From Alistipes senegalensis (GTDB taxonomy: Bacteria; Pseudomonadota; Gammaproteobacteria; Burkholderiales; Burkholderiaceae_D), in assembly GCA_023664945.1 (NCBI GenBank), contig JAMPER010000001.1, forward strand, positions 308,942 through 372,941: a DNA stretch of 64,000 bases, written 5' to 3'. The notes under the pieces were generated by a model. It was not told the DNA's origin and did no database searches. It worked only from the letters and a program-made list of their open reading frames with translations. The position numbers and the translations under genes were made by a program. Of the stretch, positions 1 through 64,000 are shown piece after piece. The stretch's first letter is position 1; each line of letters opens with the position of its first letter.

Positions 1-68
1 CCGCCGAAGAAAAAATAAAGGCTGAAAACCGAAACACAATGAGTATCTGATTTACCGGACTCACGCTG

Positions 69-101
69 GGATGGGTGTTAATTGCACCCATCCTTTTTTT
101 T
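69..101 (+). terminator. Rho-independent terminator of an upstream gene
   Basis: A perfect 9-bp stem (GGATGGGTG and CACCCATCC) around the loop TTAATTG is followed at once by eight T residues. It ends a transcript entering from left of the window. It sits just before the ribosome-binding site of the next gene, so that gene probably has its own weak promoter or depends on read-through. Bases 1-68 are too short to identify the upstream gene. Confidence 0.85.
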
Positions 102-111
102 CGGGAGGGGT

Positions 112-1044
112 ATGCGGATTGCGGTTATTGGGCAAAAGAAATTCGGGCAAGCCGTAATGGAAGCCTTTCTGGCGCGCGGGGATGAGGTGGCCGGGGTATT
201 TGTTGCGCCGGAAAAACCGGGAGCAGAGCCTGACCCGCTTCGCCTGGCGGCGGAAAGAAACGGTATCCGCGTATTTCAGTTTCCGCATTTGACCGATGCT
301 GCCGCTATCCGCGCTATGCAGGATTTGAAGGCGGATATTGGCGTGATGGTGTATGTGTTGCAGTTTGCGCCGCAAAGTTTTGTCAATATTCCGCGTTTTG
401 GCACGATTCAGTATCATCCTTCTCTTTTGCCCCGTTATCGCGGTCCTTCCGCTATTCACTGGCCGATTGTTTGCGGCGAGACGGAAACCGGGCTGACGGT
501 GTTTCGTCCGACTGACGGCCTGGATGAGGGGCCGATTCTTCTCCAGAAAAAGGTGCCGATTTTACCGGATGATACGCTGGGGCGCGTTTATTTTGACCGT
601 CTTTTCCCCCTGGGAGTTGAGGCGATGCTGGAAGCGGCCGATCTGGTGGCGTCTGGCAAGGACAGGGCGGTTGCGCAGGATGAGTCGCTGGCAAGCTATG
701 AGGGCTGGTTTCGCGACAAGGAAGCGAGAATTGACTGGAACCGGCATGTGAACCTGATTTATAACCTGATCAGGGGATGCGACCCTGTGCCGGGGGCATG
801 GACGACGCTCAAAGGAGAGAAAGTCCGCTTTTTTGGCGTGAAAAAGCATGTGTTTGCGTCGTTAAAGGCGACCCAGGGGAAGACAGGGACGGTTTCCAGG
901 GTAGAGGAAAACAGTTTTTTTGTGACAGCGCACGGCGGCCAGATTGAGGTTTTTTCCGTCTGTACGGAGCATGTCGGAAAAATGCCGGCGATGGAGTATT
1001 TGTTAAGAAACGGGCTTGGCGTGGATGCGCATTTCGGTGAATAA
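112..1044 (+). CDS. Formyltransferase-family protein, 10-formyl-THF hydrolase-like
   Basis: A 310-residue protein with the formyltransferase fold (10-formyltetrahydrofolate as donor or substrate). The N-terminus MRIAVIGQKKFGQAV is the nucleotide-binding-like first strand. The active-site segment reads YHPSLLPRYRGPSAIHW at about residues 104-120, with the acidic part TDGLDEGPILLQ near 140. These resemble the hydrolase domain of animal 10-formyl-THF dehydrogenase (ALDH1L1) more than Met-tRNA formyltransferase or ArnA, because the Asn of the usual N-x-H active site is replaced (Q-Y-H). The C-terminal part (PGAWT, then a small beta domain) also fits that family. The ATG at 112 was chosen over an upstream in-frame TTG at 82 because GGGAGGGG lies directly before it. 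It precedes the ahcY-metF one-carbon genes. Hydrolase versus transferase activity is inferred. Confidence 0.75.
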   Translation: MRIAVIGQKKFGQAVMEAFLARGDEVAGVFVAPEKPGAEPDPLRLAAERNGIRVFQFPHLTDAAAIRAMQDLKADIGVMVYVLQFAPQSFVNIPRFGTIQYHPSLLPRYRGPSAIHWPIVCGETETGLTVFRPTDGLDEGPILLQKKVPILPDDTLGRVYFDRLFPLGVEAMLEAADLVASGKDRAVAQDESLASYEGWFRDKEARIDWNRHVNLIYNLIRGCDPVPGAWTTLKGEKVRFFGVKKHVFASLKATQGKTGTVSRVEENSFFVTAHGGQIEVFSVCTEHVGKMPAMEYLLRNGLGVDAHFGE

Positions 1045-1089
1045 GGGGTGTTGCCGGCAGGAAATTTTTTCCCGCTGCGGCAGAATTGG

Positions 1090-1098
1090 TGTTATGAT
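1090..1098 (+). promoter_or_regulatory. Extended -10 promoter for ahcY
   Basis: TG, one base, then TATGAT (five of six matches to TATAAT) forms an extended -10 element. A start site about 7 bases downstream would place the transcript start at the first bases of the SAH riboswitch. No good -35 hexamer is visible at 17 bases, which is common for extended -10 promoters. Confidence 0.6.
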
Positions 1099-1104
1099 GC
1101 TTCT

Positions 1105-1208
1105 TGCCGAGGAGCGTTGCAACGAAATATGCAGGCCGTGTTGTTTTTCCCGACAGGCTGGCCGGAAATTTCGCCAGGCTCGGTTATTTTTTTAACGGCG
1201 CTCACGTT
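1105..1208 (+). ncRNA. SAH riboswitch upstream of ahcY
   Basis: The leader holds the hallmark blocks of the S-adenosylhomocysteine riboswitch in the right order: CCGAGGAGCGTTGCAACG from 1107, a central GC-rich hairpin, CCAGGCTCGG ending at 1183, and AACGGCGCTCACG from 1194. CCGAG (1107-1111) pairs with CTCGG (1179-1183), and GAGCG pairs with CGCTC near 1199-1203, which gives the family's pseudoknot. The class is known upstream of ahcY in beta- and gammaproteobacteria and switches the gene on when SAH accumulates. The ahcY ribosome-binding site is about 25 bases downstream, so control could be translational. Confidence 0.93.
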
Positions 1209-1243
1209 ACTTTTTTCTATTTTTTTCAAGAAAGGGGGGCGTG

Positions 1244-2659
1244 ATGCACGCTGTGACCAATCAGGGTAAAGACTGCGTTATTGCAGATATCAATCTGGCC
1301 GAATGGGGCCGCAAGGAAATCCGGATTGCAGAAACGGAAATGCCGGGGCTGATGGCAATCCGTGAGGAATATGCCAAAAGCCAGCCTTTGAAAGGCGCCC
1401 GTATTACCGGCTCGCTGCACATGACGATCCAGACGGCGGTGCTGATTCAGACGCTGGAAGCGCTGGGTGCGGAGGTACGCTGGGCTTCCTGCAATATTTA
1501 TTCTACGCAGGACCATGCGGCGGCGGCGATTGCTTCGGGCGGTACGCCGGTTTTTGCCTACAAGGGAGAATCGCTGGATGAGTATTGGGAATTTTCCCAC
1601 CGGATTTTTGAATGGCCGGACGGCGGTTTTTCCAATATGATTCTGGATGATGGCGGCGATGCGACCCTGTTGCTGCACCTGGGCAGCCGTGCCGAAAAGG
1701 ATTTGTCTGTTCTGGATAATCCGGGTTCGGAAGAGGAGGTTTGCCTTTTCAATGCGATTAAACGTCATCTGAAGAGTGATCCCCGGTGGTATTCGAAGCG
1801 GATTACCCATATCAAGGGAGTGACAGAGGAAACGACGACGGGCGTTCACCGGCTTTACCAGATGCACAAGGAAGGCAAACTGGCTTTCCCGGCTATCAAT
1901 GTGAATGATTCGGTGACCAAATCCAAATTTGACAATCTCTATGGCTGCCGTGAATCGCTGGTGGATGGTATCAAGCGGGCGACGGATGTGATGGTTGCCG
2001 GAAAAATTGCGGTGGTTTGCGGCTATGGCGATGTGGGCAAGGGTTCTGCCCAGGCATTGCGTGCGCTTTCCGCACAGGTATGGGTAACGGAAGTGGACCC
2101 GATTTGTGCGCTTCAGGCTGCCATGGAGGGCTATCGCGTGGTGACGATGGACGAGGCGGCCGCATACGGCGATATTTTTGTGACGGCAACAGGCAATTGC
2201 CGTGTGATTACTTATGACCACATGTCCCGCATGAAGGACCAGGCGATTGTTTGCAATATCGGCCACTTTGACAGCGAGATTGATGTTGCCAGCCTGAAGG
2301 AAAACTGCCAGTGGGAAAATATTAAGCCGCAGGTGGATCATGTGATTTTCAAGGACGGGCACCGGATTATCCTGCTGGCAGAAGGCCGCCTGGTCAATCT
2401 CGGCTGTGCCACCGGCCATCCTTCCTATGTGATGAGTTCTTCTTTTGCCAACCAGACACTGGCCCAGATTGAGCTGTTTAACAATACGCAGGCTTATCCC
2501 CTGGGGGTTTATACCCTGCCCAAGCATCTGGATGAAAAGGTGGCACGGCTTCAGCTGAAGAAACTGAATGCGAAGCTGACCGAGCTGACGGATGAACAGG
2601 CAGCTTATATCGGCGTGAAGAAAGAAGGTCCTTACAAACCGGATCATTACCGTTACTGA
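1244..2659 (+). CDS. ahcY: Adenosylhomocysteinase (SAH hydrolase)
   Basis: This enzyme splits S-adenosylhomocysteine into adenosine and homocysteine, clearing the by-product of SAM-dependent methylation. The protein is 471 residues, normal for the NAD-containing bacterial family. Signatures are [18 protein letters not shown] before the Rossmann domain, the NAD motif GYGDVGKG, the HFDSEID segment, and the conserved C-terminus ending KPDHYRY that completes the neighbouring subunit's NAD site. The run AAAGGGGGG at 1231-1239 serves the start. ATG at 1244 is preferred, but the adjacent GTG at 1241 cannot be excluded. It is preceded by an SAH riboswitch and followed by a holin-like gene and metF, a common betaproteobacterial methyl-cycle order. 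Confidence 0.97.
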
Positions 2660-2729
2660 TCGGCCGGTGTGCCTTTTCTGACTATGCCGGGGCATGGCTT
2701 TTTGCCATGCCCTTGACAGGAGCCGCAGG

Positions 2730-3071
2730 ATGCGCTGGATTGCGGTATGGCTGATTGATACGGCGGCGCTTTTTGTGTTGCCGTATTTGATGCCGTCTAT
2801 TGTGGTTCGCAGTTTTGGGGTTGCATTGCTGGCGGCGCTGGTTCTTGGTTTGGTCAACGCTCTTGTCCGGCCTGTTCTGGCTTTGCTGACATTGCCGGCT
2901 GCCGTGCTGACGCTGGGCCTGTTTATTCTGGTTATCAATGGCCTGATGTTCTGGCTGGCTTCCGGTCTGGTGCCGGGGTTTCATGTTGCCGGATTGGGTT
3001 CGGCGATAGGCGGCGCGTTGTTGTACAGCATTATTTCATGGGCGTTGTCCACTTTGTTTTTGAAGAAATAA
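2730..3071 (+). CDS. Small membrane protein, phage holin 4 superfamily
   Basis: A 113-residue, very hydrophobic protein with about four predicted membrane segments (roughly residues 4-20, 25-48, 52-78 and 85-110), of the YvlD/holin-4-2 type. The segment VNALVRPVLALLTLPA is typical: a proline-containing turn between the middle helices. ATG at 2730 follows GGAG with normal spacing; the longer open frame upstream overlaps the region after ahcY and looks non-coding. It lies between ahcY and metF and touches metF directly, so it is probably co-transcribed. The name holin reflects homology only; no lysis role is implied. Confidence 0.8.
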   Translation: MRWIAVWLIDTAALFVLPYLMPSIVVRSFGVALLAALVLGLVNALVRPVLALLTLPAAVLTLGLFILVINGLMFWLASGLVPGFHVAGLGSAIGGALLYSIISWALSTLFLKK

Positions 3072-3917
3072 ATGTCATCTCATCATTTCAGCATTGAGTT
3101 TTTTCCGCCCAAAACGCCGGAGGCGTTTGAAAAATTGCGGCAGACCCGGGCGCGGTTGTACCGGTTGTCGCCGGATTATTTTTCTGTGACGCTGGGAGCG
3201 GGAGGATCGACCCGGGAGGGCACGCAGGATGTGGCGCTTGAGATTCACCGCGAGGGGCGCGAGGCCGCGCCGCATGTGACGTGTATTGGGACTTCTCGCA
3301 GTACGATCCGGGAAAGGATTATGGCATACAAGTCGCAGGGGATACGGCGGCTGGTTGCCTTGCGGGGCGATTTGCCGAATCCCCACGGGTCGCTGGGGGA
3401 TTTTCACTATGCCAACGAGCTGGTAGAGTTTGTCCGCGAAGAAACCGGCGACTGGTTTTTGATTGATGTGGCGGCTTATCCGGAAATGCATCCGCAGGCG
3501 CCTTCTCCGCAGGAAGACCTGAAAAATTTTGCCCGGAAGATGCATGCCGGGGCGAATGCGGCTATCACGCAATATTTTTATAATCCGGATGCCTATTTCC
3601 GCTTTGTTGAGGAAGCGGCCCGCGAGGGTGTCACAGCGCCGATTATTGCCGGGATTATGCCTATTACAAATTACGCCAGCCTTGCCCGGTTTTCGGATAC
3701 CTGCGGGGCGGAAATTCCCCGGTGGATACGCTTAAAGCTGGAGAGTTTCGGGGATGACTTGGCCGCTATCCGGGATTTTGGGCTGGATGTGGTCAGCCGG
3801 TTATGTGAACGTCTCCTGGAAGGCGGCGCTCCTGGGTTTCATTTTTACAGCCTGAACCAGGCAGAACCGGTGGAGGCGTTATGCGAACGTCTTCGCCTGT
3901 GCGGATACCGGGTGTAG
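3072..3917 (+). CDS. metF: Methylenetetrahydrofolate reductase
   Basis: MetF reduces 5,10-methylene-THF to 5-methyl-THF, supplying the methyl group for methionine synthesis. The 281-residue length fits the bacterial FAD enzyme without the eukaryotic regulatory domain. The N-terminal SIEFFPPKT carries the catalytic Glu. Other family segments are SVTLGAGGSTREGT, LRGDLP (substrate and flavin binding) and the TQYFYNPDAYFRF block. The ATG follows the stop of the preceding gene with no gap, which implies translational coupling. A strong hairpin terminator lies 15 bases beyond the stop. Confidence 0.97.
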   Translation: MSSHHFSIEFFPPKTPEAFEKLRQTRARLYRLSPDYFSVTLGAGGSTREGTQDVALEIHREGREAAPHVTCIGTSRSTIRERIMAYKSQGIRRLVALRGDLPNPHGSLGDFHYANELVEFVREETGDWFLIDVAAYPEMHPQAPSPQEDLKNFARKMHAGANAAITQYFYNPDAYFRFVEEAAREGVTAPIIAGIMPITNYASLARFSDTCGAEIPRWIRLKLESFGDDLAAIRDFGLDVVSRLCERLLEGGAPGFHFYSLNQAEPVEALCERLRLCGYRV

Positions 3918-3932
3918 TTGAATAAGACCGGG

Positions 3933-3961
3933 AAAACAGGCTGCCTGGCAGCCTGTTTTTA
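3933..3961. terminator. Bidirectional terminator between metF and nusB
   Basis: AAAACAGGCTGC and GCAGCCTGTTTT form a stem around CTG, with T-runs on both sides. It can end the ahcY-metF transcript on the plus strand and the ribBA-ribH-nusB transcript on the minus strand. The nusB stop codon lies at its right edge. Confidence 0.85.
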
Positions 3962-4429
3962 TTTTGCCCTGTCGGCAGCGACTTCCGCTGCACGCAGTTT
4001 GGCGGCCAGTTTGTCCAGGACGCCGTTGACAAATTTATGACCGTCAATGCCGCCGAATGATTTGGTCAGTTCAACAGCTTCATTGATGACAACGCGATAA
4101 GGGATTTCCAGGTGGCTGGCCAGTTCGTGGGCGCTTACCAGGAGGATGGCGTGTTCCACCGGGGAGAGTTCCTCGATGGGCCTGTCCAGGAAGGGGGCGA
4201 TGGCTTCCCTTAGTTCGCCGGCATGATTGATGGCGCCGGTGACCAGGGCGGTAAAATGTTCGGCGTCGGCTTTGTGGAAGCTGTAGGCCTGGCGGATATG
4301 CTCCAGGATAACGGGGGTATCGTCCCGGTTCAATAGCCACTCGTAAAGGGCCTGCAAGGCAAATTCACGGGAGCGGCGGCGTGGCGAACGGTTTTTGATC
4401 GGGTTCGCGTGGGTGCTCTGGGCATTCAT
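3959..4429 (-). CDS. nusB: Transcription antitermination factor NusB
   Basis: NusB binds boxA RNA together with NusE (ribosomal protein S10) and keeps RNA polymerase processive on rRNA operons. The 156-residue all-helical protein starts with a basic tail ([19 protein letters not shown]), which matches the RNA-binding N-terminus. It ends with the conserved block [29 protein letters not shown]. It is the last gene of a minus-strand ribBA-ribH-nusB group, a widespread arrangement, with 60 bases between it and ribH. Confidence 0.95.
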
Positions 4430-4489
4430 GGTCGGCGTATGCTGTTGGAAAAGGGAAGGAAATTGTCACCGTTTTTCTGGCCTGGCAGA

Positions 4490-4987
4490 TTATTCCGCCT
4501 GGCCGGGTTCCTGCGCTGCGGCTTCCAGTTCTTCCAGCGAAAGGGTCAGGTTGGCCATTTCAACGGCGACTTTGGCAGCTTCTGCGCCTTTTTCTGCCAT
4601 GCGGTCTTCTGCCTGTTCATCTGTGTCGGTTGTCAGGATGGCGTTGGCAATGGGGATGCCGTAATCCAGCCCGACGCGGGTGAGGCCGGCGGCGGATTCA
4701 TTGGAAACAATTTCAAAGTGATAGGTTTCGCCTCGAATGACAGCGCCAACGGCAATTAAAGCGTCAAATTGGCGGGATTCCGCCATTTTTTGCAAAACCA
4801 GGGGAATTTCCAGCGCGCCGGGCACGGTGGCAACGAGAATATCCTCATCGGCTACGCCAAGCTGTTTCAGCTCGTTTAGGCAGGCGGCCAAAAGTCCCCG
4901 GCAGATGTCTTCATTAAAGCGTGACTGGACGATGCCGATGCGCAGGTCTTCGCCTTCCAGGTCAATATCAAAGGTAGCAATGTTCAT
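4490..4987 (-). CDS. ribH: 6,7-dimethyl-8-ribityllumazine synthase
   Basis: RibH condenses 5-amino-6-ribitylaminouracil with 3,4-dihydroxybutanone 4-phosphate to lumazine, the penultimate step to riboflavin. The 165-residue protein carries [10 protein letters not shown] (substrate binding, near residue 25), [12 protein letters not shown], and [19 protein letters not shown], which contains the catalytic-region His. ATG at 4987 was chosen because GGAG lies 6-9 bases upstream; an in-frame TTG four codons earlier (4999) sits on that site. The neighbour ribBA supplies one of its two substrates. Confidence 0.96.
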
Positions 4988-5014
4988 GGTGGTCTCCAAA
5001 AACGGGCAGGGCTG

Positions 5015-6124
5015 TCAGCCGGCTGTTTTTTCCAGGTAGCCGGTGAGGTTGAGGTTAAATCCTGCCATTGAGGGTATTTTTCTCGGGCTGGCCAAAAGGC
5101 GCATTTCCCCGACGCCCAAATCTCGCAGGATCTGTGCGCCGATGCCATAGGCGCGCAGATCGCTGCTGCCTTTCGGCAGGGAAGGGGAGGTTTCTTCGGG
5201 CGTATGGGTAAAGCGGGAAAGGATATCCTGTGCGGATTCGCCGCAATTGAGTAATACCATGACGCCTTGCCTTGCAGCGGCGAGGGTTTTCATGGCGGCG
5301 GAAAAGCTCCAGGAGTGGGATGTTTGCCCGGTTTCAAGCAAGTCTGTCAGGGAAAGGGGCTGATGCACCCGCACAAGGGTTTCTTTTGCGGCTTCGATGT
5401 TGCCCGTGACCAGGGCAAGATGGGCTGATCCGGTGGGTTTGTCCCGGTAGGCGATTGCCTGAAAAGGCCCGAAAGGGGTGTTCAGCAACCGCTCGCCCAT
5501 GCGCTCGATCATGCTCTCATGCTGGCTGCGGTAACGGATCAGGTCGGCAATGGTGCCGATGCGGATGCCGTGTTTTTCGCCAAAGCAAAGCAGATCCGGC
5601 AGGCGGGCCATGGAGCCGTCTTCTTTCAGGATTTCGCAAATTACACTGGCCGGGGTCAGGCCGGCCAGGCGGGCCAGGTCGCATCCGGCTTCGGTGTGTC
5701 CGGCGCGCATGAGGACGCCGCCGGGACGCGCCATGACGGGAAAAATGTGGCCGGGCTGGACAATATCTTCCGGTTTCGCGTCTTTGGCAACGGCAGCCTG
5801 GATGGTGCGTGCCCGGTCATGGGCGGAAATGCCTGTGGAGACGCCTTCTGCCGCTTCGATTGAGAGGGTGAACGCGGTGCTGAATTTGGCGCCGTTGTCA
5901 TGCGTCATGAGCGTAAGCCCGAGCTGGCGGCAGCGTGCTTCTGTCAGTGTCAGGCACACCAGCCCGCGCGCGTGCGTCGCCATGAAGTTGACGGCTTGCG
6001 GCGTGATAAAGTCTGCCGCTATGGTCAGGTCGCCTTCGTTTTCCCGGTCTTCATCGTCAACCAGAATGACCATCTGGCCTGAACGGAAGGCTTCAATAAT
6101 TTCTTCTGTAGGAGAAATCGGCAT
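5015..6124 (-). CDS. ribBA: RibBA-type protein: DHBP synthase with degenerate GTP cyclohydrolase II domain
   Basis: The first 200 or so of 369 residues are 3,4-dihydroxy-2-butanone-4-phosphate synthase, which makes the four-carbon substrate for RibH from ribulose 5-phosphate. The acidic metal site DDEDRENEGD (about residues 22-31), HARGLVCL, and the GHTEAGCDLARLAG block are intact. The C-terminal half has the GTP cyclohydrolase II fold, including DLRAYGIGAQILRDLG, but where active enzymes have the zinc cysteines (SECLTGDVF...RCDC) it reads VRVHQPLSLTD with no cysteine. This half is therefore probably inactive as a cyclohydrolase and a separate RibA is expected elsewhere. ATG at 6124 has AAGG upstream; the 40 codons before it look non-coding. 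No FMN riboswitch is visible. Confidence 0.92.
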   Translation of the reverse strand: MPISPTEEIIEAFRSGQMVILVDDEDRENEGDLTIAADFITPQAVNFMATHARGLVCLTLTEARCRQLGLTLMTHDNGAKFSTAFTLSIEAAEGVSTGISAHDRARTIQAAVAKDAKPEDIVQPGHIFPVMARPGGVLMRAGHTEAGCDLARLAGLTPASVICEILKEDGSMARLPDLLCFGEKHGIRIGTIADLIRYRSQHESMIERMGERLLNTPFGPFQAIAYRDKPTGSAHLALVTGNIEAAKETLVRVHQPLSLTDLLETGQTSHSWSFSAAMKTLAAARQGVMVLLNCGESAQDILSRFTHTPEETSPSLPKGSSDLRAYGIGAQILRDLGVGEMRLLASPRKIPSMAGFNLNLTGYLEKTAG

Positions 6125-6213
6125 AGTCAATCCTTGGAAAGGCGTTATTTTACATGGATATTGCCGCAAGGGCTGATATAAAACAGCGCCGTTTCCTTTG
6201 CCGGAAATCTTGC

Positions 6214-6234
6214 CCGGGGCGGCTGGCGCCCCGG
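6214..6234 (-). terminator. GC-rich hairpin after mnmE, possible weak terminator
   Basis: CCGGGGCG and CGCCCCGG pair around a 5-base loop just past the mnmE stop. On the minus strand it is not followed by a clear T-run, so it may be a pause or RNA-end-protecting hairpin rather than an efficient terminator. Confidence 0.35.
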
Positions 6235-6243
6235 TTGCAGACA

Positions 6244-7632
6244 TTATTTGCCGATGCAGAAGCGGGAAAAGATTGCGCCCAGCAGGTCGTCGGGCGTGAA
6301 GCTGCCGGTGATGCTGTTTAAGGCTTCCTGCGCCAGGCGCAGTTCTTCTGCCAGGAGGTCAAGCGGTGGTTTTTCCTGTTTGATGCCTTCTGTTGCAGCG
6401 GCAAGGTGGTCTGCCGCCACTTTCATGGCAACCAGATGCCTTTCCCTTGCCATGCAGGCTGATTCACCGGTCTGGTGCCAGCCTGCCGCCTCAAGCAGTT
6501 CATTGCGCAGGAGGTCAATGCCTTGCCCGTTATGGGTGGAAAGGTAAATCTGGGTTGTTCCCAAAATATGATCCACAGAGGGGCTGTGACCGGACAGGTC
6601 AATTTTGTTCCAGATCTGGATGACCGGGATGCCGGGGGGAAAGTCTGCGGCGATTTTTTCATCATGGCGGGTGGGGCCCCGGCTGGCGTCCAGCAGGTGC
6701 AGGATGATATCGGCCCGGCTGATTTCATCCCATGTGCGTTCGATGCCGATTTTTTCCACTTCGTCGCCGGTTTCCTGGGTGTTACGGATACCGGCGGTGT
6801 CGATCAGCGTGATGGGGATGCCGTTGATCTGTATGGTTTGGACGACTTTGTCGCGCGTGGTGCCGGCAATGGGTGTGACGATGGCGATATTGTCGCCGGC
6901 CAGTTTGTTCAGGAGGGAAGATTTGCCTACATTGACCTGGCCTGCCAGAACGACATAAAGCCCTTCGCGCAACAAGGCGCCCTGGGCGGCCTGGGTGAAA
7001 ATGCTTTCAAGCTGGTTCCGGATGGCGTCAAGCTGGCCGGCAGCGTCGGCTTTTTTGACGAACTCGATATCTTCTTCGGGAAAGTCCAGGCTGGATTCCA
7101 CGAGGACGCGCAGTTGTACCACCTGGTCGGCCAGTTTGTGGATTTCTTCGGAAAATGCGCCGGAAAGCGAGCGGGAAGCAGATCGCGCGGCGGCTTCTGT
7201 CGTGGCGTCAATGAGATCTGCCACGGCTTCGGCCTGCGCCAGATCCAGTTTGTCATTCAGGAAGGCACGGCGGGTAAATTCTCCCGGCTCGGCCAGCCTG
7301 AGGCCGATGCTTTTCCCGGCTTCCAGACAGCGTTTTTGCAGCATTTGCAACACGACAGGCCCGCCGTGCCCTTGCAGTTCCAGCACGTTTTCGCCGGTGT
7401 AGGAGTGGGGAGCCTCAAAATACAGGGCAATGCCTTTGTCAATCAGGGTATTTTCCGCATCGGAAAAAGGCAGGTAATAGGCATGGCGGGGGGCAAGCGG
7501 CAGGACGGAGGGGGAGAGGCGGCCAAACAGTTCCTGTATCAGCGGGGCCAGGTCTTTTCCGGAAATACGGATAATGCCAACGCCGCCCCGTCCGGGCGGC
7601 GTTGCAATGGCAATGATCGGGGAGGAATCCAT
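6244..7632 (-). CDS. mnmE: tRNA modification GTPase MnmE (TrmE)
   Basis: With MnmG, this enzyme installs the aminomethyl-type modification on wobble uridine 34 of several tRNAs, using a tetrahydrofolate one-carbon unit. At 462 residues it is full length. The N-terminal THF-binding domain begins with [19 protein letters not shown]. The inserted G domain has [12 protein letters not shown] near residue 231, DTAGIR and NKID. The C-terminus ends in the diagnostic FCIGK, with the catalytic Cys. It is transcribed toward ribBA, with about 120 bases between the mnmE stop and the chosen ribBA start. Confidence 0.98.
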
Positions 7633-7694
7633 GTTGTATGCAGTAGTAAGAAAAGTTGACAGGGGGATGTTTCCCTGAAAATTCCGGCAAACGT

Positions 7695-7700
7695 ATTATA
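7695..7700 (-). promoter_or_regulatory. Candidate -10 element for mnmE
   Basis: The minus strand carries an exact TATAAT hexamer, which would give a leader of about 55 bases before the mnmE ATG. No convincing -35 hexamer lies 16-18 bases upstream, so this is only a candidate. Confidence 0.35.
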
Positions 7701-7885
7701 TTAACATGGCCTGTTGCCCTCTCCGGAAACAGATGAGGCAGCCTTTCCTGAAAAGTGTGTTGAAGCGGGGGTAACAGGAGTATGATTAAAGGGTGAAAGA
7801 GCAGCGCTGCCCGATGGCGGAACCTGGCATGGCAGGGGCCGACAGTGTTTGCCACAGGCCGCGCTTTCCCGTCTAAAAAGGAATA

Positions 7886-7891
7886 AAGGAG
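7886..7891 (+). promoter_or_regulatory. Ribosome-binding site deciding a GTG start
   Basis: AAGGAG lies eight bases before the GTG at 7900. No other candidate start nearby has comparable spacing, so this site decides the start of the aminotransferase gene. In the 267-base space to mnmE, TTGAAG at 7760 and TATGAT at 7781 form a possible but short-spaced (15 base) promoter. Confidence 0.6.
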
Positions 7892-7899
7892 CCAGTTCA

Positions 7900-9126
7900 G
7901 TGGAAAAGACAGATCAGGCCGTAACCCGCCGGACTTTTGATGAGGTAATGGTGCAGACTTATGCGCCAAGCACGCTTGTTCCCGTCCGCGGATCAGGGAT
8001 GTATATGTGGGATCAGGAAGGACGGCGGTATCTGGATCTGACAGGGGGCATTGCGGTTTCTGCCCTGGGGCATACGCCACCGGCGCTGGTGGATGTGTTG
8101 AAAAAACAGGCGGAGACGCTTTGGCATGTCAGCAACTACTATACCAACGAACCGGTTTTGCGGCTTGCCAGCGCGATGACGGCGGCAACGTTTGCCGACA
8201 GGGCTTTTTTCTGCAATTCCGGCGGGGAGGCAAATGAGGCGGCGCTGAAACTGGCCAGGAAGTGGGCGCATGACAGGCATGGCCCGCAAAAGGCCAGGAT
8301 TGTTTCTTTTCTCAAGTCTTTTCACGGTCGGACGCTGTTTACGGTATCTGTCGGCGGCCAGCCGAAGTATTCGGAAGGGTTCGGCCCGCTCCCGGGGATG
8401 ATTAACCATATTCCCTATAACGATATCGAAGCGGCCCAAAAAGCCATGGGCGACGATGTGTGCGCGGTTATTGTGGAACCGGTGCAGGGTGAAGGCGGTG
8501 TGCTGCCTGCTTCTCCGGCATTTTTAAAGACACTTCGCGAGTTGTGCGACAGGCATCGGGCACTGTTGATTTTTGATGAAATCCAGTCCGGGATGGGCAG
8601 AACAGGCTCGCTTTTTGCCTATATGGATTATGGTGTTGCGCCGGATATTCTGACTTCGGCCAAGGCGCTGGCAAATGGTTTTCCGATTGGGGCCATCCTG
8701 ACAACTGACGATATTGCTTCCGCTTTTACTGTGGGGGCGCATGGCACGACTTTTGGCGGCAATCCGCTTGCGGCGGCGGTGGCCTGCAAAGTGATGGAAA
8801 CCATCAATACGCCGGCTTTTCTTTCCCATGTGGCCTCTGCCGGCGCCAGCTTAAGGCGTATGCTGGAAGGGGTGGCGGCATCGTATCCGCAAGCCTTTGG
8901 CGAGGTCAGGGGAAAAGGGCTGATGCTGGGACTGACCATGTCGGAAAACTGTCTTGGCCGTGCGAAGGAGATAACGGCCATTGCCGAGAAGGAGGGGCTC
9001 TTGCTCTTGCTGGCCGGGCCGGATGTGATCCGGATTGTGCCGCCGCTGATTATTGAAGAGGAGCATATCCGCCAGGCTGAGGCGATTTTGCGGCAAAGTG
9101 TTGAAAAATGGCTTAAGGCGGCATAA
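7900..9126 (+). CDS. argD: Acetylornithine/succinyldiaminopimelate-type aminotransferase
   Basis: A 408-residue class III PLP-dependent aminotransferase. In this family ArgD transfers an amino group from glutamate to N-acetylglutamate semialdehyde (arginine synthesis) and often also serves lysine synthesis. Motifs in order are GGIAVSALGHTPP, FFCNSGGEANEAALKLARKW (phosphate-binding), SFHGRT, VEPVQGEGGV, LLIFDEIQSGMGRTG (PLP Asp), SAKALANG with the Schiff-base Lys, and HGTTFGGNPLAAAVA. The start is a GTG with a strong upstream AAGGAG; the longer frame would begin in the leader. It is monocistronic and not near other arginine genes, so the substrate (acetylornithine, succinylornithine or another omega-amino acid) is inferred from similarity. 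Confidence 0.88.
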   Translation: MEKTDQAVTRRTFDEVMVQTYAPSTLVPVRGSGMYMWDQEGRRYLDLTGGIAVSALGHTPPALVDVLKKQAETLWHVSNYYTNEPVLRLASAMTAATFADRAFFCNSGGEANEAALKLARKWAHDRHGPQKARIVSFLKSFHGRTLFTVSVGGQPKYSEGFGPLPGMINHIPYNDIEAAQKAMGDDVCAVIVEPVQGEGGVLPASPAFLKTLRELCDRHRALLIFDEIQSGMGRTGSLFAYMDYGVAPDILTSAKALANGFPIGAILTTDDIASAFTVGAHGTTFGGNPLAAAVACKVMETINTPAFLSHVASAGASLRRMLEGVAASYPQAFGEVRGKGLMLGLTMSENCLGRAKEITAIAEKEGLLLLLAGPDVIRIVPPLIIEEEHIRQAEAILRQSVEKWLKAA

Positions 9127-9190
9127 CGCAAGACAGAAGGCCGTTTTTCCGGTTTTGGCCTGATTTGTTCCGCTGGCGGGGCAGATCAGG

Positions 9191-9511
9191 CTATTCTTCT
9201 TTTGCCTGAGGTGTTTTGGGCTTGAATTGTTCGTTGCTGATACGAAATTTTGTCCTTCTGTCGCCCATTTCTGCCCGCAGTTCGTAGATGCTCATGCCGC
9301 TGACTTCATGCATGCGGATTAAAAGTGAAGCGCCAACGGGCAGGCGGTTATGGCGGATTTTGCTGATGACAGGCGGCGCCACTTCCAGTGCACGGGCAAG
9401 CGCGGCATCGTTTTTTAGCGACAGTTTCTGGATAAGCGCATCCAGCAGCCGGTTGGGATTGTACTGGCGGTGAGAGAGCTTTTCTTCCTCTTTTTTTGTT
9501 GAGCCTGTCAT
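9191..9511 (-). CDS. Small helix-turn-helix protein, Cro/XRE-like
   Basis: A 106-residue protein with one helix-turn-helix region. LKNDAALARALEVAPPVISKIRHNRLPVG (about residues 32-60) has the spacing of a Cro/XRE-type HTH, followed by a conserved block around ISIYELRAEMGDRR and a basic tail. I recall close relatives in Burkholderiales genomes, all uncharacterised. DNA binding is inferred and no operator is known. It follows mltB in the same direction after 161 bases and has its own candidate -10, so it is probably separately expressed. Confidence 0.75.
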   Translation of the reverse strand: MTGSTKKEEEKLSHRQYNPNRLLDALIQKLSLKNDAALARALEVAPPVISKIRHNRLPVGASLLIRMHEVSGMSIYELRAEMGDRRTKFRISNEQFKPKTPQAKEE

Positions 9512-9643
9512 TTTTCCGGAACCTTTCGATGGGATGCTGATTTTCCTGCCGCCTGGGACCGAATAGCGGCGGCTTACCGGTTTTTTATGTTTACTTTGCC
9601 ATTATTCCGGGCGCTTTTAATTGGCGGGGCGAAATACATTCCC

Positions 9644-9649
9644 ATTATA
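9644..9649 (-). promoter_or_regulatory. Candidate -10 element for the small HTH gene
   Basis: An exact TATAAT lies on the minus strand between mltB and the HTH gene. It would give a leader of about 125 bases that includes a GCCGCC/GGCGGC hairpin at roughly 9549-9574. No clear -35 is visible. The hairpin could be a weak mltB terminator or a leader structure. Confidence 0.35.
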
Positions 9650-9672
9650 TGCTGTTGGAACAGTTTGGGATA

Positions 9673-10848
9673 TCAGGATTTTTTCCGGGCGGGTCTGCGC
9701 TCTCTGGCAGGGGTTCGCCGATCCTGCGCCAGGTGTGTTTTGACGGATTCTCCCAGGTCGATGACAGCCATAGCGTAAAAGTAGCTGCGGTTGTAGTGGG
9801 TAAGGGCAAAGAAGTTGTCTGTGCCGAGCCAGTATTCTGTTGGTCCGGTGCCGTTTTGCAAGTCAACCAGGCCGAAGCGCAGATGGCCGGGCAAGGGTTT
9901 TTCCGGTGTAATACCCATTTTTTCCAGTGCATCAGGCGTCAGGGTGGCAGCCAGACTTTTTCCCTGGCCGGCCAGGGAAAAGATGCCGGCAGTATCAGAC
10001 AGGGTGGCGGCAAAGACAGCGGGTTCCCCTTTTTTCCAGCCGTGTTGTGCCAGGAAATGGGCAATGCTGCCAATGGCGTCAACGGGGGAATTTTCCAGGT
10101 CGATTTTTCCGTTGCCGTCAAAGTCAACAGCATACCGGCGGATGCTGGAGGGCAGAAACTGGGGCCATCCTACGGCACCGGCATAGGAGCCTTTCAGGGC
10201 AAGGGGATCCATCTTCTGTTCGGCGCACAGCAGCAGGGTATTTTCCAGTTCTTTCCTGAAAAGGGACAGGCGGTCGTCCCGCCGGGGATGTTCCGGGTAA
10301 TCGAACGCCAGGGTTGCCAGAGCGTCCAGGATACGAAAATTGCCTTTGTAGCGGCCATAGATGGTTTCAACGCCGAGGATGCCGACAATGATTTCCGGCG
10401 GCACGCCATAGGCGTTTTCGGCCCTGGCCAGCGCCGCTTTGTATTGACGCCAGAATTGTGCGCCTTTTGTGATGCGGCCGGGCCGGATAATCCGAGCGCG
10501 GTAGGCTTGCCAGTTTCGGGTTTTTCCGGCAGGGGCCGGGCCGGCCAGGCGGATGACGGCAGGATTGTGGCGCACCTGTTTGAGGATGCAGGCAAGGTTT
10601 TGCGGATCAAAGCCGTGGCGGCCGGCCATATCTGCTGAAAAGGCATAGAGATCCCTGACAAAGCTGCCGGGTATATCTGTATCGGTTCCGGCGGGCAGGG
10701 AAGCGGGGGCGCAGGGCAGGTAAAGCGGTCCTGGCGGGACGGCCAGGGCCGGGAAAGAAGAGAATAGGGCCAGCGGCAGGGCAGCCAGAAACAGCAGGAT
10801 GCGGCAAGGCGTATAGCGCAGGAAAGAAAAGCAGAAAGCGTCTTTCAT
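9673..10848 (-). CDS. mltB: Lytic murein transglycosylase B family
   Basis: MltB-type enzymes (GH103) cut the glycan strands of peptidoglycan, leaving 1,6-anhydromuramic acid. The 391-residue protein starts with a signal peptide (basic start, then LLFLAALPLALFSSFPALA), so it acts in the periplasm. It has no lipobox, so it is a soluble Slt35-like form. The catalytic Glu is in GILGVETIYGRYKG. SYAGAVGWPQFLPSS is the family's substrate-groove block. DFDGNGKIDLENS matches the calcium-binding EF-hand-like loop of Slt35. ATG at 10848 was chosen as the start of the signal peptide; the upstream open frame is antisense to the next gene. Confidence 0.93.
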   Translation of the reverse strand: MKDAFCFSFLRYTPCRILLFLAALPLALFSSFPALAVPPGPLYLPCAPASLPAGTDTDIPGSFVRDLYAFSADMAGRHGFDPQNLACILKQVRHNPAVIRLAGPAPAGKTRNWQAYRARIIRPGRITKGAQFWRQYKAALARAENAYGVPPEIIVGILGVETIYGRYKGNFRILDALATLAFDYPEHPRRDDRLSLFRKELENTLLLCAEQKMDPLALKGSYAGAVGWPQFLPSSIRRYAVDFDGNGKIDLENSPVDAIGSIAHFLAQHGWKKGEPAVFAATLSDTAGIFSLAGQGKSLAATLTPDALEKMGITPEKPLPGHLRFGLVDLQNGTGPTEYWLGTDNFFALTHYNRSYFYAMAVIDLGESVKTHLAQDRRTPARERRPARKKS

Positions 10849-10917
10849 GTTTGTGGATGTTGCATCGGGGAAACCGAAGTATAGCCTAAAAAGCGCTGTG
10901 TTTTCCGCTACACTGTC

Positions 10918-10935
10918 GGGAGGAAAAAGAAGGTG
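10918..10935 (+). promoter_or_regulatory. Ribosome-binding site supporting a GTG start
   Basis: GGGAGG at 10918-10923 lies nine bases before GTG at 10933. The alternative ATG at 10951, which aligns with the start of the tandem paralogue, has no comparable site. Confidence 0.5.
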
Positions 10936-11889
10936 AAACGGAAGTGCCTGATGGGGAAAACAGCGGTTTATTCGCATCCGGATTGCAAAAAGCATGAGAT
11001 GGGCCCTTACCACCCGGATAGCCCGGCGCGTCTTTTGGCGATAGAAAAACAGCTGGATGCAACAGGGACAACGCCGTTTTTGTTGTTTCGCGAAGCGCCT
11101 TTGGCGGATGTGGCCGATATCAGGCGGGTACATTCGCCTGATGCTGTCAGCCTGGTGAGGGATAGCTGTCCTGCCATACCGGGACAGTATTTCCAGGTGG
11201 ATGACGATACGCTGCTTAATTGCTATTCCTGGCAGGCAGCCTTGCGGGCTGCCGGGGCTGCTGTGGCAGCGACAAAGGCGGTTATAAAAGGGGAAGTGGA
11301 TAATGCCTTTTGCCTGGTGCGCCCTATCGGGCACCATGCCCGGCTGCATACCCCGATGGGGTTTTGCCTGTTTAACAATGTGGCAATTGCTGTGCGGTAT
11401 GCGCTGGCGGTTTGCGGCCTGAAACGGGCAGCGGTGGTGGATTTTGATGTGCATCATGGCAATGGAACGGAGGAAGCGTTTTGGAATGAACCGCGCGTGA
11501 TGATGGCGAGTTTTTTCCAAAGCCCGTTTTATCCTTATACCCGGCGGCCGGAAACCATGTTGCCAAACAGGGTGAATATTCCGGTGCCGGCCGGGACAAA
11601 CGGCGCGGCGGTGCGGCGTCTGGTGACGGAGAAGTGGCTGCCGGCACTTGAGGCTTTCAGGCCGGAGATGCTGTTTGTTTCTGCCGGGTTTGATGCGCAC
11701 AAGGATGATACAGTAGGCGGTATGCGCCTGGTGGAAGAGGATTATGCCTGGATAACCCGGCAGGTGGTGGCGGCGGCAGAAGCGTTTGCCCAGGGGCGCA
11801 TTGTCAGTGTGCTGGAGGGCGGTTACAGCCGGCAGGCGCTTGCCAAAAGCGCGGTGGCCCATATCCGGGTGCTGGCGGGGCTGGATTGA
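10933..11889 (+). CDS. Histone deacetylase family (acetoin utilisation/APAH-like) hydrolase, copy 1
   Basis: A 318-residue zinc-dependent deacetylase of the HDAC/AcuC/acetylpolyamine amidohydrolase superfamily. Motifs are RPIGHHARLH with the catalytic His pair, GFCLFNNVAIAVRYA, DFDVHHGNGTEEAFW with zinc ligands Asp and His, SAGFDAHKDD with the third zinc Asp, and LEGGYS with the transition-state Tyr. Bacterial substrates are unknown in general; acetylpolyamines or other small acetylated amines are plausible. It is followed 15 bases later by a clear paralogue. The start is uncertain between GTG 10933 and ATG 10951. Confidence 0.88.
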   Translation: MKRKCLMGKTAVYSHPDCKKHEMGPYHPDSPARLLAIEKQLDATGTTPFLLFREAPLADVADIRRVHSPDAVSLVRDSCPAIPGQYFQVDDDTLLNCYSWQAALRAAGAAVAATKAVIKGEVDNAFCLVRPIGHHARLHTPMGFCLFNNVAIAVRYALAVCGLKRAAVVDFDVHHGNGTEEAFWNEPRVMMASFFQSPFYPYTRRPETMLPNRVNIPVPAGTNGAAVRRLVTEKWLPALEAFRPEMLFVSAGFDAHKDDTVGGMRLVEEDYAWITRQVVAAAEAFAQGRIVSVLEGGYSRQALAKSAVAHIRVLAGLD

Positions 11890-11904
11890 TTTAAGGAGAG
11901 GGGA

Positions 11905-12834
11905 ATGAAAACAGGTTTATATACGCATCCTGTTTGTTTGAAACACGAGATGGGCGAATTTCATCCGGAATGCCCGGCCCGGATACAGGCGGTGATGGAC
12001 AGGCTTTCGGCAACCGGGATGGATCGCTGCCTGGAATTTCGGGAAGCGCCAGAGGCTGCGCCGGAGGATATTGCCCGCGCGCATATTGCCGATATGGTGA
12101 TCAGTGCGCAAACGCCTGTTGAGGAGGGGGATTATTTCCCTTTGAATGAAACCATGCTGAATGCCTGGAGCTGGAAGGCGGCGCTGCGCGCAGCCGGGGC
12201 GAATATTGCCGCCGCCAGGGCAGTGCTGGCCGGGGAGCTGGATAATGCCTTTTGCCTGGTGCGCCCTATCGGGCACCATTCCACGGCGGGCGAGGCGATG
12301 GGATTTTGCGTTTTTAACAGTGTGGCGATTGCGGCGCTGTGGGCGATCAAGTCTTACGGGTTAAAGCGTGTGGCGATTGTTGATATTGATGTGCATCATG
12401 GCAACGGAACCGAGGATATTTTTGCCCATGAGCCCCGGGTGATGATGGTGAGCTACTATCAGGAATATCTCTATCCTTTTTCGGGGAATGAACGCCAGCG
12501 CCCGCATATGGTCAATGTGGGTGTTCCGCCGGGGACGGATGGTGCGGCAATCCGGAAGATTGTCACGGAGAAGTGGCTGCCTGCACTGCGCAGCCATCAG
12601 CCGGAGATGATTTTTATCTCGGCCGGTTTTGACGCGCACAGGGATGACCCGCTGGGCGAAATGAACCTGGTTGAGGAGGATTATGCCTGGATAACCCGGC
12701 AGGTGATGGATGCGGCGGAAGAACTGGCCGGCGGGCGCATTGTCAGCTCCATGGAAGGGGGGTACAACCTTGAGGCGCTGGCCGGCAGCGCTGTGGCGCA
12801 TATCCGGACGCTTGCCGGTCTGGAAGGGGTGTAA
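11905..12834 (+). CDS. Histone deacetylase family hydrolase, copy 2
   Basis: A 309-residue paralogue of the preceding gene with the same architecture: HPVCLKHEMGEFHPECPAR at the N-terminus, RPIGHHSTAG with the catalytic His pair, DIDVHHGNGTEDIF and SAGFDAHRDD with zinc ligands, and MEGGYN with the Tyr. All catalytic residues are kept, so both copies are probably active. Copy-specific differences cluster after the DVHHGNGT block (SYYQEYLYPFSGNE here, FFQSPFYPYTRRPE in copy 1), a region that shapes the substrate entrance in this family. It has a good ribosome-binding site (AAGGAGAGGGG). Confidence 0.9.
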   Translation: MKTGLYTHPVCLKHEMGEFHPECPARIQAVMDRLSATGMDRCLEFREAPEAAPEDIARAHIADMVISAQTPVEEGDYFPLNETMLNAWSWKAALRAAGANIAAARAVLAGELDNAFCLVRPIGHHSTAGEAMGFCVFNSVAIAALWAIKSYGLKRVAIVDIDVHHGNGTEDIFAHEPRVMMVSYYQEYLYPFSGNERQRPHMVNVGVPPGTDGAAIRKIVTEKWLPALRSHQPEMIFISAGFDAHRDDPLGEMNLVEEDYAWITRQVMDAAEELAGGRIVSSMEGGYNLEALAGSAVAHIRTLAGLEGV

Positions 12835-12836
12835 CG

Positions 12837-13721
12837 GTGCCGCCCATACAATGGTTTCCCGGTCATATGCATGCCGCCCGCAAGAAGGCGGAAGAGACCA
12901 TGAAGACGACCGACCTGGTCATCGAGGTGCTGGATGCCCGTATCCCGCAGGCAAGCTGCAATCCGATGGTGGAGGAGATGCGTCTTTTCAGGCAGCGCCC
13001 CTCGCTGAAAATATTGAACAAGAGCGATTTGGCCGATCCCGGGGTGACGGGGGAGTGGATTGCGTTTTTTGAAAAGCAGGCGCAATCCAGGGCGGTTGCG
13101 GTCAATACCCGCAATCCGGCGGATGTGGCCCGGATTCCGGCATTGTGCCGGGAGATTGCGCCCCATCGCGGGGAGGCTGACAGGCCGCTTCGCATGATGA
13201 TTATGGGGATTCCCAATGTGGGCAAATCCACGCTCATGAATATGCTGCTAAAGCGCCGGGTGGCGGCGGTGGGGGATGTGCCGGCTGTGACCAAATCCCA
13301 GCAGCGCCTTTACCTGAACAAGGGCATGATTTTAACGGATACGCCCGGGATGCTCTGGCCGAAGATCCGCTATCCTTCCGATGGCCTGATGCTGGCGGCC
13401 AGCCATGCGGTGGGCGTGAATGCCTTAATTGAGGAGGAGGTGGCTGCTTTTCTGGCAGAGGTGCTGCTTGTCCGTTACCCGGCATTGCTGAAAGCCCGCT
13501 ACAAGATGGAAACGGCAGGGTTGGACGGCTTCGGGGTTGTGGAAGCGGTTGCCCGCCATCGGGGGCTGAAGGTAAAAGGCGGCGATCCGGACGTGGAAAA
13601 GGCGTCCCAGGTGCTGTTGAATGATTACCGCAGCGGCGCGCTGGGCAGAATCAGCCTGGAGACGCCGGAGAGCAGGAACGCCATGATTTCGGCCTTTGAC
13701 GCGGCCGCTACAGGCGCATGA
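12837..13721 (+). CDS. ylqF: Ribosome biogenesis GTPase YlqF/RbgA family
   Basis: A 294-residue circularly permuted GTPase. The G4 motif LNKSD (near residue 60) comes before G1 GIPNVGKSTLMN (near 122) and G3 DTPGML, the order that defines the YlqF/RbgA/YawG group. The N-terminal IQWFPGHMHAARKKAEE is typical. RbgA acts in late assembly of the 50S subunit in Bacillus; the proteobacterial role is inferred. It starts with GTG two bases after the preceding stop, so it is translationally coupled to the deacetylase copies. Confidence 0.93.
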   Translation: MPPIQWFPGHMHAARKKAEETMKTTDLVIEVLDARIPQASCNPMVEEMRLFRQRPSLKILNKSDLADPGVTGEWIAFFEKQAQSRAVAVNTRNPADVARIPALCREIAPHRGEADRPLRMMIMGIPNVGKSTLMNMLLKRRVAAVGDVPAVTKSQQRLYLNKGMILTDTPGMLWPKIRYPSDGLMLAASHAVGVNALIEEEVAAFLAEVLLVRYPALLKARYKMETAGLDGFGVVEAVARHRGLKVKGGDPDVEKASQVLLNDYRSGALGRISLETPESRNAMISAFDAAATGA

Positions 13722-13766
13722 AAGGGCGCAAAAGGGCTAAAATACCGTTTTTTTTCAGTATCCCGC

Positions 13767-14495
13767 ATGAAACCGATTGCGCCAGGCACGATTATTTTTC
13801 AGCGCCACCGTGGGTATGGTGTGCTGACGGCTGTCAATTTGCTGACGGGGTGGGTCTCGGCGCGTTTTGGCAGCGAGCGGAAGTGCCTGGATTTGAATTT
13901 GTCCACAGACGAGGTTCAGCATGCGGACGGGGAGCCGATTTTGTTTAAGCGTGCCGCGCCGGACAGGATGCCCCATGCGCGGCTGATGGCAATGGTGCGC
14001 AGGCTGCATGAGGCGGGATACCAGCGGCTGTATTTTCATGCCTGGCCGCAGCCTTCCGGGCTGCACTGGCGCTGGCATCTTTTTGCCGGTACGCGCAACT
14101 GGCTGCAACGGCCATGGCGCGAGGGATGGTACGGCTCGGGCGGCGACTATATTTTCAACCCGGTGATGGGCTGGGGCGATGTGCCTGGCGCGACAACGGA
14201 AGAGCTGATTGAAGCGCTTGCCCGGTTTGACCCGGAAGGGCTGGCGCAGGCGCTGGGGAGAGACGAGGATCATACCGCCTGGTTTGCAATGGTTTGCGAT
14301 GCGCTTTTGCCCGGCTATATGTACAGTCTGAATGGCCTGGAAGGAAAAGAGGCGCTTTTCCCGGATTGCATCTCGGTGCATCCTGTCAGGCAGAATCTGC
14401 CGGCGTACAGCGGGCCGGGGCTGCCCTGGCCGCCTGGCTGGGAACGGTTATTGGCGAAAGGGCGCGAGCGCCATTCGTATTTTTTTCTTGTTTAA
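13767..14495 (+). CDS. Conserved-looking protein of unknown function
   Basis: A 242-residue soluble protein I do not recognise. It has no signal peptide or membrane segment. It is rich in Trp and aromatic residues, with conspicuous stretches YFHAWPQPSGLHWRWHLF (about residues 89-106), WYGSGGDYIFNPVMGWGDVPG (about 130-150) and a GLPWPPGWERLL end. The base composition matches the neighbours, so it looks like a resident gene rather than a recent arrival. It lies between ylqF and the short asparaginase in a tightly packed run (45 and 21 bases), which suggests co-transcription with glmU. No function is assigned. Confidence 0.7.
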   Translation: MKPIAPGTIIFQRHRGYGVLTAVNLLTGWVSARFGSERKCLDLNLSTDEVQHADGEPILFKRAAPDRMPHARLMAMVRRLHEAGYQRLYFHAWPQPSGLHWRWHLFAGTRNWLQRPWREGWYGSGGDYIFNPVMGWGDVPGATTEELIEALARFDPEGLAQALGRDEDHTAWFAMVCDALLPGYMYSLNGLEGKEALFPDCISVHPVRQNLPAYSGPGLPWPPGWERLLAKGRERHSYFFLV

Positions 14496-14516
14496 CCTGG
14501 ATTGACGGACGAAAAG

Positions 14517-15065
14517 ATGGCTGTACATATTATTGCGGCAGGCGGTACGTTTGATAAACAATACAATATGTTGAGCGGTGTGCTGGATTTTTCGGAAAGC
14601 CGGATTCCTGCCATGCTGGAAGAGGGGCGCGTTCAGGCGCCTTTTATTTTTGAAGCGCTGCCGCTTCTGGATTCGCTGGATATGACGGATGCGGATCGCG
14701 AGCGGATTGTTTATGCCTGCCGGAAAACGCCGGAAGAGCGGATACTGGTTGTGCATGGAACGGATACCATGCGGCAGACGGCGCAGGTGTTGGCGGCGGC
14801 TTCCCTGAAAAAGACGATTGTGCTTACCGGCGCCATGATTCCGGCCCAGGTGGCGGGTTCGGATGCGGCCTTTAATCTGGGGATGGCGTTTGGTGTGGCG
14901 CAACTGCTGGCACCGGGTGTGTATGTTGCCATGAACGGCAGGGTGTTTTCCTGGGATAACGTGAGGAAAAACCGTGCCAGGGGCCGTTTTGAGACGGAAG
15001 AAGAGTTTTCCGGGGCAGTGTGCCATGGGGCATGTGCCTGTTGCCTGACGAAAAAAGAAGGATAA
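14517..15065 (+). CDS. Short asparaginase-family protein, N-terminal domain only
   Basis: A 182-residue protein matching only the N-terminal domain of bacterial L-asparaginases (normally about 330 residues in two domains). [12 protein letters not shown] carries the first catalytic Thr loop, [13 protein letters not shown] the second Thr-Asp pair, and [20 protein letters not shown] the Lys-region block (here TGAM). The C-terminal domain that completes the active site is absent, and the protein ends in a Cys-rich tail (CHGACACC). ATG at 14517 was chosen, with GAAAAG upstream; the TTG five codons earlier is weaker. It may need to dimerise differently or have another function. It ends 10 bases before glmU. 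Confidence 0.78.
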
Positions 15066-15075
15066 GGGATTTTTC

Positions 15076-16449
15076 ATGAATATTGTGATTCTTGCTGCGG
15101 GCATGGGCAAACGGATGTATTCCGATTTGCCGAAGGTGCTTCATCCGCTGGCTGGCAGGCCGCTGCTTGGCCATGTGATTGATACGGCCAGGGCGCTTTC
15201 GCCTTCCCGTATCCATGTTGTGTGCGGGCATGGGGGCGAGGCCGTGCAGGCTGCTTTTCGCGCGCCGGATGTGGTGTTTGTCCGCCAGGAACCACAGCTG
15301 GGAACCGGCCATGCGGTTATGCAGGCGCTGCCGTACCTGGATGTGACGCAGCCGACGCTGATTCTTTATGGCGATGTGCCGCTGATAGCCGCTTCAACGC
15401 TTGAAAAGCTTGTGCAGCTGGCCGGTGAAGACAGGCTGGCGGTGTTGACAGCCGAGGCAGCTGATCCGGCCGGGTTCGGGCGTATTGTGCGGGAAGGCGG
15501 GGAAATCAAACGGATTGTCGAGCATAAAGATGCTTCCGAAGCGGAGCTTCGTTTGACGGAAATCAATACCGGCATTATGGCGGCGCCGACAGAAAGGCTG
15601 AAAGGATGGCTGGCGGCGCTCTCGAATGACAATGCCCAGGGGGAATATTACCTGACGGATATTGTTGCGGCAGCTGTTGCGGCGGGTGTGCCGGTGGTTT
15701 CTGCCCAGCCTGGGCATATATGGGAGGTGATGGGTGTCAATACCAAAAAGCAGCTGGCTGAACTGGAAAGGATTTACCAGCGCAATACGGCGGATGCCCT
15801 GATGGAAAAGGGTGTGATGCTGGCTGACCCGCTTCGCCTGGATGTGCGCGGCTCGCTTGTCTGCGGGCGGAATGTGTTTATTGATGTGAATTGCGTTTTT
15901 GAGGGGCAGGTGTCGCTGGGTGATGGCGTTTCCGTCGGCCCCGGTTGTTATATCCGGGAATCTGCCATTGGCAGCGGGGCGGAAATCCGGCCGTTTTGCC
16001 ATCTTGACGGCGCAAAGGTGGGCGCCGGTTCGCTTATTGGGCCTTATGCCCGCTTAAGGCCCGGGGCCGATCTGGGCGAAGAGGTGCATATCGGCAATTT
16101 TGTGGAAATCAAAAACAGCCGGGTTGCGGCCCAAAGCAAGGCCAACCACCTGGCATATGTGGGCGATTCGACGGTTGGCAGCCGTGTCAATATCGGCGCC
16201 GGTACGATTACCTGCAATTATGACGGGGCCAACAAGCACAAAACGGTGATTGAGGATGATGCCTTTATCGGGACCAACTGCGAGCTGGTTGCGCCGGTTC
16301 ATGTGGGGGCGGGCGCAACGGTGGGGGCCGGCACGACATTGACGAAGGATGCGCCGGCCGGTTCGCTGACGGTTTCCAGGAGCAAACAGACATCGCTTGC
16401 CGGCTGGCGGCGGCCCACTAAAAAAACGGGTGGAAAAACGCCGGCCTGA
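15076..16449 (+). CDS. glmU: Bifunctional UDP-GlcNAc pyrophosphorylase / GlcN-1-P acetyltransferase
   Basis: GlmU acetylates glucosamine 1-phosphate and then couples it to UTP, giving UDP-GlcNAc for peptidoglycan and LPS. At 457 residues it is full length. The uridyltransferase domain starts with [20 protein letters not shown] and includes LYGDVPL. The left-handed beta-helix acetyltransferase domain occupies roughly residues 250-445, with hexapeptide repeats and the conserved [19 protein letters not shown] and [11 protein letters not shown] blocks. It is the last gene of the run starting at the deacetylase pair. No clear rho-independent terminator follows; CAAACT/AGTTTG near 16480 is weak. 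Confidence 0.97.
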
Positions 16450-16519
16450 TCTGCCGCAAACCAGATGGGCAAAGGCAAACTTCCTTGGCAGTTTGTATTC
16501 CGGTTGAGGCAATTTTTCA

Positions 16520-16548
16520 TTGCGTTATTGTTTGCCAGTGTGTAGTAT
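16520..16548 (+). promoter_or_regulatory. Candidate sigma-70 promoter for phosphoketolase
   Basis: TTGCGT and TAGTAT are spaced by exactly 17 bases in the 237-base gap before the phosphoketolase gene, with AT-richer DNA upstream. The hexamers match consensus at 3 and 4 of 6 positions. The leader would be about 130 bases. Confidence 0.35.
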
Positions 16549-16686
16549 TAGTTTGGAAGTATGTCTTGATGGCGTTTGTTGCCTGCCAACAGTAAAAGGG
16601 CATCATTGGTCTGCGCCTGAAACAGACCGGTTCAAGCTGGATGCTGTGCACGGGGGACCAGGTATGACAAATGAAAGGATAGGGGT

Positions 16687-19086
16687 ATGAATGCAGGAAT
16701 TGATCCAAATGCCAAACCGTTGTCTCCGGAACTGCTGGAAAAGATGGATGCCTACTTTCGTGCGTCCAATTACCTGGCGGTAGGCCAGATTTATCTTTAT
16801 GACAACCCGCTTTTGCGGGTTCCGCTTGCGCCGGAGCACATCAAGCCCAGGCTGCTGGGGCACTGGGGAACTTCTCCCGGCCTGAATTTTGTGTATGTCC
16901 ACCTGAACCGCGTCATCAACAAAGACGACCTGGATATGATTTATGTAACCGGCCCGGGTCATGGCGGCCCCAGCCTGGTTGCCCACACTTATCTGGAAGG
17001 CACCTACAGCGAGTTTTACCCGAATATTTCCCAGGATGAGCAGGGCATGAAGAAACTGTTTACGCAGTTTTCTTTCCCGGGCGGGGTGCCCAGCCATGTT
17101 GCATCGGAAACGCCGGGTTCCATCAATGAGGGCGGCGAGCTGGGGTATTGCCTTTCCCATGCCTTTGGCGCGGCCTTTGACAACCCGGATTTGATTGTGG
17201 CCTGCGTGGTGGGCGACGGCGAGGCGGAAACCGGGCCGCTGGCAACCAGCTGGCATTCCAACAAGTTCCTGAATCCGGCCTATGACGGCGCAGTTTTGCC
17301 GATTCTGCACTTGAACGACGGCAAGATTGCCGGCCCGACGATGCTGGCGCGCATTCCCCATGAAGAGCTGGATATGCTTTTCAGGGGATATGGCTACAAG
17401 CCGTATTATGTGGATTACGATTCGGTCAACGGCGATACGATGGCGCTGCACCAGCAGATGGCTGCCGTGATGGACAAGGTGATTGCCGAAATCAAGGCTA
17501 TCCAGAAAGCGGCCCGTACGGGGGATGGATTGAAAGACCGTCCGGTATGGCCCATGATTGTCATGCGCACGCCGAAAGGGTGGACGGGGCCGAAAGAAGT
17601 GGACGGCCTAAAGATTGAGGGCTGTTTCCGTTCGCACCAGGTGCCGGTTTCCGAAACCAAGACCAATATGGATCATTTGAAGATCCTGGAAGCATGGATG
17701 CGGAGCTACAAGCCGGAAGAGCTGTTTGATGAAAACGGCCGTTTCCTGCCGGAGCTGGAAGCGCTTGCGCCCAAGGGGATTCGCCGGATGGGGGCCAACC
17801 CGCACGCCAACGGCGGGATGCTGCTCAGGGATTTGCGGATGCCGGATTTCCGTGATTATGCGATTGATGTGCCGAAACCGGGCGCGACGATTGCCGAGGC
17901 AACCCGTATCCAGGGACAGATGATCCGCGATGTGATGACCCTGAACGAGGATGCCAGGAATTTCCGGGTGTTCAGCCCGGATGAAACGGCATCCAACCGC
18001 TGGGGCGCGGTGTTTGAGGTGACGGACCGCTGCCTGATGGGCGAGATCAAGCCGCACGATGTCCAGATATCGCACCAGGGCCGCGTGATGGAGATGCTTT
18101 CCGAGCATCAGTGCGAGGGATGGCTTGAAGGTTATATTCTCACAGGCCGCCACGGGTTCTTCTCGTGCTACGAGGCGTTTATCCATATTATTGACTCCAT
18201 GTTCAACCAGCATGCGAAGTGGCTGGAGGTGACCCGCCATATCCCGTGGCGGCGGCCGGTGGCCTCGCTGAACTATTTGCTGACTTCCCACGTCTGGCGG
18301 CAGGACCATAACGGCTTGAGCCACCAGAATCCCGGGTTTGTGGATATTGTGATGAACAAGAAAGCGGATATTACGCGGGTGTATTTGCCGCCGGATGCCA
18401 ATACCCTGCTTTCCGTGACGGACCACTGCCTGCGCAGCCGCCATCGCATCAATGTGATTGTGGCGGGCAAACAGCCGGCGTTGCAGTATCTGAATATGGA
18501 AGATGCCATCAAGCACTGCACTGCCGGGGCGGGCATTTGGGAATGGGCCAGCAACGACAAGGGCAGCGAGCCGGATGTGGTGATGGCCTGCTGCGGGGAT
18601 ATCCCGACCATGGAAACGCTGGCTGCCGTGAAGATTTTGCGCGAGCAGTTCCCCGAGCTGAAAATTAGGGTGGTGAATGTGGTGAACCTCATGACGATGG
18701 TCCAGCCGGAAGACCACCCCAACGGGATGTCGGACAAGGATTTCGATGCGCTCTTTACGACAGACAAGCCCGTTATTTTCGCTTACCACGGCTATCCCTG
18801 GCTGATTCACCGCCTGACTTACCGCCGGACCAACCACAAAAATCTGCATGTGCGCGGTTACAAGGAAGAGGGAACGACTACCACCCCGTTTGATATGGTG
18901 GTGATGAATGACCTGGACCGTTTCCACCTGGTTGGCGATGCGATTGACAGGCTGCCGAAGCTGGCCGGCAAGGCGGCTTATGCCAAGCAGTATCTGCGCG
19001 ACAAGCTCCTGGCGCACAAGGCGTATGTTCACCAGTATGGCGAGGATATGCCGGAGATCCGGGACTGGAAGTGGACGGACGACTGA
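16687..19086 (+). CDS. xfp: Phosphoketolase (xylulose-5-P/fructose-6-P)
   Basis: A thiamine-diphosphate enzyme that splits xylulose 5-phosphate and/or fructose 6-phosphate with phosphate into acetyl phosphate plus an aldose phosphate. The 799-residue length is usual. TPP-binding [20 protein letters not shown], the early GPGHGGPS loop, [14 protein letters not shown] and the C-terminal [19 protein letters not shown] block are all present. It stands alone with its own leader and a strong terminator. No acetate kinase or phosphotransacetylase is beside it, so the fate of acetyl phosphate cannot be read from context. Substrate preference cannot be told from sequence here. Confidence 0.95.
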
Positions 19087-19118
19087 CCGGTTGTCTGCCA
19101 AATTTGCCTAAAAGGCAC

Positions 19119-19153
19119 AACGCGCATTTCCGGAAAGGGAATGCGCGTTTTTC
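19119..19153 (+). terminator. Rho-independent terminator after phosphoketolase
   Basis: AACGCGCATT and AATGCGCGTT form a 10-bp stem, extended by inner pairs, followed by a T-run. It ends the phosphoketolase transcript 30 bases after the stop. Confidence 0.85.
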
Positions 19154-19198
19154 TTTGCCAAAGCGGTAACGGCTGGCAGGTGATGGGCGGCCGGGCAG

Positions 19199-19912
19199 TT
19201 AAGCGGCAGCTTTGCCCGAGATGAAGCGGGCGTATCCCCTGGCGCGGAGTTTGCAGGCGGGGCACTGGCCGCAGCCGTATCCCCATTCGCGCAGCTGGCA
19301 GCGTTCGCCCAGGTAGCAGGTGTGTGTTTCCAAGCGGATGATTTCGACAAGGGGGGCGCCGCCAAGGGTTTGCGCCAGTTCCCAGGTTTGCGCCTTGTCT
19401 TTCCACATGAGCGGCATTTCGAGCCGGAAACGGGCGTCCATGCCGAGGTTGAGGCAAAGCTGGAGGGCTTTCATGGTGTCGTCCCGGCAGTCAGGATAGC
19501 CGGAAAAATCAGTTTCGCACATGCCGCCGACCAGTGTGCCCATGTTGCGGCGATAGGCCAGGGTGGCGGCTGTCATCATAAAAAACAGGTTGCGGCCGGG
19601 AACGAAGGTATTGGGCAGGCCGTTTTCCAGGAGGCGGATTTCGGTTTCGCTGGTCAGCGCCGTTTCGGAAAGGCGGGAAATCAGCGAGAGGTCAATGAGG
19701 TGATCCATGCCAAGCCGCTTTTCCCATTCGGGGGAAAGGCTTTGCAGCCGGGTGAGAATGGCCGGGCGCAGGGCCAGTTCCACATGGTGGCGCTGGCCGT
19801 AGTCAAATCCGATGGTTTCGACATGGTCGTAGCGGGAAAGCGCCCAGGCCAGGCAGGTGGTGGAATCCTGGCCGCCGCTGAAGAGAACAAGGGCATGGTT
19901 GGATGAAAGCAT
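19199..19912 (-). CDS. queC: 7-cyano-7-deazaguanine synthase (preQ0 synthase)
   Basis: QueC converts 7-carboxy-7-deazaguanine to preQ0 with ATP and ammonia, on the way to queuosine in tRNA. The 237-residue protein has the PP-loop [15 protein letters not shown] at the N-terminus, the VPGRNLFF block, and the C-terminal zinc-binding cysteines in [22 protein letters not shown] at 19912 places the PP-loop about eight residues in, as in the family; the longer frame upstream overlaps the divergent tamA leader. It is a single gene with no other queuosine genes in the window. Confidence 0.96.
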
Positions 19913-20057
19913 AAAAAAGCGGGAGGGTTTGTGAAAAAGCAGTATTTTCCCGGATTTTGATACCGCGCGGGGGCGGACTGGGCAATAATGGGAGCCGGGC
20001 CGGGTAAGGTTGACGATGGTTTCAGGAAATGGCCCGATTATAAAACGACTCCGGGGC

Positions 20058-21869
20058 ATGACAAAGTTTTTGACACGGCTGTTTTACCTGTTTGGCAGTA
20101 TGCTGCCTGCCCGGCAGTGTTTTGTTGCCTGTGCCAGGGGGCTGCTTCCGGCCGTTTTTTTTGTGGCGGGATTTCCGGCGGCGAATGCGCAGGGGACGGC
20201 ATATAGTGTGACGGTTGAGGCACCGGGCGAAATACGCCGGCTGCTGGAAGAAAATCTGCCGGTGGTGCGCTGGCGCGACAATGACCGGATTGATCCGGCC
20301 CAGCTGCGCCTGCTTTACCGGAAAACGCCGGATGAGGTCAGGAAGTTGCTGGAAACGGAAGGGTATTTTGCACCGGAAATCAGGATGAGCCGGGCAAGCG
20401 CCGGGGAAAGGGAGCAGATTACTGTTGCCGTTGAACCGGGCGAGCCGGTTCGCGTGAGCCAGGTTGAGATTGTTTTTACCGGCGCGATTACGCAGCAGGA
20501 AGCGGAAATGCGCCCGAAGGAAAGCGATTTGCGGGAGCGCTGGGCGCTGCGCGAGGGAGCACGCTTCAGGCAGGCGGACTGGGAGGCGGCCAAGGGCGCG
20601 CTTTTGCGGCAGGTTCGGCGGGTGCGGTATCCCCGTGCAAAGATGGTCAGGTCGCAGGCTGATGTGGATCCCGAAACGCTAAGTGCGGTATTGCATGTGG
20701 AGATTGACAGCGGTATGCCGGTTCGTTTCGGCGAGATAACCATAGAGGGGCTGGCGCGTTATGGCGAAGAGGTCATTATGCGCGAGCGCCCGGTTAAACC
20801 CGGTTCGGTTTACCGGCAGGGTGCGCTTGCCGGCTGGCAGGCGCGTATCCAGGATACCGGGTATTTCCGTTTTGTGGAGGTTTTTGCCGATCTGGAAAGC
20901 GGCAAGGACGAGGTGCCGGTAACGGTGAAGGTGGTGGAGAACAAAAAGCGGCATGCCGCTGTCGGGGTGGGGTACAGTACGGATATGGGCAGCCGGATGA
21001 GCCTGACGTATGACGACAGGACGCTGCTTGGCCGGGACTGGAATCTGAAAAGCGCTCTGATTATGGAGACCCGCCGTCAGACGGGAAATGCAGAGGTGTT
21101 TTTCCCCAGGACGGCCGGCGGCTTTAGCAACAGTGTGGGCGGCAAATATGAGCGTTCGGATATCCAGGGCGAGGATACCCGCCTGGTGACGCTCTTTGGC
21201 AAGACTTCGTGGGGCAGGCCACGCTTTGAGCAGTATGTGACGCTGGAATATCTGAATGAGAATGCCCGGATAAAAGGGGCGGAGGATAACGAAACCGAGG
21301 CGTTGCCGCTGAGTTATGGTTTTATCCGGCGCGCGCTGAACAACCGGATCAACCCGACCCGCGGTTATGCCGTGCAGGCACAGATTGGCGGGGCGGCGGA
21401 AGGCCTGTTGACCGATGAGAGTTTTATCCGTCCCTATCTCAAGGCGGCCTATTTTCATCCTGTCGGGAAAAAAGGCAATTTGCTGCTGAGAACAGAAATG
21501 GGTGCGGTTTTGTCTTCTTCCCGCCATGGCATTCCGGATGCGATCATGTTCCGGACGGGGGGCGACCAGTCTGTGAGGGGGTATGCCTATGAGAGCCTGG
21601 GGGTGAGTGAAGGCCGCGCAACGGTCGGCGGGCGTTATCTGGCTGTGGGCAGTGTGGAGTACCAGTATTATTTTTATGGCAACTGGGGGGCGGCCCTTTT
21701 TGTTGACGCAGGCAATGCGGCGGACAATTTCCATGACCTGGAACCGGCAGTTGGTTATGGCATTGGCGCGCGCTGGCGCAGTCCTGCCGGGCCGCTGGGT
21801 ATTGATGTTGCCTACGGGGAAGAAACGAGGGAGTTCCGGGTGCATTTTTCTTTTGGGTATTCATTCTGA
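20058..21869 (+). CDS. tamA: TamA-like outer-membrane protein (Omp85 family)
   Basis: TamA is the outer-membrane half of the TamA-TamB machine, linked to lipid transport across the periplasm and to autotransporter assembly. The 603-residue protein has a signal peptide ([16 protein letters not shown]), POTRA domains over roughly residues 45-290, and a C-terminal beta-barrel ending in Phe (FSFGYSF). The Omp85 signature is seen as [12 protein letters not shown] (the RGY motif). ATG at 20058 is preferred; 16 more codons are open upstream. It is followed by tamB with a one-base overlap. Confidence 0.9.
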
Positions 21870-24800
21870 TGCGCCGTTATTTCATTATTCCTGCTGCGGT
21901 GTTTTTTGCCTTTGTGACGGCGCTGGCGGTGCTGGCAAACCAGGAATTTGCGCTGCAATGGCTGGCAGGGAAAGCCGTAGAGGCCAGCCGTGGCAGCCTG
22001 GCGCTTCGTGATGTTGGTGGTACGCTAGCCGGGACGATAACGGTCGGGGAAGCAGCTTACCGCACGCCGGAAAAAGAAATTGCGGCGCGGGATGTGGAGA
22101 TTACCTGGCATCCGCTGGCGTTGCTGCTGGGCAAAATCAGCGTGGCATCGGTTTCGGTTTCCCGCCTTTCGGTGGATGTATCCGCTTCGGATTCGGATGA
22201 GCCGGCGGTTTTGCCCGAATCGCTGGCATTGCCTTTGTCTGTGGAAGTGGACAGGTTCCTGGCGGACAAGGTGATAGTCAGGGGGATGCTGTTTGAACGT
22301 GTGCAGGGTTCCCTTTTTGCGGACAGGCATGGCTGGCGGCTGGCTGATGCTGGGTTTGAGAGCGATTTCGGGCAGGTAACAGCCGGCCTGGAGCTGGGCG
22401 CCAGGCGGCCGTTTCCAGTAAAAGGCGAGGTAACTGTAAGCCATGAGAAGGCGAAGGGCAGGGCAGAGTTGGCGGGCGGGCTTGAAGATATCCGTTTTGA
22501 GGGAAGTTTTGACGGTTTTGGCGCGGCTGTAAAGGCGCATGCCCGGATAACGCCTTTTGCGGCATTTATGCTGCCTTCGCTTTCGCTGAAGGCGGAAAAT
22601 GTGGATTTTTCCCGAGTCCGGGCAGACTGGCCTGCCGGGCGCATTCAGGCGGAAGCGGAGATTCAGGCGACGGATGGGGCTTCGCTGAAGGGGCGGGTCC
22701 GTCTTGCCAATGGCGATCCGGGACAGTTGGACGCAAACCGGCTGCCGGTGAAAAGGCTTGAGGCGGATCTGGGCGGGAATATCCGGGATATGCTGTTTGA
22801 GCGTATCCTGGTTGATTTGGGGCGGGCAGGGCGTTTTGACGGCCGGGGCAGGCTGCATGGCGACGGGCTGGATTTGCAGCTCAGGACAGCCCGGCTGGAT
22901 TTGAACGGGCTTTATTCCCGTGCCAGGAGTACGGCTATTGCCGGTTCGGTGCAGGTGGCGGCAGAAAAAGACCGGCAAACGGTGGCTGCCCGGCTGGCGC
23001 AAAGGCAGCTGTCTCTGGAGGCCAAAGCGGTTCATGCGGCGGGGCAGGTGGATGTGCCGCTGCTTCGGCTTTTTGCCGGGAAAGGCGAGCTGCGCCTGGC
23101 GGGGAGTTTTAAGCTGGGCGGCTCCCGTGATTTTGCGATTGACGGCACAGCCCGCCGGTTTGATTTGTCCGCCCTGGGACGTTATCCGGTTTCCCACATT
23201 AACGCTTCGCTGAAGGCAACAGGCTGTTTGGCAGCAGAAAAGGCTGTTTCGCTGGATTATGCCCTGACAGACAGCCGGTTGATGGGAAAGCCATTGACAG
23301 GAAAAGGGCATGTTTCCGTTACGGAGAAAGCGCTTTTGGCGGCAGAGGTGGCGCTGGCATGGGGCAGCAACCGTTTTTATGCCGACGGCGCATTAAACGG
23401 GACAGGAAAGGCGCTGCAATGGTCGCTTGATGCGCCGGAACTGGCTTTGCTGGGCCAGCCGTTTCAGGGGGCGCTTTCGGGAGAGGGGCGGCTTGCAGGT
23501 TCTTTCAGCCGGTGGCAGGCGTATGGAAAGATGAAGGGCGAGAAGCTGGTTTTGCCGGGTGGCATCAGTGCCGCGCAGTTTGTTGCGGAAGGACGGGGCG
23601 GCAACAGCCTGGCTGATCCGCTCAATGTGCAGGTTGAGCTGGCGCAGGCCTCGGTGGCAGGCAGCTCATGGCAGGCCGGGAAGCTGGCTGTGGACGGTTC
23701 GCCGGGTTCGCATGTTGTGCAACTGGCGCTATCCGGCGGCGAGCTGGATTTGCATGTTAAGGCATCCGGCGGCTGGAAAGGGTACCAGGGATGGGCCGGC
23801 AGGATTGAAGCGCTGGAAAACAGGGGAAAGCGGCCGTTTTCCCTGTTGTCGCCTGCCTCACTTCAGTTTGGCCGCCGCCTTTTTTTGCTGACGGATTTGA
23901 AGCTGGGATTGCCCAACGGCGAACTGGCTGTCAGGCGGCTGGAAAAAAAGGCTTCCCGCCTCCGTTCGGAAGGCTATGCGAAGGGGCTGCCGCTTGCTTA
24001 TGTGAGCGCTTTTGTCCCGTCGCTTAAAGAACATATCGGCGGACGGCTGACGGCAGGGGCAACGTGGTCGGTGGATATGGACAGGGCGCTTGACGGTAGG
24101 GTTCACCTTTACCGGGAAGACGGGGATGTGCTGCTCAAAGGGGAAGATAACAGTGTCCGCCTGGGATTGAGTGAAATGGATATCCTGCTGGTGCTGGAGA
24201 AAAACGGGTTGCAGGTTGACGCCCGTATCGACGGCCGGGTTACCGGAAAGATCGGCCTGACGGCGAGTACGCGCCTTGCCTTGGGAAGGGAAGGCTGGCA
24301 TTTGCCCAAACAGAGTCCGTTCAGCCTGAAACTGGATGCCGTGATGCCGACGCTTGAATGGCTCGGGCCTGCCAGCGGGCAGCCGGATGTTGAGGCCGGC
24401 GGCAGCCTGAAGGTGCAGGTAACCGGTTCCGGCACGGTTGGCGCGCCATTGCTTGCCGGCAGTGTGGCGGGAGAGGATTTGGCGTTTCGCTGGGCAACAT
24501 GGGGAGTGCGCCTGCATGGCGGGCAGCTTTTGGCCCGGATGGATAACGGCCGCGTTGTTCTGGAAAAGGCCATGATTAACGGGGATGAAGGCTCATTCCG
24601 GATAACGGGCGGCGGTCTTGTTACCGGCAGCCATGCGTCGGCGGATTTGCATTTTTTGGCTGACAGGCTCTTGGTGATGTCTTCTCCGGACAAGCAGCTG
24701 GCGTTGAGCGGGCAGGGCCGCCTGGCAGTGGATGACGAAAAGGCGGCGCTGACCGGAAAATGGCGCGTGGACAAGGCGCTTATCCGGTCTTTGGCGTATA

Positions 24801-25603
24801 ACCGCGTCAGTTTCAGCGATGATGTGGTGATTGCCGGACGGGAGACGGATAAAAAAGCGGCAAAGCCGCCTTTGCCGGTGACCATGGATATGCAGGTTGA
24901 TTTGGGGGATAAGTTCAAAATTGACGGATGGGGCCTTGACGCGCGCCTTCTGGGCAGTTTGCAGGCGGTTTCTTCCGGGGAACAGCCTTTGCGTGTTTAT
25001 GGCGCAATTCGTGCAGAGGATGCGGTTTTCAGTGCCTATGGGCAAAAGCTGGAGGTTAAGCGGGGCAATGTGGTGTTTGGCGGCGCGCCGGAGAATCCTT
25101 CGCTGGATATCCTGGCGATACGAAAAATTCCGGCTTTCGGGATGGATAATCCGGTTGAGGCCGGTGTGCAGGTCAGGGGAACGCCGCATGATTTGCAGGT
25201 GAAGCTGGTTTCCAACCCGGATGTGCCGGACGAGGAAAAGCTTTCCTGGCTGATTCTGGGGCACGGCGGCGCGCAAAATGCCGATGGGCATGAGCGGGAT
25301 ATGATTGCCACTGCCGCGGCGGCATTGTTGAGCACTTCATCGCTGGGCAGTGTGCAATCCGGCCTGGCCAGCCGTATCGGGGTGGATGATATCGGCATTG
25401 GTTCCGGGCAGGATATGGAAAGCACGGTTATTTCTGTCAGCAAGCAGATTTCCAACCGGCTGTACCTGACTTATGAGCAGGGGATTTCTACTGTATCCAA
25501 TCTGATCAAGCTGCGGTATCTGGTGTCAAACCGGCTGCGCGTGGAGGCGGCAACCGGCACGGCCAGCGCTATTGACCTGCTGTATGAATGGAGTTTTGAC
25601 TGA
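21869..25603 (+). CDS. tamB: TamB-like translocation/assembly module protein
   Basis: A 1244-residue inner-membrane-anchored, periplasm-spanning protein. One N-terminal membrane anchor (about residues 2-22, FIIPAAVFFAFVTALAVLA) is followed by a very long beta-rich region of the AsmA-like type, then the diagnostic C-terminal DUF490/TamB domain (LSWLILGHGG, LYLTYEQGISTVSNLIKLRY, ending YEWSFD). The ATG overlaps the tamA stop by one base, giving tight coupling. The pair probably moves phospholipids to the outer membrane and may assist the autotransporter encoded 3 kb downstream; that link is inference. Confidence 0.93.
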   Translation: MRRYFIIPAAVFFAFVTALAVLANQEFALQWLAGKAVEASRGSLALRDVGGTLAGTITVGEAAYRTPEKEIAARDVEITWHPLALLLGKISVASVSVSRLSVDVSASDSDEPAVLPESLALPLSVEVDRFLADKVIVRGMLFERVQGSLFADRHGWRLADAGFESDFGQVTAGLELGARRPFPVKGEVTVSHEKAKGRAELAGGLEDIRFEGSFDGFGAAVKAHARITPFAAFMLPSLSLKAENVDFSRVRADWPAGRIQAEAEIQATDGASLKGRVRLANGDPGQLDANRLPVKRLEADLGGNIRDMLFERILVDLGRAGRFDGRGRLHGDGLDLQLRTARLDLNGLYSRARSTAIAGSVQVAAEKDRQTVAARLAQRQLSLEAKAVHAAGQVDVPLLRLFAGKGELRLAGSFKLGGSRDFAIDGTARRFDLSALGRYPVSHINASLKATGCLAAEKAVSLDYALTDSRLMGKPLTGKGHVSVTEKALLAAEVALAWGSNRFYADGALNGTGKALQWSLDAPELALLGQPFQGALSGEGRLAGSFSRWQAYGKMKGEKLVLPGGISAAQFVAEGRGGNSLADPLNVQVELAQASVAGSSWQAGKLAVDGSPGSHVVQLALSGGELDLHVKASGGWKGYQGWAGRIEALENRGKRPFSLLSPASLQFGRRLFLLTDLKLGLPNGELAVRRLEKKASRLRSEGYAKGLPLAYVSAFVPSLKEHIGGRLTAGATWSVDMDRALDGRVHLYREDGDVLLKGEDNSVRLGLSEMDILLVLEKNGLQVDARIDGRVTGKIGLTASTRLALGREGWHLPKQSPFSLKLDAVMPTLEWLGPASGQPDVEAGGSLKVQVTGSGTVGAPLLAGSVAGEDLAFRWATWGVRLHGGQLLARMDNGRVVLEKAMINGDEGSFRITGGGLVTGSHASADLHFLADRLLVMSSPDKQLALSGQGRLAVDDEKAALTGKWRVDKALIRSLAYNRVSFSDDVVIAGRETDKKAAKPPLPVTMDMQVDLGDKFKIDGWGLDARLLGSLQAVSSGEQPLRVYGAIRAEDAVFSAYGQKLEVKRGNVVFGGAPENPSLDILAIRKIPAFGMDNPVEAGVQVRGTPHDLQVKLVSNPDVPDEEKLSWLILGHGGAQNADGHERDMIATAAAALLSTSSLGSVQSGLASRIGVDDIGIGSGQDMESTVISVSKQISNRLYLTYEQGISTVSNLIKLRYLVSNRLRVEAATGTASAIDLLYEWSFD

Positions 25604-25615
25604 CCGGCGGGCAGT

Positions 25616-26380
25616 TTAGCGCTGCGTTATTTTCTTGACGATTTGTTCCAGGCGCAGATCCTTGTTGTCGGAAAAAATCAGCTTGACCGGATACCAGTTG
25701 AGATTGGGCGCCAGCCAGACTTCGGTTGTTTTGCCTTTTTTGTCCTGCCGCATCAGGTAAACGGTTTGGATATCCCCTGCCGGTGTCAGGAGCGAGGATG
25801 TTTCCCCTACGGTGAAATCCCAGCGGTCGATGCTGTTTTTGCCGGATACCATGAAGGTAAGCGTTTGGCCTTCGGCCAGTTTTTCCGGATGGGCGTTTGC
25901 CAGGGAAGCCAGCTGCCAGACGACGGATGCCCTGTCCTGGACGCCTTCTTCAAGCGGCAGGGTGCGCTGTGAGGCGGAAAAGGTCAGGGTTTTGTTTTTC
26001 CAGTCGAACAGGGTGCGCGTTTCATCCCGGTTGCGGCGCTTTTCGGTAAAAAGGGCCGGCCTTAACCCTGAGGGGCCGATACTGCCTTCACTGGCGGTAT
26101 CCAGGATAGGGCCCAGCATGTTGCAACGGGCCGCGGTTTTGACGGTATAGGCGTTTCCCGCAGGGACCCACTGGATGGAAGAACGGCCGCCGATGCTCAT
26201 GGCGGCATATTTGACCCGTACCACGTATTCCAGGGTAACCGGCGGAGGCGGGGATAACGCGGGAGCCGCACCGGCGGTTGGGGCCGCCTGGGTGTAAGGG
26301 GTCATCATGACCAGGACGATACTGCAAACAAGGGGAAGCAGCCAGCGGAGCAGCTTGGTCAGGTTGTTTTCGGGGTGCAT
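25616..26380 (-). CDS. DUF3108-family secreted protein
   Basis: A 254-residue protein with an N-terminal signal peptide (LLRWLLPLVCSIVLVMMTPYTQAA), then a proline-rich spacer and a beta-rich domain (YVVRVKYAAMSIGGRSSIQW...) ending WLAPNLNWYPVKLIFSDNKDLRLEQIVKKI. That ending and the layout match DUF3108 proteins of Burkholderiales, whose function is not established. ATG at 26380 begins the signal peptide; the long upstream frame is antisense to rfaE2. It converges with tamB, with only 12 bases between the stops. Confidence 0.82.
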   Translation of the reverse strand: MHPENNLTKLLRWLLPLVCSIVLVMMTPYTQAAPTAGAAPALSPPPPVTLEYVVRVKYAAMSIGGRSSIQWVPAGNAYTVKTAARCNMLGPILDTASEGSIGPSGLRPALFTEKRRNRDETRTLFDWKNKTLTFSASQRTLPLEEGVQDRASVVWQLASLANAHPEKLAEGQTLTFMVSGKNSIDRWDFTVGETSSLLTPAGDIQTVYLMRQDKKGKTTEVWLAPNLNWYPVKLIFSDNKDLRLEQIVKKITQR

Positions 26381-26509
26381 ATCGGTTCTCTCGGAAGTCA
26401 GAGAAAAAGCGCGCCTTTTGATAAGGAAGGCTGGTGTATTATACAGGGGATTTATTTTTCCTGTCCGGCGTGCCGCCATGCCGCCTTGATTTTTGCCATG
26501 GGTGCCAAT

Positions 26510-26989
26510 ATGCCAGCTTTTCTTGCCAAGATTTGCCGCCGGGCCGACTTGCCCGGCAGGCTTGCGGCATTGCCGCAGCCGGTGGTGGTGACAAACGGGG
26601 TGTTTGATATTTTGCACCGGGGGCATGTGACTTATCTGGCGCAGGCAAAATCGCTTGGCGCTTCGCTGGTGGTGGCGGTCAATACGGATGCTTCTGTGCG
26701 CCGCCTGGGCAAGGGGGAAGACCGCCCTGTGAATGCCTGCGAAGACCGGATGGCGATACTGGCGGCGCTGGAATCGGTGGATATGGTGGTGTCTTTTGAT
26801 GAGGATACGGCGCTGGAGATTGTGCGGGAAATCCGCCCGGCGGTATATGCCAAGGGCGGGGATTACGATATGGCGGCGATTCCGGAGGGCCGGGAGGTGA
26901 CGGCGCAGGGCGGCCGGGCGGTGGCGATTCCTTTTGCCTATGACCGCTCGACAACGGCGCTGCTTTCACGGATTAAGCAGGCAAAGTAA
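26510..26989 (+). CDS. rfaE2: D-glycero-beta-D-manno-heptose 1-phosphate adenylyltransferase
   Basis: This enzyme makes ADP-heptose precursor for the inner core of LPS. The 159-residue protein corresponds to the C-terminal half of E. coli HldE, encoded alone as in many betaproteobacteria. The nucleotidyltransferase motif is VVTNGVFDILHRGHVTYL (HxGH). It ends with the ATP-site segment YDRSTTALLSRI, the family's R-S-T-T. The start is uncertain: ATG at 26510 or ATG at 26498 four codons earlier; neither has a strong ribosome-binding site. It converges with ttcA, four bases apart. The kinase half is not in the window. Confidence 0.92.
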   Translation: MPAFLAKICRRADLPGRLAALPQPVVVTNGVFDILHRGHVTYLAQAKSLGASLVVAVNTDASVRRLGKGEDRPVNACEDRMAILAALESVDMVVSFDEDTALEIVREIRPAVYAKGGDYDMAAIPEGREVTAQGGRAVAIPFAYDRSTTALLSRIKQAK

Positions 26990-26993
26990 TTTA

Positions 26994-27863
26994 TCAGGCG
27001 GTATCTTCCAAAAAAGGCATGCTTTCCTGTCCGGCGCTTTCGCCGGGCCTGCCGCCGGGTTTTAACCCTGTGAAATCAAAATGGTTTTGATCCAGCAAAT
27101 GGGAGGGGACGATGGAGGAGAGGGCGGAAAAGATGTTCTCCAGCCTGCCGGGGAACTGTTTTTCCCATTCCTGCATGAGCGCTTTTATCCGGGCACGCTC
27201 CTGGTTGACGTAAGGCCCGCAGAAGTTGCAGGGGATGAGCGGGAATTGCCGCATGGCAGCATATCGCGCCAGGTCTTTTTCCCGGGCATAGGCCAGCGGG
27301 CGGATAACGATGTGCCTGCCGTCGTCTGTGCGCAGCTTGGGTGGCATGCTTTTCAGTTTGGCCCCGAAGAACAGGTTGAGAAAAAAGGTTTCGATGATGT
27401 CGTCCCGGTGGTGCCCCAGGGCGATTTTGGTCGCGCCCAGTTCGGAGGCGACACGGTACAGGACGCCCCTTCTTAACCGTGCGCACAAAGAGCAGCCGGG
27501 TTTGCCTTCCGGGATCAGTTTTTTGACGATGCTGTAGGTGTCTTCTTCCTCGATGTGGTACGGAATGCCTCTTTCCTTGAGGTATTGCGGCAGGATACCG
27601 CCCGGAAAGCCCGGCTGTTTCTGGTTGACGTGGACGGCAATGAGCCCGAAATCAACCGGGGCGCGGGATTTTAGCGCAAGCAGGATATCCAGCAGGCAGA
27701 AGCTGTCTTTTCCGCCGGAGAGGCACACCATGACTTTATCGCCTGCTTCGATCATGCCAAAGTCGCCGATGGCCTGGCCTGCCTGCCGGCAAAGGCGCTT
27801 GTTCAGCTTGTTGTTTTCAAATCCGGTTTTGGCATAGGCGCGCCGGGTCATTGCTTTTGTCAT
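26994..27863 (-). CDS. ttcA: tRNA 2-thiocytidine(32) synthetase TtcA
   Basis: TtcA thiolates cytidine 32 of certain tRNAs using ATP and an iron-sulfur cluster. The 289-residue protein has the PP-loop [13 protein letters not shown] near residue 48 and two cysteine pairs ([12 protein letters not shown] and IPCNFCGPY) that bind the [4Fe-4S] cluster. [16 protein letters not shown] is the family's central block. The ATG at 27863 overlaps the folB stop in ATGA; a second in-frame ATG at 27851 is possible. Confidence 0.96.
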
Positions 27864-28273
27864 GGCCGGGGAAGAGATGCGCAGTCAGGTTTGATATGGA
27901 ACACTTCCACACCGATGCTTTCGGCATTTTCGTAGGCTTCCGGTTTTTCTGTCGCCACCCGCACGGCCCTGACTGCCGGGTGGGACAACAACCGGGCGGC
28001 CAGGGTATCGCAGAAGGTTTCCTGGAGATTGATATGCCCCCGGGAAAGCAGGCTGTTGACGGCTTCCAGGATAAAGCTGTAATCCACGACTTCGGCCAGC
28101 CTGTCGTTTGACGGCGTTGAGGCGGACAAGGGGATATAGACATCCACATTGACAACGAGGCGCTGGGCGGCCTGTTTTTCATGGCCGTAAGCGCCGATGC
28201 GGGCCGATAACGTGTAATTGCGCAGAAAAATGCGGCGGCAGTCTGCCAGCCGGGGATCAAGAAGCGGGTGCAT
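27860..28273 (-). CDS. folB: Dihydroneopterin aldolase family (FolB)
   Basis: FolB cleaves dihydroneopterin to 6-hydroxymethyl-dihydropterin in folate synthesis. The 137-residue protein shows [20 protein letters not shown], which corresponds to the family's start (substrate-binding GxxxxE/K region), the [31 protein letters not shown] block, and [21 protein letters not shown] with the catalytic Lys region. It is translationally coupled to ttcA by a 4-base ATGA overlap. The N-terminus is about 15 residues longer than in typical FolB. Confidence 0.9.
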
Positions 28274-28456
28274 GGTTTTCTGTTAGTCCAGGCAGGGGCG
28301 GTAGCGCAGGTTTTGCCCTGGGCAAGCGGTTTCAGGCCTATTGTACGCTACCCGGCCGGATTTGTTTTTCCTGTTTTGTTATCGCCTTGCTGAGAGGCAA
28401 CAGGCGCTGTGCCGGATTGTTGTTGCCAAAAAGAGACAACAAGGAAATGCGGCAAA

Positions 28457-28482
28457 TGACCCTTAATGCGTATTAACGGACA
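28457..28482. repeat. Palindromic site 1, imperfect 11-bp arms
   Basis: Arms TGACCCTTAAT and ATTAACGGACA around GCGT. The right arm is identical to that of site 2 and the left arm differs at two positions, so this is a half-degenerate copy. Both sites are followed by TTAA. It looks like an operator for a dimeric or tetrameric DNA-binding protein; the regulator is unknown. Confidence 0.8.
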
Positions 28483-28520
28483 TTAAAATGCTCGTAACCC
28501 CTTGTTTGAAAACAGGTTTA

Positions 28521-28527
28521 CCCCCCC
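28521..28527 (+). repeat. Run of seven C residues
   Basis: A C7 tract between the two palindromes, about 190 bases upstream of the autotransporter start and close to a T6-G-T7 stretch. Homopolymers of this kind upstream of surface-protein genes can change length by slippage and alter expression; here that is only a possibility, since the promoter position is not known. Confidence 0.5.
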
Positions 28528-28664
28528 GCACCATTTTTTGTTTTTTTAATGCTTCGTGAAAGGAAAAAAGTGTTTTCCCCGGCTTGATAAGTGATGCCCG
28601 CTCTGTTACTCTTGTTGCAGGCATTTGTCCTTCTTTTGGAGACGATGTTTTTGATGGCAATTTG

Positions 28665-28690
28665 TGTCCGTTAATACGCATTAACGGACA
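28665..28690. repeat. Palindromic site 2, perfect 11-bp arms
   Basis: A perfect inverted repeat, TGTCCGTTAAT and ATTAACGGACA around ACGC, ending 22 bases before the autotransporter ATG and just upstream of its ribosome-binding site. At this position bound protein would block transcription or early elongation, and in RNA the arms would form an 11-bp hairpin next to the ribosome-binding site. The centre is 208 bp from the centre of site 1, close to 20 helical turns, a spacing that would allow DNA looping. Confidence 0.85.
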
Positions 28691-28712
28691 TTAAAGAAAA
28701 GAAAGGTAATCC

Positions 28713-30890
28713 ATGAAAGCAAAAAAAGAGACCTTCCGCCTGACAGTGCTGGCTGCCGCCATGATGGTGGCGCTGCCTTGCCTGGCTGTGGAAACAGAGG
28801 GAAATGTTGTCAATCTCGGCACGACGGTAACGGCTACTCCTGAGCCTAGTTATGAGGGCAAAACCGTTACCATTGACGTAACCGGTACCCACGGTATTAG
28901 CGCAAGCGGCACAGTTGATTTCAAGGCGGCGGACCTGGCGATAAACGGTGACAAGATGGGGATTGTTGCTAGTGGTGCTGGAAATACGGCCAATGTCACA
29001 GCTGATAACATCGCTATCAATACTGACGGACAAGGTATTTACGCGCATGTTGGCGGGAAAGTGGATATTAAGGCCACAAACCTGACGGTAAATACCGAAA
29101 GTTTTGGCATTATGGTTCAAAATAATACGGAACTTGCCGAGCGGCCTGACGGTACAGCGGTGGTCAATATTGATGCAGCGAACACAAACATCACAGCCGG
29201 TGTGGGCGGTATTGCCGCTTTTTCAAACGGGCAGGTGAATATCTCCGGCAACTTGACGATTGATGCGCCGGTTGCCATCGGGACACGAGGCAACGCTGAA
29301 GTCAACATCAACCAGGATGGCAACAGCAAGGTTGTTCTGAATGGCGACATTACCTTTATCACTCCCGGGAGCGGCAACCTGAGCGGCGATATTATCGATT
29401 CTACCGTTAACCTTAACCTGACAGGCGAGGGTTCCTCTTGGACTGGCAATGTCCAAAAGGACTATGCCAGTCCTTCGGATGGAGCAATCAATCGGGGCGG
29501 GGTCAATCTGGTTCTCAGCGATAATGCACAATGGAATGCAACTGCGGCAGAGCCGGAATCCAGCGTAGGGGGAACGGCTGAATATCAGGGAATCCGTACC
29601 CTGAAGATGGACAAAGGCGTGATTACGACAGAAAAGGCCGGGCAAGTGGTTGCCGTTGATACCCTTTCCGGTTCGGGCGGCACGTTCAACGTTGCATCCG
29701 GAATCAATGATGCAGGCGATGGTATTGAAACAGCCAAACTGCAAGTGGCCAATGTTGCGGACGGCAATACCCATATTGACGCAAACCTTGCCTCCAGCTC
29801 CGACGAAATTGTCAAGGCAACCGGCGGTGACAAGGAAAAAATAAAACAAATCTTTAGTGATATTGTGGAAGTGGAGAACGTTGAAGATGACAGCACCCTG
29901 ACCACTACAGCGAAATTCCAGGAAGGGGATGTTACCGGCGAATTGTCCAGTACCACCACTGTGGACAAAGACGGTATGGTTACCACCGAGGTTAAAGAAG
30001 CCAAAAACAGCGTGGCAGACGGGCTGCAAAAAATTGCTGCCATGAACTACCTGACCTTCCGTGCGCAGATGAACGATGTTTCCAAACGCATGGGCGACTT
30101 GCGGAGCATGCCGCAAAGCGACGGCGCATGGGGACGGGTTATTGCCGGGCAAAGTGAATACAAAAGCATCCACAATACCTACCAGACCCTGCAAATTGGT
30201 GCGGACAAGAAGATTGACAACTTTTATGTTGGCGCAACGGCCAGCTATACCGACGGCGACGGCAGCTTGCGGAATGGTTCCACCGACGACAAGAACTATG
30301 GTTTCGGCCTGTATGGCGGCTGGATGGGCGATGACGGGCAGTATGTGGATGTTATCGTCAAGCGGCAAAAATTTGAAAGTGACTTTGACCTGTACAGCTT
30401 AAGCGGCAACAAGGCCTCGGGCAGCTATGATACCTGGGGTACCAGCGCTTCCGTTGAATACGGCTGGCGTCTTGGCATCGGCAACAGCGCCTACTACGTT
30501 GAACCGCAGGCCGAGTTTATGTTTGGGCATTTAAACGGGGTCAGCTACAAGACCAGCAATGGTGTGAAGGTTAAACAGGACGGCATTGACAGCGCCGTGG
30601 GCCGGGCCGGTATCGCGGCAGGCTGGGTCAGCCCGGACAAAACCGGCAGTGCCTATGTCAAGGCCAGTGTGCTGCATGACTGGGAAGGCGATGCCGATAC
30701 CAGGACTTCCAAGGACGGCATCAGCCAGCGCTATACCGAAGAGATGGGTGGCACCTGGGGAGAGTTTGCCCTGGGCGGCACTTTCAACATCACCAAAAAC
30801 CTGGCAGCCTATGGCGAGGTGGAAACGACGGTTGGCAATCCTGTGAGGACGACTTATCAGGTATCAGGCGGTATCCGTTACAGTTTCTGA
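28713..30890 (+). CDS. Type V autotransporter (pertactin-like passenger, beta-barrel C-terminus)
   Basis: A 725-residue surface or secreted protein. A signal peptide (KETFRLTVLAAAMMVALPCLAV) is followed by a passenger of about 440 residues rich in Gly, Asn, Thr, Val and Asp with repeating beta-helix-like turns (VDFKAADLAINGD, VDIKATNLTVNTE, VNISGNLTIDAP). A linking helix (NSVADGLQKIAAMNYLTFRAQMNDVSKRMGDLR, about 430-462) leads into a 12-strand autotransporter barrel starting at WGRVIAGQSEYKS and ending GGIRYSF with terminal Phe. The passenger contains few Cys and no recognisable protease triad, so adhesion is more likely than enzymatic activity (inference). It has its own strong terminator and sits behind the paired palindromes. 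Confidence 0.92.
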   Translation: MKAKKETFRLTVLAAAMMVALPCLAVETEGNVVNLGTTVTATPEPSYEGKTVTIDVTGTHGISASGTVDFKAADLAINGDKMGIVASGAGNTANVTADNIAINTDGQGIYAHVGGKVDIKATNLTVNTESFGIMVQNNTELAERPDGTAVVNIDAANTNITAGVGGIAAFSNGQVNISGNLTIDAPVAIGTRGNAEVNINQDGNSKVVLNGDITFITPGSGNLSGDIIDSTVNLNLTGEGSSWTGNVQKDYASPSDGAINRGGVNLVLSDNAQWNATAAEPESSVGGTAEYQGIRTLKMDKGVITTEKAGQVVAVDTLSGSGGTFNVASGINDAGDGIETAKLQVANVADGNTHIDANLASSSDEIVKATGGDKEKIKQIFSDIVEVENVEDDSTLTTTAKFQEGDVTGELSSTTTVDKDGMVTTEVKEAKNSVADGLQKIAAMNYLTFRAQMNDVSKRMGDLRSMPQSDGAWGRVIAGQSEYKSIHNTYQTLQIGADKKIDNFYVGATASYTDGDGSLRNGSTDDKNYGFGLYGGWMGDDGQYVDVIVKRQKFESDFDLYSLSGNKASGSYDTWGTSASVEYGWRLGIGNSAYYVEPQAEFMFGHLNGVSYKTSNGVKVKQDGIDSAVGRAGIAAGWVSPDKTGSAYVKASVLHDWEGDADTRTSKDGISQRYTEEMGGTWGEFALGGTFNITKNLAAYGEVETTVGNPVRTTYQVSGGIRYSF

Positions 30891-30905
30891 TAGGCGCTTT
30901 GCTGT

Positions 30906-30940
30906 AAAAAAGGGGAGCAGTTCTGCTCCCCTTTTTGTTT
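30906..30940 (+). terminator. Rho-independent terminator after the autotransporter
   Basis: AAAAGGGGAGCAG and CTGCTCCCCTTTTT form a long perfect stem with a tight loop and a T-run. It separates the autotransporter from the next gene. Confidence 0.92.
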
Positions 30941-30994
30941 TCCCCATGCCGGGATACGGATGCGCAAGCGGGTTTCTTTGCCTACAATGTCAGC

Positions 30995-32140
30995 ATGAAT
31001 TTGCCTTTGCCTTCTCCTGATGCGCTGGCTGCCTCTTTGGCATTGCAGCGAAAGATTGCGGATGAGATTGCTGCCTCGGGCGGCTGGATGCCGTTTGCGC
31101 GTTATATGGAGATGGCGTTGTATGAACCGGGCCTGGGGTATTACCAGCGGGCGGTTTCATTGGGCAAAGATGGTGATTTTGTGACGGCCCCGGAAATCTC
31201 TTCCCTGTTTGGGCAGACGCTGGCGCAGGCGGTTTTGCCTTTTTTGGAACAGTCGGCTTTCTGTTTGCTTGAGCTTGGCGCGGGAAGCGGCAAGCTGGCG
31301 TACGATATGTTGTCGGAATGGGCGCGGCTGGGCGTGGTGCCTGAAGACTATGCCATTTTGGAAGTTTCACCGGCAATGCGGATGAGGCAACAGGAGCGGC
31401 TTGCGGTTTTTCCGCAGGTGCGCTGGCTGGATGCGCTGCCCAAGGCGTTTACGGGCGTGGTTGTGGCCAATGAGGTGCTGGATGCCCTGCCGGTTCACCG
31501 GGTGGTTAAGCGGGGCGGCCTCTGGCAGGAGCTGGGCGTAGGCATATCAGCGGGAGGGCTGGTTTTCCGTGAAAAGCCGGCCAGCGCCGCCGTGCGGGAG
31601 GCGGCAGCCCGGCAGATACCGGACGCGGAGGCGCTACCGGAGGGGTATGTGACGGAGGTGCATGTTTATGCCTGTGCGCTGGTGCGCTCGCTGGCGGCCA
31701 TGCAGCTGGCGGGAAGGGGAAGCGCGGCAGTTCTGGTTGATTACGGTTATCCTGCGCGGGAGTATTATCTGCCAAAGCGGCGTGATGGCACGCTGTTATC
31801 CTGTTACCGGCACCGGACGCATCCTGATACCCTTTGGCAGGCCGGATTGCAGGATATAACGGCCCATGTGGATTTTACGGCGATTGCGGGGGCCGCCATG
31901 GAAGGCGGGCTGGATTTGCTGTGCTATGCAAGCCAGGCGGATTTTTTGCTGGCAGGCGGGATAACGGAGCGCCTGGCGCAGTTATCGCCGCCGGGGACGG
32001 CGCGCTATCTTGCGGGGGCCAACGAGGCCAACCGGCTGCTCTCACCGGCGGAAATGGGGGAGCTTTTCAAGGTGATGGTGATTGGCAACCTGGATTTGCC
32101 TCCCCGTTTGGTTGTGGCAGACCGCAGCGAAAGGCTGTAG
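30995..32140 (+). CDS. SAM-dependent methyltransferase, MidA/NDUFAF7 family
   Basis: A 381-residue class I methyltransferase of the family that in mitochondria (NDUFAF7) methylates an arginine of a complex I subunit; the bacterial substrate is uncertain. Signatures are MPFARYMEMALYEPGLGYY at the N-terminus, the SAM motif LELGAGSGKLAYDM, EVSPAMRMRQQERL and VVANEVLDALPVHRV. ATG at 30995 was chosen because it precedes the family N-terminus. TACAAT at 30983-30988 lies only seven bases before it, so if this is the -10 the message would be nearly leaderless. Confidence 0.9.
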   Translation: MNLPLPSPDALAASLALQRKIADEIAASGGWMPFARYMEMALYEPGLGYYQRAVSLGKDGDFVTAPEISSLFGQTLAQAVLPFLEQSAFCLLELGAGSGKLAYDMLSEWARLGVVPEDYAILEVSPAMRMRQQERLAVFPQVRWLDALPKAFTGVVVANEVLDALPVHRVVKRGGLWQELGVGISAGGLVFREKPASAAVREAAARQIPDAEALPEGYVTEVHVYACALVRSLAAMQLAGRGSAAVLVDYGYPAREYYLPKRRDGTLLSCYRHRTHPDTLWQAGLQDITAHVDFTAIAGAAMEGGLDLLCYASQADFLLAGGITERLAQLSPPGTARYLAGANEANRLLSPAEMGELFKVMVIGNLDLPPRLVVADRSERL

Positions 32141-32162
32141 TGGCGCAAGGAATGGGATTTTC

Positions 32163-32759
32163 CTAGTGTGCGGCAGCGGTCAGGGTTTTTCTGGGCATGG
32201 GGGCAGACAGGACATATTTGGGGTCAACCTTGTCGCGGCGCATATCCATTTTCCAGCCGCTTCGGCCGGTGGACATTTCGGCCCAGCCGGTCATGTGGAT
32301 GGTGACAGGAATTTCGATATCGGCTGTTTTTTTGTCGTGCATCTGGAGATAGGTGTGGATGGCGACCTGTTCCATGATTTTCTGGGCAGGCAGGGAGCAG
32401 CCATCGCGGAGGTAGGCGCGGGCTTTGGGGTTTTCAAAGACTTTCTGCCAGTCGGTTTCTCCGGGGGCAGTGCGGTAGAGGCCCTGCATGAACTGTTTTG
32501 CGCTGTTTTCGCCTTCTGCCAGGTTCAGGTCAAAGTTGTAGCGGATGACATAGCTCCATATTCCCGGCAGGGATTCGATTTTTTCATAGCCGTCCAGTGT
32601 GAGCCATTTGCACTGGTAGGCGGTGGAAAGCAGTTGTTTGACGTTTTCCTCGTTGGGGCGGGCGCAGCCTGTCAGGAGAAGGGCTGCCAGCAACAAGCCG
32701 ATAACGCCCAGCCTGAAGGGGAAGGGTTTTGCGGTGTTTTCTGCGGTAGTGGTTTTCAT
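32163..32759 (-). CDS. Lipoprotein of unknown function
   Basis: A 198-residue protein with a lipoprotein signal: hydrophobic LGVIGLLLAALLLTGC ending in the lipobox LTGC at about residue 32, followed by ARPNEEN. The residue after Cys is Ala, so outer-membrane sorting is likely. The mature part (YQCKWLTLDGYEKIESLPGIWSYVIRYNF, later GCSLPAQKIMEQVAIHTYLQ) is not one I recognise; two further cysteines could form a disulfide. It converges with the MidA gene, 22 bases between stops. Confidence 0.75.
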   Translation of the reverse strand: MKTTTAENTAKPFPFRLGVIGLLLAALLLTGCARPNEENVKQLLSTAYQCKWLTLDGYEKIESLPGIWSYVIRYNFDLNLAEGENSAKQFMQGLYRTAPGETDWQKVFENPKARAYLRDGCSLPAQKIMEQVAIHTYLQMHDKKTADIEIPVTIHMTGWAEMSTGRSGWKMDMRRDKVDPKYVLSAPMPRKTLTAAAH

Positions 32760-32822
32760 GGGACAAGATGATGAATGACCGGAAAAGAACCCGGCTCAAC
32801 CGGGCCTGCAAAAATGAGAGGT

Positions 32823-32828
32823 AGTATA
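32823..32828 (-). promoter_or_regulatory. Candidate -10 element for the lipoprotein gene
   Basis: TATACT on the minus strand, about 65 bases before the lipoprotein ATG, in the 131-base gap after the DUF1840 gene. The -35 is not clear. A short CCCGG/CCGGG hairpin lies in the would-be leader. Confidence 0.3.
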
Positions 32829-32890
32829 AAGCACAATGCTGCCGCATAGCGTATGCCCGGTGTTTTTTTCATTTTTGCCTTGATGGGCAG

Positions 32891-33307
32891 CTAGACGCCC
32901 CAGACAATCTCGCGTTCTTTTTTCAGGGCGGTGCGGAGCATTTGCAGGAAGGGGAAGGCGCGGGCCGAGAAGGGGACGGGCCTTTCCGGGGGCGGGGGAG
33001 GCGGCGCTTTTTCTTCGTAGGGGTCTTCTTCCTCTTCTTCTTCATCGTTGAAAAAGGCTTCTTCGGCTTCTTTCCGGAGGCGCTCTTCTTCCTCGCGCTC
33101 GGCTTTTTCGCGTTCTTCCCTTTCTTTGGCCTCTTCTATTTTTTTGCGGGCGATTTCGGCTTCAAGAATCCGGATGGCTTCGGGCATTTCTTCTACGGTA
33201 ATGATGCCCTGGATGGTGTCTTTTCCGAAAAGGTCGAGGATTTGCATGGCATTTTCCTCGAACATGAAGAGGTTGCCTGTGGCTTTGGATTTAAAGGTGA
33301 CCAGCAT
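32891..33307 (-). CDS. DUF1840-family protein with charged coiled coil
   Basis: A 138-residue protein. The N-terminus MLVTFKSKATGNLFMFEENA and GIITVEEMPEAIRILEAEI match DUF1840, a small cytoplasmic family frequent in betaproteobacteria. Residues about 55-92 are a highly charged helix of Glu, Lys and Arg, then an acidic stretch (NDEEEEEEDPYEEK), then a run of six prolines, and a short C-terminal helix. The function is unknown. The charged and proline insert makes it longer than I would expect for the family (inference from memory). Confidence 0.82.
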   Translation of the reverse strand: MLVTFKSKATGNLFMFEENAMQILDLFGKDTIQGIITVEEMPEAIRILEAEIARKKIEEAKEREEREKAEREEEERLRKEAEEAFFNDEEEEEEDPYEEKAPPPPPPERPVPFSARAFPFLQMLRTALKKEREIVWGV

Positions 33308-33346
33308 GTGTTGTCTCCTGTTTCAGGGTACGGGGGGTGTTGTCTG

Positions 33347-34870
33347 TCAGGGGGTATGGAGGATTCTCCGATACTGGATGGCTTCGGCAATGTGCCGCTG
33401 CCCGATACGGGGTTCTTCGCCAATGTCTGCAATGGTGCGAGCGACGCGCAGAATCCGGTGGTAGGCGCGTGCCGACCAGTTGAGTTTTGTCATGGCCTGT
33501 TTGAGCCAGGCTTCTCCTTTTTCATCCGGCTTGCAAAGGGTGTCGATTTCCGACGGCAGGAGCCGGCAGTTGGGTTTGCCCTGCCGGTTGTGCTGCAAAA
33601 GGCGGGCGCGTGCAACGCGGGAGGCAATATGGGCGGAAGGTTCGCCCGGAGAGGGTGCCATCAGTTCGGCCTGGCTGAGTGCCGGGAGGGTTATCTGAAT
33701 GTCAATTCTGTCCAGAAGGGGGCCTGAGAGCCTTGCCTGGTAACGCCTGACGGTATCCGGGGTGCAGCGGCACTGGCCGGTGTTATGCCCGAAGTAGCCG
33801 CAGGGGCAGGGGTTCATGGCGGCGATGAGCTGAAAGCGTGCCGGGAAGGTTGCCTGCCGTGCGGCGCGCGAGATGGTGATGGCGCCGGATTCCAGGGGCT
33901 CGCGCAGGACTTCCAGCACCCGGCGGTCGAATTCCGGGAGTTCGTCAAGGAAGAGGATGCCGCCATGCGCAAGGGAGATTTCCCCGGGGCGGGGCGTGCT
34001 GCCGCCGCCGACCAGGGCAACGCCCGATGCGGTATGGTGAGGGGAACGGAAGGGACGGATTTTCCAGCGGGCGGCATCAAAGCTGCCGGTCAAGGACTGG
34101 ATGGCTGCCGATTCCAGGGCTTCTTCATCCGTCATTGGCGGGAGAATGCCGGGAAGGCGGCCTGCCAGCATGGTTTTGCCGGCTCCCGGCGGGCCGCTCA
34201 TCAATACGTTATGGCCGCCGGCGGCTGCAATTTCAAGTGCGCGTTTTGCCTGTGCCTGGCCTTTGACTTCGGCAAAGTCCGGATAGGAGGGCGCAAAAAC
34301 CGGCATGGCATCCTGATGCGGTTTCAGGCGGCAATCCGGTGCATCCGAACTGAAGTGGGCGCAGACTTCCAGCAAGGATTCGGCAGGAAGGATGGTGATG
34401 CCGCCTGCCAGGGCGGCTTCTTTTGCATTGCCGGCGGGCAGGATGAAGGCGGCCTGTTGGCGCCGGTTTTTGCCGGATTGCCGCATGGCGACGGCCATGG
34501 CCAGGGCACCCCGTATGGGGCGAAGGCTGCCCGAGAGGGAAAGCTCTCCTGCAAATTCATAGCGTTGCAGGTTTTCTTCCGGTATCTGGCCTGATGCGGC
34601 CAGGATGCCCAGGGCAATGGGAAGGTCAAACCGGCCGGATTCCTTGGGCAGGTCTGCCGGGGCCAGGTTGACGGTGATTCTTTTTGCCGGGAAATCAAAG
34701 CGGGCGTTTTGTATGGCGGCCCTGACCCGTTCCCGGGCTTCCTTGACTTCGGTTTCTGCCAGGCCGACGATGGCAAAGGAAGGCAGGCCATTGGCCAGAT
34801 GCACTTCAACGGTGACTTCCGGCGCATTGATACCGGCGAGCGCCCGGCTTTTCAGGATGGCAAGGCTCAT
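33347..34870 (-). CDS. comM: YifB/ComM-family Mg-chelatase-like AAA+ ATPase
   Basis: A 507-residue AAA+ helicase-like protein. In Vibrio, ComM promotes branch migration during natural transformation; its role in non-competent species is unclear. The N-terminal Lon-protease-like domain (AINAPEVTVEVHLANGLPSFAIVGLAE) is followed by Walker A SGPPGAGKTMLAGRLPGILPP near residue 225, Walker B FLDELPEF, and a cysteine cluster in NPCPCGYFGHNTGQCRC. The C-terminal helical domain ends RHIAEAIQYR. It is followed by a DUF1840 gene and preceded, 12 bases away, by ubiK in the same direction. Confidence 0.95.
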   Translation of the reverse strand: MSLAILKSRALAGINAPEVTVEVHLANGLPSFAIVGLAETEVKEARERVRAAIQNARFDFPAKRITVNLAPADLPKESGRFDLPIALGILAASGQIPEENLQRYEFAGELSLSGSLRPIRGALAMAVAMRQSGKNRRQQAAFILPAGNAKEAALAGGITILPAESLLEVCAHFSSDAPDCRLKPHQDAMPVFAPSYPDFAEVKGQAQAKRALEIAAAGGHNVLMSGPPGAGKTMLAGRLPGILPPMTDEEALESAAIQSLTGSFDAARWKIRPFRSPHHTASGVALVGGGSTPRPGEISLAHGGILFLDELPEFDRRVLEVLREPLESGAITISRAARQATFPARFQLIAAMNPCPCGYFGHNTGQCRCTPDTVRRYQARLSGPLLDRIDIQITLPALSQAELMAPSPGEPSAHIASRVARARLLQHNRQGKPNCRLLPSEIDTLCKPDEKGEAWLKQAMTKLNWSARAYHRILRVARTIADIGEEPRIGQRHIAEAIQYRRILHTP

Positions 34871-34882
34871 GCGTCGGGAAGC

Positions 34883-35131
34883 TCAATCAGCCGGTGTTTC
34901 CTGCTGTTTTTCCAGTTTGTCTATCCTGGCTTCCAGCCGGCTGACCTGTTCGCGCAGCCGGGAAAGGAGGAGGGCCTGCGCTTCGTATTCTTCACGGGGA
35001 ACCATGTCCAGGCGGGAGAGTGCCTGGGTGATCAGGGCGCGCAGGTTTTTTTCAATATCCTTGACAGGCGTTTGCTCAACTATTTGGCTGATGCGGGATT
35101 GCCAGTCTTCAAAAAGGTTTTTTTTATCCAT
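34883..35131 (-). CDS. ubiK: UbiK-family ubiquinone biosynthesis accessory factor (BMFP)
   Basis: An 82-residue helical protein of the YqiC/BMFP family. UbiK binds UbiJ and supports aerobic ubiquinone synthesis in E. coli; related proteins fuse membranes in vitro. The region DIEKNLRALITQALSRLDMVPREEYEAQ is the family signature, followed by a C-terminal coiled coil (LLSRLREQVSRLEARIDKLEKQQ). It is probably transcribed with comM. Confidence 0.9.
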   Translation of the reverse strand: MDKKNLFEDWQSRISQIVEQTPVKDIEKNLRALITQALSRLDMVPREEYEAQALLLSRLREQVSRLEARIDKLEKQQETPAD

Positions 35132-35327
35132 GTCTGTCGATTTTTCCGGCGGCCGGGTATAACGTCAGGGCCTGGTATGTATGCCGGCGGATGCCGGCAA
35201 GGGTTATTTTATCGGCACTGTGCTGTTCGGGAAAGGAGAAAGGGCGGAATAACGGCAATCTGCACAGGTTTTCTTTTTTTGTGTCAAACTTGGTGTTACG
35301 GATGAGGCAACCTGCCTGGCGGCACCC

Positions 35328-35357
35328 TTGATAAAATGAAAGGCTCCCTCATATAAG
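35328..35357 (+). promoter_or_regulatory. Sigma-70-type promoter for gshA-gshB
   Basis: TTGATA and TATAAG with 18-base spacing in the 281-base gap between ubiK and gshA, giving a leader of about 50 bases. Further upstream a GCCGGC/GCCGGC hairpin lies near 35178-35193, of unknown role. Confidence 0.6.
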
Positions 35358-35412
35358 GAAGCTGTCTGTCTAATGAAAACGGAAGCGCTTTGGCGCATCA
35401 CAAGAGGATAAT

Positions 35413-36711
35413 ATGGATCCCCGTCTGGTCACGGCCTTAAATGGCCCGCTCCTTGAGCTGGAAAAGAAGATTATTGAGGCGACGCCGGCTATTGAAAGGT
35501 GGTTTCGCCTGGAGTGGCAGGATCATACCCCGCCGTTTTATTGTTCGGTGGATTTGCGCAATGCCGGTTTCAAGCTGGCCCCGGTGGATACCAACCTGTT
35601 TCCGGGAGGTTTTAACAATCTTTCGGCAGAAATGGCACCGCTGGCGGTGCAGGCGACGATGGCGGCCATTGAGAAATATTGCCCGGATGCCAAGAATCTG
35701 CTGCTGGTGCCTGAAAACCATACCCGCAACGGGTATTACCTGGAGAATCTGGCGCGTTTGATCAAATTGATGCGCATGGCAGGGCTGAATGTACGGCTGG
35801 GTTCGCTTTCAAAAGAGATGACCGGCCCGACGGAACTTACGCTGCCGGACGGTTCTGTTCATGTGATTGAGCCGCTCATGAGAATCAATAACGGCAGGCG
35901 GGTCGGGCTGACGGATTTCAATCCCTGTACGATTCTGCTTAACAATGACTTGAGTGCAGGCAGCCCGGAAATACTGGATCAGGTTTACGAGCAGAGCCTC
36001 TTCCCGCCGCTCCATGCCGGCTGGACGATTCGCCGAAAGAGCAACCATTTTGCCGCTTATGAGGATGTGGCCAGGCGGTTTGCCAGGCTGATCGGGGTGG
36101 ATTCCTGGATTGTCAATCCTTTTTTCAGCCATTGCAGCGGCATTGATTTTGCGGCCAGGGAGGGCGGGGAATGCCTGGCGGCCAATGTGAATACGGTGTT
36201 GACGAAGATCAGGCGCAAATACAAGGAATACGGGATTGCCGAAAAGCCGTTTGTGATTGTCAAGGCGGATGCCGGGACGTATGGCATGGGGGTGATGACG
36301 GTAACGGATGCCAGCGAGGTTGAGAGCCTGAACCGCAAGCAGCGCAACAAGATGTCGGTTGTCAAGGACGGGCTTGAGGTCAGCGATGTGATTATCCAGG
36401 AAGGGGTGCATTCTTTTGAGCGTATTGACAATGCGGTTGCCGAACCGGTGGTGTATATGATTGACCGCTATGTGGTGGGCGGTTTTTACCGGGTTCACGA
36501 CCAGCGGAGCGAAACGGAAAACCTGAATGCCCCCGGTGCCCATTTTGTGCCGCTGGCGTTTTCGCATCCGCATTCGCTGCCGGACAAGACGGCAGAACCG
36601 GGCACGGCGGTGCCGAACCGTTTTTATATGTATGGCGTGGTGGCGCGCCTGGCGTTGCTTGCCGCTTCCATTGAGCTGGAGCGGACGGATCCGGATATGG
36701 CAACTCTCTGA
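35413..36711 (+). CDS. gshA: Glutamate-cysteine ligase, betaproteobacterial GshA type
   Basis: This enzyme joins glutamate and cysteine in the first, rate-limiting step of glutathione synthesis. The 432-residue protein belongs to the separate GshA family (PF08886 type) and not to the E. coli GshA family: WFRLEWQDHTPPFYCSVDLRNAGFKLAPVDTN, NLFPGGFNNL and the VIVKADAGTYGMGVMTV ATP-grasp-like block are typical. It is followed 14 bases later by gshB, so both glutathione genes form one operon. Confidence 0.95.
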   Translation: MDPRLVTALNGPLLELEKKIIEATPAIERWFRLEWQDHTPPFYCSVDLRNAGFKLAPVDTNLFPGGFNNLSAEMAPLAVQATMAAIEKYCPDAKNLLLVPENHTRNGYYLENLARLIKLMRMAGLNVRLGSLSKEMTGPTELTLPDGSVHVIEPLMRINNGRRVGLTDFNPCTILLNNDLSAGSPEILDQVYEQSLFPPLHAGWTIRRKSNHFAAYEDVARRFARLIGVDSWIVNPFFSHCSGIDFAAREGGECLAANVNTVLTKIRRKYKEYGIAEKPFVIVKADAGTYGMGVMTVTDASEVESLNRKQRNKMSVVKDGLEVSDVIIQEGVHSFERIDNAVAEPVVYMIDRYVVGGFYRVHDQRSETENLNAPGAHFVPLAFSHPHSLPDKTAEPGTAVPNRFYMYGVVARLALLAASIELERTDPDMATL

Positions 36712-36725
36712 GCGATGGCGGCAGC

Positions 36726-37673
36726 ATGAGGCGTATTGCGTTTTTGGCCGATCCCCTGGATTCTTTCAAGGTTGCCAAGGATTCCACGTTTGCCATGATG
36801 ACGGAGGCGGCAAGGCGGGGCTGTGCGGTATATGCTTTTGAGCTGCCGGGCCTGGCTTTTTCTGCCGGGCAGGTGACGGCGCAGGCCAGGCAGGTTGCGC
36901 TGACGGGGGAGGAAAGCGGCCGCTGGTACGAAACGGTTCGGGAAGGGCGGTACAGCCTGGCGGATTTTGACGCCGTTATTGTCCGGAAAGACCCGCCGTT
37001 TGATATGGATTATCTTTATGGCACCTGCCTGCTGGATCTGGCAGAGGCGCAAGGCGTACGGGTGGTGAACAGGCCTTGTGCCTTGCGGAATTATAACGAG
37101 AAGCTGGCAATCGGCCGTTTCCCGGAATTTATCCCGCCGACTTTGGTTGGCAGCGACGAGGCGCTGCTGCGGGCGTTTCATGCGCAGCACCGGGAGGTGA
37201 TTTTCAAGCCGCTTGACGGGATGGGCGGAACCGGGATTTTCAGGGTGCAGCCTGACGGCATGAATATTGGTCCGGTGATTGAAACGCTGACTGGCCGGGG
37301 GCAGCGTGCGATTATGGCCCAGCGGTTTATTCCGGATATCCGAAAAGGCGACAAGCGGGTGCTGGTGATTGGCGGCAGGGTAGTTCCCTATGCGCTGGCG
37401 CGTATTCCGCAGGAAGGCGAGACCCGGGGAAACCTGGCGGCGGGCGCTTCGGGGGTATCGCAGCCGCTGTCGGCGCGGGACAGGGAGATTGCCGGGGCGC
37501 TGGCTCCCCGGCTGGCGGCGGACGGGGTGTTTTTGGCCGGTCTGGATATTATCGGGGACTGGCTGACGGAGATTAATGTGACCAGCCCCACCTGTTTCAG
37601 GGAAATTACCCGGCAGACCGGTTTTGATGTGGCAGGCCTTTTTTTTGATGCGCTGGGTGAAATGTTGACCTGA
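36726..37673 (+). CDS. gshB: Glutathione synthetase
   Basis: GshB adds glycine to gamma-glutamylcysteine. The 315-residue ATP-grasp protein has the N-terminal IAFLADPLDSFKVAKDSTFAMM, the RKDPPFDMDYLY block with substrate-binding residues, the FKPLDGMGGTGIFRV glycine-rich ATP loop, and INVTSPTCFREI near the C-terminus. It lies directly behind gshA. The 130-base gap that follows has no clear terminator. Confidence 0.97.
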   Translation: MRRIAFLADPLDSFKVAKDSTFAMMTEAARRGCAVYAFELPGLAFSAGQVTAQARQVALTGEESGRWYETVREGRYSLADFDAVIVRKDPPFDMDYLYGTCLLDLAEAQGVRVVNRPCALRNYNEKLAIGRFPEFIPPTLVGSDEALLRAFHAQHREVIFKPLDGMGGTGIFRVQPDGMNIGPVIETLTGRGQRAIMAQRFIPDIRKGDKRVLVIGGRVVPYALARIPQEGETRGNLAAGASGVSQPLSARDREIAGALAPRLAADGVFLAGLDIIGDWLTEINVTSPTCFREITRQTGFDVAGLFFDALGEMLT

Positions 37674-37803
37674 CCGGTTTATTTATTACAATAGGCAGCA
37701 TGATATGAGCGGGCGGCGGCAGGCGGCCGGGCGGGTTCTGTTTTGACAGGGACGGGCCTGGCGTATCCCTTGCATCCGGTATCGGGACGCCGCAAACGGG
37801 AAG

Positions 37804-38199
37804 ATGATAGGCATTTTATTGATTATGCATGAGCCGCTGGCCAATGCGTTTATGGCAACGGCATCCCATATGTTTGAGGGAGGGCAGGAGCGGATTGAGG
37901 CGATTGACGTCCACGCGGATCAGGATCTGGAAGATATTGACCGTATTGCTTCCCAGGCGATTGCCCGGCTGGACGACGGCTCGGGGGTGCTGGTGCTGAC
38001 GGATGTGCTGGGCGGCACGCCTTCGAACTGCTGCCACCGTCTTACTGCCCCGGGGCGAATTGAGGTGATTGCCGGTGTAAGTCTGCCGATGCTGTTGCGT
38101 GCGATTACTTACCGGAAAGACGATCTGGAGACGGTTGTTGAAAAGGCGCTTTCCGGTGGGAAAAGCGGCGCGGTAAGGGTGGACAGCTGTGACGAGTAG
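37804..38199 (+). CDS. PTS EIIA component, mannose-type
   Basis: A 131-residue EIIA-Man fold protein. The phosphorylatable His is residue 9 (GILLIMHEPLANAF). LVLTDVLGGTPSN is the second family signature. No EIIB, EIIC or EIID permease gene is nearby, so it probably serves a regulatory PTS that senses PEP or nitrogen status rather than importing a sugar; this arrangement (EIIA-HPr-EI downstream of gshAB) is widespread in betaproteobacteria. Confidence 0.92.
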   Translation: MIGILLIMHEPLANAFMATASHMFEGGQERIEAIDVHADQDLEDIDRIASQAIARLDDGSGVLVLTDVLGGTPSNCCHRLTAPGRIEVIAGVSLPMLLRAITYRKDDLETVVEKALSGGKSGAVRVDSCDE

Positions 38200-38289
38200 C
38201 GCCTGTTTCCGGCCGGTTTTTCCGGGAAAGGTATCAGGGGAATTTTGTTTTTAACCGTTTTGGCTGACAGCCGGGCAGGCTTTATACAG

Positions 38290-38559
38290 ATGATTCAGAG
38301 AGAACTGGAAATTGTCAACAAGCTGGGGCTGCATGCCCGGGCTTCCGCCAAGCTGACGCAGCTTGCCTCCAAATATGCCTGCGATGTGTGGATGACGCGC
38401 CATAACCAGAGAATTAACGCCAAATCCATTATGGGCGTGATGATGCTGGCAGCAGGAAAGGGCGCACGGGTAATGCTTGAGACAGACGGGCCGGACGAGG
38501 CGGCGTGCATGGAGGCGCTGGCGGCGCTGGTGACCGGCAAATTCGGCGAAGCGGAGTAG
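38290..38559 (+). CDS. ptsH: Phosphocarrier protein HPr
   Basis: HPr passes phosphate from EI to EIIA. The 89-residue protein has the active His15 in GLHARASAKL and Ser46 in AKSIMGVMML, the site phosphorylated by HPr kinase in organisms that have one. ATG at 38290 aligns with the family start although its ribosome-binding site is weak; the longer frame would begin at 38245. It ends five bases before ptsI. Confidence 0.95.
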   Translation: MIQRELEIVNKLGLHARASAKLTQLASKYACDVWMTRHNQRINAKSIMGVMMLAAGKGARVMLETDGPDEAACMEALAALVTGKFGEAE

Positions 38560-38564
38560 GGCAG

Positions 38565-40382
38565 ATGCAGCCGGGGAAATTGACGGCTTCTTTTGCGCTC
38601 CATGGCGCGACGGTTTCCCGCGGCATTGCGATTGGACGCGCGCATGTGATTGCGCGCGCCGCGCTGGATATCAAGCATTATCTGGTTCCGGAAGAAAAAA
38701 TTGAGGCAGAGGTGCAGCGGCTTGAGGCGGCAATTGAGGCTGTGCGCTGCGAGCTGAAGAGTATCGGGGAAAATCTTCCTTCGGATGCGCCTGTCGAGCT
38801 TTCCGCTTTTCTTGACGTTCATGCGCTGATTCTTTCAGATTCCATGATTGCGAAGGAGCCGCTCCATATTATCCGGACCAGGCAATATAACGCGGAGTGG
38901 GCGCTTCTGACGCAGATTGAGGATTTGTCTGCCCAGTTTGACGGTATTGAGGACCCTTATCTCCGGGAGCGCAAGGCGGATATCCGGCAGGTGGCCGAGC
39001 GCGTGATGAAGAATTTGCAGGGGCAGGCAGGGGAACCGCCTCCGGAGCCGCCGGTTCTTGCCGGGATGCCAGAAGACGAGCGTGTGGACATGATTGTGGT
39101 GGCTTATGATATTTCGCCTGCCGATATGCTTCATTTCCGGGACCGGATTTTCAGCGGGTTTATTTCCGAGGTGGGCAGCCGCAATTCCCATGCCGCCATT
39201 GTGGCGAGAAGTATTGATGCGCCGGCGGTTTTCGGGCTGCCCAATGCGCTTTCGCTTATCCGGCAGGATGATTGGCTGATTATTGACGCCGATACCGGCG
39301 TGGTGGTGGTAAATCCGACGGCGCTGGTGCTGGAGCAATACCGTGTCAGGCAGGCGGCCCGGGAAAAGGCGCTGAAGAAGTTAAGCCGGTTAAGAAAAAC
39401 ACCGTCGGCGACCTGCGACGGGACGCCGGTAACGCTGATGGCCAATATCGAGTTTCCGGACGATTGCAATGCGGCGCTGGAAAACGGCGCCAGCGGTATC
39501 GGCCTTTTCCGTTCCGAATTTCTCTTTATGAGCAAAACCGGCGATATCAATAAATTGCCGGGTGAGGAAGAGCAGTTCGAGGCATATAAAAAGGCGGTTT
39601 CCATCATGCGGGGCCGTCCTGTGACGATTCGCACACTGGATATCGGCGCGGACAAGCCGGTGGGGATTTCGGATTTCAGCACGCTGAACCCGGCTTTGGG
39701 AAAGCGGGCTATCCGTTTTTGCCTGGCGGAGCCGGAATTTTTCCTGACCCAGCTTCGCGCCATTTTGCGGGCTTCTGCTTTCGGGCCGGTGAAGCTGCTG
39801 GTTCCGATGCTGGTTCATGCTTTTGAGATTGACCAGACGCTGGCGATGGTTGAGCAGGCCAAATCGCAGTTAAAGGCGGACAGAATCAAATATGACGAGA
39901 AAATGCCTATCGGCGCCATGGTGGAGGTGCCCGCCGCTATTTTGGCTTTGCCGATGTTTACCAGGCGGCTGGATTTTCTTTCGATAGGCACCAATGACCT
40001 GATTCAGTATGCGCTGGCGATTGACCGGGTGGATCCGGAGGTGGCCCATTTGTACAATCCGCTGCATCCGGCGATTTTGTCTTTGCTTTCCCTTGCTATC
40101 CGGACGGGCGCCAGGGCAGGGATACCGGTTTCCCTCTGCGGGGAACTGGCGGGGGATCCTGCCATGACCAGGCTGCTTCTCGGCATGGGGTTGCGGGAGT
40201 TTTCCATGCATTCTACCCAGCTGTTGACGGTGAAACAGGAGATTTTGAATGCCAGCCTGCCGCAGCTGGAATCCAGGGTAAAGCGGATTCTGAAGCTGGT
40301 GGAGCCGGATGCAATTGAACGGGCGGTGGAAAAGATCAGGCAGCTGCCGCCGGCAGAGCCGGCCGGAAAAGGGGCGGTTTGA
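38565..40382 (+). CDS. ptsI: PTS enzyme I (PEP-protein phosphotransferase)
   Basis: EI takes phosphate from PEP and gives it to HPr. At 605 residues it is somewhat longer than E. coli EI (about 575). The N-terminal HPr-binding domain begins GATVSRGIAIGRAHV. The active His is in SRNSHAAIVARS. The PEP-binding C-terminal barrel has GIGLFRSEFLFM, GADKPV, and FLSIGTNDLIQYALAIDR, and ends with the Cys-containing VSLCGELAGD. It is the last gene of the EIIA-HPr-EI set. The next segment is the metX riboswitch. Confidence 0.97.
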   Translation: MQPGKLTASFALHGATVSRGIAIGRAHVIARAALDIKHYLVPEEKIEAEVQRLEAAIEAVRCELKSIGENLPSDAPVELSAFLDVHALILSDSMIAKEPLHIIRTRQYNAEWALLTQIEDLSAQFDGIEDPYLRERKADIRQVAERVMKNLQGQAGEPPPEPPVLAGMPEDERVDMIVVAYDISPADMLHFRDRIFSGFISEVGSRNSHAAIVARSIDAPAVFGLPNALSLIRQDDWLIIDADTGVVVVNPTALVLEQYRVRQAAREKALKKLSRLRKTPSATCDGTPVTLMANIEFPDDCNAALENGASGIGLFRSEFLFMSKTGDINKLPGEEEQFEAYKKAVSIMRGRPVTIRTLDIGADKPVGISDFSTLNPALGKRAIRFCLAEPEFFLTQLRAILRASAFGPVKLLVPMLVHAFEIDQTLAMVEQAKSQLKADRIKYDEKMPIGAMVEVPAAILALPMFTRRLDFLSIGTNDLIQYALAIDRVDPEVAHLYNPLHPAILSLLSLAIRTGARAGIPVSLCGELAGDPAMTRLLLGMGLREFSMHSTQLLTVKQEILNASLPQLESRVKRILKLVEPDAIERAVEKIRQLPPAEPAGKGAV

Positions 40383-40412
40383 CGTTGGCGGGGGACTTCG
40401 CTATGCTTGTAT

Positions 40413-40485
40413 TGTTGCGCCGATTTGAACTTGCCAGCTTGCGGGCGCAAAGGGATACCTGAAAATAAATGCGGCTAAAGCGAGC
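40413..40485 (+). ncRNA. SAM-II riboswitch upstream of metX
   Basis: The leader carries the conserved features of the SAM-II (metA-motif) aptamer: P1 TTGCGCC (40415-40421) pairing with GGCGCAA (40444-40450), loop GATTTG right after P1, GCTTGC at 40437-40442, an A-rich linker, and the invariant GCTAAAG at 40474-40480. This class binds S-adenosylmethionine and represses methionine-synthesis genes; it is best known from alphaproteobacteria. The pseudoknot partners were not fully worked out. Confidence 0.85.
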
Positions 40486-40493
40486 TTGAAAAC

Positions 40494-40526
40494 AAGCCCG
40501 ACTGCCCGTTGCTTTCGGGCTTTTTT
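40494..40526 (+). terminator. Intrinsic terminator of the metX riboswitch
   Basis: AAGCCCGA (40494-40501) pairs with TCGGGCTT (40515-40522), followed by T residues, 48 bases before the metX start. An alternative hairpin GCTTG-aaaa-CAAGC (40484-40497) uses the same AAGC bases and excludes the terminator, so this looks like the expression platform of the SAM-II switch. Confidence 0.8.
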
Positions 40527-40573
40527 CATCAGGAATGAAAGCATCATGCGGTTTGTAAAGGCAGGATAGGGAA

Positions 40574-41710
40574 ATGACTTCTGTTGGTGTTGTAACTGCC
40601 CGTTCCATGGATTTTGATGTGCCGTTGCCTTTGCAAAGCGGCGCGGTGATTGCCCGTTATACGCTGATGTACGAGACTTACGGGCAGCTGAATGCGGATA
40701 AATCCAATGCGGTGCTGATTTGCCATGCCCTGAATGCTTCCCACCATGTGGCGGGCTATTATGCCGGGCAGCCCAAAAATACCGGATGGTGGGACAATAT
40801 GGTGGGGCCGGGCAAGCCGGTGGATACGAACCGCTTTTTTGTGATTGGCGTCAATAACCTGGGTTCCTGTTTTGGCTCAACGGGGCCGATGCATGTCAAT
40901 CCGGAAACCGGCAAGCCGTATGGCCGGGATTTTCCGGTGGTGACGGTGGAAGACTGGGTGCGCTCGCAAGCCCGCCTGGCGGATGCGCTGGGAATCAAAA
41001 AGTTTGCGGCGGTGATGGGTGGTTCGCTTGGCGGGATGCAGGCGCTGGCCTGGAGCATGATGTTTCCTGACCGGCTGGAACACTGCATTGCCATTGCCTC
41101 GACTGCCAAGCTGACTGCGCAGAATATTGCGTTTAATGATGTGGCGCGCCAGGCAATTTTGTCTGACCCGGATTTTTATGGCGGGGATTTTTATTCGCAC
41201 GGGGTGGTGCCGAAGAACGGTTTGCGCGTGGCCCGCATGATTGGCCATATTACGTACCTTTCCAATGCGGATATGTCCGAGAAGTTTGGCCGGATGCTGC
41301 GTTCGGGGCAGTATCTTTTCGGTTTTGGCGTGGAGTTCGAGATTGAATCCTACCTGCATTACCAGGGGGACAAGTTTTCTTCCTATTTTGACGCCAATAC
41401 CTATCTCCTGATTACGCGGGCGCTGGATTATTTTGACCCGGCAGCGGCTTGCGGCGGCGATTTGACGCAGGCGCTGGCAGGAACGCAGGCCAGGTTTTTG
41501 CTGGTTTCCTTTACGACTGACTGGCGGTTTTCTTCGGAGGCCAGCCAGGCGATTGTCCGGGCGCTGCTGGATAACCGCCGCCATGTGACTTATGCCGATA
41601 TTGACGCGCCGCACGGGCATGATGCCTTTTTGCTGGAGGATGCGCGTTATCATGGCCTGATCCGCTCTTATTTCGACAGGATGTGGCAGGAAATCGGGGG
41701 GCAGGAATGA
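40574..41710 (+). CDS. metX: Homoserine O-acetyltransferase (or succinyltransferase), MetX
   Basis: MetX acylates homoserine, the entry step of methionine synthesis. The 378-residue alpha/beta-hydrolase protein has [15 protein letters not shown], the [23 protein letters not shown] block, nucleophile elbow [11 protein letters not shown] with the catalytic Ser, and [13 protein letters not shown] with the catalytic His. Acetyl versus succinyl specificity cannot be read with certainty. metW follows with an ATGA overlap, and the SAM-II riboswitch lies just upstream. Confidence 0.95.
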
Positions 41711-42324
41711 TGGGTTCGGTAAAATTGCGCGAGCTGCGGGCAGACCTGGCGTTTATTGCCCACTGGGTGCCGGAAAAGGCGCATGTGCTGGATTTGGGAT
41801 GCGGCGACGGCGCCATGCTGGAGCATTTGCGGGCAACCAAGGGATGTACCGGCTACGGGGTGGACATTGACGATGAGAAGATTTTAGGCTGTGCCAGCCG
41901 GGGGGTGGCGGTGATTCAGCGGGATCTGGAGAAGGGCCTGGATCTTTTTGCCGATGATGCCTTTGATACGGTTTTGTGCCTGTCTGCCTTGCAGATGATG
42001 GAGAATGTGGAACAGCTGCTTCAGGATATTGCCCGTGTCGGCAAGGAGGCGGTGGTTTCTTTTCCCAATTTTGCCTATTGGCAAAACCGGCTGACTTTGC
42101 TGACCGGGCGGATGCCGGTGACCCGCGCCATGCCGTATGAATGGTACGATACGCCGAATTTGCGCTGTGCCACGATCCATGATTTTGAAAGGCTGGCCAA
42201 TCAGGTGGGGCTGGCTGTGACGGATTGTGTGGCGCTGCATCACGGCAGGCCGGTCTCTTTTCTGCGGAATTTGCGGGGATCGCTGGCGGTTTTCCGGCTT
42301 GGTAAGGCTCTCCCGCGTTTATGA
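41707..42324 (+). CDS. metW: Methionine biosynthesis protein MetW
   Basis: A 205-residue class I methyltransferase-like protein that works with MetX; in several proteobacteria MetW is needed for MetX activity. The SAM-type motif [15 protein letters not shown] lies near residue 30, followed by GVDIDDEKI and the family-specific [24 protein letters not shown] and [11 protein letters not shown] blocks. The ATG overlaps the metX stop by four bases, and the downstream transporter overlaps its stop by four as well. Confidence 0.95.
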
Positions 42325-43577
42325 ACCTGCCGGATCGCTTCTTTTTTAACGCATTTCACCGGCGGATGCTGGTTTGTGTGTTTATCGGCTTTTCATCCGG
42401 GCTGCCGCTTTTTATCCTGTTGAATCTGTTGCAGGCCTGGCTGGCCAAATCCGGGCTGGATGTGAAATCGCTGGGGTTGTTTGCGCTGGTGATGTTTCCC
42501 TATACCTGGAAGTTTTTCTGGGCGCCGTTGATGGATCGTTTCAGTCTCGGGCGGATGGGCCGCCGCAGGGGGTGGATGGCAGCCACCCAGCTGGCGCTGT
42601 TTTTTTCGATTGGTTTTATGGGGATGCTTGACCCTTTGCGGCATTTGCCGGCCGTTGGGGTGCTTTGCACGCTTGTCGCGTTTTTGTCTTCCAGCCAGGA
42701 TATTGTGCTGGACGCTTTCCGGCGGGAGCTTTTGCCGGACAATGAGCAGGGCCTGGGCAGTGCGATTCATGTGAATGCCTACCGTATTGCCGGGATGGTT
42801 CCCGGCGCGCTTTCCCTGATTCTGGCTGACCGGATGAGCTGGCAGGGGGTTTTCTGGATTACGGCGGCCTTCATGATTCCGGGGTTTATCTGCACGCTCC
42901 TGGTGAAGGAGCCGGAGATTTATGGCACGCCGCCAGCCAGTCTGCGCGAGGCTATTGTGCTGCCGTTTCGGGAATTTATCACGCGGGCCGGATGGCGGCA
43001 GGCAGCATTGGTGCTTGGCTTTATTTTTCTGTACAAGCTGGGCGACAGCCTGGCAACAGCGCTTGCCACCAAGTTTTATCTGGATCTGGGTTTTTCCATG
43101 ACGCAGATTGGCGTGATTGCCAAGACGACCGGGTTTTGGGCGAGCCTGCTGGGCGGGATGCTGGGCGGGGCCTGGATGGTGCGGCTGGGCATTAACCGGG
43201 CGTTGTGGCTGTATGGCGTGGTGCAGGCGCTTTCCATTCTCGGTTTTTCGTGGATATCCCTGGCAGGGGCTGATCCGTATATCCTGGCGTTTGTGATTGG
43301 TTTTGAGGCGCTGGGCGTGGGGCTGGGCACGGCCGCTTTTGTGGCCTATATTGCCAGCACGACCGACAAGCGCTACAGCGCGACGCAGTTTGCCCTGTTT
43401 ACCAGCCTTTCCGCCATTCCGCGCACGTTTATCAATGCCTCGGCAGGCTTTATTGTCGAGCAGACGGGGTGGTTTATGTTTTTCAATTTGTGTTTTGTGC
43501 TGGCGCTGCCGGGGATGCTGCTGTTGCCAAAGATTGCGCCCTGGCGCGGCGGGCGGCCTGGCGGCAGCCTGAAATGA
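42321..43577 (+). CDS. ampG: AmpG-like major facilitator transporter
   Basis: A 418-residue membrane protein with about 12 predicted membrane segments, of the AmpG muropeptide-permease group. AmpG imports anhydromuropeptides during cell-wall recycling. FIGFSSGLPLFILLNLLQAWLAKSGLD and FPYTWKFFWAPLMDRF are typical of the group's N-terminal part, and SSQDIVLDAFRRELLPDNEQG is the MFS loop region. The start overlaps metW (ATGA). Transport of muropeptides fits the presence of mltB in the window but the substrate is inferred. Confidence 0.88.
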   Translation: MNLPDRFFFNAFHRRMLVCVFIGFSSGLPLFILLNLLQAWLAKSGLDVKSLGLFALVMFPYTWKFFWAPLMDRFSLGRMGRRRGWMAATQLALFFSIGFMGMLDPLRHLPAVGVLCTLVAFLSSSQDIVLDAFRRELLPDNEQGLGSAIHVNAYRIAGMVPGALSLILADRMSWQGVFWITAAFMIPGFICTLLVKEPEIYGTPPASLREAIVLPFREFITRAGWRQAALVLGFIFLYKLGDSLATALATKFYLDLGFSMTQIGVIAKTTGFWASLLGGMLGGAWMVRLGINRALWLYGVVQALSILGFSWISLAGADPYILAFVIGFEALGVGLGTAAFVAYIASTTDKRYSATQFALFTSLSAIPRTFINASAGFIVEQTGWFMFFNLCFVLALPGMLLLPKIAPWRGGRPGGSLK

Positions 43578-43658
43578 CGGCCGGGTATTCGACACGGAAG
43601 GCTATCGGGGTTATGATTTTCGCTTGTCTGGGTTATCCATATCATGGAAGGGAAGAGC

Positions 43659-44861
43659 ATGTCGCAACAGTTTGGGGAAATGCCTGATAAAGCAGGTTTT
43701 TTTGGCGAGTATGGCGGGCAGATGGTGCCGCCGGAACTGAAAGCCGCCATGGACAAGATCAGCAAGGCGTATGAGGAAGTCCGGCAGACGCGAGCTTTCC
43801 AGGATGAATTGCAGGAGTTGTACACCCATTATGTCGGCCGCCCAAGCCCGCTTTATTTTGCCCGGAAACTCTCTGACCGGCAGGGAGGCGCGCGTATTTT
43901 TATCAAGCGCGAGGATTTGAATCATACCGGGGCGCACAAGATCAATCATTGCCTGGGGCAGGCGCTGTTGGCGAAGTTTATGGGAAAGACCAAGGTGCTG
44001 GCCGAGACCGGCGCCGGGCAGCACGGGGTTGCCATGGCGACGGCCTGTGCGCTGGTGGGGATTCCCTGTGAAGTTCATATGGGCGTGGTGGATATGGAAA
44101 AGGAACGCCCGAATGTGACGAAGATGAAAATTTTGGGGGCGAAGATGGTGCCGGTCAGCCGGGGCACCCAAACTTTAAAGGATGCGGTTGACAGTGCTTT
44201 TGAGGAATATATCCGGGACCCGGACAATTTCCTGTATGCGATTGGTTCGGCTGTGGGCCCCCACCCGTTTCCCAAGATGGTGCGCGATTTCCAGATGATT
44301 ATCGGCAGGGAGGCCCGGGCGCAGTTCCTCGAGCGGGAAAAGAAGCTGCCGGATATGGTGGTGGCCTGTGTGGGCGGCGGTTCCAATTCCATCGGGATGT
44401 TTACGGAGTTTTTGCCGGATGAATCGGTGACGCTGGTCGGGGTGGAGCCTGCCGGGAGGGGGCTGGATACGCCGGACCATGCCGCAACGATGGCGCTGGG
44501 CAAGAAAGGCGTGCTGCATGGTTACAAATGTTATGCCCTTCAGGATGACAAGGGCGAGCCGTTGCCGGTTTACTCGATTGCGTCCGGCCTGGATTATCCG
44601 GGGGTGGGGCCGCAGCACTGCTATCTGAAAGATATGGGCCGGGTGCAGTATGAGACGGCGACAGATGAGGAATGCCTGGATGCGTTTTTGACGCTCTCGC
44701 GGGTGGAGGGCATTATTCCGGCGCTGGAAAGCGCCCATGCGGTTGCCTATGCCATGAGGACGGCAAAAGGACTGGGCCCGGACAAGACGATTTTGGTGAA
44801 TCTGTCGGGCCGGGGGGACAAGGACGCGGAGTTTGTGGCCTCTCATCTGGGCTTGTTGTAA
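43659..44861 (+). CDS. trpB: Tryptophan synthase beta chain, stand-alone
   Basis: TrpB condenses indole with serine to tryptophan. The 400-residue protein keeps the PLP Lys in [24 protein letters not shown] and the phosphate-binding GGGSNSIG. It differs from the usual betaproteobacterial TrpB in several blocks ([17 protein letters not shown] at the N-terminus, [26 protein letters not shown]). It is not beside trpA or trpF but between ampG and pyrE, so it may be a second TrpB or one acquired separately. ATG at 43659 is preferred because GGAAGGGAAG precedes it; ATG at 43644 would lack such a site. Confidence 0.92.
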
Positions 44862-44887
44862 GGCGGTTTTTTGTATAAGCGGAGGGG

Positions 44888-45556
44888 ATGGTGAAGAGTC
44901 TGCGGCAGGATTTTATCCGTTTTTCAGTGGATGCCGGGGTGCTGCGTTTTGGCGAATTTGTGACCAAGGCCGGGCGTACGTCCCCCTATTTTTTCAATGC
45001 GGGTCTTTTTAATGACGGGCAGTCTCTTGGCAGGCTGGCCGGTTTTTATGCGCAGACGCTTCTGGATGCCGGGGTGGATTTTGATATGCTGTATGGCCCG
45101 GCCTACAAGGGGATTCCGCTGGTGGCAGCTGTTGCAGTTGCCCTGGCGGAGAGGGGGCGCAATGTGCCTTTTGCCTATAACCGGAAGGAGGCCAAGGATC
45201 ACGGGGAAGGCGGTACGCTGGTTGGCGCGACGGTTAAGGGGCGGGTTGTGATTGTGGATGATGTGATTTCCGCAGGCACTTCTGTCAATGAATCGGTTGA
45301 GGTGATCCGGCAGGCTGGCGGGCAGCCGTCTGCCGTTTTGATTGCGCTTGACCGGATGGAGCGTTCCGGCAGGGAAGGGGCGCTGTCTGACCTTTCCGCT
45401 GTACAGGAAGTGATGAAAGCCTACCGGATGCCGGTGCTGTCTATTGCCAATTTGGATGACCTGATGGCTTATCTGGAGCAGGCCGGGGGGGATTCGGCCC
45501 TCTCGCAGTACCGGGGTGCGGTAGAGGCGTACCGCGCCCGCTATGGCGCTCTCTGA
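44888..45556 (+). CDS. pyrE: Orotate phosphoribosyltransferase
   Basis: PyrE joins orotate and PRPP to orotidine 5-phosphate in pyrimidine synthesis. The 222-residue protein has FGEFVTKAGRTSPYFFNAGLF at the N-terminus, GPAYKGIPL, the flexible-loop FAYNRKEAKDHGEGG and the PRPP motif VVIVDDVISAGTSVNE. It follows trpB by 26 bases. It converges with moeB/thiF, four bases between stops. Confidence 0.97.
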   Translation: MVKSLRQDFIRFSVDAGVLRFGEFVTKAGRTSPYFFNAGLFNDGQSLGRLAGFYAQTLLDAGVDFDMLYGPAYKGIPLVAAVAVALAERGRNVPFAYNRKEAKDHGEGGTLVGATVKGRVVIVDDVISAGTSVNESVEVIRQAGGQPSAVLIALDRMERSGREGALSDLSAVQEVMKAYRMPVLSIANLDDLMAYLEQAGGDSALSQYRGAVEAYRARYGAL

Positions 45557-45560
45557 CAGC

Positions 45561-46316
45561 TCAGGCGCCCTGGCTGCCGCAGACCGGGCAGGCGGCGTTG
45601 CGGCCAAGGTTCATTTGCGTCCAGGTCATTTTGAGGCCATCCAAAAGCAGGAGCCTGCCAGCCAGTGATTCGCCGATGCCGGCAACAAGCTTTAGGGCTT
45701 CTGCCGCCTGGGTAACGCCGATTAAGCCGACTATCGGGGCAAAGACGCCAAATTGTGCGGCTTTTCTGTCCTGGAAGGGCTGATCGGCCGGAAAGAGGCA
45801 GGAATAGCAGGGCGCTGCCGGGTTTCTCATGTCATAGACGGAGACTTGTCCGTCAAACCGGAGTACGGAGCCGGATACCAGCGGGAGGCGGCGCCTGACG
45901 CAAACCCGGTTGATGGTATGGCGGGTGGCAAAGTTGTCGCTGCAATCCAGGACGACGGAGGCGGTTTGTGCCAGCTCAAGCAGGCGGGATTCGTTTGGCC
46001 TTTCATTGATGGCAATGACTTCCACATCCGGATTGAGGCGGGCTAGTGTCTGTTTTCCTGAAAGGACTTTGGGCATACCAATGCTGTCTGTCATGTGCAG
46101 GATTTGGCGGTGCAGGTTGGTCAGGTCAACGGTGTCATCGTCCACCAGGGTGATTTTGCCGATGCCGCTTGAAGCCAGGTAACAGCAGGCGGGCGACCCC
46201 AAGCCGCCCGCACCGATGACCAGCGCATGGGCGGCCAGGATGTTTTCCTGGCCTGTTTCCCCCATTTCCTTTAGCAGGATGTGGCGGGAATACCGTTCGG
46301 CTTGATGGCTGTTCAT
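45561..46316 (-). CDS. moeB: MoeB/ThiF-family adenylyltransferase
   Basis: A 251-residue E1-like enzyme that adenylates the C-terminal Gly of a ubiquitin-like sulfur carrier (MoaD or ThiS). RYSRHILLKEMGETGQENIL and VIGAGGLGSPACCYLASSGIGKITLVDDDTV form the nucleotide-binding site, LTNLHRQILH follows, and the zinc cysteines are in CYSCLFP and CPVCGS. Which carrier is served cannot be told, since no moaD or thiS lies nearby. It is the last gene of the gpmA-envC-ctpA-moeB minus-strand group. Confidence 0.92.
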   Translation of the reverse strand: MNSHQAERYSRHILLKEMGETGQENILAAHALVIGAGGLGSPACCYLASSGIGKITLVDDDTVDLTNLHRQILHMTDSIGMPKVLSGKQTLARLNPDVEVIAINERPNESRLLELAQTASVVLDCSDNFATRHTINRVCVRRRLPLVSGSVLRFDGQVSVYDMRNPAAPCYSCLFPADQPFQDRKAAQFGVFAPIVGLIGVTQAAEALKLVAGIGESLAGRLLLLDGLKMTWTQMNLGRNAACPVCGSQGA

Positions 46317-46328
46317 TTGGCGTATTGC

Positions 46329-47753
46329 CTATTTCCCGGTTTTTTCATTCTTTTTGCCGCTTTTTTCTTCGGCCTGGTTTTTGGAAATTTTGACCGGCAG
46401 GCCTTTGAGGTGATTTAAGGCTTGTTTTAACTGGAAGTCGTCCTTGCTGCCGTATTCAAGCGGTTTGTATTTGCCATTTAAGATACGTTCTTCTTCCTCG
46501 CTGTTGACTTGCCGGGTTTCGGGAGCGGCCGGGGCGGCATCATTGGAGAGGTGTTTCAGAAGGTCGGCCTCCCTCAGGCGCAGGCTGTTGTAGCCATCGC
46601 CTTCCGGGGTTTCTTCCACAACCAGATCGGGGACGATGCCTTTGGCCTGGATGGAACGTCCGCTTGGCGTGTAATAGCGTGCGGTGGTGAGCTTGATGGC
46701 AGTATCGGGCGAGATTTGGCGGACGGTTTGCACAGAGCCTTTGCCAAAGGTTTGCGTGCCCATGATAACGGCCCGCTTGTGGTCTTGCAGCGCGCCGGCC
46801 ACAATTTCGGAAGCGGAAGCGGAACCGGTGTTGACCAGCACGACCATGGGAACGGTCTTGATTTGTTTCGGAAGGGCGGAAAGGGGATCGTTCATCTGCC
46901 GCCCCGCATAAAATTCGGGCCGGGCAAAGAAGGCGGCTTTGGATTCGGGCAGCTGGCCGTTGGTGGAAACGACAAGCACATCCTGCGGCAGGAAGATGGA
47001 AGCCACGCCGATGGCGCCCGGCAGGATGCCGCCCGGATCGTTCCGCAGATCCAGGACCAGCCCTTTAAGATGCGGATTTTTTGCATAGATGGCGCTGATT
47101 TTTGCCGCTAGGTCTTCTACAGTGGGTTCCTGGAACTGGGCGACCCGCAGCCAGGCATAGCCCGGTTCAATGATTCTGGATTTGACGCTCTGGACGCGGA
47201 TTTCCTCGCGCACGATGGTGAGCACCAGCGGCTTGTTCCCGTTTTTCCGGACGATGGTCAGCACGATTTTGGTTTGCGGTTCTCCCCGCATTCTTTTGAC
47301 AGCTTCATCCAGTGTCATATCTTTGACGGAAACGCCATCCAGCCGGGTAATCAGGTCTCCCGGCTTGATTCCTGCGCGGTAGGCAGGGGTATCTTCAATG
47401 GGGGAAATGACCTTGATGAAGCCGTCTTCGGTTCCCACTTCAATGCCCAGGCCGCCAAAGCGCCCCTGGGTGCCTTCTTTCAGTTCTTTGAGCGCTTTGG
47501 CATCAAGGTAGGCGGAGTGCGGATCAAGCGAGGCGACCATGCCGGAGATGGCTTCGGTGAGCAGCTTTTTATCGTCAACCGGTTCGACGTAGTCGGTTTT
47601 GATAAGCCCGAAGACATCGGAGAGCTGCCTTAGTTCGTCCAGGGGAAGCGGGGCCGTCTGTTTCTGCGCCATGGCAGAAAATTGTGTAGAGACGGCAATG
47701 CCTGTCAGTATGCCTAATCCGATCAGGATGAAATTGCGAATTTTTCCCTTCAT
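46329..47753 (-). CDS. ctpA: S41-family carboxyl-terminal processing protease
   Basis: A 474-residue periplasmic serine protease of the CtpA/Prc type. An N-terminal membrane segment (NFILIGLGILTGIAVSTQFSAMA) is followed by a PDZ domain at about residues 90-170 (GGLGIEVGTEDGFIKVISPIEDTPAYRAG) and the S41 domain with the catalytic Ser in NTGSASASEIVAGALQDH and the Lys in FGKGSVQ. It ends in a Lys-rich tail. It lies three bases from envC, so both are probably co-transcribed and both act on the cell wall or its enzymes. Confidence 0.95.
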   Translation of the reverse strand: MKGKIRNFILIGLGILTGIAVSTQFSAMAQKQTAPLPLDELRQLSDVFGLIKTDYVEPVDDKKLLTEAISGMVASLDPHSAYLDAKALKELKEGTQGRFGGLGIEVGTEDGFIKVISPIEDTPAYRAGIKPGDLITRLDGVSVKDMTLDEAVKRMRGEPQTKIVLTIVRKNGNKPLVLTIVREEIRVQSVKSRIIEPGYAWLRVAQFQEPTVEDLAAKISAIYAKNPHLKGLVLDLRNDPGGILPGAIGVASIFLPQDVLVVSTNGQLPESKAAFFARPEFYAGRQMNDPLSALPKQIKTVPMVVLVNTGSASASEIVAGALQDHKRAVIMGTQTFGKGSVQTVRQISPDTAIKLTTARYYTPSGRSIQAKGIVPDLVVEETPEGDGYNSLRLREADLLKHLSNDAAPAAPETRQVNSEEEERILNGKYKPLEYGSKDDFQLKQALNHLKGLPVKISKNQAEEKSGKKNEKTGK

Positions 47754-47756
47754 ATC

Positions 47757-49178
47757 TCACCTAGTGGTTACCCAGCCCATCGGGTCAAAAGCCTGCCCGT
47801 TTCTGCGCATTTCGAAGTATAAACCGGTTTGTGTATTATCGCTGCTGTTGCCTACGCTGGCGATGACATCGCCGCCTTTGACATTGTCGCCGACCTTCCT
47901 TTTCAAGGTTTGCGCATTGGCATAGATGGTCATGTATTGTGCGCCGTGATCGACAATGATCAGGTTGCCGAAACCGCGCAGCCAGTCGGCAAAAACGACT
48001 TCGCCGTTGGCTACGCAGCGTATTTCCGCCCCATGCGGGCTTTGGATGAAGATGCCTTTCCAGCTTGGCCCGTCGGCCCGCCTGGAGCCGTAATGCGCTG
48101 TGATGGTTCCCTTGACCGGCAGTTTCATGCGGCCCCGCTGTTTGGCGAAGGTGCTTTTTGCCGATTCGGCATCGGCCACGGCTTCGACTTGTTGCGGTTT
48201 TTTGCCGGTTTTTTGCGCCCTTTTCCGGGCTTCAGCCGCTTTTCTTGCCGCTGCCGCTTTGCGCTGTTCCGCTATTTTTTTCGTCAGGTTATCAACTAGG
48301 GCGGAGAGGCGTTTTTCGTCCTGTTGCAGTTTTTCGGCCTGTTTGCGCTGCTGTTCAAGCCGGGATGAAAGCTGTGCCAGCAATACGGCGTGCCCGGCTT
48401 TTTCTTTTTCGAGTTTTTGTTTTTGCGTCAGTTTTTCGCGGGAGATTTTTTCCAGTTCCTGTTTGGCTGAAGCGGTTTGGACGCGCTTGTTGTCAACGGC
48501 GTTCAGGTTGGCGCGAAGCGACAGGGTCAGCTCGGCCTGTGCTTCGGAAAGGTAAGTCATGTATTGCAGTTCGCGGATGATCCGGTTGGGGTTGTCGCCG
48601 GACAAGAGGAGTTTCATGCGGTCTTCGTTTCCGGAAATATACTGGTTTTGCAGCAGGCGGGCGAGTTTTTCCTGTTGTTGGGCAATGGTGGTTTCAAGCC
48701 GTGACTGTTCGGCTGTCAGGCGGTCCAGCCGGGCTTCGGTGGAAGACTGTTTTTTTTCCAGTTCCTGGATGGTGCGATTGGTGTTTTTGATGGCTTCTTC
48801 TGACTGGGCCAGGGTATCGGCAGCTTTGCCTTTTTCTGTTTCGGTTTTGCCGATTTCCTTTTTCAGGTTGGAGAGCTGTTCGCGTACTTTCCCCCGCTCT
48901 GTTTCGGCAGCCTGTTTCTGGCGGGTGCTGTCGGCGGGTTTTGCCGGTTTTTTTGCCGCCGGTTTGGCTGCTTTGGATGGGGTGCTTTTCGCCGGTTTGG
49001 CGGCGGCAGCCTGCGTTTTTGCGGTTCCTTTTTTTGCCTGCTGGGCAGCGGCAGGCAAAGACGCAAATATGACTGGCAAAAAGAGGGCAAGCAGGCAGGC
49101 AAAGAAGCCGTGCCCGGTTTTGTTTGCGGTGGCCGGCAGGCGGGAAAGGGGGCGGCAGGCCTCGCTAGACGGTTTCAT
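47757..49178 (-). CDS. envC: EnvC-like murein hydrolase activator, degenerate LytM domain
   Basis: A 473-residue secreted protein. A signal peptide ([23 protein letters not shown]) precedes a Lys/Ala/Pro-rich stretch, two long coiled-coil regions (about residues 85-200 and 220-340) and a C-terminal LytM/M23 domain. In that domain the zinc ligands are missing: [11 protein letters not shown] replaces the H-K-G-x-D motif and [10 protein letters not shown] the H-x-H motif. This fits EnvC, which activates amidases AmiA/AmiB for daughter-cell separation rather than cutting itself. The start overlaps gpmA by 14 bases. Confidence 0.92.
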
Positions 49179-49863
49179 CCAGATAATAGTGCCGGACAGG
49201 TTTTAAGCTGCTGTCCAGTTCATAGACGATCGGGCGTCCGGTGGGAATATTCAGTCCGGCGATGTTTTCATCACTGATTTGATCCAGTTCTTTTATCAGG
49301 GCGCGCAGGCTGTTGCCGTGGGCGGCAATCAAGATGCGCCTGCCTTCCCGGATTTGGGGGGCGATGGTCTCGTTCCATAGCGGCATGACGCGGGCAACGG
49401 TGTCTTTTAAGCTTTCTGTGAGGGGAATCTGTTCGCGGTCAAGCGCGCGGTAGGCCGGGTTGGAAAAAGAGGCGCGCGGATCATCAGGCGAAAGGGAATT
49501 GGGCGGGGTGGCATAGCTTCTCCGCCAGATGTGAACCTGCTCATCGCCATATTGCCGGGCGGTTTCTGCCTTGTTCAGCCCCTGGAGCGCGCCATAGTGC
49601 CTTTCATTGAGGCGCCACTCGCACGAGACCGGCAGCCACATCCTGTCCATTTCTTCCAGGACTGTCCAGAGGGTGCGGATGGCGCGTTTCAGAACAGAGG
49701 TGTAGGCGAGGTCAAATTCAAATCCGGCCTGGCGCAGGATGCGGCCTGCCTGCCGGGCTTCGTTTTTTCCCTGTTCGGTCAGGTCAACATCTGTCCATCC
49801 TGTAAAGCGGTTTTCCAGGTTCCAGGCGGATTGTCCGTGCCGCATGAATACGATTTTGTGCAT
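49165..49863 (-). CDS. gpmA: 2,3-bisphosphoglycerate-dependent phosphoglycerate mutase
   Basis: GpmA interconverts 3- and 2-phosphoglycerate in glycolysis and gluconeogenesis. The 232-residue protein has the phosphohistidine motif [24 protein letters not shown] at the N-terminus, [16 protein letters not shown], and the second catalytic His in [14 protein letters not shown]. It is the first gene of the minus-strand gpmA-envC-ctpA-moeB group and is divergent from the rhodanese gene with about 90 bases between. Confidence 0.97.
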
Positions 49864-49911
49864 AGTTGAAAATGAAATGGAAGTATCACGAATGTCTGCT
49901 GGTTTCTATTT

Positions 49912-49917
49912 TATAAT
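49912..49917 (+). promoter_or_regulatory. Candidate -10 element for the rhodanese-grxC-secB-gpsA group
   Basis: An exact TATAAT on the plus strand, about 37 bases before the rhodanese start. No clear -35 was found. The same AT-rich 90-base interval must also carry the gpmA promoter. Confidence 0.4.
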
Positions 49918-49953
49918 GTACCGGTTTTGTAATCGATAATCCAGACGGGAAAT

Positions 49954-50355
49954 ATGCTGAATTTTATTTGGGATAATATTTTTTTGATTGGCGTGGTGGC
50001 CTATTGCATTCTGGCTTTGCTGTGGCCGAAAATCCGCCGGGGAGCCCGCATCAGCCATACGGCGGCAACCAACCTGATCAACAAAGGAAAGGCGGCCATT
50101 ATTGATATCCGGAGCCAGCAGGACTACAAGGCGGGGCATTTGTTAAACGCCATCCATCTCCCGTACGATTCGCTGGAAAAGCAGCTTTCCCGTATTGACA
50201 AGCTCAAGTCGCAGCCGGTGATTGTGGTATGCGGCGACGGCAAGCTTTCGCGGACGGCTTCGGATTTCCTGCGAAAATCCGGGTTTACGCAGGTTTACAG
50301 CCTAGATGGCGGCATGGACGGCTGGCGCAAGAACGGCCTGCCGGTTACCCAGTAA
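49954..50355 (+). CDS. Membrane-anchored rhodanese-like protein
   Basis: A 133-residue protein with one N-terminal membrane segment (FIWDNIFLIGVVAYCILALLW) and a rhodanese domain. The active-site Cys is in VIVVCGDGKLSRTA and the domain ends DGGMDGWRKNGLP. By analogy with YibN-like proteins the domain faces the cytoplasm. The sulfur acceptor is unknown. It is the first gene of a run with grxC, secB and gpsA that recurs in betaproteobacteria. Confidence 0.9.
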   Translation: MLNFIWDNIFLIGVVAYCILALLWPKIRRGARISHTAATNLINKGKAAIIDIRSQQDYKAGHLLNAIHLPYDSLEKQLSRIDKLKSQPVIVVCGDGKLSRTASDFLRKSGFTQVYSLDGGMDGWRKNGLPVTQ

Positions 50356-50370
50356 CGGCGCGGGGAAGGT

Positions 50371-50634
50371 ATGGCGGCGCACGTTGTGATGTACACCAAG
50401 AAGGTGTGTCCTTACTGTGTGATGGCGGAAAAGCTGCTGCAATCGAGAGGGGTGCAGCAGATTGAAAAAATTTTTATTGACGGGGATGAGCGCCTTCGCG
50501 ACCAGATGATGGCGAAAACCGGACGGCGCACGGTCCCGCAAATCTATATTGGCGAAAGGCATGTCGGCGGGTATGACGATCTGGCTGCCCTGGACAAGCA
50601 GGGCAGCCTGGTATCCCTGCTGGAAGAAAACTGA
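50371..50634 (+). CDS. grxC: Glutaredoxin 3
   Basis: An 87-residue glutathione-dependent thiol oxidoreductase with the CPYC active site (MYTKKVCPYCVMAEKLL) and the TVPQIYIGERHVGGYDDL glutathione-binding block. It depends on the glutathione made by gshA-gshB elsewhere in the window. It is 15 bases after the rhodanese gene with a GGGGAAGG ribosome-binding site. Confidence 0.97.
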   Translation: MAAHVVMYTKKVCPYCVMAEKLLQSRGVQQIEKIFIDGDERLRDQMMAKTGRRTVPQIYIGERHVGGYDDLAALDKQGSLVSLLEEN

Positions 50635-50670
50635 CGCCTTTTGTTTATCAATCAACCGGAGCCTATTGAT

Positions 50671-51165
50671 ATGTCTTCTGAAGCAACACCTGAAAATTCC
50701 CAGCCGATATTCCAGCTTCAAACGGTTTATCTGAAAGATCTTTCGCTGGAGCAGCCGAATTCGCCGGCCATTTTCCTGGAACAGAAAATGCCGGATTTGC
50801 AGATTGCCGTCAATGTCGGTGTGGAAGCGCTGGGGGAAACGACGTATGAGACTTCGGTGCGGGTGACGCTGACGGCGAAGGTCGGCGACAAGACGGCTTA
50901 TCTGATTGAGGGCAAGCAGGCAGGGATATTCGAGGTGCGCAATTTGCCCAAGGAAACGCTGGACAAGGTGCTTTATATTTCCTGCGCCAGCATTGTGTAT
51001 CCTTACCTCAGGGCCAATATTGCGGATATTGTGCTGCGTTCCGGTTTTCCGCCTGTTCATCTGGTGGAAATCAATTTCGAGGCTTATTACCACGAGCGCG
51101 TGAAGCAGGAACAGGCACGGCAGCAGCAAGCTGCGCCTGCCGCTTCTGATGCGCCGCAATCATGA
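50671..51165 (+). CDS. secB: Protein-export chaperone SecB
   Basis: SecB keeps some preproteins unfolded and hands them to SecA. The 164-residue protein shows PIFQLQTVYLKDLSLEQPNSPAIFL and the NVGVEALGETTYETSVRVTLTAKVGDKTAYLIEGKQAGIF strands, with the conserved YPYLRANIADIVLRSGFPPVHL helix. ATG at 50671 was chosen because GGAG lies nine bases upstream; the frame is open ten codons further. Confidence 0.97.
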   Translation: MSSEATPENSQPIFQLQTVYLKDLSLEQPNSPAIFLEQKMPDLQIAVNVGVEALGETTYETSVRVTLTAKVGDKTAYLIEGKQAGIFEVRNLPKETLDKVLYISCASIVYPYLRANIADIVLRSGFPPVHLVEINFEAYYHERVKQEQARQQQAAPAASDAPQS

Positions 51166-51230
51166 TTTGCCCGGTCTGCCCGGCGGCAGTTTTGTCTGTC
51201 TGCCGTGGCCTTTGAGTGCAGGTACAGGCC

Positions 51231-52238
51231 ATGAATATTACGGTTTTGGGCGCGGGTTCCTGGGGAACAGCTATGGCCATGGCGCTGGCCAGGCGTCATG
51301 CGGTGATGCTGTGGGGCAGGAATGCCGCCGCCATGTCCGAGGTGGCGGCACTCAGGGAAAACCGGCCGGCGCTGCCGGGATTCGCCTTGCCTAAAGGGCT
51401 TGTGCCAACGGCAGATTTTGACGCGGCGGTTGCCCATGCGCAGGGCGGGGACGCGCTTCTCTTTATTGCGACGTCTGTTGCCGGATTGCGGGAGGTGGCG
51501 CAAAGGCTGAAGGCGGCGGGGGGCGCCAATCTGGTTTGGCTGTGCAAGGGGTTTGAGGAAAAGACAGGGCTGCTTCCCCACCAGGTGATTGCCCAGGTTT
51601 TTCCTGAGACGGTGAGGTGCGGGGTTTTATCCGGCCCTTCGTTTGCCCAGGAGGTGGCGGCCGGGCTGCCGTGCGCACTGACGATTGCATCGGCTTCGCC
51701 CGGCCTGCGGCAGCAGGTGGTGGAGGCGGCGAATTCCGGCAATATGCGGATTTATTCCAGCCATGACGTGACAGGCGTTGAGGTGGGCGGCGCGGTCAAG
51801 AATATCCTGGCGATTGCCGCCGGTTTATCTGACGGTATGGGACTGGGGGCCAATGCGCGGGCGGCCTTGATGACGCGCGGGCTGGCCGAGATGACCCGGC
51901 TCGGCGTGGCGCTGGGCGGCCGTCAGGAAACTTTTATGGGGTTGACCGGCATGGGCGACCTGATTTTAACCTGTACCGGCGATTTGTCGCGCAATCGCCG
52001 TGTGGGCCTGGCTTTGGCAAAGGGCAAGCCGCTGGCGGCCATTGTTGAAGAGCTGGGCCATGTTGCCGAAGGGGTGCGCTGTGCGCAGGCGGTGAGTGCC
52101 CTTGCCACTCGGTATCGGGTGGAAATGCCGGTTACCCACGCTGTGGCAGGGGTGTTGTTTGACGGCGTGCCGCCGGATGAAACGGTGGCACGGCTGCTTG
52201 CCCGGCATGCGCGGGACGAGGCGGATACGGTTTATTAA
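51231..52238 (+). CDS. gpsA: Glycerol-3-phosphate dehydrogenase (NAD(P)+)
   Basis: GpsA reduces dihydroxyacetone phosphate to sn-glycerol 3-phosphate for phospholipids. The 335-residue protein has the Rossmann motif [18 protein letters not shown], the [21 protein letters not shown] block and the catalytic-Lys region [14 protein letters not shown], with [27 protein letters not shown] at 51231 starts the Rossmann strand directly; GTG at 51216 is the alternative. It converges with glnE. Confidence 0.96.
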
Positions 52239-52253
52239 GCCGGTTTTCTCCTG

Positions 52254-54974
52254 TTATGCCGCAGTAAAGACTTTGTCCCACAGTTTTTTGACGCAGGCAA
52301 TTTCTTCTTCGACTTCGCCGGTTTCAACGCGCGAAACTTCTGCTCCCTGCATCCGGATCTGGTGCTGCCGCCGCCTGAAATGCCGGTAGATGCCCGCGAC
52401 TGCCTCTCCCTTTTCCGGGGGGATGAGCCCGATTTTCCCGCACAGGACGAGCAGGGCAATGTTGCCGATGTTGCCGGTGAGTTCCGGATGGGTAGAGGCG
52501 TGCGCCAGGATGAGGTACTGGACGATGAATTCGATATCAATCATGCCGCCGGTATCATGTTTCAGGTCAAAAAGCTGCGAATGGTTCGGGTGGGCATCGT
52601 GCATTTTTTCCCGGATGGAAAAAACGTCCTGTTTCAGCCGGTTGATATCGCGGGGCTGTTGCAGGATGGTGCTGCGGACGGCTTCGAACTGTTCGCCGAT
52701 GCGTTTGTCGCCGGCGCAAAAACGGGCGCGGGTGAGCGCCTGGTGTTCCCAGGTCCAGGCGGCTTCTTTCTGGTATTTTTTGAATGAGGCCAGGCTGGAA
52801 ACCATCAGTCCGCTGGCGCCGTCCGGCCGCAGGGCAATATCAATATCAAACAGCCGTCCGGCCGAGGTCGGGCTGGTCATCCAGGTGATGAAGCGCTGCG
52901 CCAGGCGGGCGTACAGCACGGGCGCATCGGCGTGATCATCGTCGTAAAGGAAGATGAGGTCAAGGTCGGAGGCATATCCCAGTTCTTTTCCGCCCAGTTT
53001 CCCGTAGGCAATGACGGCAAAGCGGGGGGTATCGGTGTGGCGGCCGGGCATGGCCAGCCAGGCTTCGCGAATGACGGCCTCGATCATGATATCGGCCAGC
53101 CGGGAGAGGTGGTCTGCCAGGCGTTCGACTGTCAGCGCGCCTTCCAGGTCTTGCGCCAGGAGCCGGAAGAGCTGGGCATGGTGCATATCTCGCAAAATAT
53201 CCATCTGGCGTTCTGTATCGCCCCTGCCGGCGGCAAGCTGGCTGTCAAGCTCGGCGGTGAAGGCTTGCCAGTCCGGGGGGGAAAGCAGGGTCCGTGCATC
53301 CAGCAGTTCGTCCAACAGGATGGGATGGCGGGCCAGGTAGCGGGCGGCCCAGTCGCTGGCATCCATCATGCGGATGACCCGGCTTAGGGTGCCCGGGTAT
53401 TCTGTCAGAAGCGAGAGGTAGGCGGCGCGCCGGGCAATGGATTCCAGGAAGTCTATCAGTCTTGACAGGCACAAGGGCGAGTGGGCGCAATGGGCGGTTA
53501 TCTGGGGAAGCGCCAGGTTGATGAGGGAAATAAGGCGAGACCGGCTGGTGTCGGACAGTGACTGGATGCGGGCGGTTTTCCACAGCGAGAGGATACGGCG
53601 GGCTGCTTCGCCGGCTTCATGGAATCCGATGGCGGACAGCCTGGCTTCCATGGCGGCGAGTTGTTCGTCTTCATCCTGGTTGACAAGGACGGGCTGGTGC
53701 AGCACTTTTTCCTGGGGAGCGGTTTTGTCGCTGAAGATGGCGTCAAACTGGGCGGCGACAAAGGCGCGGTGTTCCTGGAGTGCCTGGAAAAGGGCGTTTT
53801 CATCAGGAAGCCCCATCATGGCGGCAATGCGCGCCATGTCTTCTGCCTGGGAAGGCAGGACATGTGTCTGGGCGTCGTCCAGGTATTGCAGGCGGTGCTC
53901 AAGATTGCGCAGGAAGGTGTAGGACTCGAGGAGTTTTGCGGCAACTTCCGGTTCGATCTGCCGTTTTTCGGCAAGCACTTGCAGCATTTCGCGGGTAGAG
54001 CGGTTCCTGAAGGCGATATCCCGCCCGCCCCGGATGAGCTGGAACATCTGGGTTAAAAATTCGATTTCACGGATGCCGCCCCGCCCCAGTTTGACGTTGT
54101 TGTTGCGTTCGGGATGCATTTTTTCCTGCCGCAGGACTTCGGCGCGGATTTGCCGGTGCATGTCGCGAATGGCGTCGATGACGCCGTAATCCAGGTAACG
54201 CCGGTATATGAAGGGCAGCACGACTTTCTTTAGCGCTTCCCAGTCTTTTATCTTGCCTGTCAGCGCACGGGCCTTGATCCAGGCGTAGCGTTCCCATTCG
54301 CGTCCCTGGACGATGAAGTATTGTTCAACGGCATTGATGCTGCTGACCAGCGGGCCGGATGCACCGTTGGGGCGCAAGGCCATATCAACGCGGAAGACCA
54401 GGCCGTCTTCGCTGATTTCGGAGAGAGCGTTGATGAGGCGCTTGCCCAGCCGGGTAAAGAATTCCTGGTTGGACAGTCCCCTTTGTCCCGGTTCTGTGCG
54501 GGTTTCGCCGTTTTCGGGGTAAACAAAGATGAGGTCAATATCGGAGGAGACGTTCAGTTCGCCGCCGCCCAGTTTGCCCATGCCCAAAACGATGAGTTCC
54601 TGTGTTTCGCCGGAAACGGCCCCGATGGGGACGCCGTGGGCTGCGGTCATTTCTTTTGTCAAAGCATCAAGCAGGGTGGAGACGGCAAATTCGGCAAAGG
54701 CTGTCATGGCGCTGACGACTTCGTTTAAGTCTGCCTTGCTTGCCAGGTCACGGCAGATTAACCCGGCGACGACCAGGTTTCTCACCCGGCGCATGGCGCG
54801 GGGAAGTGAAAAGCCCGCATCGGTTTCCTGTTTTAAGAGGGCGGCAAAATCCAGCCCGGAAAAGTCCCGTGGGGAGAGGGATTCAATCTGTTTTTCTCTG
54901 GCGGGCTGGTCGGCATTGAGCCAGTGCATGTAAAATCGGGAAGCGGCTGTTGCCGGTAAAAGAGAAGGCGCCAT
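52254..54974 (-). CDS. glnE: Bifunctional glutamine synthetase adenylyltransferase/deadenylase
   Basis: GlnE adds and removes AMP on glutamine synthetase according to PII signalling and glutamine. The 906-residue protein has two nucleotidyltransferase domains: one in the N-terminal half with GGGELNVSSDIDLIFVYPEN (about residue 165) and one in the C-terminal half with GGKELGYASDLDLIFLYDDD (about residue 665), each with the two Asp that bind metal. LGRGGIREIEFLTQMFQLI is a family signature between them. It is a single minus-strand gene, divergent from yhdP with about 110 bases between. Confidence 0.95.
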   Translation of the reverse strand: MAPSLLPATAASRFYMHWLNADQPAREKQIESLSPRDFSGLDFAALLKQETDAGFSLPRAMRRVRNLVVAGLICRDLASKADLNEVVSAMTAFAEFAVSTLLDALTKEMTAAHGVPIGAVSGETQELIVLGMGKLGGGELNVSSDIDLIFVYPENGETRTEPGQRGLSNQEFFTRLGKRLINALSEISEDGLVFRVDMALRPNGASGPLVSSINAVEQYFIVQGREWERYAWIKARALTGKIKDWEALKKVVLPFIYRRYLDYGVIDAIRDMHRQIRAEVLRQEKMHPERNNNVKLGRGGIREIEFLTQMFQLIRGGRDIAFRNRSTREMLQVLAEKRQIEPEVAAKLLESYTFLRNLEHRLQYLDDAQTHVLPSQAEDMARIAAMMGLPDENALFQALQEHRAFVAAQFDAIFSDKTAPQEKVLHQPVLVNQDEDEQLAAMEARLSAIGFHEAGEAARRILSLWKTARIQSLSDTSRSRLISLINLALPQITAHCAHSPLCLSRLIDFLESIARRAAYLSLLTEYPGTLSRVIRMMDASDWAARYLARHPILLDELLDARTLLSPPDWQAFTAELDSQLAAGRGDTERQMDILRDMHHAQLFRLLAQDLEGALTVERLADHLSRLADIMIEAVIREAWLAMPGRHTDTPRFAVIAYGKLGGKELGYASDLDLIFLYDDDHADAPVLYARLAQRFITWMTSPTSAGRLFDIDIALRPDGASGLMVSSLASFKKYQKEAAWTWEHQALTRARFCAGDKRIGEQFEAVRSTILQQPRDINRLKQDVFSIREKMHDAHPNHSQLFDLKHDTGGMIDIEFIVQYLILAHASTHPELTGNIGNIALLVLCGKIGLIPPEKGEAVAGIYRHFRRRQHQIRMQGAEVSRVETGEVEEEIACVKKLWDKVFTAA

Positions 54975-55086
54975 ATTGCTGAACCGGGAAATGACTTTAT
55001 CAGGGAAAACAGGCGGCGGTGCCGGCCAGAAGCTGGCTGGCAGTTAGCCTTTGTCCCATTTTACGCTTAACTACCCGTTTTTATCC

Positions 55087-58000
55087 ATGCAGACTGTATC
55101 TTCGCGGTTATTCAGGCTTTGGCGCAGGTGGCAGCCTGTCTGGCAATGGTGCCGCCAGACGGCGGCCAACCCGGAATCCGGCGTGATGCGGGTGTGCCGG
55201 GTGCTGCTTAGGGTGCTGTTTGCCGCCTATCTGGTTTTTTGCCTTTTGTTTCTGGGATTGCGTTATGTGGTGCTGCCGCAGATTGCCCGGTACAAGCCGG
55301 ATGTGGAAAGTATGCTCAGCGGGGGAATCGGCCGGCAGGTGACGATTGCCCGGATTGACGCTTCGTGGTACGGCTTTTATCCGCAGCTTGAGTTGAACGG
55401 CCTGGTGATACATGATGCCGAAGGCCGCCCTGCCTTGCGGCTGCCGGAAGTCAAGGCGCTGGTTTCATGGCGTTCGTTTGTGGTTTTTGACCTTTGCCTT
55501 GCCATGCTGGAAATTGACCGGCCGGAGCTGGATATTCGCCGCGGCCGTGACGGGCAGCTGTTTGTTGCCGGATTGCCGGTGGATACCCATACCCGGAAAG
55601 AGGGGGGCGGTATCGACTGGGTTTTGAGGCAGGGAAAGATTGCTATCCGGGACGGCATTATCCGATGGCAGGATGAAAGGCGGAATGCGCCTAGCCTGGC
55701 GCTTGAGCATTTGGATTTTATGCTGGAAAACAGTGCGCGGCAGCATCGTTTGCGCATGGTGGCGCATTCTTCTCTTGTCCGCTCGGGGGAAATTGATATC
55801 CGTGCCCGTTTTTCCCATCCGTTTTTTGCAGGGAGCCTTTCGGATATTTCGGGGTGGAAGGGGGAATTGTATGTTGCCCTGCCGGAGGCGGAACTGGAAC
55901 CGTTAAAACCCTATGTTGATTTTCCGCAGGGCTTGCAGGGCGGCGCAGGGGCCGTCAATGTCTGGATGGCGTTTGACCAGGGACGGATTGCGGATGTGGC
56001 GGCGGATGTTGACCTGAAGCGGGTAGCGTTTCGTTTTTCCCGGGATTTGCCGCTTCTGGCGTTAAAGCAGGTTGCCGGGCGTATTACGGCAAGGGCGTTG
56101 CCGGATGAAGAAGTGCCGGAGGATGCGCCGTTGTTTACCGGGCGCGCCCACACGATTGCGCTTGAGCGGTTTTCTCTGGAAACAGCAGACGGTATCAGGA
56201 TAAAGGACCTGGATTTTGCGGAAACTTATTTTCCGGCCGCTAAGGGGCGGCAGGCGAGAACGGAATTGAAAACAGCCAGCCTGGATTTGGCGACGCTGGT
56301 CAGGCTGGCGGGGTATCTGCTGCCGCCGGAGCAGCGGAAAATGCTGGATGAGTTTTCGCCTTCCGGCCGGCTTGAAGCGTTTTCGCTGCACTGGGAAGGG
56401 CAATTTCCTGATCTGGTTTCCTACCAGCTAAGCGGCGGTTTTTCCCAGGTTGGCATGCGTGCGGTTCCGGCCAGGCCTGTTGCCGGAGAAGCAGGGGATT
56501 TGCAGCGCGAAGGGGCAAGGCCGGCGATTCCCGGTTTTTCCAATCTTTCAGGGCGGGTTTTTCTCAATGAAAAGGGCGGTTCCCTGGAGCTGGATGCCGC
56601 CGGCGCGGCGTTGCACCTGGCTGCCTATTTTCCCCAGGCAGATTGGGTGTTTGATGAGATGAAGATGCGGGCGGACTGGTCCAGGCAGGCGGAGGGGCAG
56701 TTTGTTTTTGTCCTGGAGAAGATGGATTTTTTGCTTGACGGTATGGCGGTTTCCCTTTCCGGCAGGCATACCCGTTTGCCGGATGCAGAAAAGCCGGCGG
56801 GTCCGGGAATGATTGATCTGACGGCGTCTGTGAAGCAGGTTGATATGACCAAAGTGGGACGGTATGTGCCGCTTGGGACAAAAGAGGCGCTGCGCGTTTG
56901 GCTGACCAAAGCGTTTGAGGCCGGGACGGCAAGTAATGTGGCTGTCCGCCTCAAGGGGGATTTGGCGCAGTTTCCTTTTTCCGGTTCCCAAAAAACATCG
57001 GACAGCGAATTTCGTGTCAGTATGGATGTGCATGATGCCCGCCTGAATTATGCGCCCACGTTGTTTGGCAGGGATGGCAAGCCGGTATGGCAGCCGATTG
57101 AAAAAATCAATGGCCGTTTTGCCATTGAGGGAGGGAAGATTCTGATCCATGCCGATACGGCCATGCTGGAGGGGGCGGTATTGTCTGATGTGGATGTGAC
57201 GGTGCCGGATATGCTGGCGGAGGAGGTTTTGCTAGATATTGCCGGTGCGGCGGGCGGGGAGTTGCAGGATTTTGTCCGTTTTGCCAATGCCTCGCCTATC
57301 AATGAGGTAATTGGCGGGCTGACAGAGGAGGCGGAAACAAAGGGCAGGGCGGCTCTCCTTTTGAAGATGCAGATGCCGCTTTCCCGGATGGAGGAAACGC
57401 AGGTAAAGGGAACGCTCCAGTTTGATGGCAACGCGATTCATTTGTTTCCGGATTTGCCGGTGCTGACGATGGCGCAGGGCAAGGTGCATTTTTCTGACAA
57501 GGGCTTTGAGCTGGAGGGCGTTCGCGCCCAGTTTTTGGGCGGGGAGGTGTCATTTTCCGGCGGGACGCGGGAGGGGACCTCGAAGGTGCTTGCCAGCGGG
57601 GAGTTGACGGCGGAAGGGTTGCGCAGGAATTATGCGGGTGAGACCTTGGGCAGGCTGATGGAGCGCACGTCTGGCAAGCTGCCCTATACGCTTTCCATTA
57701 TCCGGAAGCAGGATGCGCCCGGCGGCGGTTATCCGGATATTGCCCTGGAATCCGGTTTGAACGGGTTCGGGATTGATCTGCCTGCCCCGCTGGGGAAGAA
57801 GCGCGGGGAATCCCGGCCGCTGAAGGTGACGGCGCGTATGCTCCCGCCGGTTGGGAAGAACCGGCTGGACGAGATTCGGATAGCTTATGGCGATTCGGTA
57901 TTTGCCCAGTATGAGCGGCAAAAGACGGGCAAGGGGTGGCAGCTGGCGCGCGGCGGGCTTGGGGTGAATGTAAAGCCGGTTCTCCAGCCGGGGTTGTCGT

Positions 58001-59271
58001 TTCATTTCAAGGCACCGCTTCTGGATGTGAATGCCTGGCAGGAGGTGCTGGAGCCGCTGGCGGCAGATACCGGCAAGGCAAAGGGCAGCGCCAAAGCCGG
58101 CGGGGGCGCTCTCCAGTATCTGGTGCCGGGGCAGTTTTTCATTGAGGCGGACGAATTGAATGCCATGGAGTTCAGGCTGACCCATGCGGTGGTGACTGGT
58201 GCGCATCAGGAGGGGCGATGGCTGGCCAATGTGGGTTCCCGCGAAATGAAGGGGCAACTGGTGTGGACGGAGCCAGACGGTTCGCGGGTTGCGGGCAAAC
58301 TGGCCGGGCGCTTTGCTTTTTTGACGATACCGCGTTCGGAGCCGCAAAAGATAGAGGATATTATCCGGCAGGATAATGTGCGCCATATCCCGGCCATTGA
58401 TTTGATTGTGGATGATTTGAGGCTGTTTGATATCAGGCTGGGCCGCGTGGAGCTGGTGGCGAGCAACCAGGCCGGGAAGGGGGAAAGGGAGTGGCGTATC
58501 AGCCGCCTGGCGGTTTCCAACCCGGACGGCCGCCTGCAATCCGAAGGAAGGTGGACGGCGGCGCAGTCGGGCGCTTCGAAAACCCGTCTGGCTTATGATT
58601 TGGAGATTCACGATGCCGGCAGGCTGCTGAGCCGTTTTGGCTACAAGGATATTATCCGGGGAGGGAAGGGGAAAATGCACGGGGATATCAGCTGGGCAGG
58701 GCTGCCTTATTCCCTTGATATTCCCAGCCTTTCCGGGAAAATTGACCTGCATGTCAACAAGGGCCAGTTTCTCAAGGTGGAGCCGGGTATTGGCAGGCTC
58801 TTGGGGGTGTTGAGTATGCAGTCGCTGCCACAGCGCCTGACGCTGGACTTCAGGGATATTTTTTCGGAAGGGTTCGCGTTTGACGAGGTGACGGTGCTCG
58901 CGGAGATTGCCAAAGGCGTTGCCAAAACGGAGAATTTGACCATGAAGGGCGTGCAGGCGACGGTGCTGATGGATGGCAGTGTGGATATTGCCGGGGAAAC
59001 CCAGAATCTGCATGTGGCGGTGCTGCCGGAAATTAATGCGGGGATGGTTTCGCTGGCCTACAGTGTGATTAACCCGGCTATCGGGGTGGGGACTTTCCTG
59101 GCGCAGTTGTTTCTGAAAGACCCGCTCTCCAAGACTTTTACCTATGAGTATCAGATAACCGGATCGTGGGCCGAGCCGAATATCAGTAAAATCAAGAATC
59201 GGGAAAGTTCGAAAGACAAAGAAATGGATACGGTAACGCCAACCGGCAAGGAGGAAACATGGCAAAGGTAG
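55087..59271 (+). CDS. yhdP: YhdP-family AsmA-like envelope protein
   Basis: A 1394-residue protein with one N-terminal membrane segment (about residues 36-62, VCRVLLRVLFAAYLVFCLLF) and a very long periplasmic beta-rich region. The start of that region (SGGIGRQVTIARIDASWYGFYPQLELNGLVI) and the C-terminal AsmA-like part (LHVNKGQFLKVEPGIGRLLGVLSMQSLPQRL, then GVGTFLAQLFLKDPLSKTFTYEYQITGSW) are typical of YhdP. In E. coli, YhdP, TamB and YdbH together move phospholipids to the outer membrane. ATG at 55087 is preferred to the TTG at 55051. Confidence 0.92.
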   Translation: MQTVSSRLFRLWRRWQPVWQWCRQTAANPESGVMRVCRVLLRVLFAAYLVFCLLFLGLRYVVLPQIARYKPDVESMLSGGIGRQVTIARIDASWYGFYPQLELNGLVIHDAEGRPALRLPEVKALVSWRSFVVFDLCLAMLEIDRPELDIRRGRDGQLFVAGLPVDTHTRKEGGGIDWVLRQGKIAIRDGIIRWQDERRNAPSLALEHLDFMLENSARQHRLRMVAHSSLVRSGEIDIRARFSHPFFAGSLSDISGWKGELYVALPEAELEPLKPYVDFPQGLQGGAGAVNVWMAFDQGRIADVAADVDLKRVAFRFSRDLPLLALKQVAGRITARALPDEEVPEDAPLFTGRAHTIALERFSLETADGIRIKDLDFAETYFPAAKGRQARTELKTASLDLATLVRLAGYLLPPEQRKMLDEFSPSGRLEAFSLHWEGQFPDLVSYQLSGGFSQVGMRAVPARPVAGEAGDLQREGARPAIPGFSNLSGRVFLNEKGGSLELDAAGAALHLAAYFPQADWVFDEMKMRADWSRQAEGQFVFVLEKMDFLLDGMAVSLSGRHTRLPDAEKPAGPGMIDLTASVKQVDMTKVGRYVPLGTKEALRVWLTKAFEAGTASNVAVRLKGDLAQFPFSGSQKTSDSEFRVSMDVHDARLNYAPTLFGRDGKPVWQPIEKINGRFAIEGGKILIHADTAMLEGAVLSDVDVTVPDMLAEEVLLDIAGAAGGELQDFVRFANASPINEVIGGLTEEAETKGRAALLLKMQMPLSRMEETQVKGTLQFDGNAIHLFPDLPVLTMAQGKVHFSDKGFELEGVRAQFLGGEVSFSGGTREGTSKVLASGELTAEGLRRNYAGETLGRLMERTSGKLPYTLSIIRKQDAPGGGYPDIALESGLNGFGIDLPAPLGKKRGESRPLKVTARMLPPVGKNRLDEIRIAYGDSVFAQYERQKTGKGWQLARGGLGVNVKPVLQPGLSFHFKAPLLDVNAWQEVLEPLAADTGKAKGSAKAGGGALQYLVPGQFFIEADELNAMEFRLTHAVVTGAHQEGRWLANVGSREMKGQLVWTEPDGSRVAGKLAGRFAFLTIPRSEPQKIEDIIRQDNVRHIPAIDLIVDDLRLFDIRLGRVELVASNQAGKGEREWRISRLAVSNPDGRLQSEGRWTAAQSGASKTRLAYDLEIHDAGRLLSRFGYKDIIRGGKGKMHGDISWAGLPYSLDIPSLSGKIDLHVNKGQFLKVEPGIGRLLGVLSMQSLPQRLTLDFRDIFSEGFAFDEVTVLAEIAKGVAKTENLTMKGVQATVLMDGSVDIAGETQNLHVAVLPEINAGMVSLAYSVINPAIGVGTFLAQLFLKDPLSKTFTYEYQITGSWAEPNISKIKNRESSKDKEMDTVTPTGKEETWQR

Positions 59272-60056
59272 CGGCAATACAGATGGTTTCAACGCCGGAG
59301 GTGGCGGAAAATATCGCGACAGCGCGCAGGCTGGTGACAGAGGCGGCACAGCAGGGGGCCGAACTGGTGTTGCTGCCGGAATACTGGCCGAGTATCGGCC
59401 GGCGCGATGCGGAAAAACTGGAGCATGCCGAGCAGCCCGGGGCGGGGCCGATACAGGATTTTATGTCGGCTATTGCCGGGGAACTGGGCATTTGGCTGAT
59501 TGGCGGCACCCTGCCGCTGGCAGCGCCGGTGGAGAACAAGGTGTTGAATACCACGATGGTTTATGACCCGGCGGGCAAACAGGTTTCCCGTTATGACAAG
59601 ATTCATCTTTTCAGTTTTGCTTCCGGCAAGGAAGCGTATGATGAATCTGCCTATATTTGCAGCGGGGACAAGGCGGTATCGTTTGAGGCGCCGTTTGGCC
59701 GTGTTGGCCTGACGGTTTGCTACGATTTGCGTTTCCCGGAGCTTTTCCGGGCTTTCGGGGAGTGCGCCCTGATTGTGGTGCCTGCCGCCTTTACCTATAC
59801 GACAGGCAAGGTGCATTGGGAAATCCTGCTGCGCGCCCGTGCAATTGAGAACCAGTGTTATGTTCTGGCGGCTGCCCAGGGGGGGCGTCACCGGACGGGG
59901 CGGCGCACCTGGGGGCAGTCTATGCTGATTGACCCGTGGGGAGAAATCAAGGCGGTGCAAATGGAAGGGGAAGGGGTTGTGGCAGGCGAGATTGAACAGG
60001 GCGTGCTGGATACGGTGCGGGAAAAACTGCCTGCATTAAAGCACCGGCGGCTGTAA
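59259..60056 (+). CDS. Carbon-nitrogen hydrolase (nitrilase family, Nit1/YbeM-like)
   Basis: A 265-residue hydrolase with the Glu-Lys-Cys triad: Glu in LVLLPEYWPSIG, Lys in YDKIHLFSF, Cys in GLTVCYDLRFPELFR. The group resembles Nit1/YbeM, whose members hydrolyse deaminated glutathione; glutathione is made by this organism, which fits. The start overlaps the yhdP end by 13 bases, so they are probably co-transcribed. The exact substrate is inferred. Confidence 0.92.
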   Translation: MAKVAAIQMVSTPEVAENIATARRLVTEAAQQGAELVLLPEYWPSIGRRDAEKLEHAEQPGAGPIQDFMSAIAGELGIWLIGGTLPLAAPVENKVLNTTMVYDPAGKQVSRYDKIHLFSFASGKEAYDESAYICSGDKAVSFEAPFGRVGLTVCYDLRFPELFRAFGECALIVVPAAFTYTTGKVHWEILLRARAIENQCYVLAAAQGGRHRTGRRTWGQSMLIDPWGEIKAVQMEGEGVVAGEIEQGVLDTVREKLPALKHRRL

Positions 60057-60198
60057 GGCTGGCCTGGCGTTTCCTGTACCGGAAAGGTTGCCGGTTTGAG
60101 GCGGCGCAGGGCAGGTGTGCGCCTGCCAGCGCAACGGGAGGCAATCCGTTACAATCCCGTCTGATGACTGATGGTTTCTAAAATAGGACGATAGACAC

Positions 60199-61659
60199 AT
60201 GCCTGATACGGAAAACCGGCGGCTGGCTACGGCACGCCGCATTCTTCTGACGCCAAACGGCCTGGATGACGCCCGGTTGATCCAGACGCTGGGGACGGTG
60301 TTTGCCCGCCAGGTGGATTATGCGGATCTGTATTTCCAGTTTACCAAGAACGAGAGCTGGAGCTTGGATGAGGGGATTGTCAAGACAGGCAGTTTTTCCA
60401 TTGACCAGGGCGTTGGCGTCAGGGCAGTTTCCGGCGACAGGACGGCTTTTTCCTATTCGGACGAGATTTCCCTGCCTGCGCTTCTTTCGGCTGCCGAAAC
60501 GACGCGTTCTATTGCCCGGCAGGGAGGGGGCAGCGTAAAGGCGGCGTCATCCCTTCACCGGGTGAGCGGCCATGATTTGTATCGGGATATTGACCCGATG
60601 CCATCAATCAGCGCTGCGCAGAAGGTGGCAATCCTTGAGCGGGTGGATAAGAAAGCGAGGGCGGCTGATCCCCGGATTGTGCAGGTGATGGCCGGGCTGG
60701 CCAGTGAATATGATGTGGTGCTGGTGGTGCGGAGCGATGGCGCGCTTGCGGCGGATATCCGGCCGCTGGTCCGCCTCTCTGTGACGGTGATTGCCGAACA
60801 GGATGGCCGCCGCGAGATGGGCTCAAGCGGCGGCGGCGGACGTTATGATTACGGCTATTTCACTGAAGCCCAGGTTGACCAGTATATTGACGAGGCGGTG
60901 CATGCAGCGCTGGTGAACCTGGATGCCCGCCCGGCCCCGGCGGGAACCATGACGGTGGTTGTCGGGCCGGGCTGGCCGGGGGTGCTGCTGCATGAGGCGG
61001 TGGGGCATGGCCTGGAGGGCGATTTCAACCGGAAAGGTTCCAGTGCATTTTCCGGTATGCTGGGAGAGCAGGTGGCTGCCCGGGGGATTACGGTGGTAGA
61101 TGACGGCACGATTGCCAACCGGCGGGGATCGCTCAATATGGATGATGAGGGCACACCGACGGAAAATACGGTGCTGATTGAAGACGGGATTTTAAAGGGC
61201 TATCTCCAGGACAGCCTGAATGCGCGCCTGATGAATATGCCGCTTACCGGAAACGCACGCAGGGAATCTTATGCGCATTTGCCGATGCCGCGCATGACCA
61301 ATACGCTTATGCTGGGCGGCAGGCATGAGCCCGGCGAAATTATTGAATCGGTCAAGCGTGGTATTTATGCGGTCAATTTCGGCGGCGGCCAGGTGGATAT
61401 TACGAACGGCAAGTTTGTTTTTTCGGCCAGCGAGGCTTATCTGGTGGAAAACGGACGGATTGTCCATCCGGTGGTCGGGGCGACGCTGATCGGGAATGGC
61501 CCGGATATTTTGCGCCGTGTTTCCATGGTGGGCAACGATATGTGCCTGGATGCCGGGGTGGGGGTGTGCGGAAAGGATGGGCAAAGTGTGCCGGTTGGCG
61601 TGGGGCAGCCGACGCTTCGGATTGAGGAGGTGACGGTTGGGGGAACCGGCCGGGCGTAA
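60199..61659 (+). CDS. tldD: Metalloprotease TldD
   Basis: TldD with TldE (PmbA) forms a zinc protease that matures some peptides, such as microcin B17, and degrades unfolded peptides. The 486-residue protein has the zinc motif [18 protein letters not shown] (HExxxH) and the downstream [23 protein letters not shown] and [19 protein letters not shown] blocks. pmbA is not in the window. It lies in the usual betaproteobacterial place between the nitrilase and the DAHP synthase. Confidence 0.96.
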
Positions 61660-61688
61660 TGGCAAAGGCATATCCCCTGAAAATGCGT

Positions 61689-61694
61689 TATACT
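61689..61694 (+). promoter_or_regulatory. Candidate -10 element for the aroG leader
   Basis: TATACT, five of six matches to the consensus, about 28 bases before the leader peptide start. No good -35 is visible in the end of tldD. A small inverted repeat ATGGCT (61695-61700) / AGCCAT (61713-61718) covers the leader's first start codon. Confidence 0.5.
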
Positions 61695-61716
61695 ATGGCT
61701 AAATGATTATTGAGCC

Positions 61717-61812
61717 ATGATGTTAACGATGCTGCGTTCTGCCTGCTTTTTCTTTTTTTACTTTAGCTATTCCAGCCCGTTGGCGGTGGAAGAGCGGTTG
61801 TTGTCCCGATAA
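61717..61812 (+). CDS. Phe/Tyr-rich leader peptide of the DAHP synthase gene
   Basis: A 31-residue open frame starting MMLTMLR and holding CFFFFYFSYSS, with seven aromatic residues in eight positions (five Phe, two Tyr), and ending ERLLSR. A peptide rich in the end-product amino acids right before a biosynthetic gene, followed by a terminator, is the classical transcription attenuator. Ribosome stalling at the Phe/Tyr codons (61747-61770) would occur when charged tRNA-Phe or tRNA-Tyr is scarce. The ribosome-binding site is weak (GAG two bases before the ATG). Confidence 0.8.
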   Translation: MMLTMLRSACFFFFYFSYSSPLAVEERLLSR

Positions 61813-61861
61813 GAAAAACAGACCGATTTTCAGCAAACCGCCAGCGATGGCGGTTTTTTTG
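61770..61861 (+). promoter_or_regulatory. Attenuator of the DAHP synthase gene
   Basis: Three mutually exclusive structures can be drawn. The 1:2 pause hairpin is TTCCAGCC (61770-61777) with GGC and TGGAA (61782-61784 and 61787-61791). The antiterminator 2:3 pairs TGGCGGT (61781-61787) with ACCGCCA (61837-61843). The terminator 3:4 is AAACCGCC (61835-61842) with GGCGGTTT (61849-61856) around AGCGAT, followed by T residues. A ribosome stalled at the aromatic codons would block segment 1 and allow 2:3, so the gene is read when Phe or Tyr is short. Confidence 0.8.
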
Positions 61862-61883
61862 TTTTTGAAAAAGGATACGGAAA

Positions 61884-62960
61884 ATGTTGCACAACACGGA
61901 TGACTTACGAATTCTTGCCATGAAGGAATTGACGCCGGCTTCCCACCTGATCCGCGAATTTCCCTGTACGGAAAGGGTTGCCAGGACGGTGGCAGATTGC
62001 CGGACGGCGCTGCATCGCATTTTGCACCGGAAGGACGACCGCCTGATTGTCATTATCGGCCCCTGTTCCATCCATGACCCGCAGGCGGCGCTGGAATATG
62101 CCTACCGTTTGAAGGAGGTGCGCGAGCGGCTGAACAAGCAGCTGGAGATTGTGATGCGGGTTTATTTTGAAAAGCCCCGTACGACGGTTGGCTGGAAGGG
62201 ATTGATCAATGATCCCCACATGGATCACAGTTTCGAGATTAACGAGGGGCTGCACATGGCCAGGGAACTGCTTTTGAATATCAATGACCTGGGTGTGCCG
62301 GCGGCAACCGAGTTTCTGGATACGATCAGCCCGCAGTATGTGGCCGATATGATCAGCTGGGGGGCGATCGGCGCACGGACGACAGAATCGCAGGTACACC
62401 GGGAATTGTCTTCCGGGCTGTCTTGCCCGGTGGGGTTCAAGAACGGGACGGACGGCAATATCAAGATTGCGATTGATGCGATCAAGGCGGCTTCCCATCC
62501 CCACCATTTCCTCTCGGTGACCAAGGGGGGGCATACCGCTATTTTCTCGACCTCGGGCAATGACGATTGCCATATTATTTTGCGGGGCGGCACCCGCCCG
62601 AATTATGACCGGAGCAGTGTTGAGGCAGCCTGCCGAGAGGTGGCCGAGGCCGGTTTGCCGCCGCGTGTCATGATTGATGCTTCCCATGGCAACAGTTCGA
62701 AAAAGGCGGAAAACCAGGTGCCGGTTTGCGCGACGATTGGCCGGAGTGTGGCGGCAGGCGATGTGCGGATTATCGGGGTGATGGTGGAATCGCATCTTGT
62801 TGCCGGGCGGCAGGATATTGTGCCGGGGCAGCCGCTGACTTACGGCCAGTCTGTCACGGATGCCTGCATTGGCTGGGATGACAGTGTGATGGTTCTGGAG
62901 CGGCTTGCGGACGCTTCGGCAAAACGCCAGGAAAAGATACGGTACAGTAACGTGGACTGA
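61884..62960 (+). CDS. aroG: 3-deoxy-7-phosphoheptulonate (DAHP) synthase, AroG type
   Basis: DAHP synthase condenses PEP and erythrose 4-phosphate, the first step to aromatic amino acids. The 358-residue class I alpha enzyme has the PEP-site segments VIIGPCSIHDPQAALEYA and RVYFEKPRTTVGWKGLINDP, GARTTESQVHRELSSGLSCPVGFKNGTDG, and the metal-site His and Asp in MIDASHGNSSKK. In E. coli the AroF, AroG and AroH isoenzymes answer to Tyr, Phe and Trp; the leader here points to Phe and Tyr. It is preceded by the attenuator and converges with the HAD gene. Confidence 0.95.
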   Translation: MLHNTDDLRILAMKELTPASHLIREFPCTERVARTVADCRTALHRILHRKDDRLIVIIGPCSIHDPQAALEYAYRLKEVRERLNKQLEIVMRVYFEKPRTTVGWKGLINDPHMDHSFEINEGLHMARELLLNINDLGVPAATEFLDTISPQYVADMISWGAIGARTTESQVHRELSSGLSCPVGFKNGTDGNIKIAIDAIKAASHPHHFLSVTKGGHTAIFSTSGNDDCHIILRGGTRPNYDRSSVEAACREVAEAGLPPRVMIDASHGNSSKKAENQVPVCATIGRSVAAGDVRIIGVMVESHLVAGRQDIVPGQPLTYGQSVTDACIGWDDSVMVLERLADASAKRQEKIRYSNVD

Positions 62961-62977
62961 CGGGCAGGGCTTTGGCC

Positions 62978-63802
62978 CTACCGTATCCTGGCAGTAGCTT
63001 CAATCCGGTCCAGGATGGCGGTAACGGCGCGGTCTATGCCCTGGCCGGGGCGGTAATCGGCGGCGGTAAAAAGGGTGGCGCGCCCTTCGCTGACAAGTTG
63101 CCGGGCGTGGTCTTTTGCGCCGGTTTTTTCCGGATGATAGACGGCAATGGCGTGCCCGCCCTGTTCCTTGACCAGCCTCATGCAGGGGATATCGGTTTCC
63201 CCGTCCCCGATGAAGATCATGTTTTCAAAGGGGACCGGCCGCTCGTTCATTGGCACGAATTTGTTGATGACCGAGTTGTCATGCACATCCAGGGTGCCTT
63301 TGTTGATGCGGAAAAGGTATTGGGTTTTGGTGGTGTAGTTGACGGCCAGCGCCGGCCAGCAGGCAATGTTGTTGTGGTCAAACATGAAGGCGGAAGCATA
63401 CACTTTCCGGAATTCATGGTAGATCGGGGTGGCTTCCAGCATTTCCCGGATGCCGGACGAGATGATGAAGTGCTCAAGCCGGATGCCTTTTTCCTGTGCG
63501 TACCGGTTGATGTGCCCGAACCATTTTTCGACGCCGGGGAAAAACCGGATTTGTTTGCCGAAATCGTGGAAGTCTGATTTCCTGACAGGAATATCCTTTT
63601 TGTCGGCGGCCCGTATCATGAGCCACATGTAGGCCAGGATGGTATCCATCTGGTGGGTTCTGGCCAGTTCGCCGGCTTCGGCCCAGAAGTCTTTCGGGGA
63701 GATATCCAGCTTGGGGATGAAGTCGTATTCCTGCATGTTGCCGGGCGACAATGTGCCGTCGAAGTCATAGGCGATGGCGACAGGAATGGGGGCGCTTTTC
63801 AT
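62978..63802 (-). CDS. HAD-superfamily hydrolase of unknown substrate
   Basis: A 274-residue protein with the HAD motifs: DFDGTL with the nucleophile Asp near residue 14, SSG as motif II (IISSGIREML), and GDGETD as motif IV. The insertion between motifs I and II is all-helical (C1-type cap; FWAEAGELARTHQMDTILAYMWLMIRAA). It could act on a phosphorylated metabolite, but context gives no clear hint. It lies between aroG and yajQ and is transcribed with yajQ. Confidence 0.85.
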   Translation of the reverse strand: MKSAPIPVAIAYDFDGTLSPGNMQEYDFIPKLDISPKDFWAEAGELARTHQMDTILAYMWLMIRAADKKDIPVRKSDFHDFGKQIRFFPGVEKWFGHINRYAQEKGIRLEHFIISSGIREMLEATPIYHEFRKVYASAFMFDHNNIACWPALAVNYTTKTQYLFRINKGTLDVHDNSVINKFVPMNERPVPFENMIFIGDGETDIPCMRLVKEQGGHAIAVYHPEKTGAKDHARQLVSEGRATLFTAADYRPGQGIDRAVTAILDRIEATARIR

Positions 63803-63835
63803 CCTTTTTCCTTGTTTGCTGTGCCGGGACGGCGG

Positions 63836-64000
63836 TCAGTCACGGAAGTTGTTGTATTCCAGCGGCAGGTCTTTTACTTCCTTTTTCAGCAGGGCAATGG
63901 CGGACTGGAGGTCGTCTCTTTTTGCGCCGCTGACCCGTACAGTATCGCCCTGGATGCTGGCCTGGACTTTGAGTTTGCTGTCTTTGACCATGCGGACGAT
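63836..64000 (-). CDS. yajQ: YajQ-family protein, C-terminal part only
   Basis: The last 54 residues of a protein that continues beyond the right edge of the window. [32 protein letters not shown] and the NNFRD end match YajQ (DUF520), nucleotide-binding proteins, some of which bind cyclic di-GMP. It is on the minus strand, upstream of the HAD gene, separated by 33 bases. It is cut by the window edge, not broken. Confidence 0.93.

Follow-up and report, generated by a model that had tools for sequence, protein, structure and literature searches.

The window, by which we mean the whole 64-kb stretch of DNA analysed here, belongs to the genus Oxalobacter, which we take to be betaproteobacterial, and carries an autotransporter gene preceded by two palindromes (Table 1). 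The earlier note had described these as a 26-bp pair, and the pair is real: its coordinates, the 11-bp arms, the start-to-start distance of 208 bp and the 22 bases between the end of site 2 and the autotransporter ATG (28713) were all reproduced. Site 1 is, as the note also stated, an imperfect copy whose right arm, ATTAACGGACA, is identical to that of site 2; two of its arm pairs are mismatched. Searched at zero mismatches on both strands of the 64 kb, this arm gave three occurrences, every one inside one of the two sites. The claim that such a pair exceeds chance likewise stands: a search for palindrome pairs with reverse-complementary cores 100-400 bp apart returned one pair for the window, whereas five base-shuffled versions returned none. 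On the folB side of the segment between the sites lie the FolB gene and a PP-loop gene, presumably TtcA-like.

Table 1. Features around the two palindromes, with positions in the window.
Feature	Position	Strand	Description
Left crossover site (site 1)	28457..28482	.	TGACCCTTAAT-GCGT-ATTAACGGACA; core 28468-28471; 2 mismatched arm pairs
Right crossover site (site 2)	28665..28690	.	TGTCCGTTAAT-ACGC-ATTAACGGACA; core 28676-28679; perfect 11-bp inverted repeat
Predicted invertible segment, core to core	28468..28679	.	Predicted from the site family, the matched cores and the flipped porin copy
IHF-type box TAACCCCTTGTTT	28495..28507	+	1 mismatch relative to YAANNNNTTGATW; lies 13 bases inward from the left site; orientation marker
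Putative promoter TTGATA-N17-TACTCT with TG extended -10	28584..28612	+	Directed at the autotransporter (ON); standard scan negative
Autotransporter, 725 aa	28713..30890	+	PF03797, TIGR01414; faced by the putative promoter in this orientation
FolB-like gene (PF02152)	27860..28273	-	183 bases left of site 1; ahead of the promoter if the segment is flipped

Across the 1.93-Mb genome that contains the window (G000), a pattern search allowing up to three mismatches returned four pairs with matched cores, located at the autotransporter of the window, two porin genes and one 354-aa gene without a Pfam or NCBIfam match, together with seven further matches, all of them single and at three mismatches. 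The gene at the first locus of the porin A/B pair matches Pfam Porin_4; the second porin gene is partly masked, and its start is nearly identical to that of the first. The two porin loci (L024:4721-4943 and L025:4551-4773) have identical invertible segments with the same core, so that recombination between them is conceivable, and the segments at other loci differ in sequence.

The family was then followed in a genus sample of 13 genomes (G000-G012), including the metagenome-assembled O. formigenes NALB_7813_14 (G007) and O. paraformigenes HOxBLS (G011). At up to two mismatches, CCGTTAATNNNNATTAACGG matched eight times in G000, five in G007, 13 in G011, three in G010, twice in each of G005, G003 and G006 and once in G004, with no match in G001, G002, G008, G009 and G012; the two matches of G003 are 430 kb apart, and those of G006 are on different contigs. 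At three mismatches, the six genomes bearing the recombinase described below gave 75 matches versus 34 for a backward-pattern control, and the other seven gave 37 versus 45. The excess is clear in G011 (38 versus 8), G000 (11 versus 6) and G007 (10 versus 6), and the counts are not clearly above the control in G004 (5 versus 7), G005 (4 versus 2) and G010 (7 versus 5).

Twenty pairs from five Oxalobacter genomes (four in G000, one in G007, 11 in G011, three in G010 and one in G005), selected for a matched 4-bp core, were carried forward; their sites are palindromes of about 24 bp, with a spacing of 147-215 bp within a pair. Nine of the 20 lie beside autotransporter or porin genes according to tool results (the window, both porins, G11_474, 596, 418, 529 and 633, and G10_C55), and six more do so by the look of the protein start or repeats alone (G11_623, 662 and 620, G5_C2, G10_C51 and G10_C4), the proteins at G11_623 and G5_C2 having given, when scanned, no match or a weak match to an unrelated low-complexity family. 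The remaining five comprise the 354-aa gene, a 279-aa gene without a family match (G7_C37), a heptose-kinase-type operon (G11_1264) and two loci with no assigned target (G11_C1_165 and G11_526). In O. paraformigenes, two further sites of this type (core GTTC/GAAC) form a perfect inverted pair 1007 bp apart with ORFs between them (G011:C2:1144317-1145343, L145), and may either bound an invertible segment of greater length or belong to a more extensive inverted repeat.

A scan of a contig database for TCCGTTAATNNNNATTAACGGA gave 30 stretches, five of them from Oxalobacter; these and one IMG/VR match (31 stretches) were tested for matched-core pairs, and four contained such pairs, two being Oxalobacter stretches with this motif and two (L105, L107) having unrelated sequences. 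Six Bacteroidota records (L082, L091, L096, L097, L098 and L101, from Algoriella, Empedobacter and Faecalibacter) each contain the exact 22-base pattern in a single stretch, where it is unpaired. The pattern is also present in five cyanobacterial records, contigs and a plasmid, three of which have two stretches each (L080, L081, L089, L099, L100, L106, L107 and L108).

Tyrosine recombinases need identical bases in the overlap; strand exchange requires matched cores, whereas an operator does not. For 32 anchor sites at 22 loci, a partner within 100-330 bp was picked on arm similarity with the core excluded, and the partner core proved to be the reverse complement of the anchor core for 26 of the 32 anchors and at 18 of the 22 loci, with many different cores represented and a chance of 1/256 for each. 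Eighteen loci thus have the inverted site pair with identical overlap bases that is expected of an inverton, which favours crossover sites over operators. A binomial calculation on 18 of 19 gives 8e-43, a rough guide only, because three of the four loci that failed were left out of it and relatedness among loci was disregarded. The reverse complementarity of the spacers GCGT and ACGC, pointed out previously for the window, is meaningful, and core bases co-vary as pairs across loci. All 20 forwarded pairs also match at 6 bp, which is informative only for TAACCG/CGGTTA, TACTCG/CGAGTA and TACCTG/CAGGTA, whose outer bases are not T/A, and matching persists where arms have diverged. Of the three anchors at G011:418, two were paired with a third site or with one another, again with an identical core.

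The four non-matching loci are G007:C11, where a run of N follows, G007:C20, at a contig end, G007:C31 and G004:C18. G007:C31 (L065:2845-2868) is a solo perfect palindrome with the self-complementary core GCGC, and no partner was found nearby. G004:C18 (L078:2436-2634) has two site-like palindromes 175 bp apart whose cores, ACGG and CATC, do not match; an exact reverse-complement copy of one of the two palindromes lies at the end of another contig (G004:C1:24-43), an arrangement that perhaps reflects an assembly break or exchange between loci. As for the diversity of cores, those of the 11 O. paraformigenes loci all differ at 6 bp, but two loci have ACTC/GAGT in common at 4 bp; because eleven random cores would often all differ, selection cannot be argued from this distinctness alone. 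In G000, the core GCGT is common to three of the four loci.

One segment of the family was found in both orientations. The contig end G007:C20 shares synteny with the left-hand flank of the porin B locus of G000, next to genes that by their look are lipoprotein-like and RelA/SpoT-like, and past the core it continues as the far end of the porin B segment in reverse (94% over 51 bp). It aligns with G000 flipped in silico at a score of 269 (169/228 identical) versus 233 (158/228) for the unflipped sequence. Moreover, its site, ATCCGTTAAT-GCGT-ATTAACGGAC, is a hybrid that joins the left arm of the first porin B site to a right arm derived from the second, which is the product expected from a crossover inside the core. 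The two orientations come from two sister species (G007 and G000), and the flipped one is read from a single contig end, which extends 32 bases beyond the site, in a metagenome-assembled genome. At G007:C11, the counterpart of porin A by synteny, the sequence is unflipped as far as its run of N, and among the 13 genus genomes no inverted counterpart of the window segment was found.

The segments also have a polarity. In 16 of 20 segments, or in 14 of 18 when two near copies are set aside, an IHF-type box resembling YAANNNNTTGATW, presumably the IHF consensus, lies 12-14 bases in from one of the sites (offsets of 11-15 allowed); in 500 first-order Markov resamplings, the number of segments with the box at this place averaged 0.26 and never exceeded three. 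An extended -10 (TGnTAnnnT) is present on the same strand as the box, at a depth of over 60 bases, for 11 of the 16 boxed segments and anywhere on the other strand for one (C9); both motifs had been spotted in these same sequences before their enrichment was tested. Four segments lack the box in the set place, five boxed segments lack an extended -10 on the box strand, and a sigma-70 scan of the window segment called no promoter. IhfA and IhfB of G000 both score above NCBIfam cut-offs. When orientation is read from the box, two of the 20 copies are ON (the window and G5_C2, the latter called from the box alone), 12 are OFF and six are without assignment. Both G000 porin copies are OFF, as are all seven assigned loci of O. 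paraformigenes (474, 596, 418, 529, 662, 633 and 620), and G11_596 precedes the closest homologue of the window autotransporter (55% identity).

A candidate enzyme is provided by a family of Xer-like tyrosine recombinases of 330-364 aa, with eight genes in the genus sample: one each in G000 (at G000:C8:10738-11739, outside the window), G004, G005, G007 and G011, and three in G010, alongside two short fragments. PF00589 was found in the four members scanned, one of which also has an N-terminal SAM-like domain above the Pfam cut-off, and all eight have an open frame and keep the R, K, H-x-x-R, H and Y positions that we take to be the catalytic residues. In the other seven genomes of the genus, five of which are only 62-87% complete, the best matches to the family reached 25-60 bits versus 241-751 in the carriers, and 25-60 bits is the level at which XerC and XerD genes also match. 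Presence of the enzyme in six of six versus none of seven genomes gives 0.0006 in Fisher's test, with kinship ignored. Matched-core pairs occur in five of the six enzyme-bearing genomes, G004 having the enzyme without a matched pair. In a sample of the taxonomic family, 6 of 195 genomes carry the recombinase at E 1e-40 or better, and all six are Oxalobacter. Its nearest plasmid relatives, among the best 15 of 3400, come from Staphylococcus, Streptococcus and Lactobacillaceae (42-46% identity over 69-77%), and the annotation around two of those listed contains no surface gene.

Half of the recombinase genes (G007:C37 and G010:C51, C55 and C4) adjoin a switch; in the stretches searched in G000, G011, G004 and G005, no switch was found beside the recombinase. 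At the three G010 loci (L079, L076 and L173), the switch lies between the recombinase gene and an autotransporter-like gene transcribed away (with Pfam support at C55 only), and at C51 and C4 the box polarity has the putative promoter directed at the recombinase. The other tyrosine recombinases of G000 (12 PF00589 matches, one below the cut-off) were considered as well: they fall into other sequence groups, 10 of the 11 above the cut-off having been compared, and two, of C10 and C8, have no match to the seeds. G000 also has one resolvase-family gene. Serine invertases have a 2-bp overlap, so matching over 4-6 core bases is better suited to a tyrosine enzyme, and a serine invertase was set aside.

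Judging from the sequences, we hold it highly probable (roughly 0.93) that the two palindromes serve as inverted crossover sites at which a dedicated recombinase flips an invertible promoter (inverton) in a site-specific manner, and a phase-variation switch is the most economical account of the locus. We infer which enzyme acts, as well as IHF binding, promoter activity and phase-variable expression. A dedicated Xer-like tyrosine recombinase would bind the arms of about 10 bp at both sites, exchange strands in the central 6 bp or so (TGCGTA/TACGCA) and thereby flip about 210 bp, with IHF probably bending the DNA at the box 12-14 bases inside one site and helping synapse. In the orientation of the window, a single outward promoter would read through site 2 into the autotransporter gene (ON), and in the flipped orientation it would be directed at the folB side (OFF); that facing the FolB and PP-loop genes matters to the cell is a guess. 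The G000 enzyme family is predicted to run the four switches of the window genome and the eleven of O. paraformigenes.

It is very unlikely that the palindromes are instead an operator pair, on which a dimeric transcription factor loops the 208 bp and represses or activates the autotransporter. Such a factor would suit the perfect dyad of site 2, its place just before the gene and the link to surface genes, but operators have no need of the matched, locus-specific cores seen at 18 of 22 loci, and the model leaves unexplained both the flipped segment with its hybrid site and a recombinase family that accompanies the sites and adjoins them in four of eight cases. Of the dedicated, DNA-looping regulator suggested by the earlier note, the dedicated DNA-binding protein is likely to survive, whereas looping between operators sits poorly with the core co-variation, the flipped segment and the recombinase family; the segment probably does loop, as the synapse of the recombination reaction. 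The accompanying remark on about 20 helical turns agrees with the spacing of 208 bp but does not extend to the family, in which spacings of 147-215 bp divided by 10.5 are not whole turns throughout. The same note's suspicion of a repeat family was borne out in the form of a small family linked to surface genes. That the pair marks the ends of a small non-autonomous mobile element, or a dispersed palindromic (REP-like) repeat, has a close to negligible chance: several copies per genome and the identical segments of the porin copies would be in keeping with it, but only four pairs exist in 1.93 Mb, three of them before surface genes, rather than dozens, the internal box is in its set place in 16 of 20 segments, and segments elsewhere differ in sequence.

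A further account overlaps with the inverton and accepts the palindromes as real recombination sites, yet sees them mainly as relics or as sites for exchange between loci rather than for promoter flipping. The shared GCGT cores of three G000 loci would permit recombination between loci, 12 of the 14 assigned copies are OFF, and solo and unmatched sites exist. We nevertheless consider this account unlikely, as all eight recombinase genes retain an open frame and the catalytic residues, cores are still matched where arms have diverged, and one flipped segment was seen.

If the palindromes are invertons, a broader proposal, to which we give an even chance, is that one recombinase runs a bank of switches (in O. 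paraformigenes, eleven switches to one gene of the family) through shared arms and private 6-bp cores, each switch flipping only with its own partner, so that cells sample combinations of adhesins, porins and envelope-sugar genes, and that in G010 one promoter serves either adhesin or enzyme. Oxalobacter is an oxalate-degrading gut commensal studied for kidney-stone prevention, and its cultures and inocula would, if this is true, be mixtures of surface types. In addition, the locus-varying matched cores would then amount to a naturally occurring panel of crossover sites, some compatible with each other and some not, for a single recombinase.

Among known systems, fimS of Escherichia coli is similarly a short invertible promoter segment upstream of surface-structure genes and is served by tyrosine recombinases (here a candidate). 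FimB and FimE are smaller than the Oxalobacter enzymes of 330-364 aa. In the available portion of one account, fimS is 314 bp long with 9-bp repeats, one operon and the enzymes FimB/FimE, and IHF is essential, binding at one site next to the left repeat and at another within the element (PMC9993118). The Oxalobacter sites, unlike these, are palindromes of about 24 bp, 147-215 bp apart, with up to eleven pairs per genome. Against NCBIfam models of tyrosine-type DNA invertases, four Oxalobacter recombinases scored 20-38 bits, below cut-offs of 221-222. The best NCBIfam matches of these four are XerA or XerC models at 105-125 bits, though far under the cut-offs of 220-335 bits, and the best solved structures for the G000 protein are XerC-like, XerA and XerD chains, yet G000 has separate XerC- and XerD-like genes.

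The prediction of one enzyme for many switches is shared with Mpi, a serine recombinase, and with RecV. Both Mpi in Bacteroides fragilis and RecV in Clostridioides difficile invert several upstream segments, so that the population varies, according to the accessible part of PMC7241687. The Oxalobacter switches differ from these in sharing arms while differing in core, and in their betaproteobacterial host. A 2025 survey of hCom2 gut invertons, in its available portion, grouped invertons by repeat motif, placed them near surface and invertase genes and described one Akkermansia inverton near two autotransporter-domain proteins; Oxalobacter is absent from its main text as available (PMC11892184). 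No account of phase variation or invertible promoters in Oxalobacter was found in the accessible literature, which is weak evidence of absence given that subscription journals lie mostly outside its coverage. The plan itself is already known, being a fimS-type switch combined with the one-enzyme-many-switches arrangement of Mpi and RecV; what is possibly new is a bank in which the switches have arms in common but locus-specific cores, together with a switch that an adhesin and the enzyme would share.
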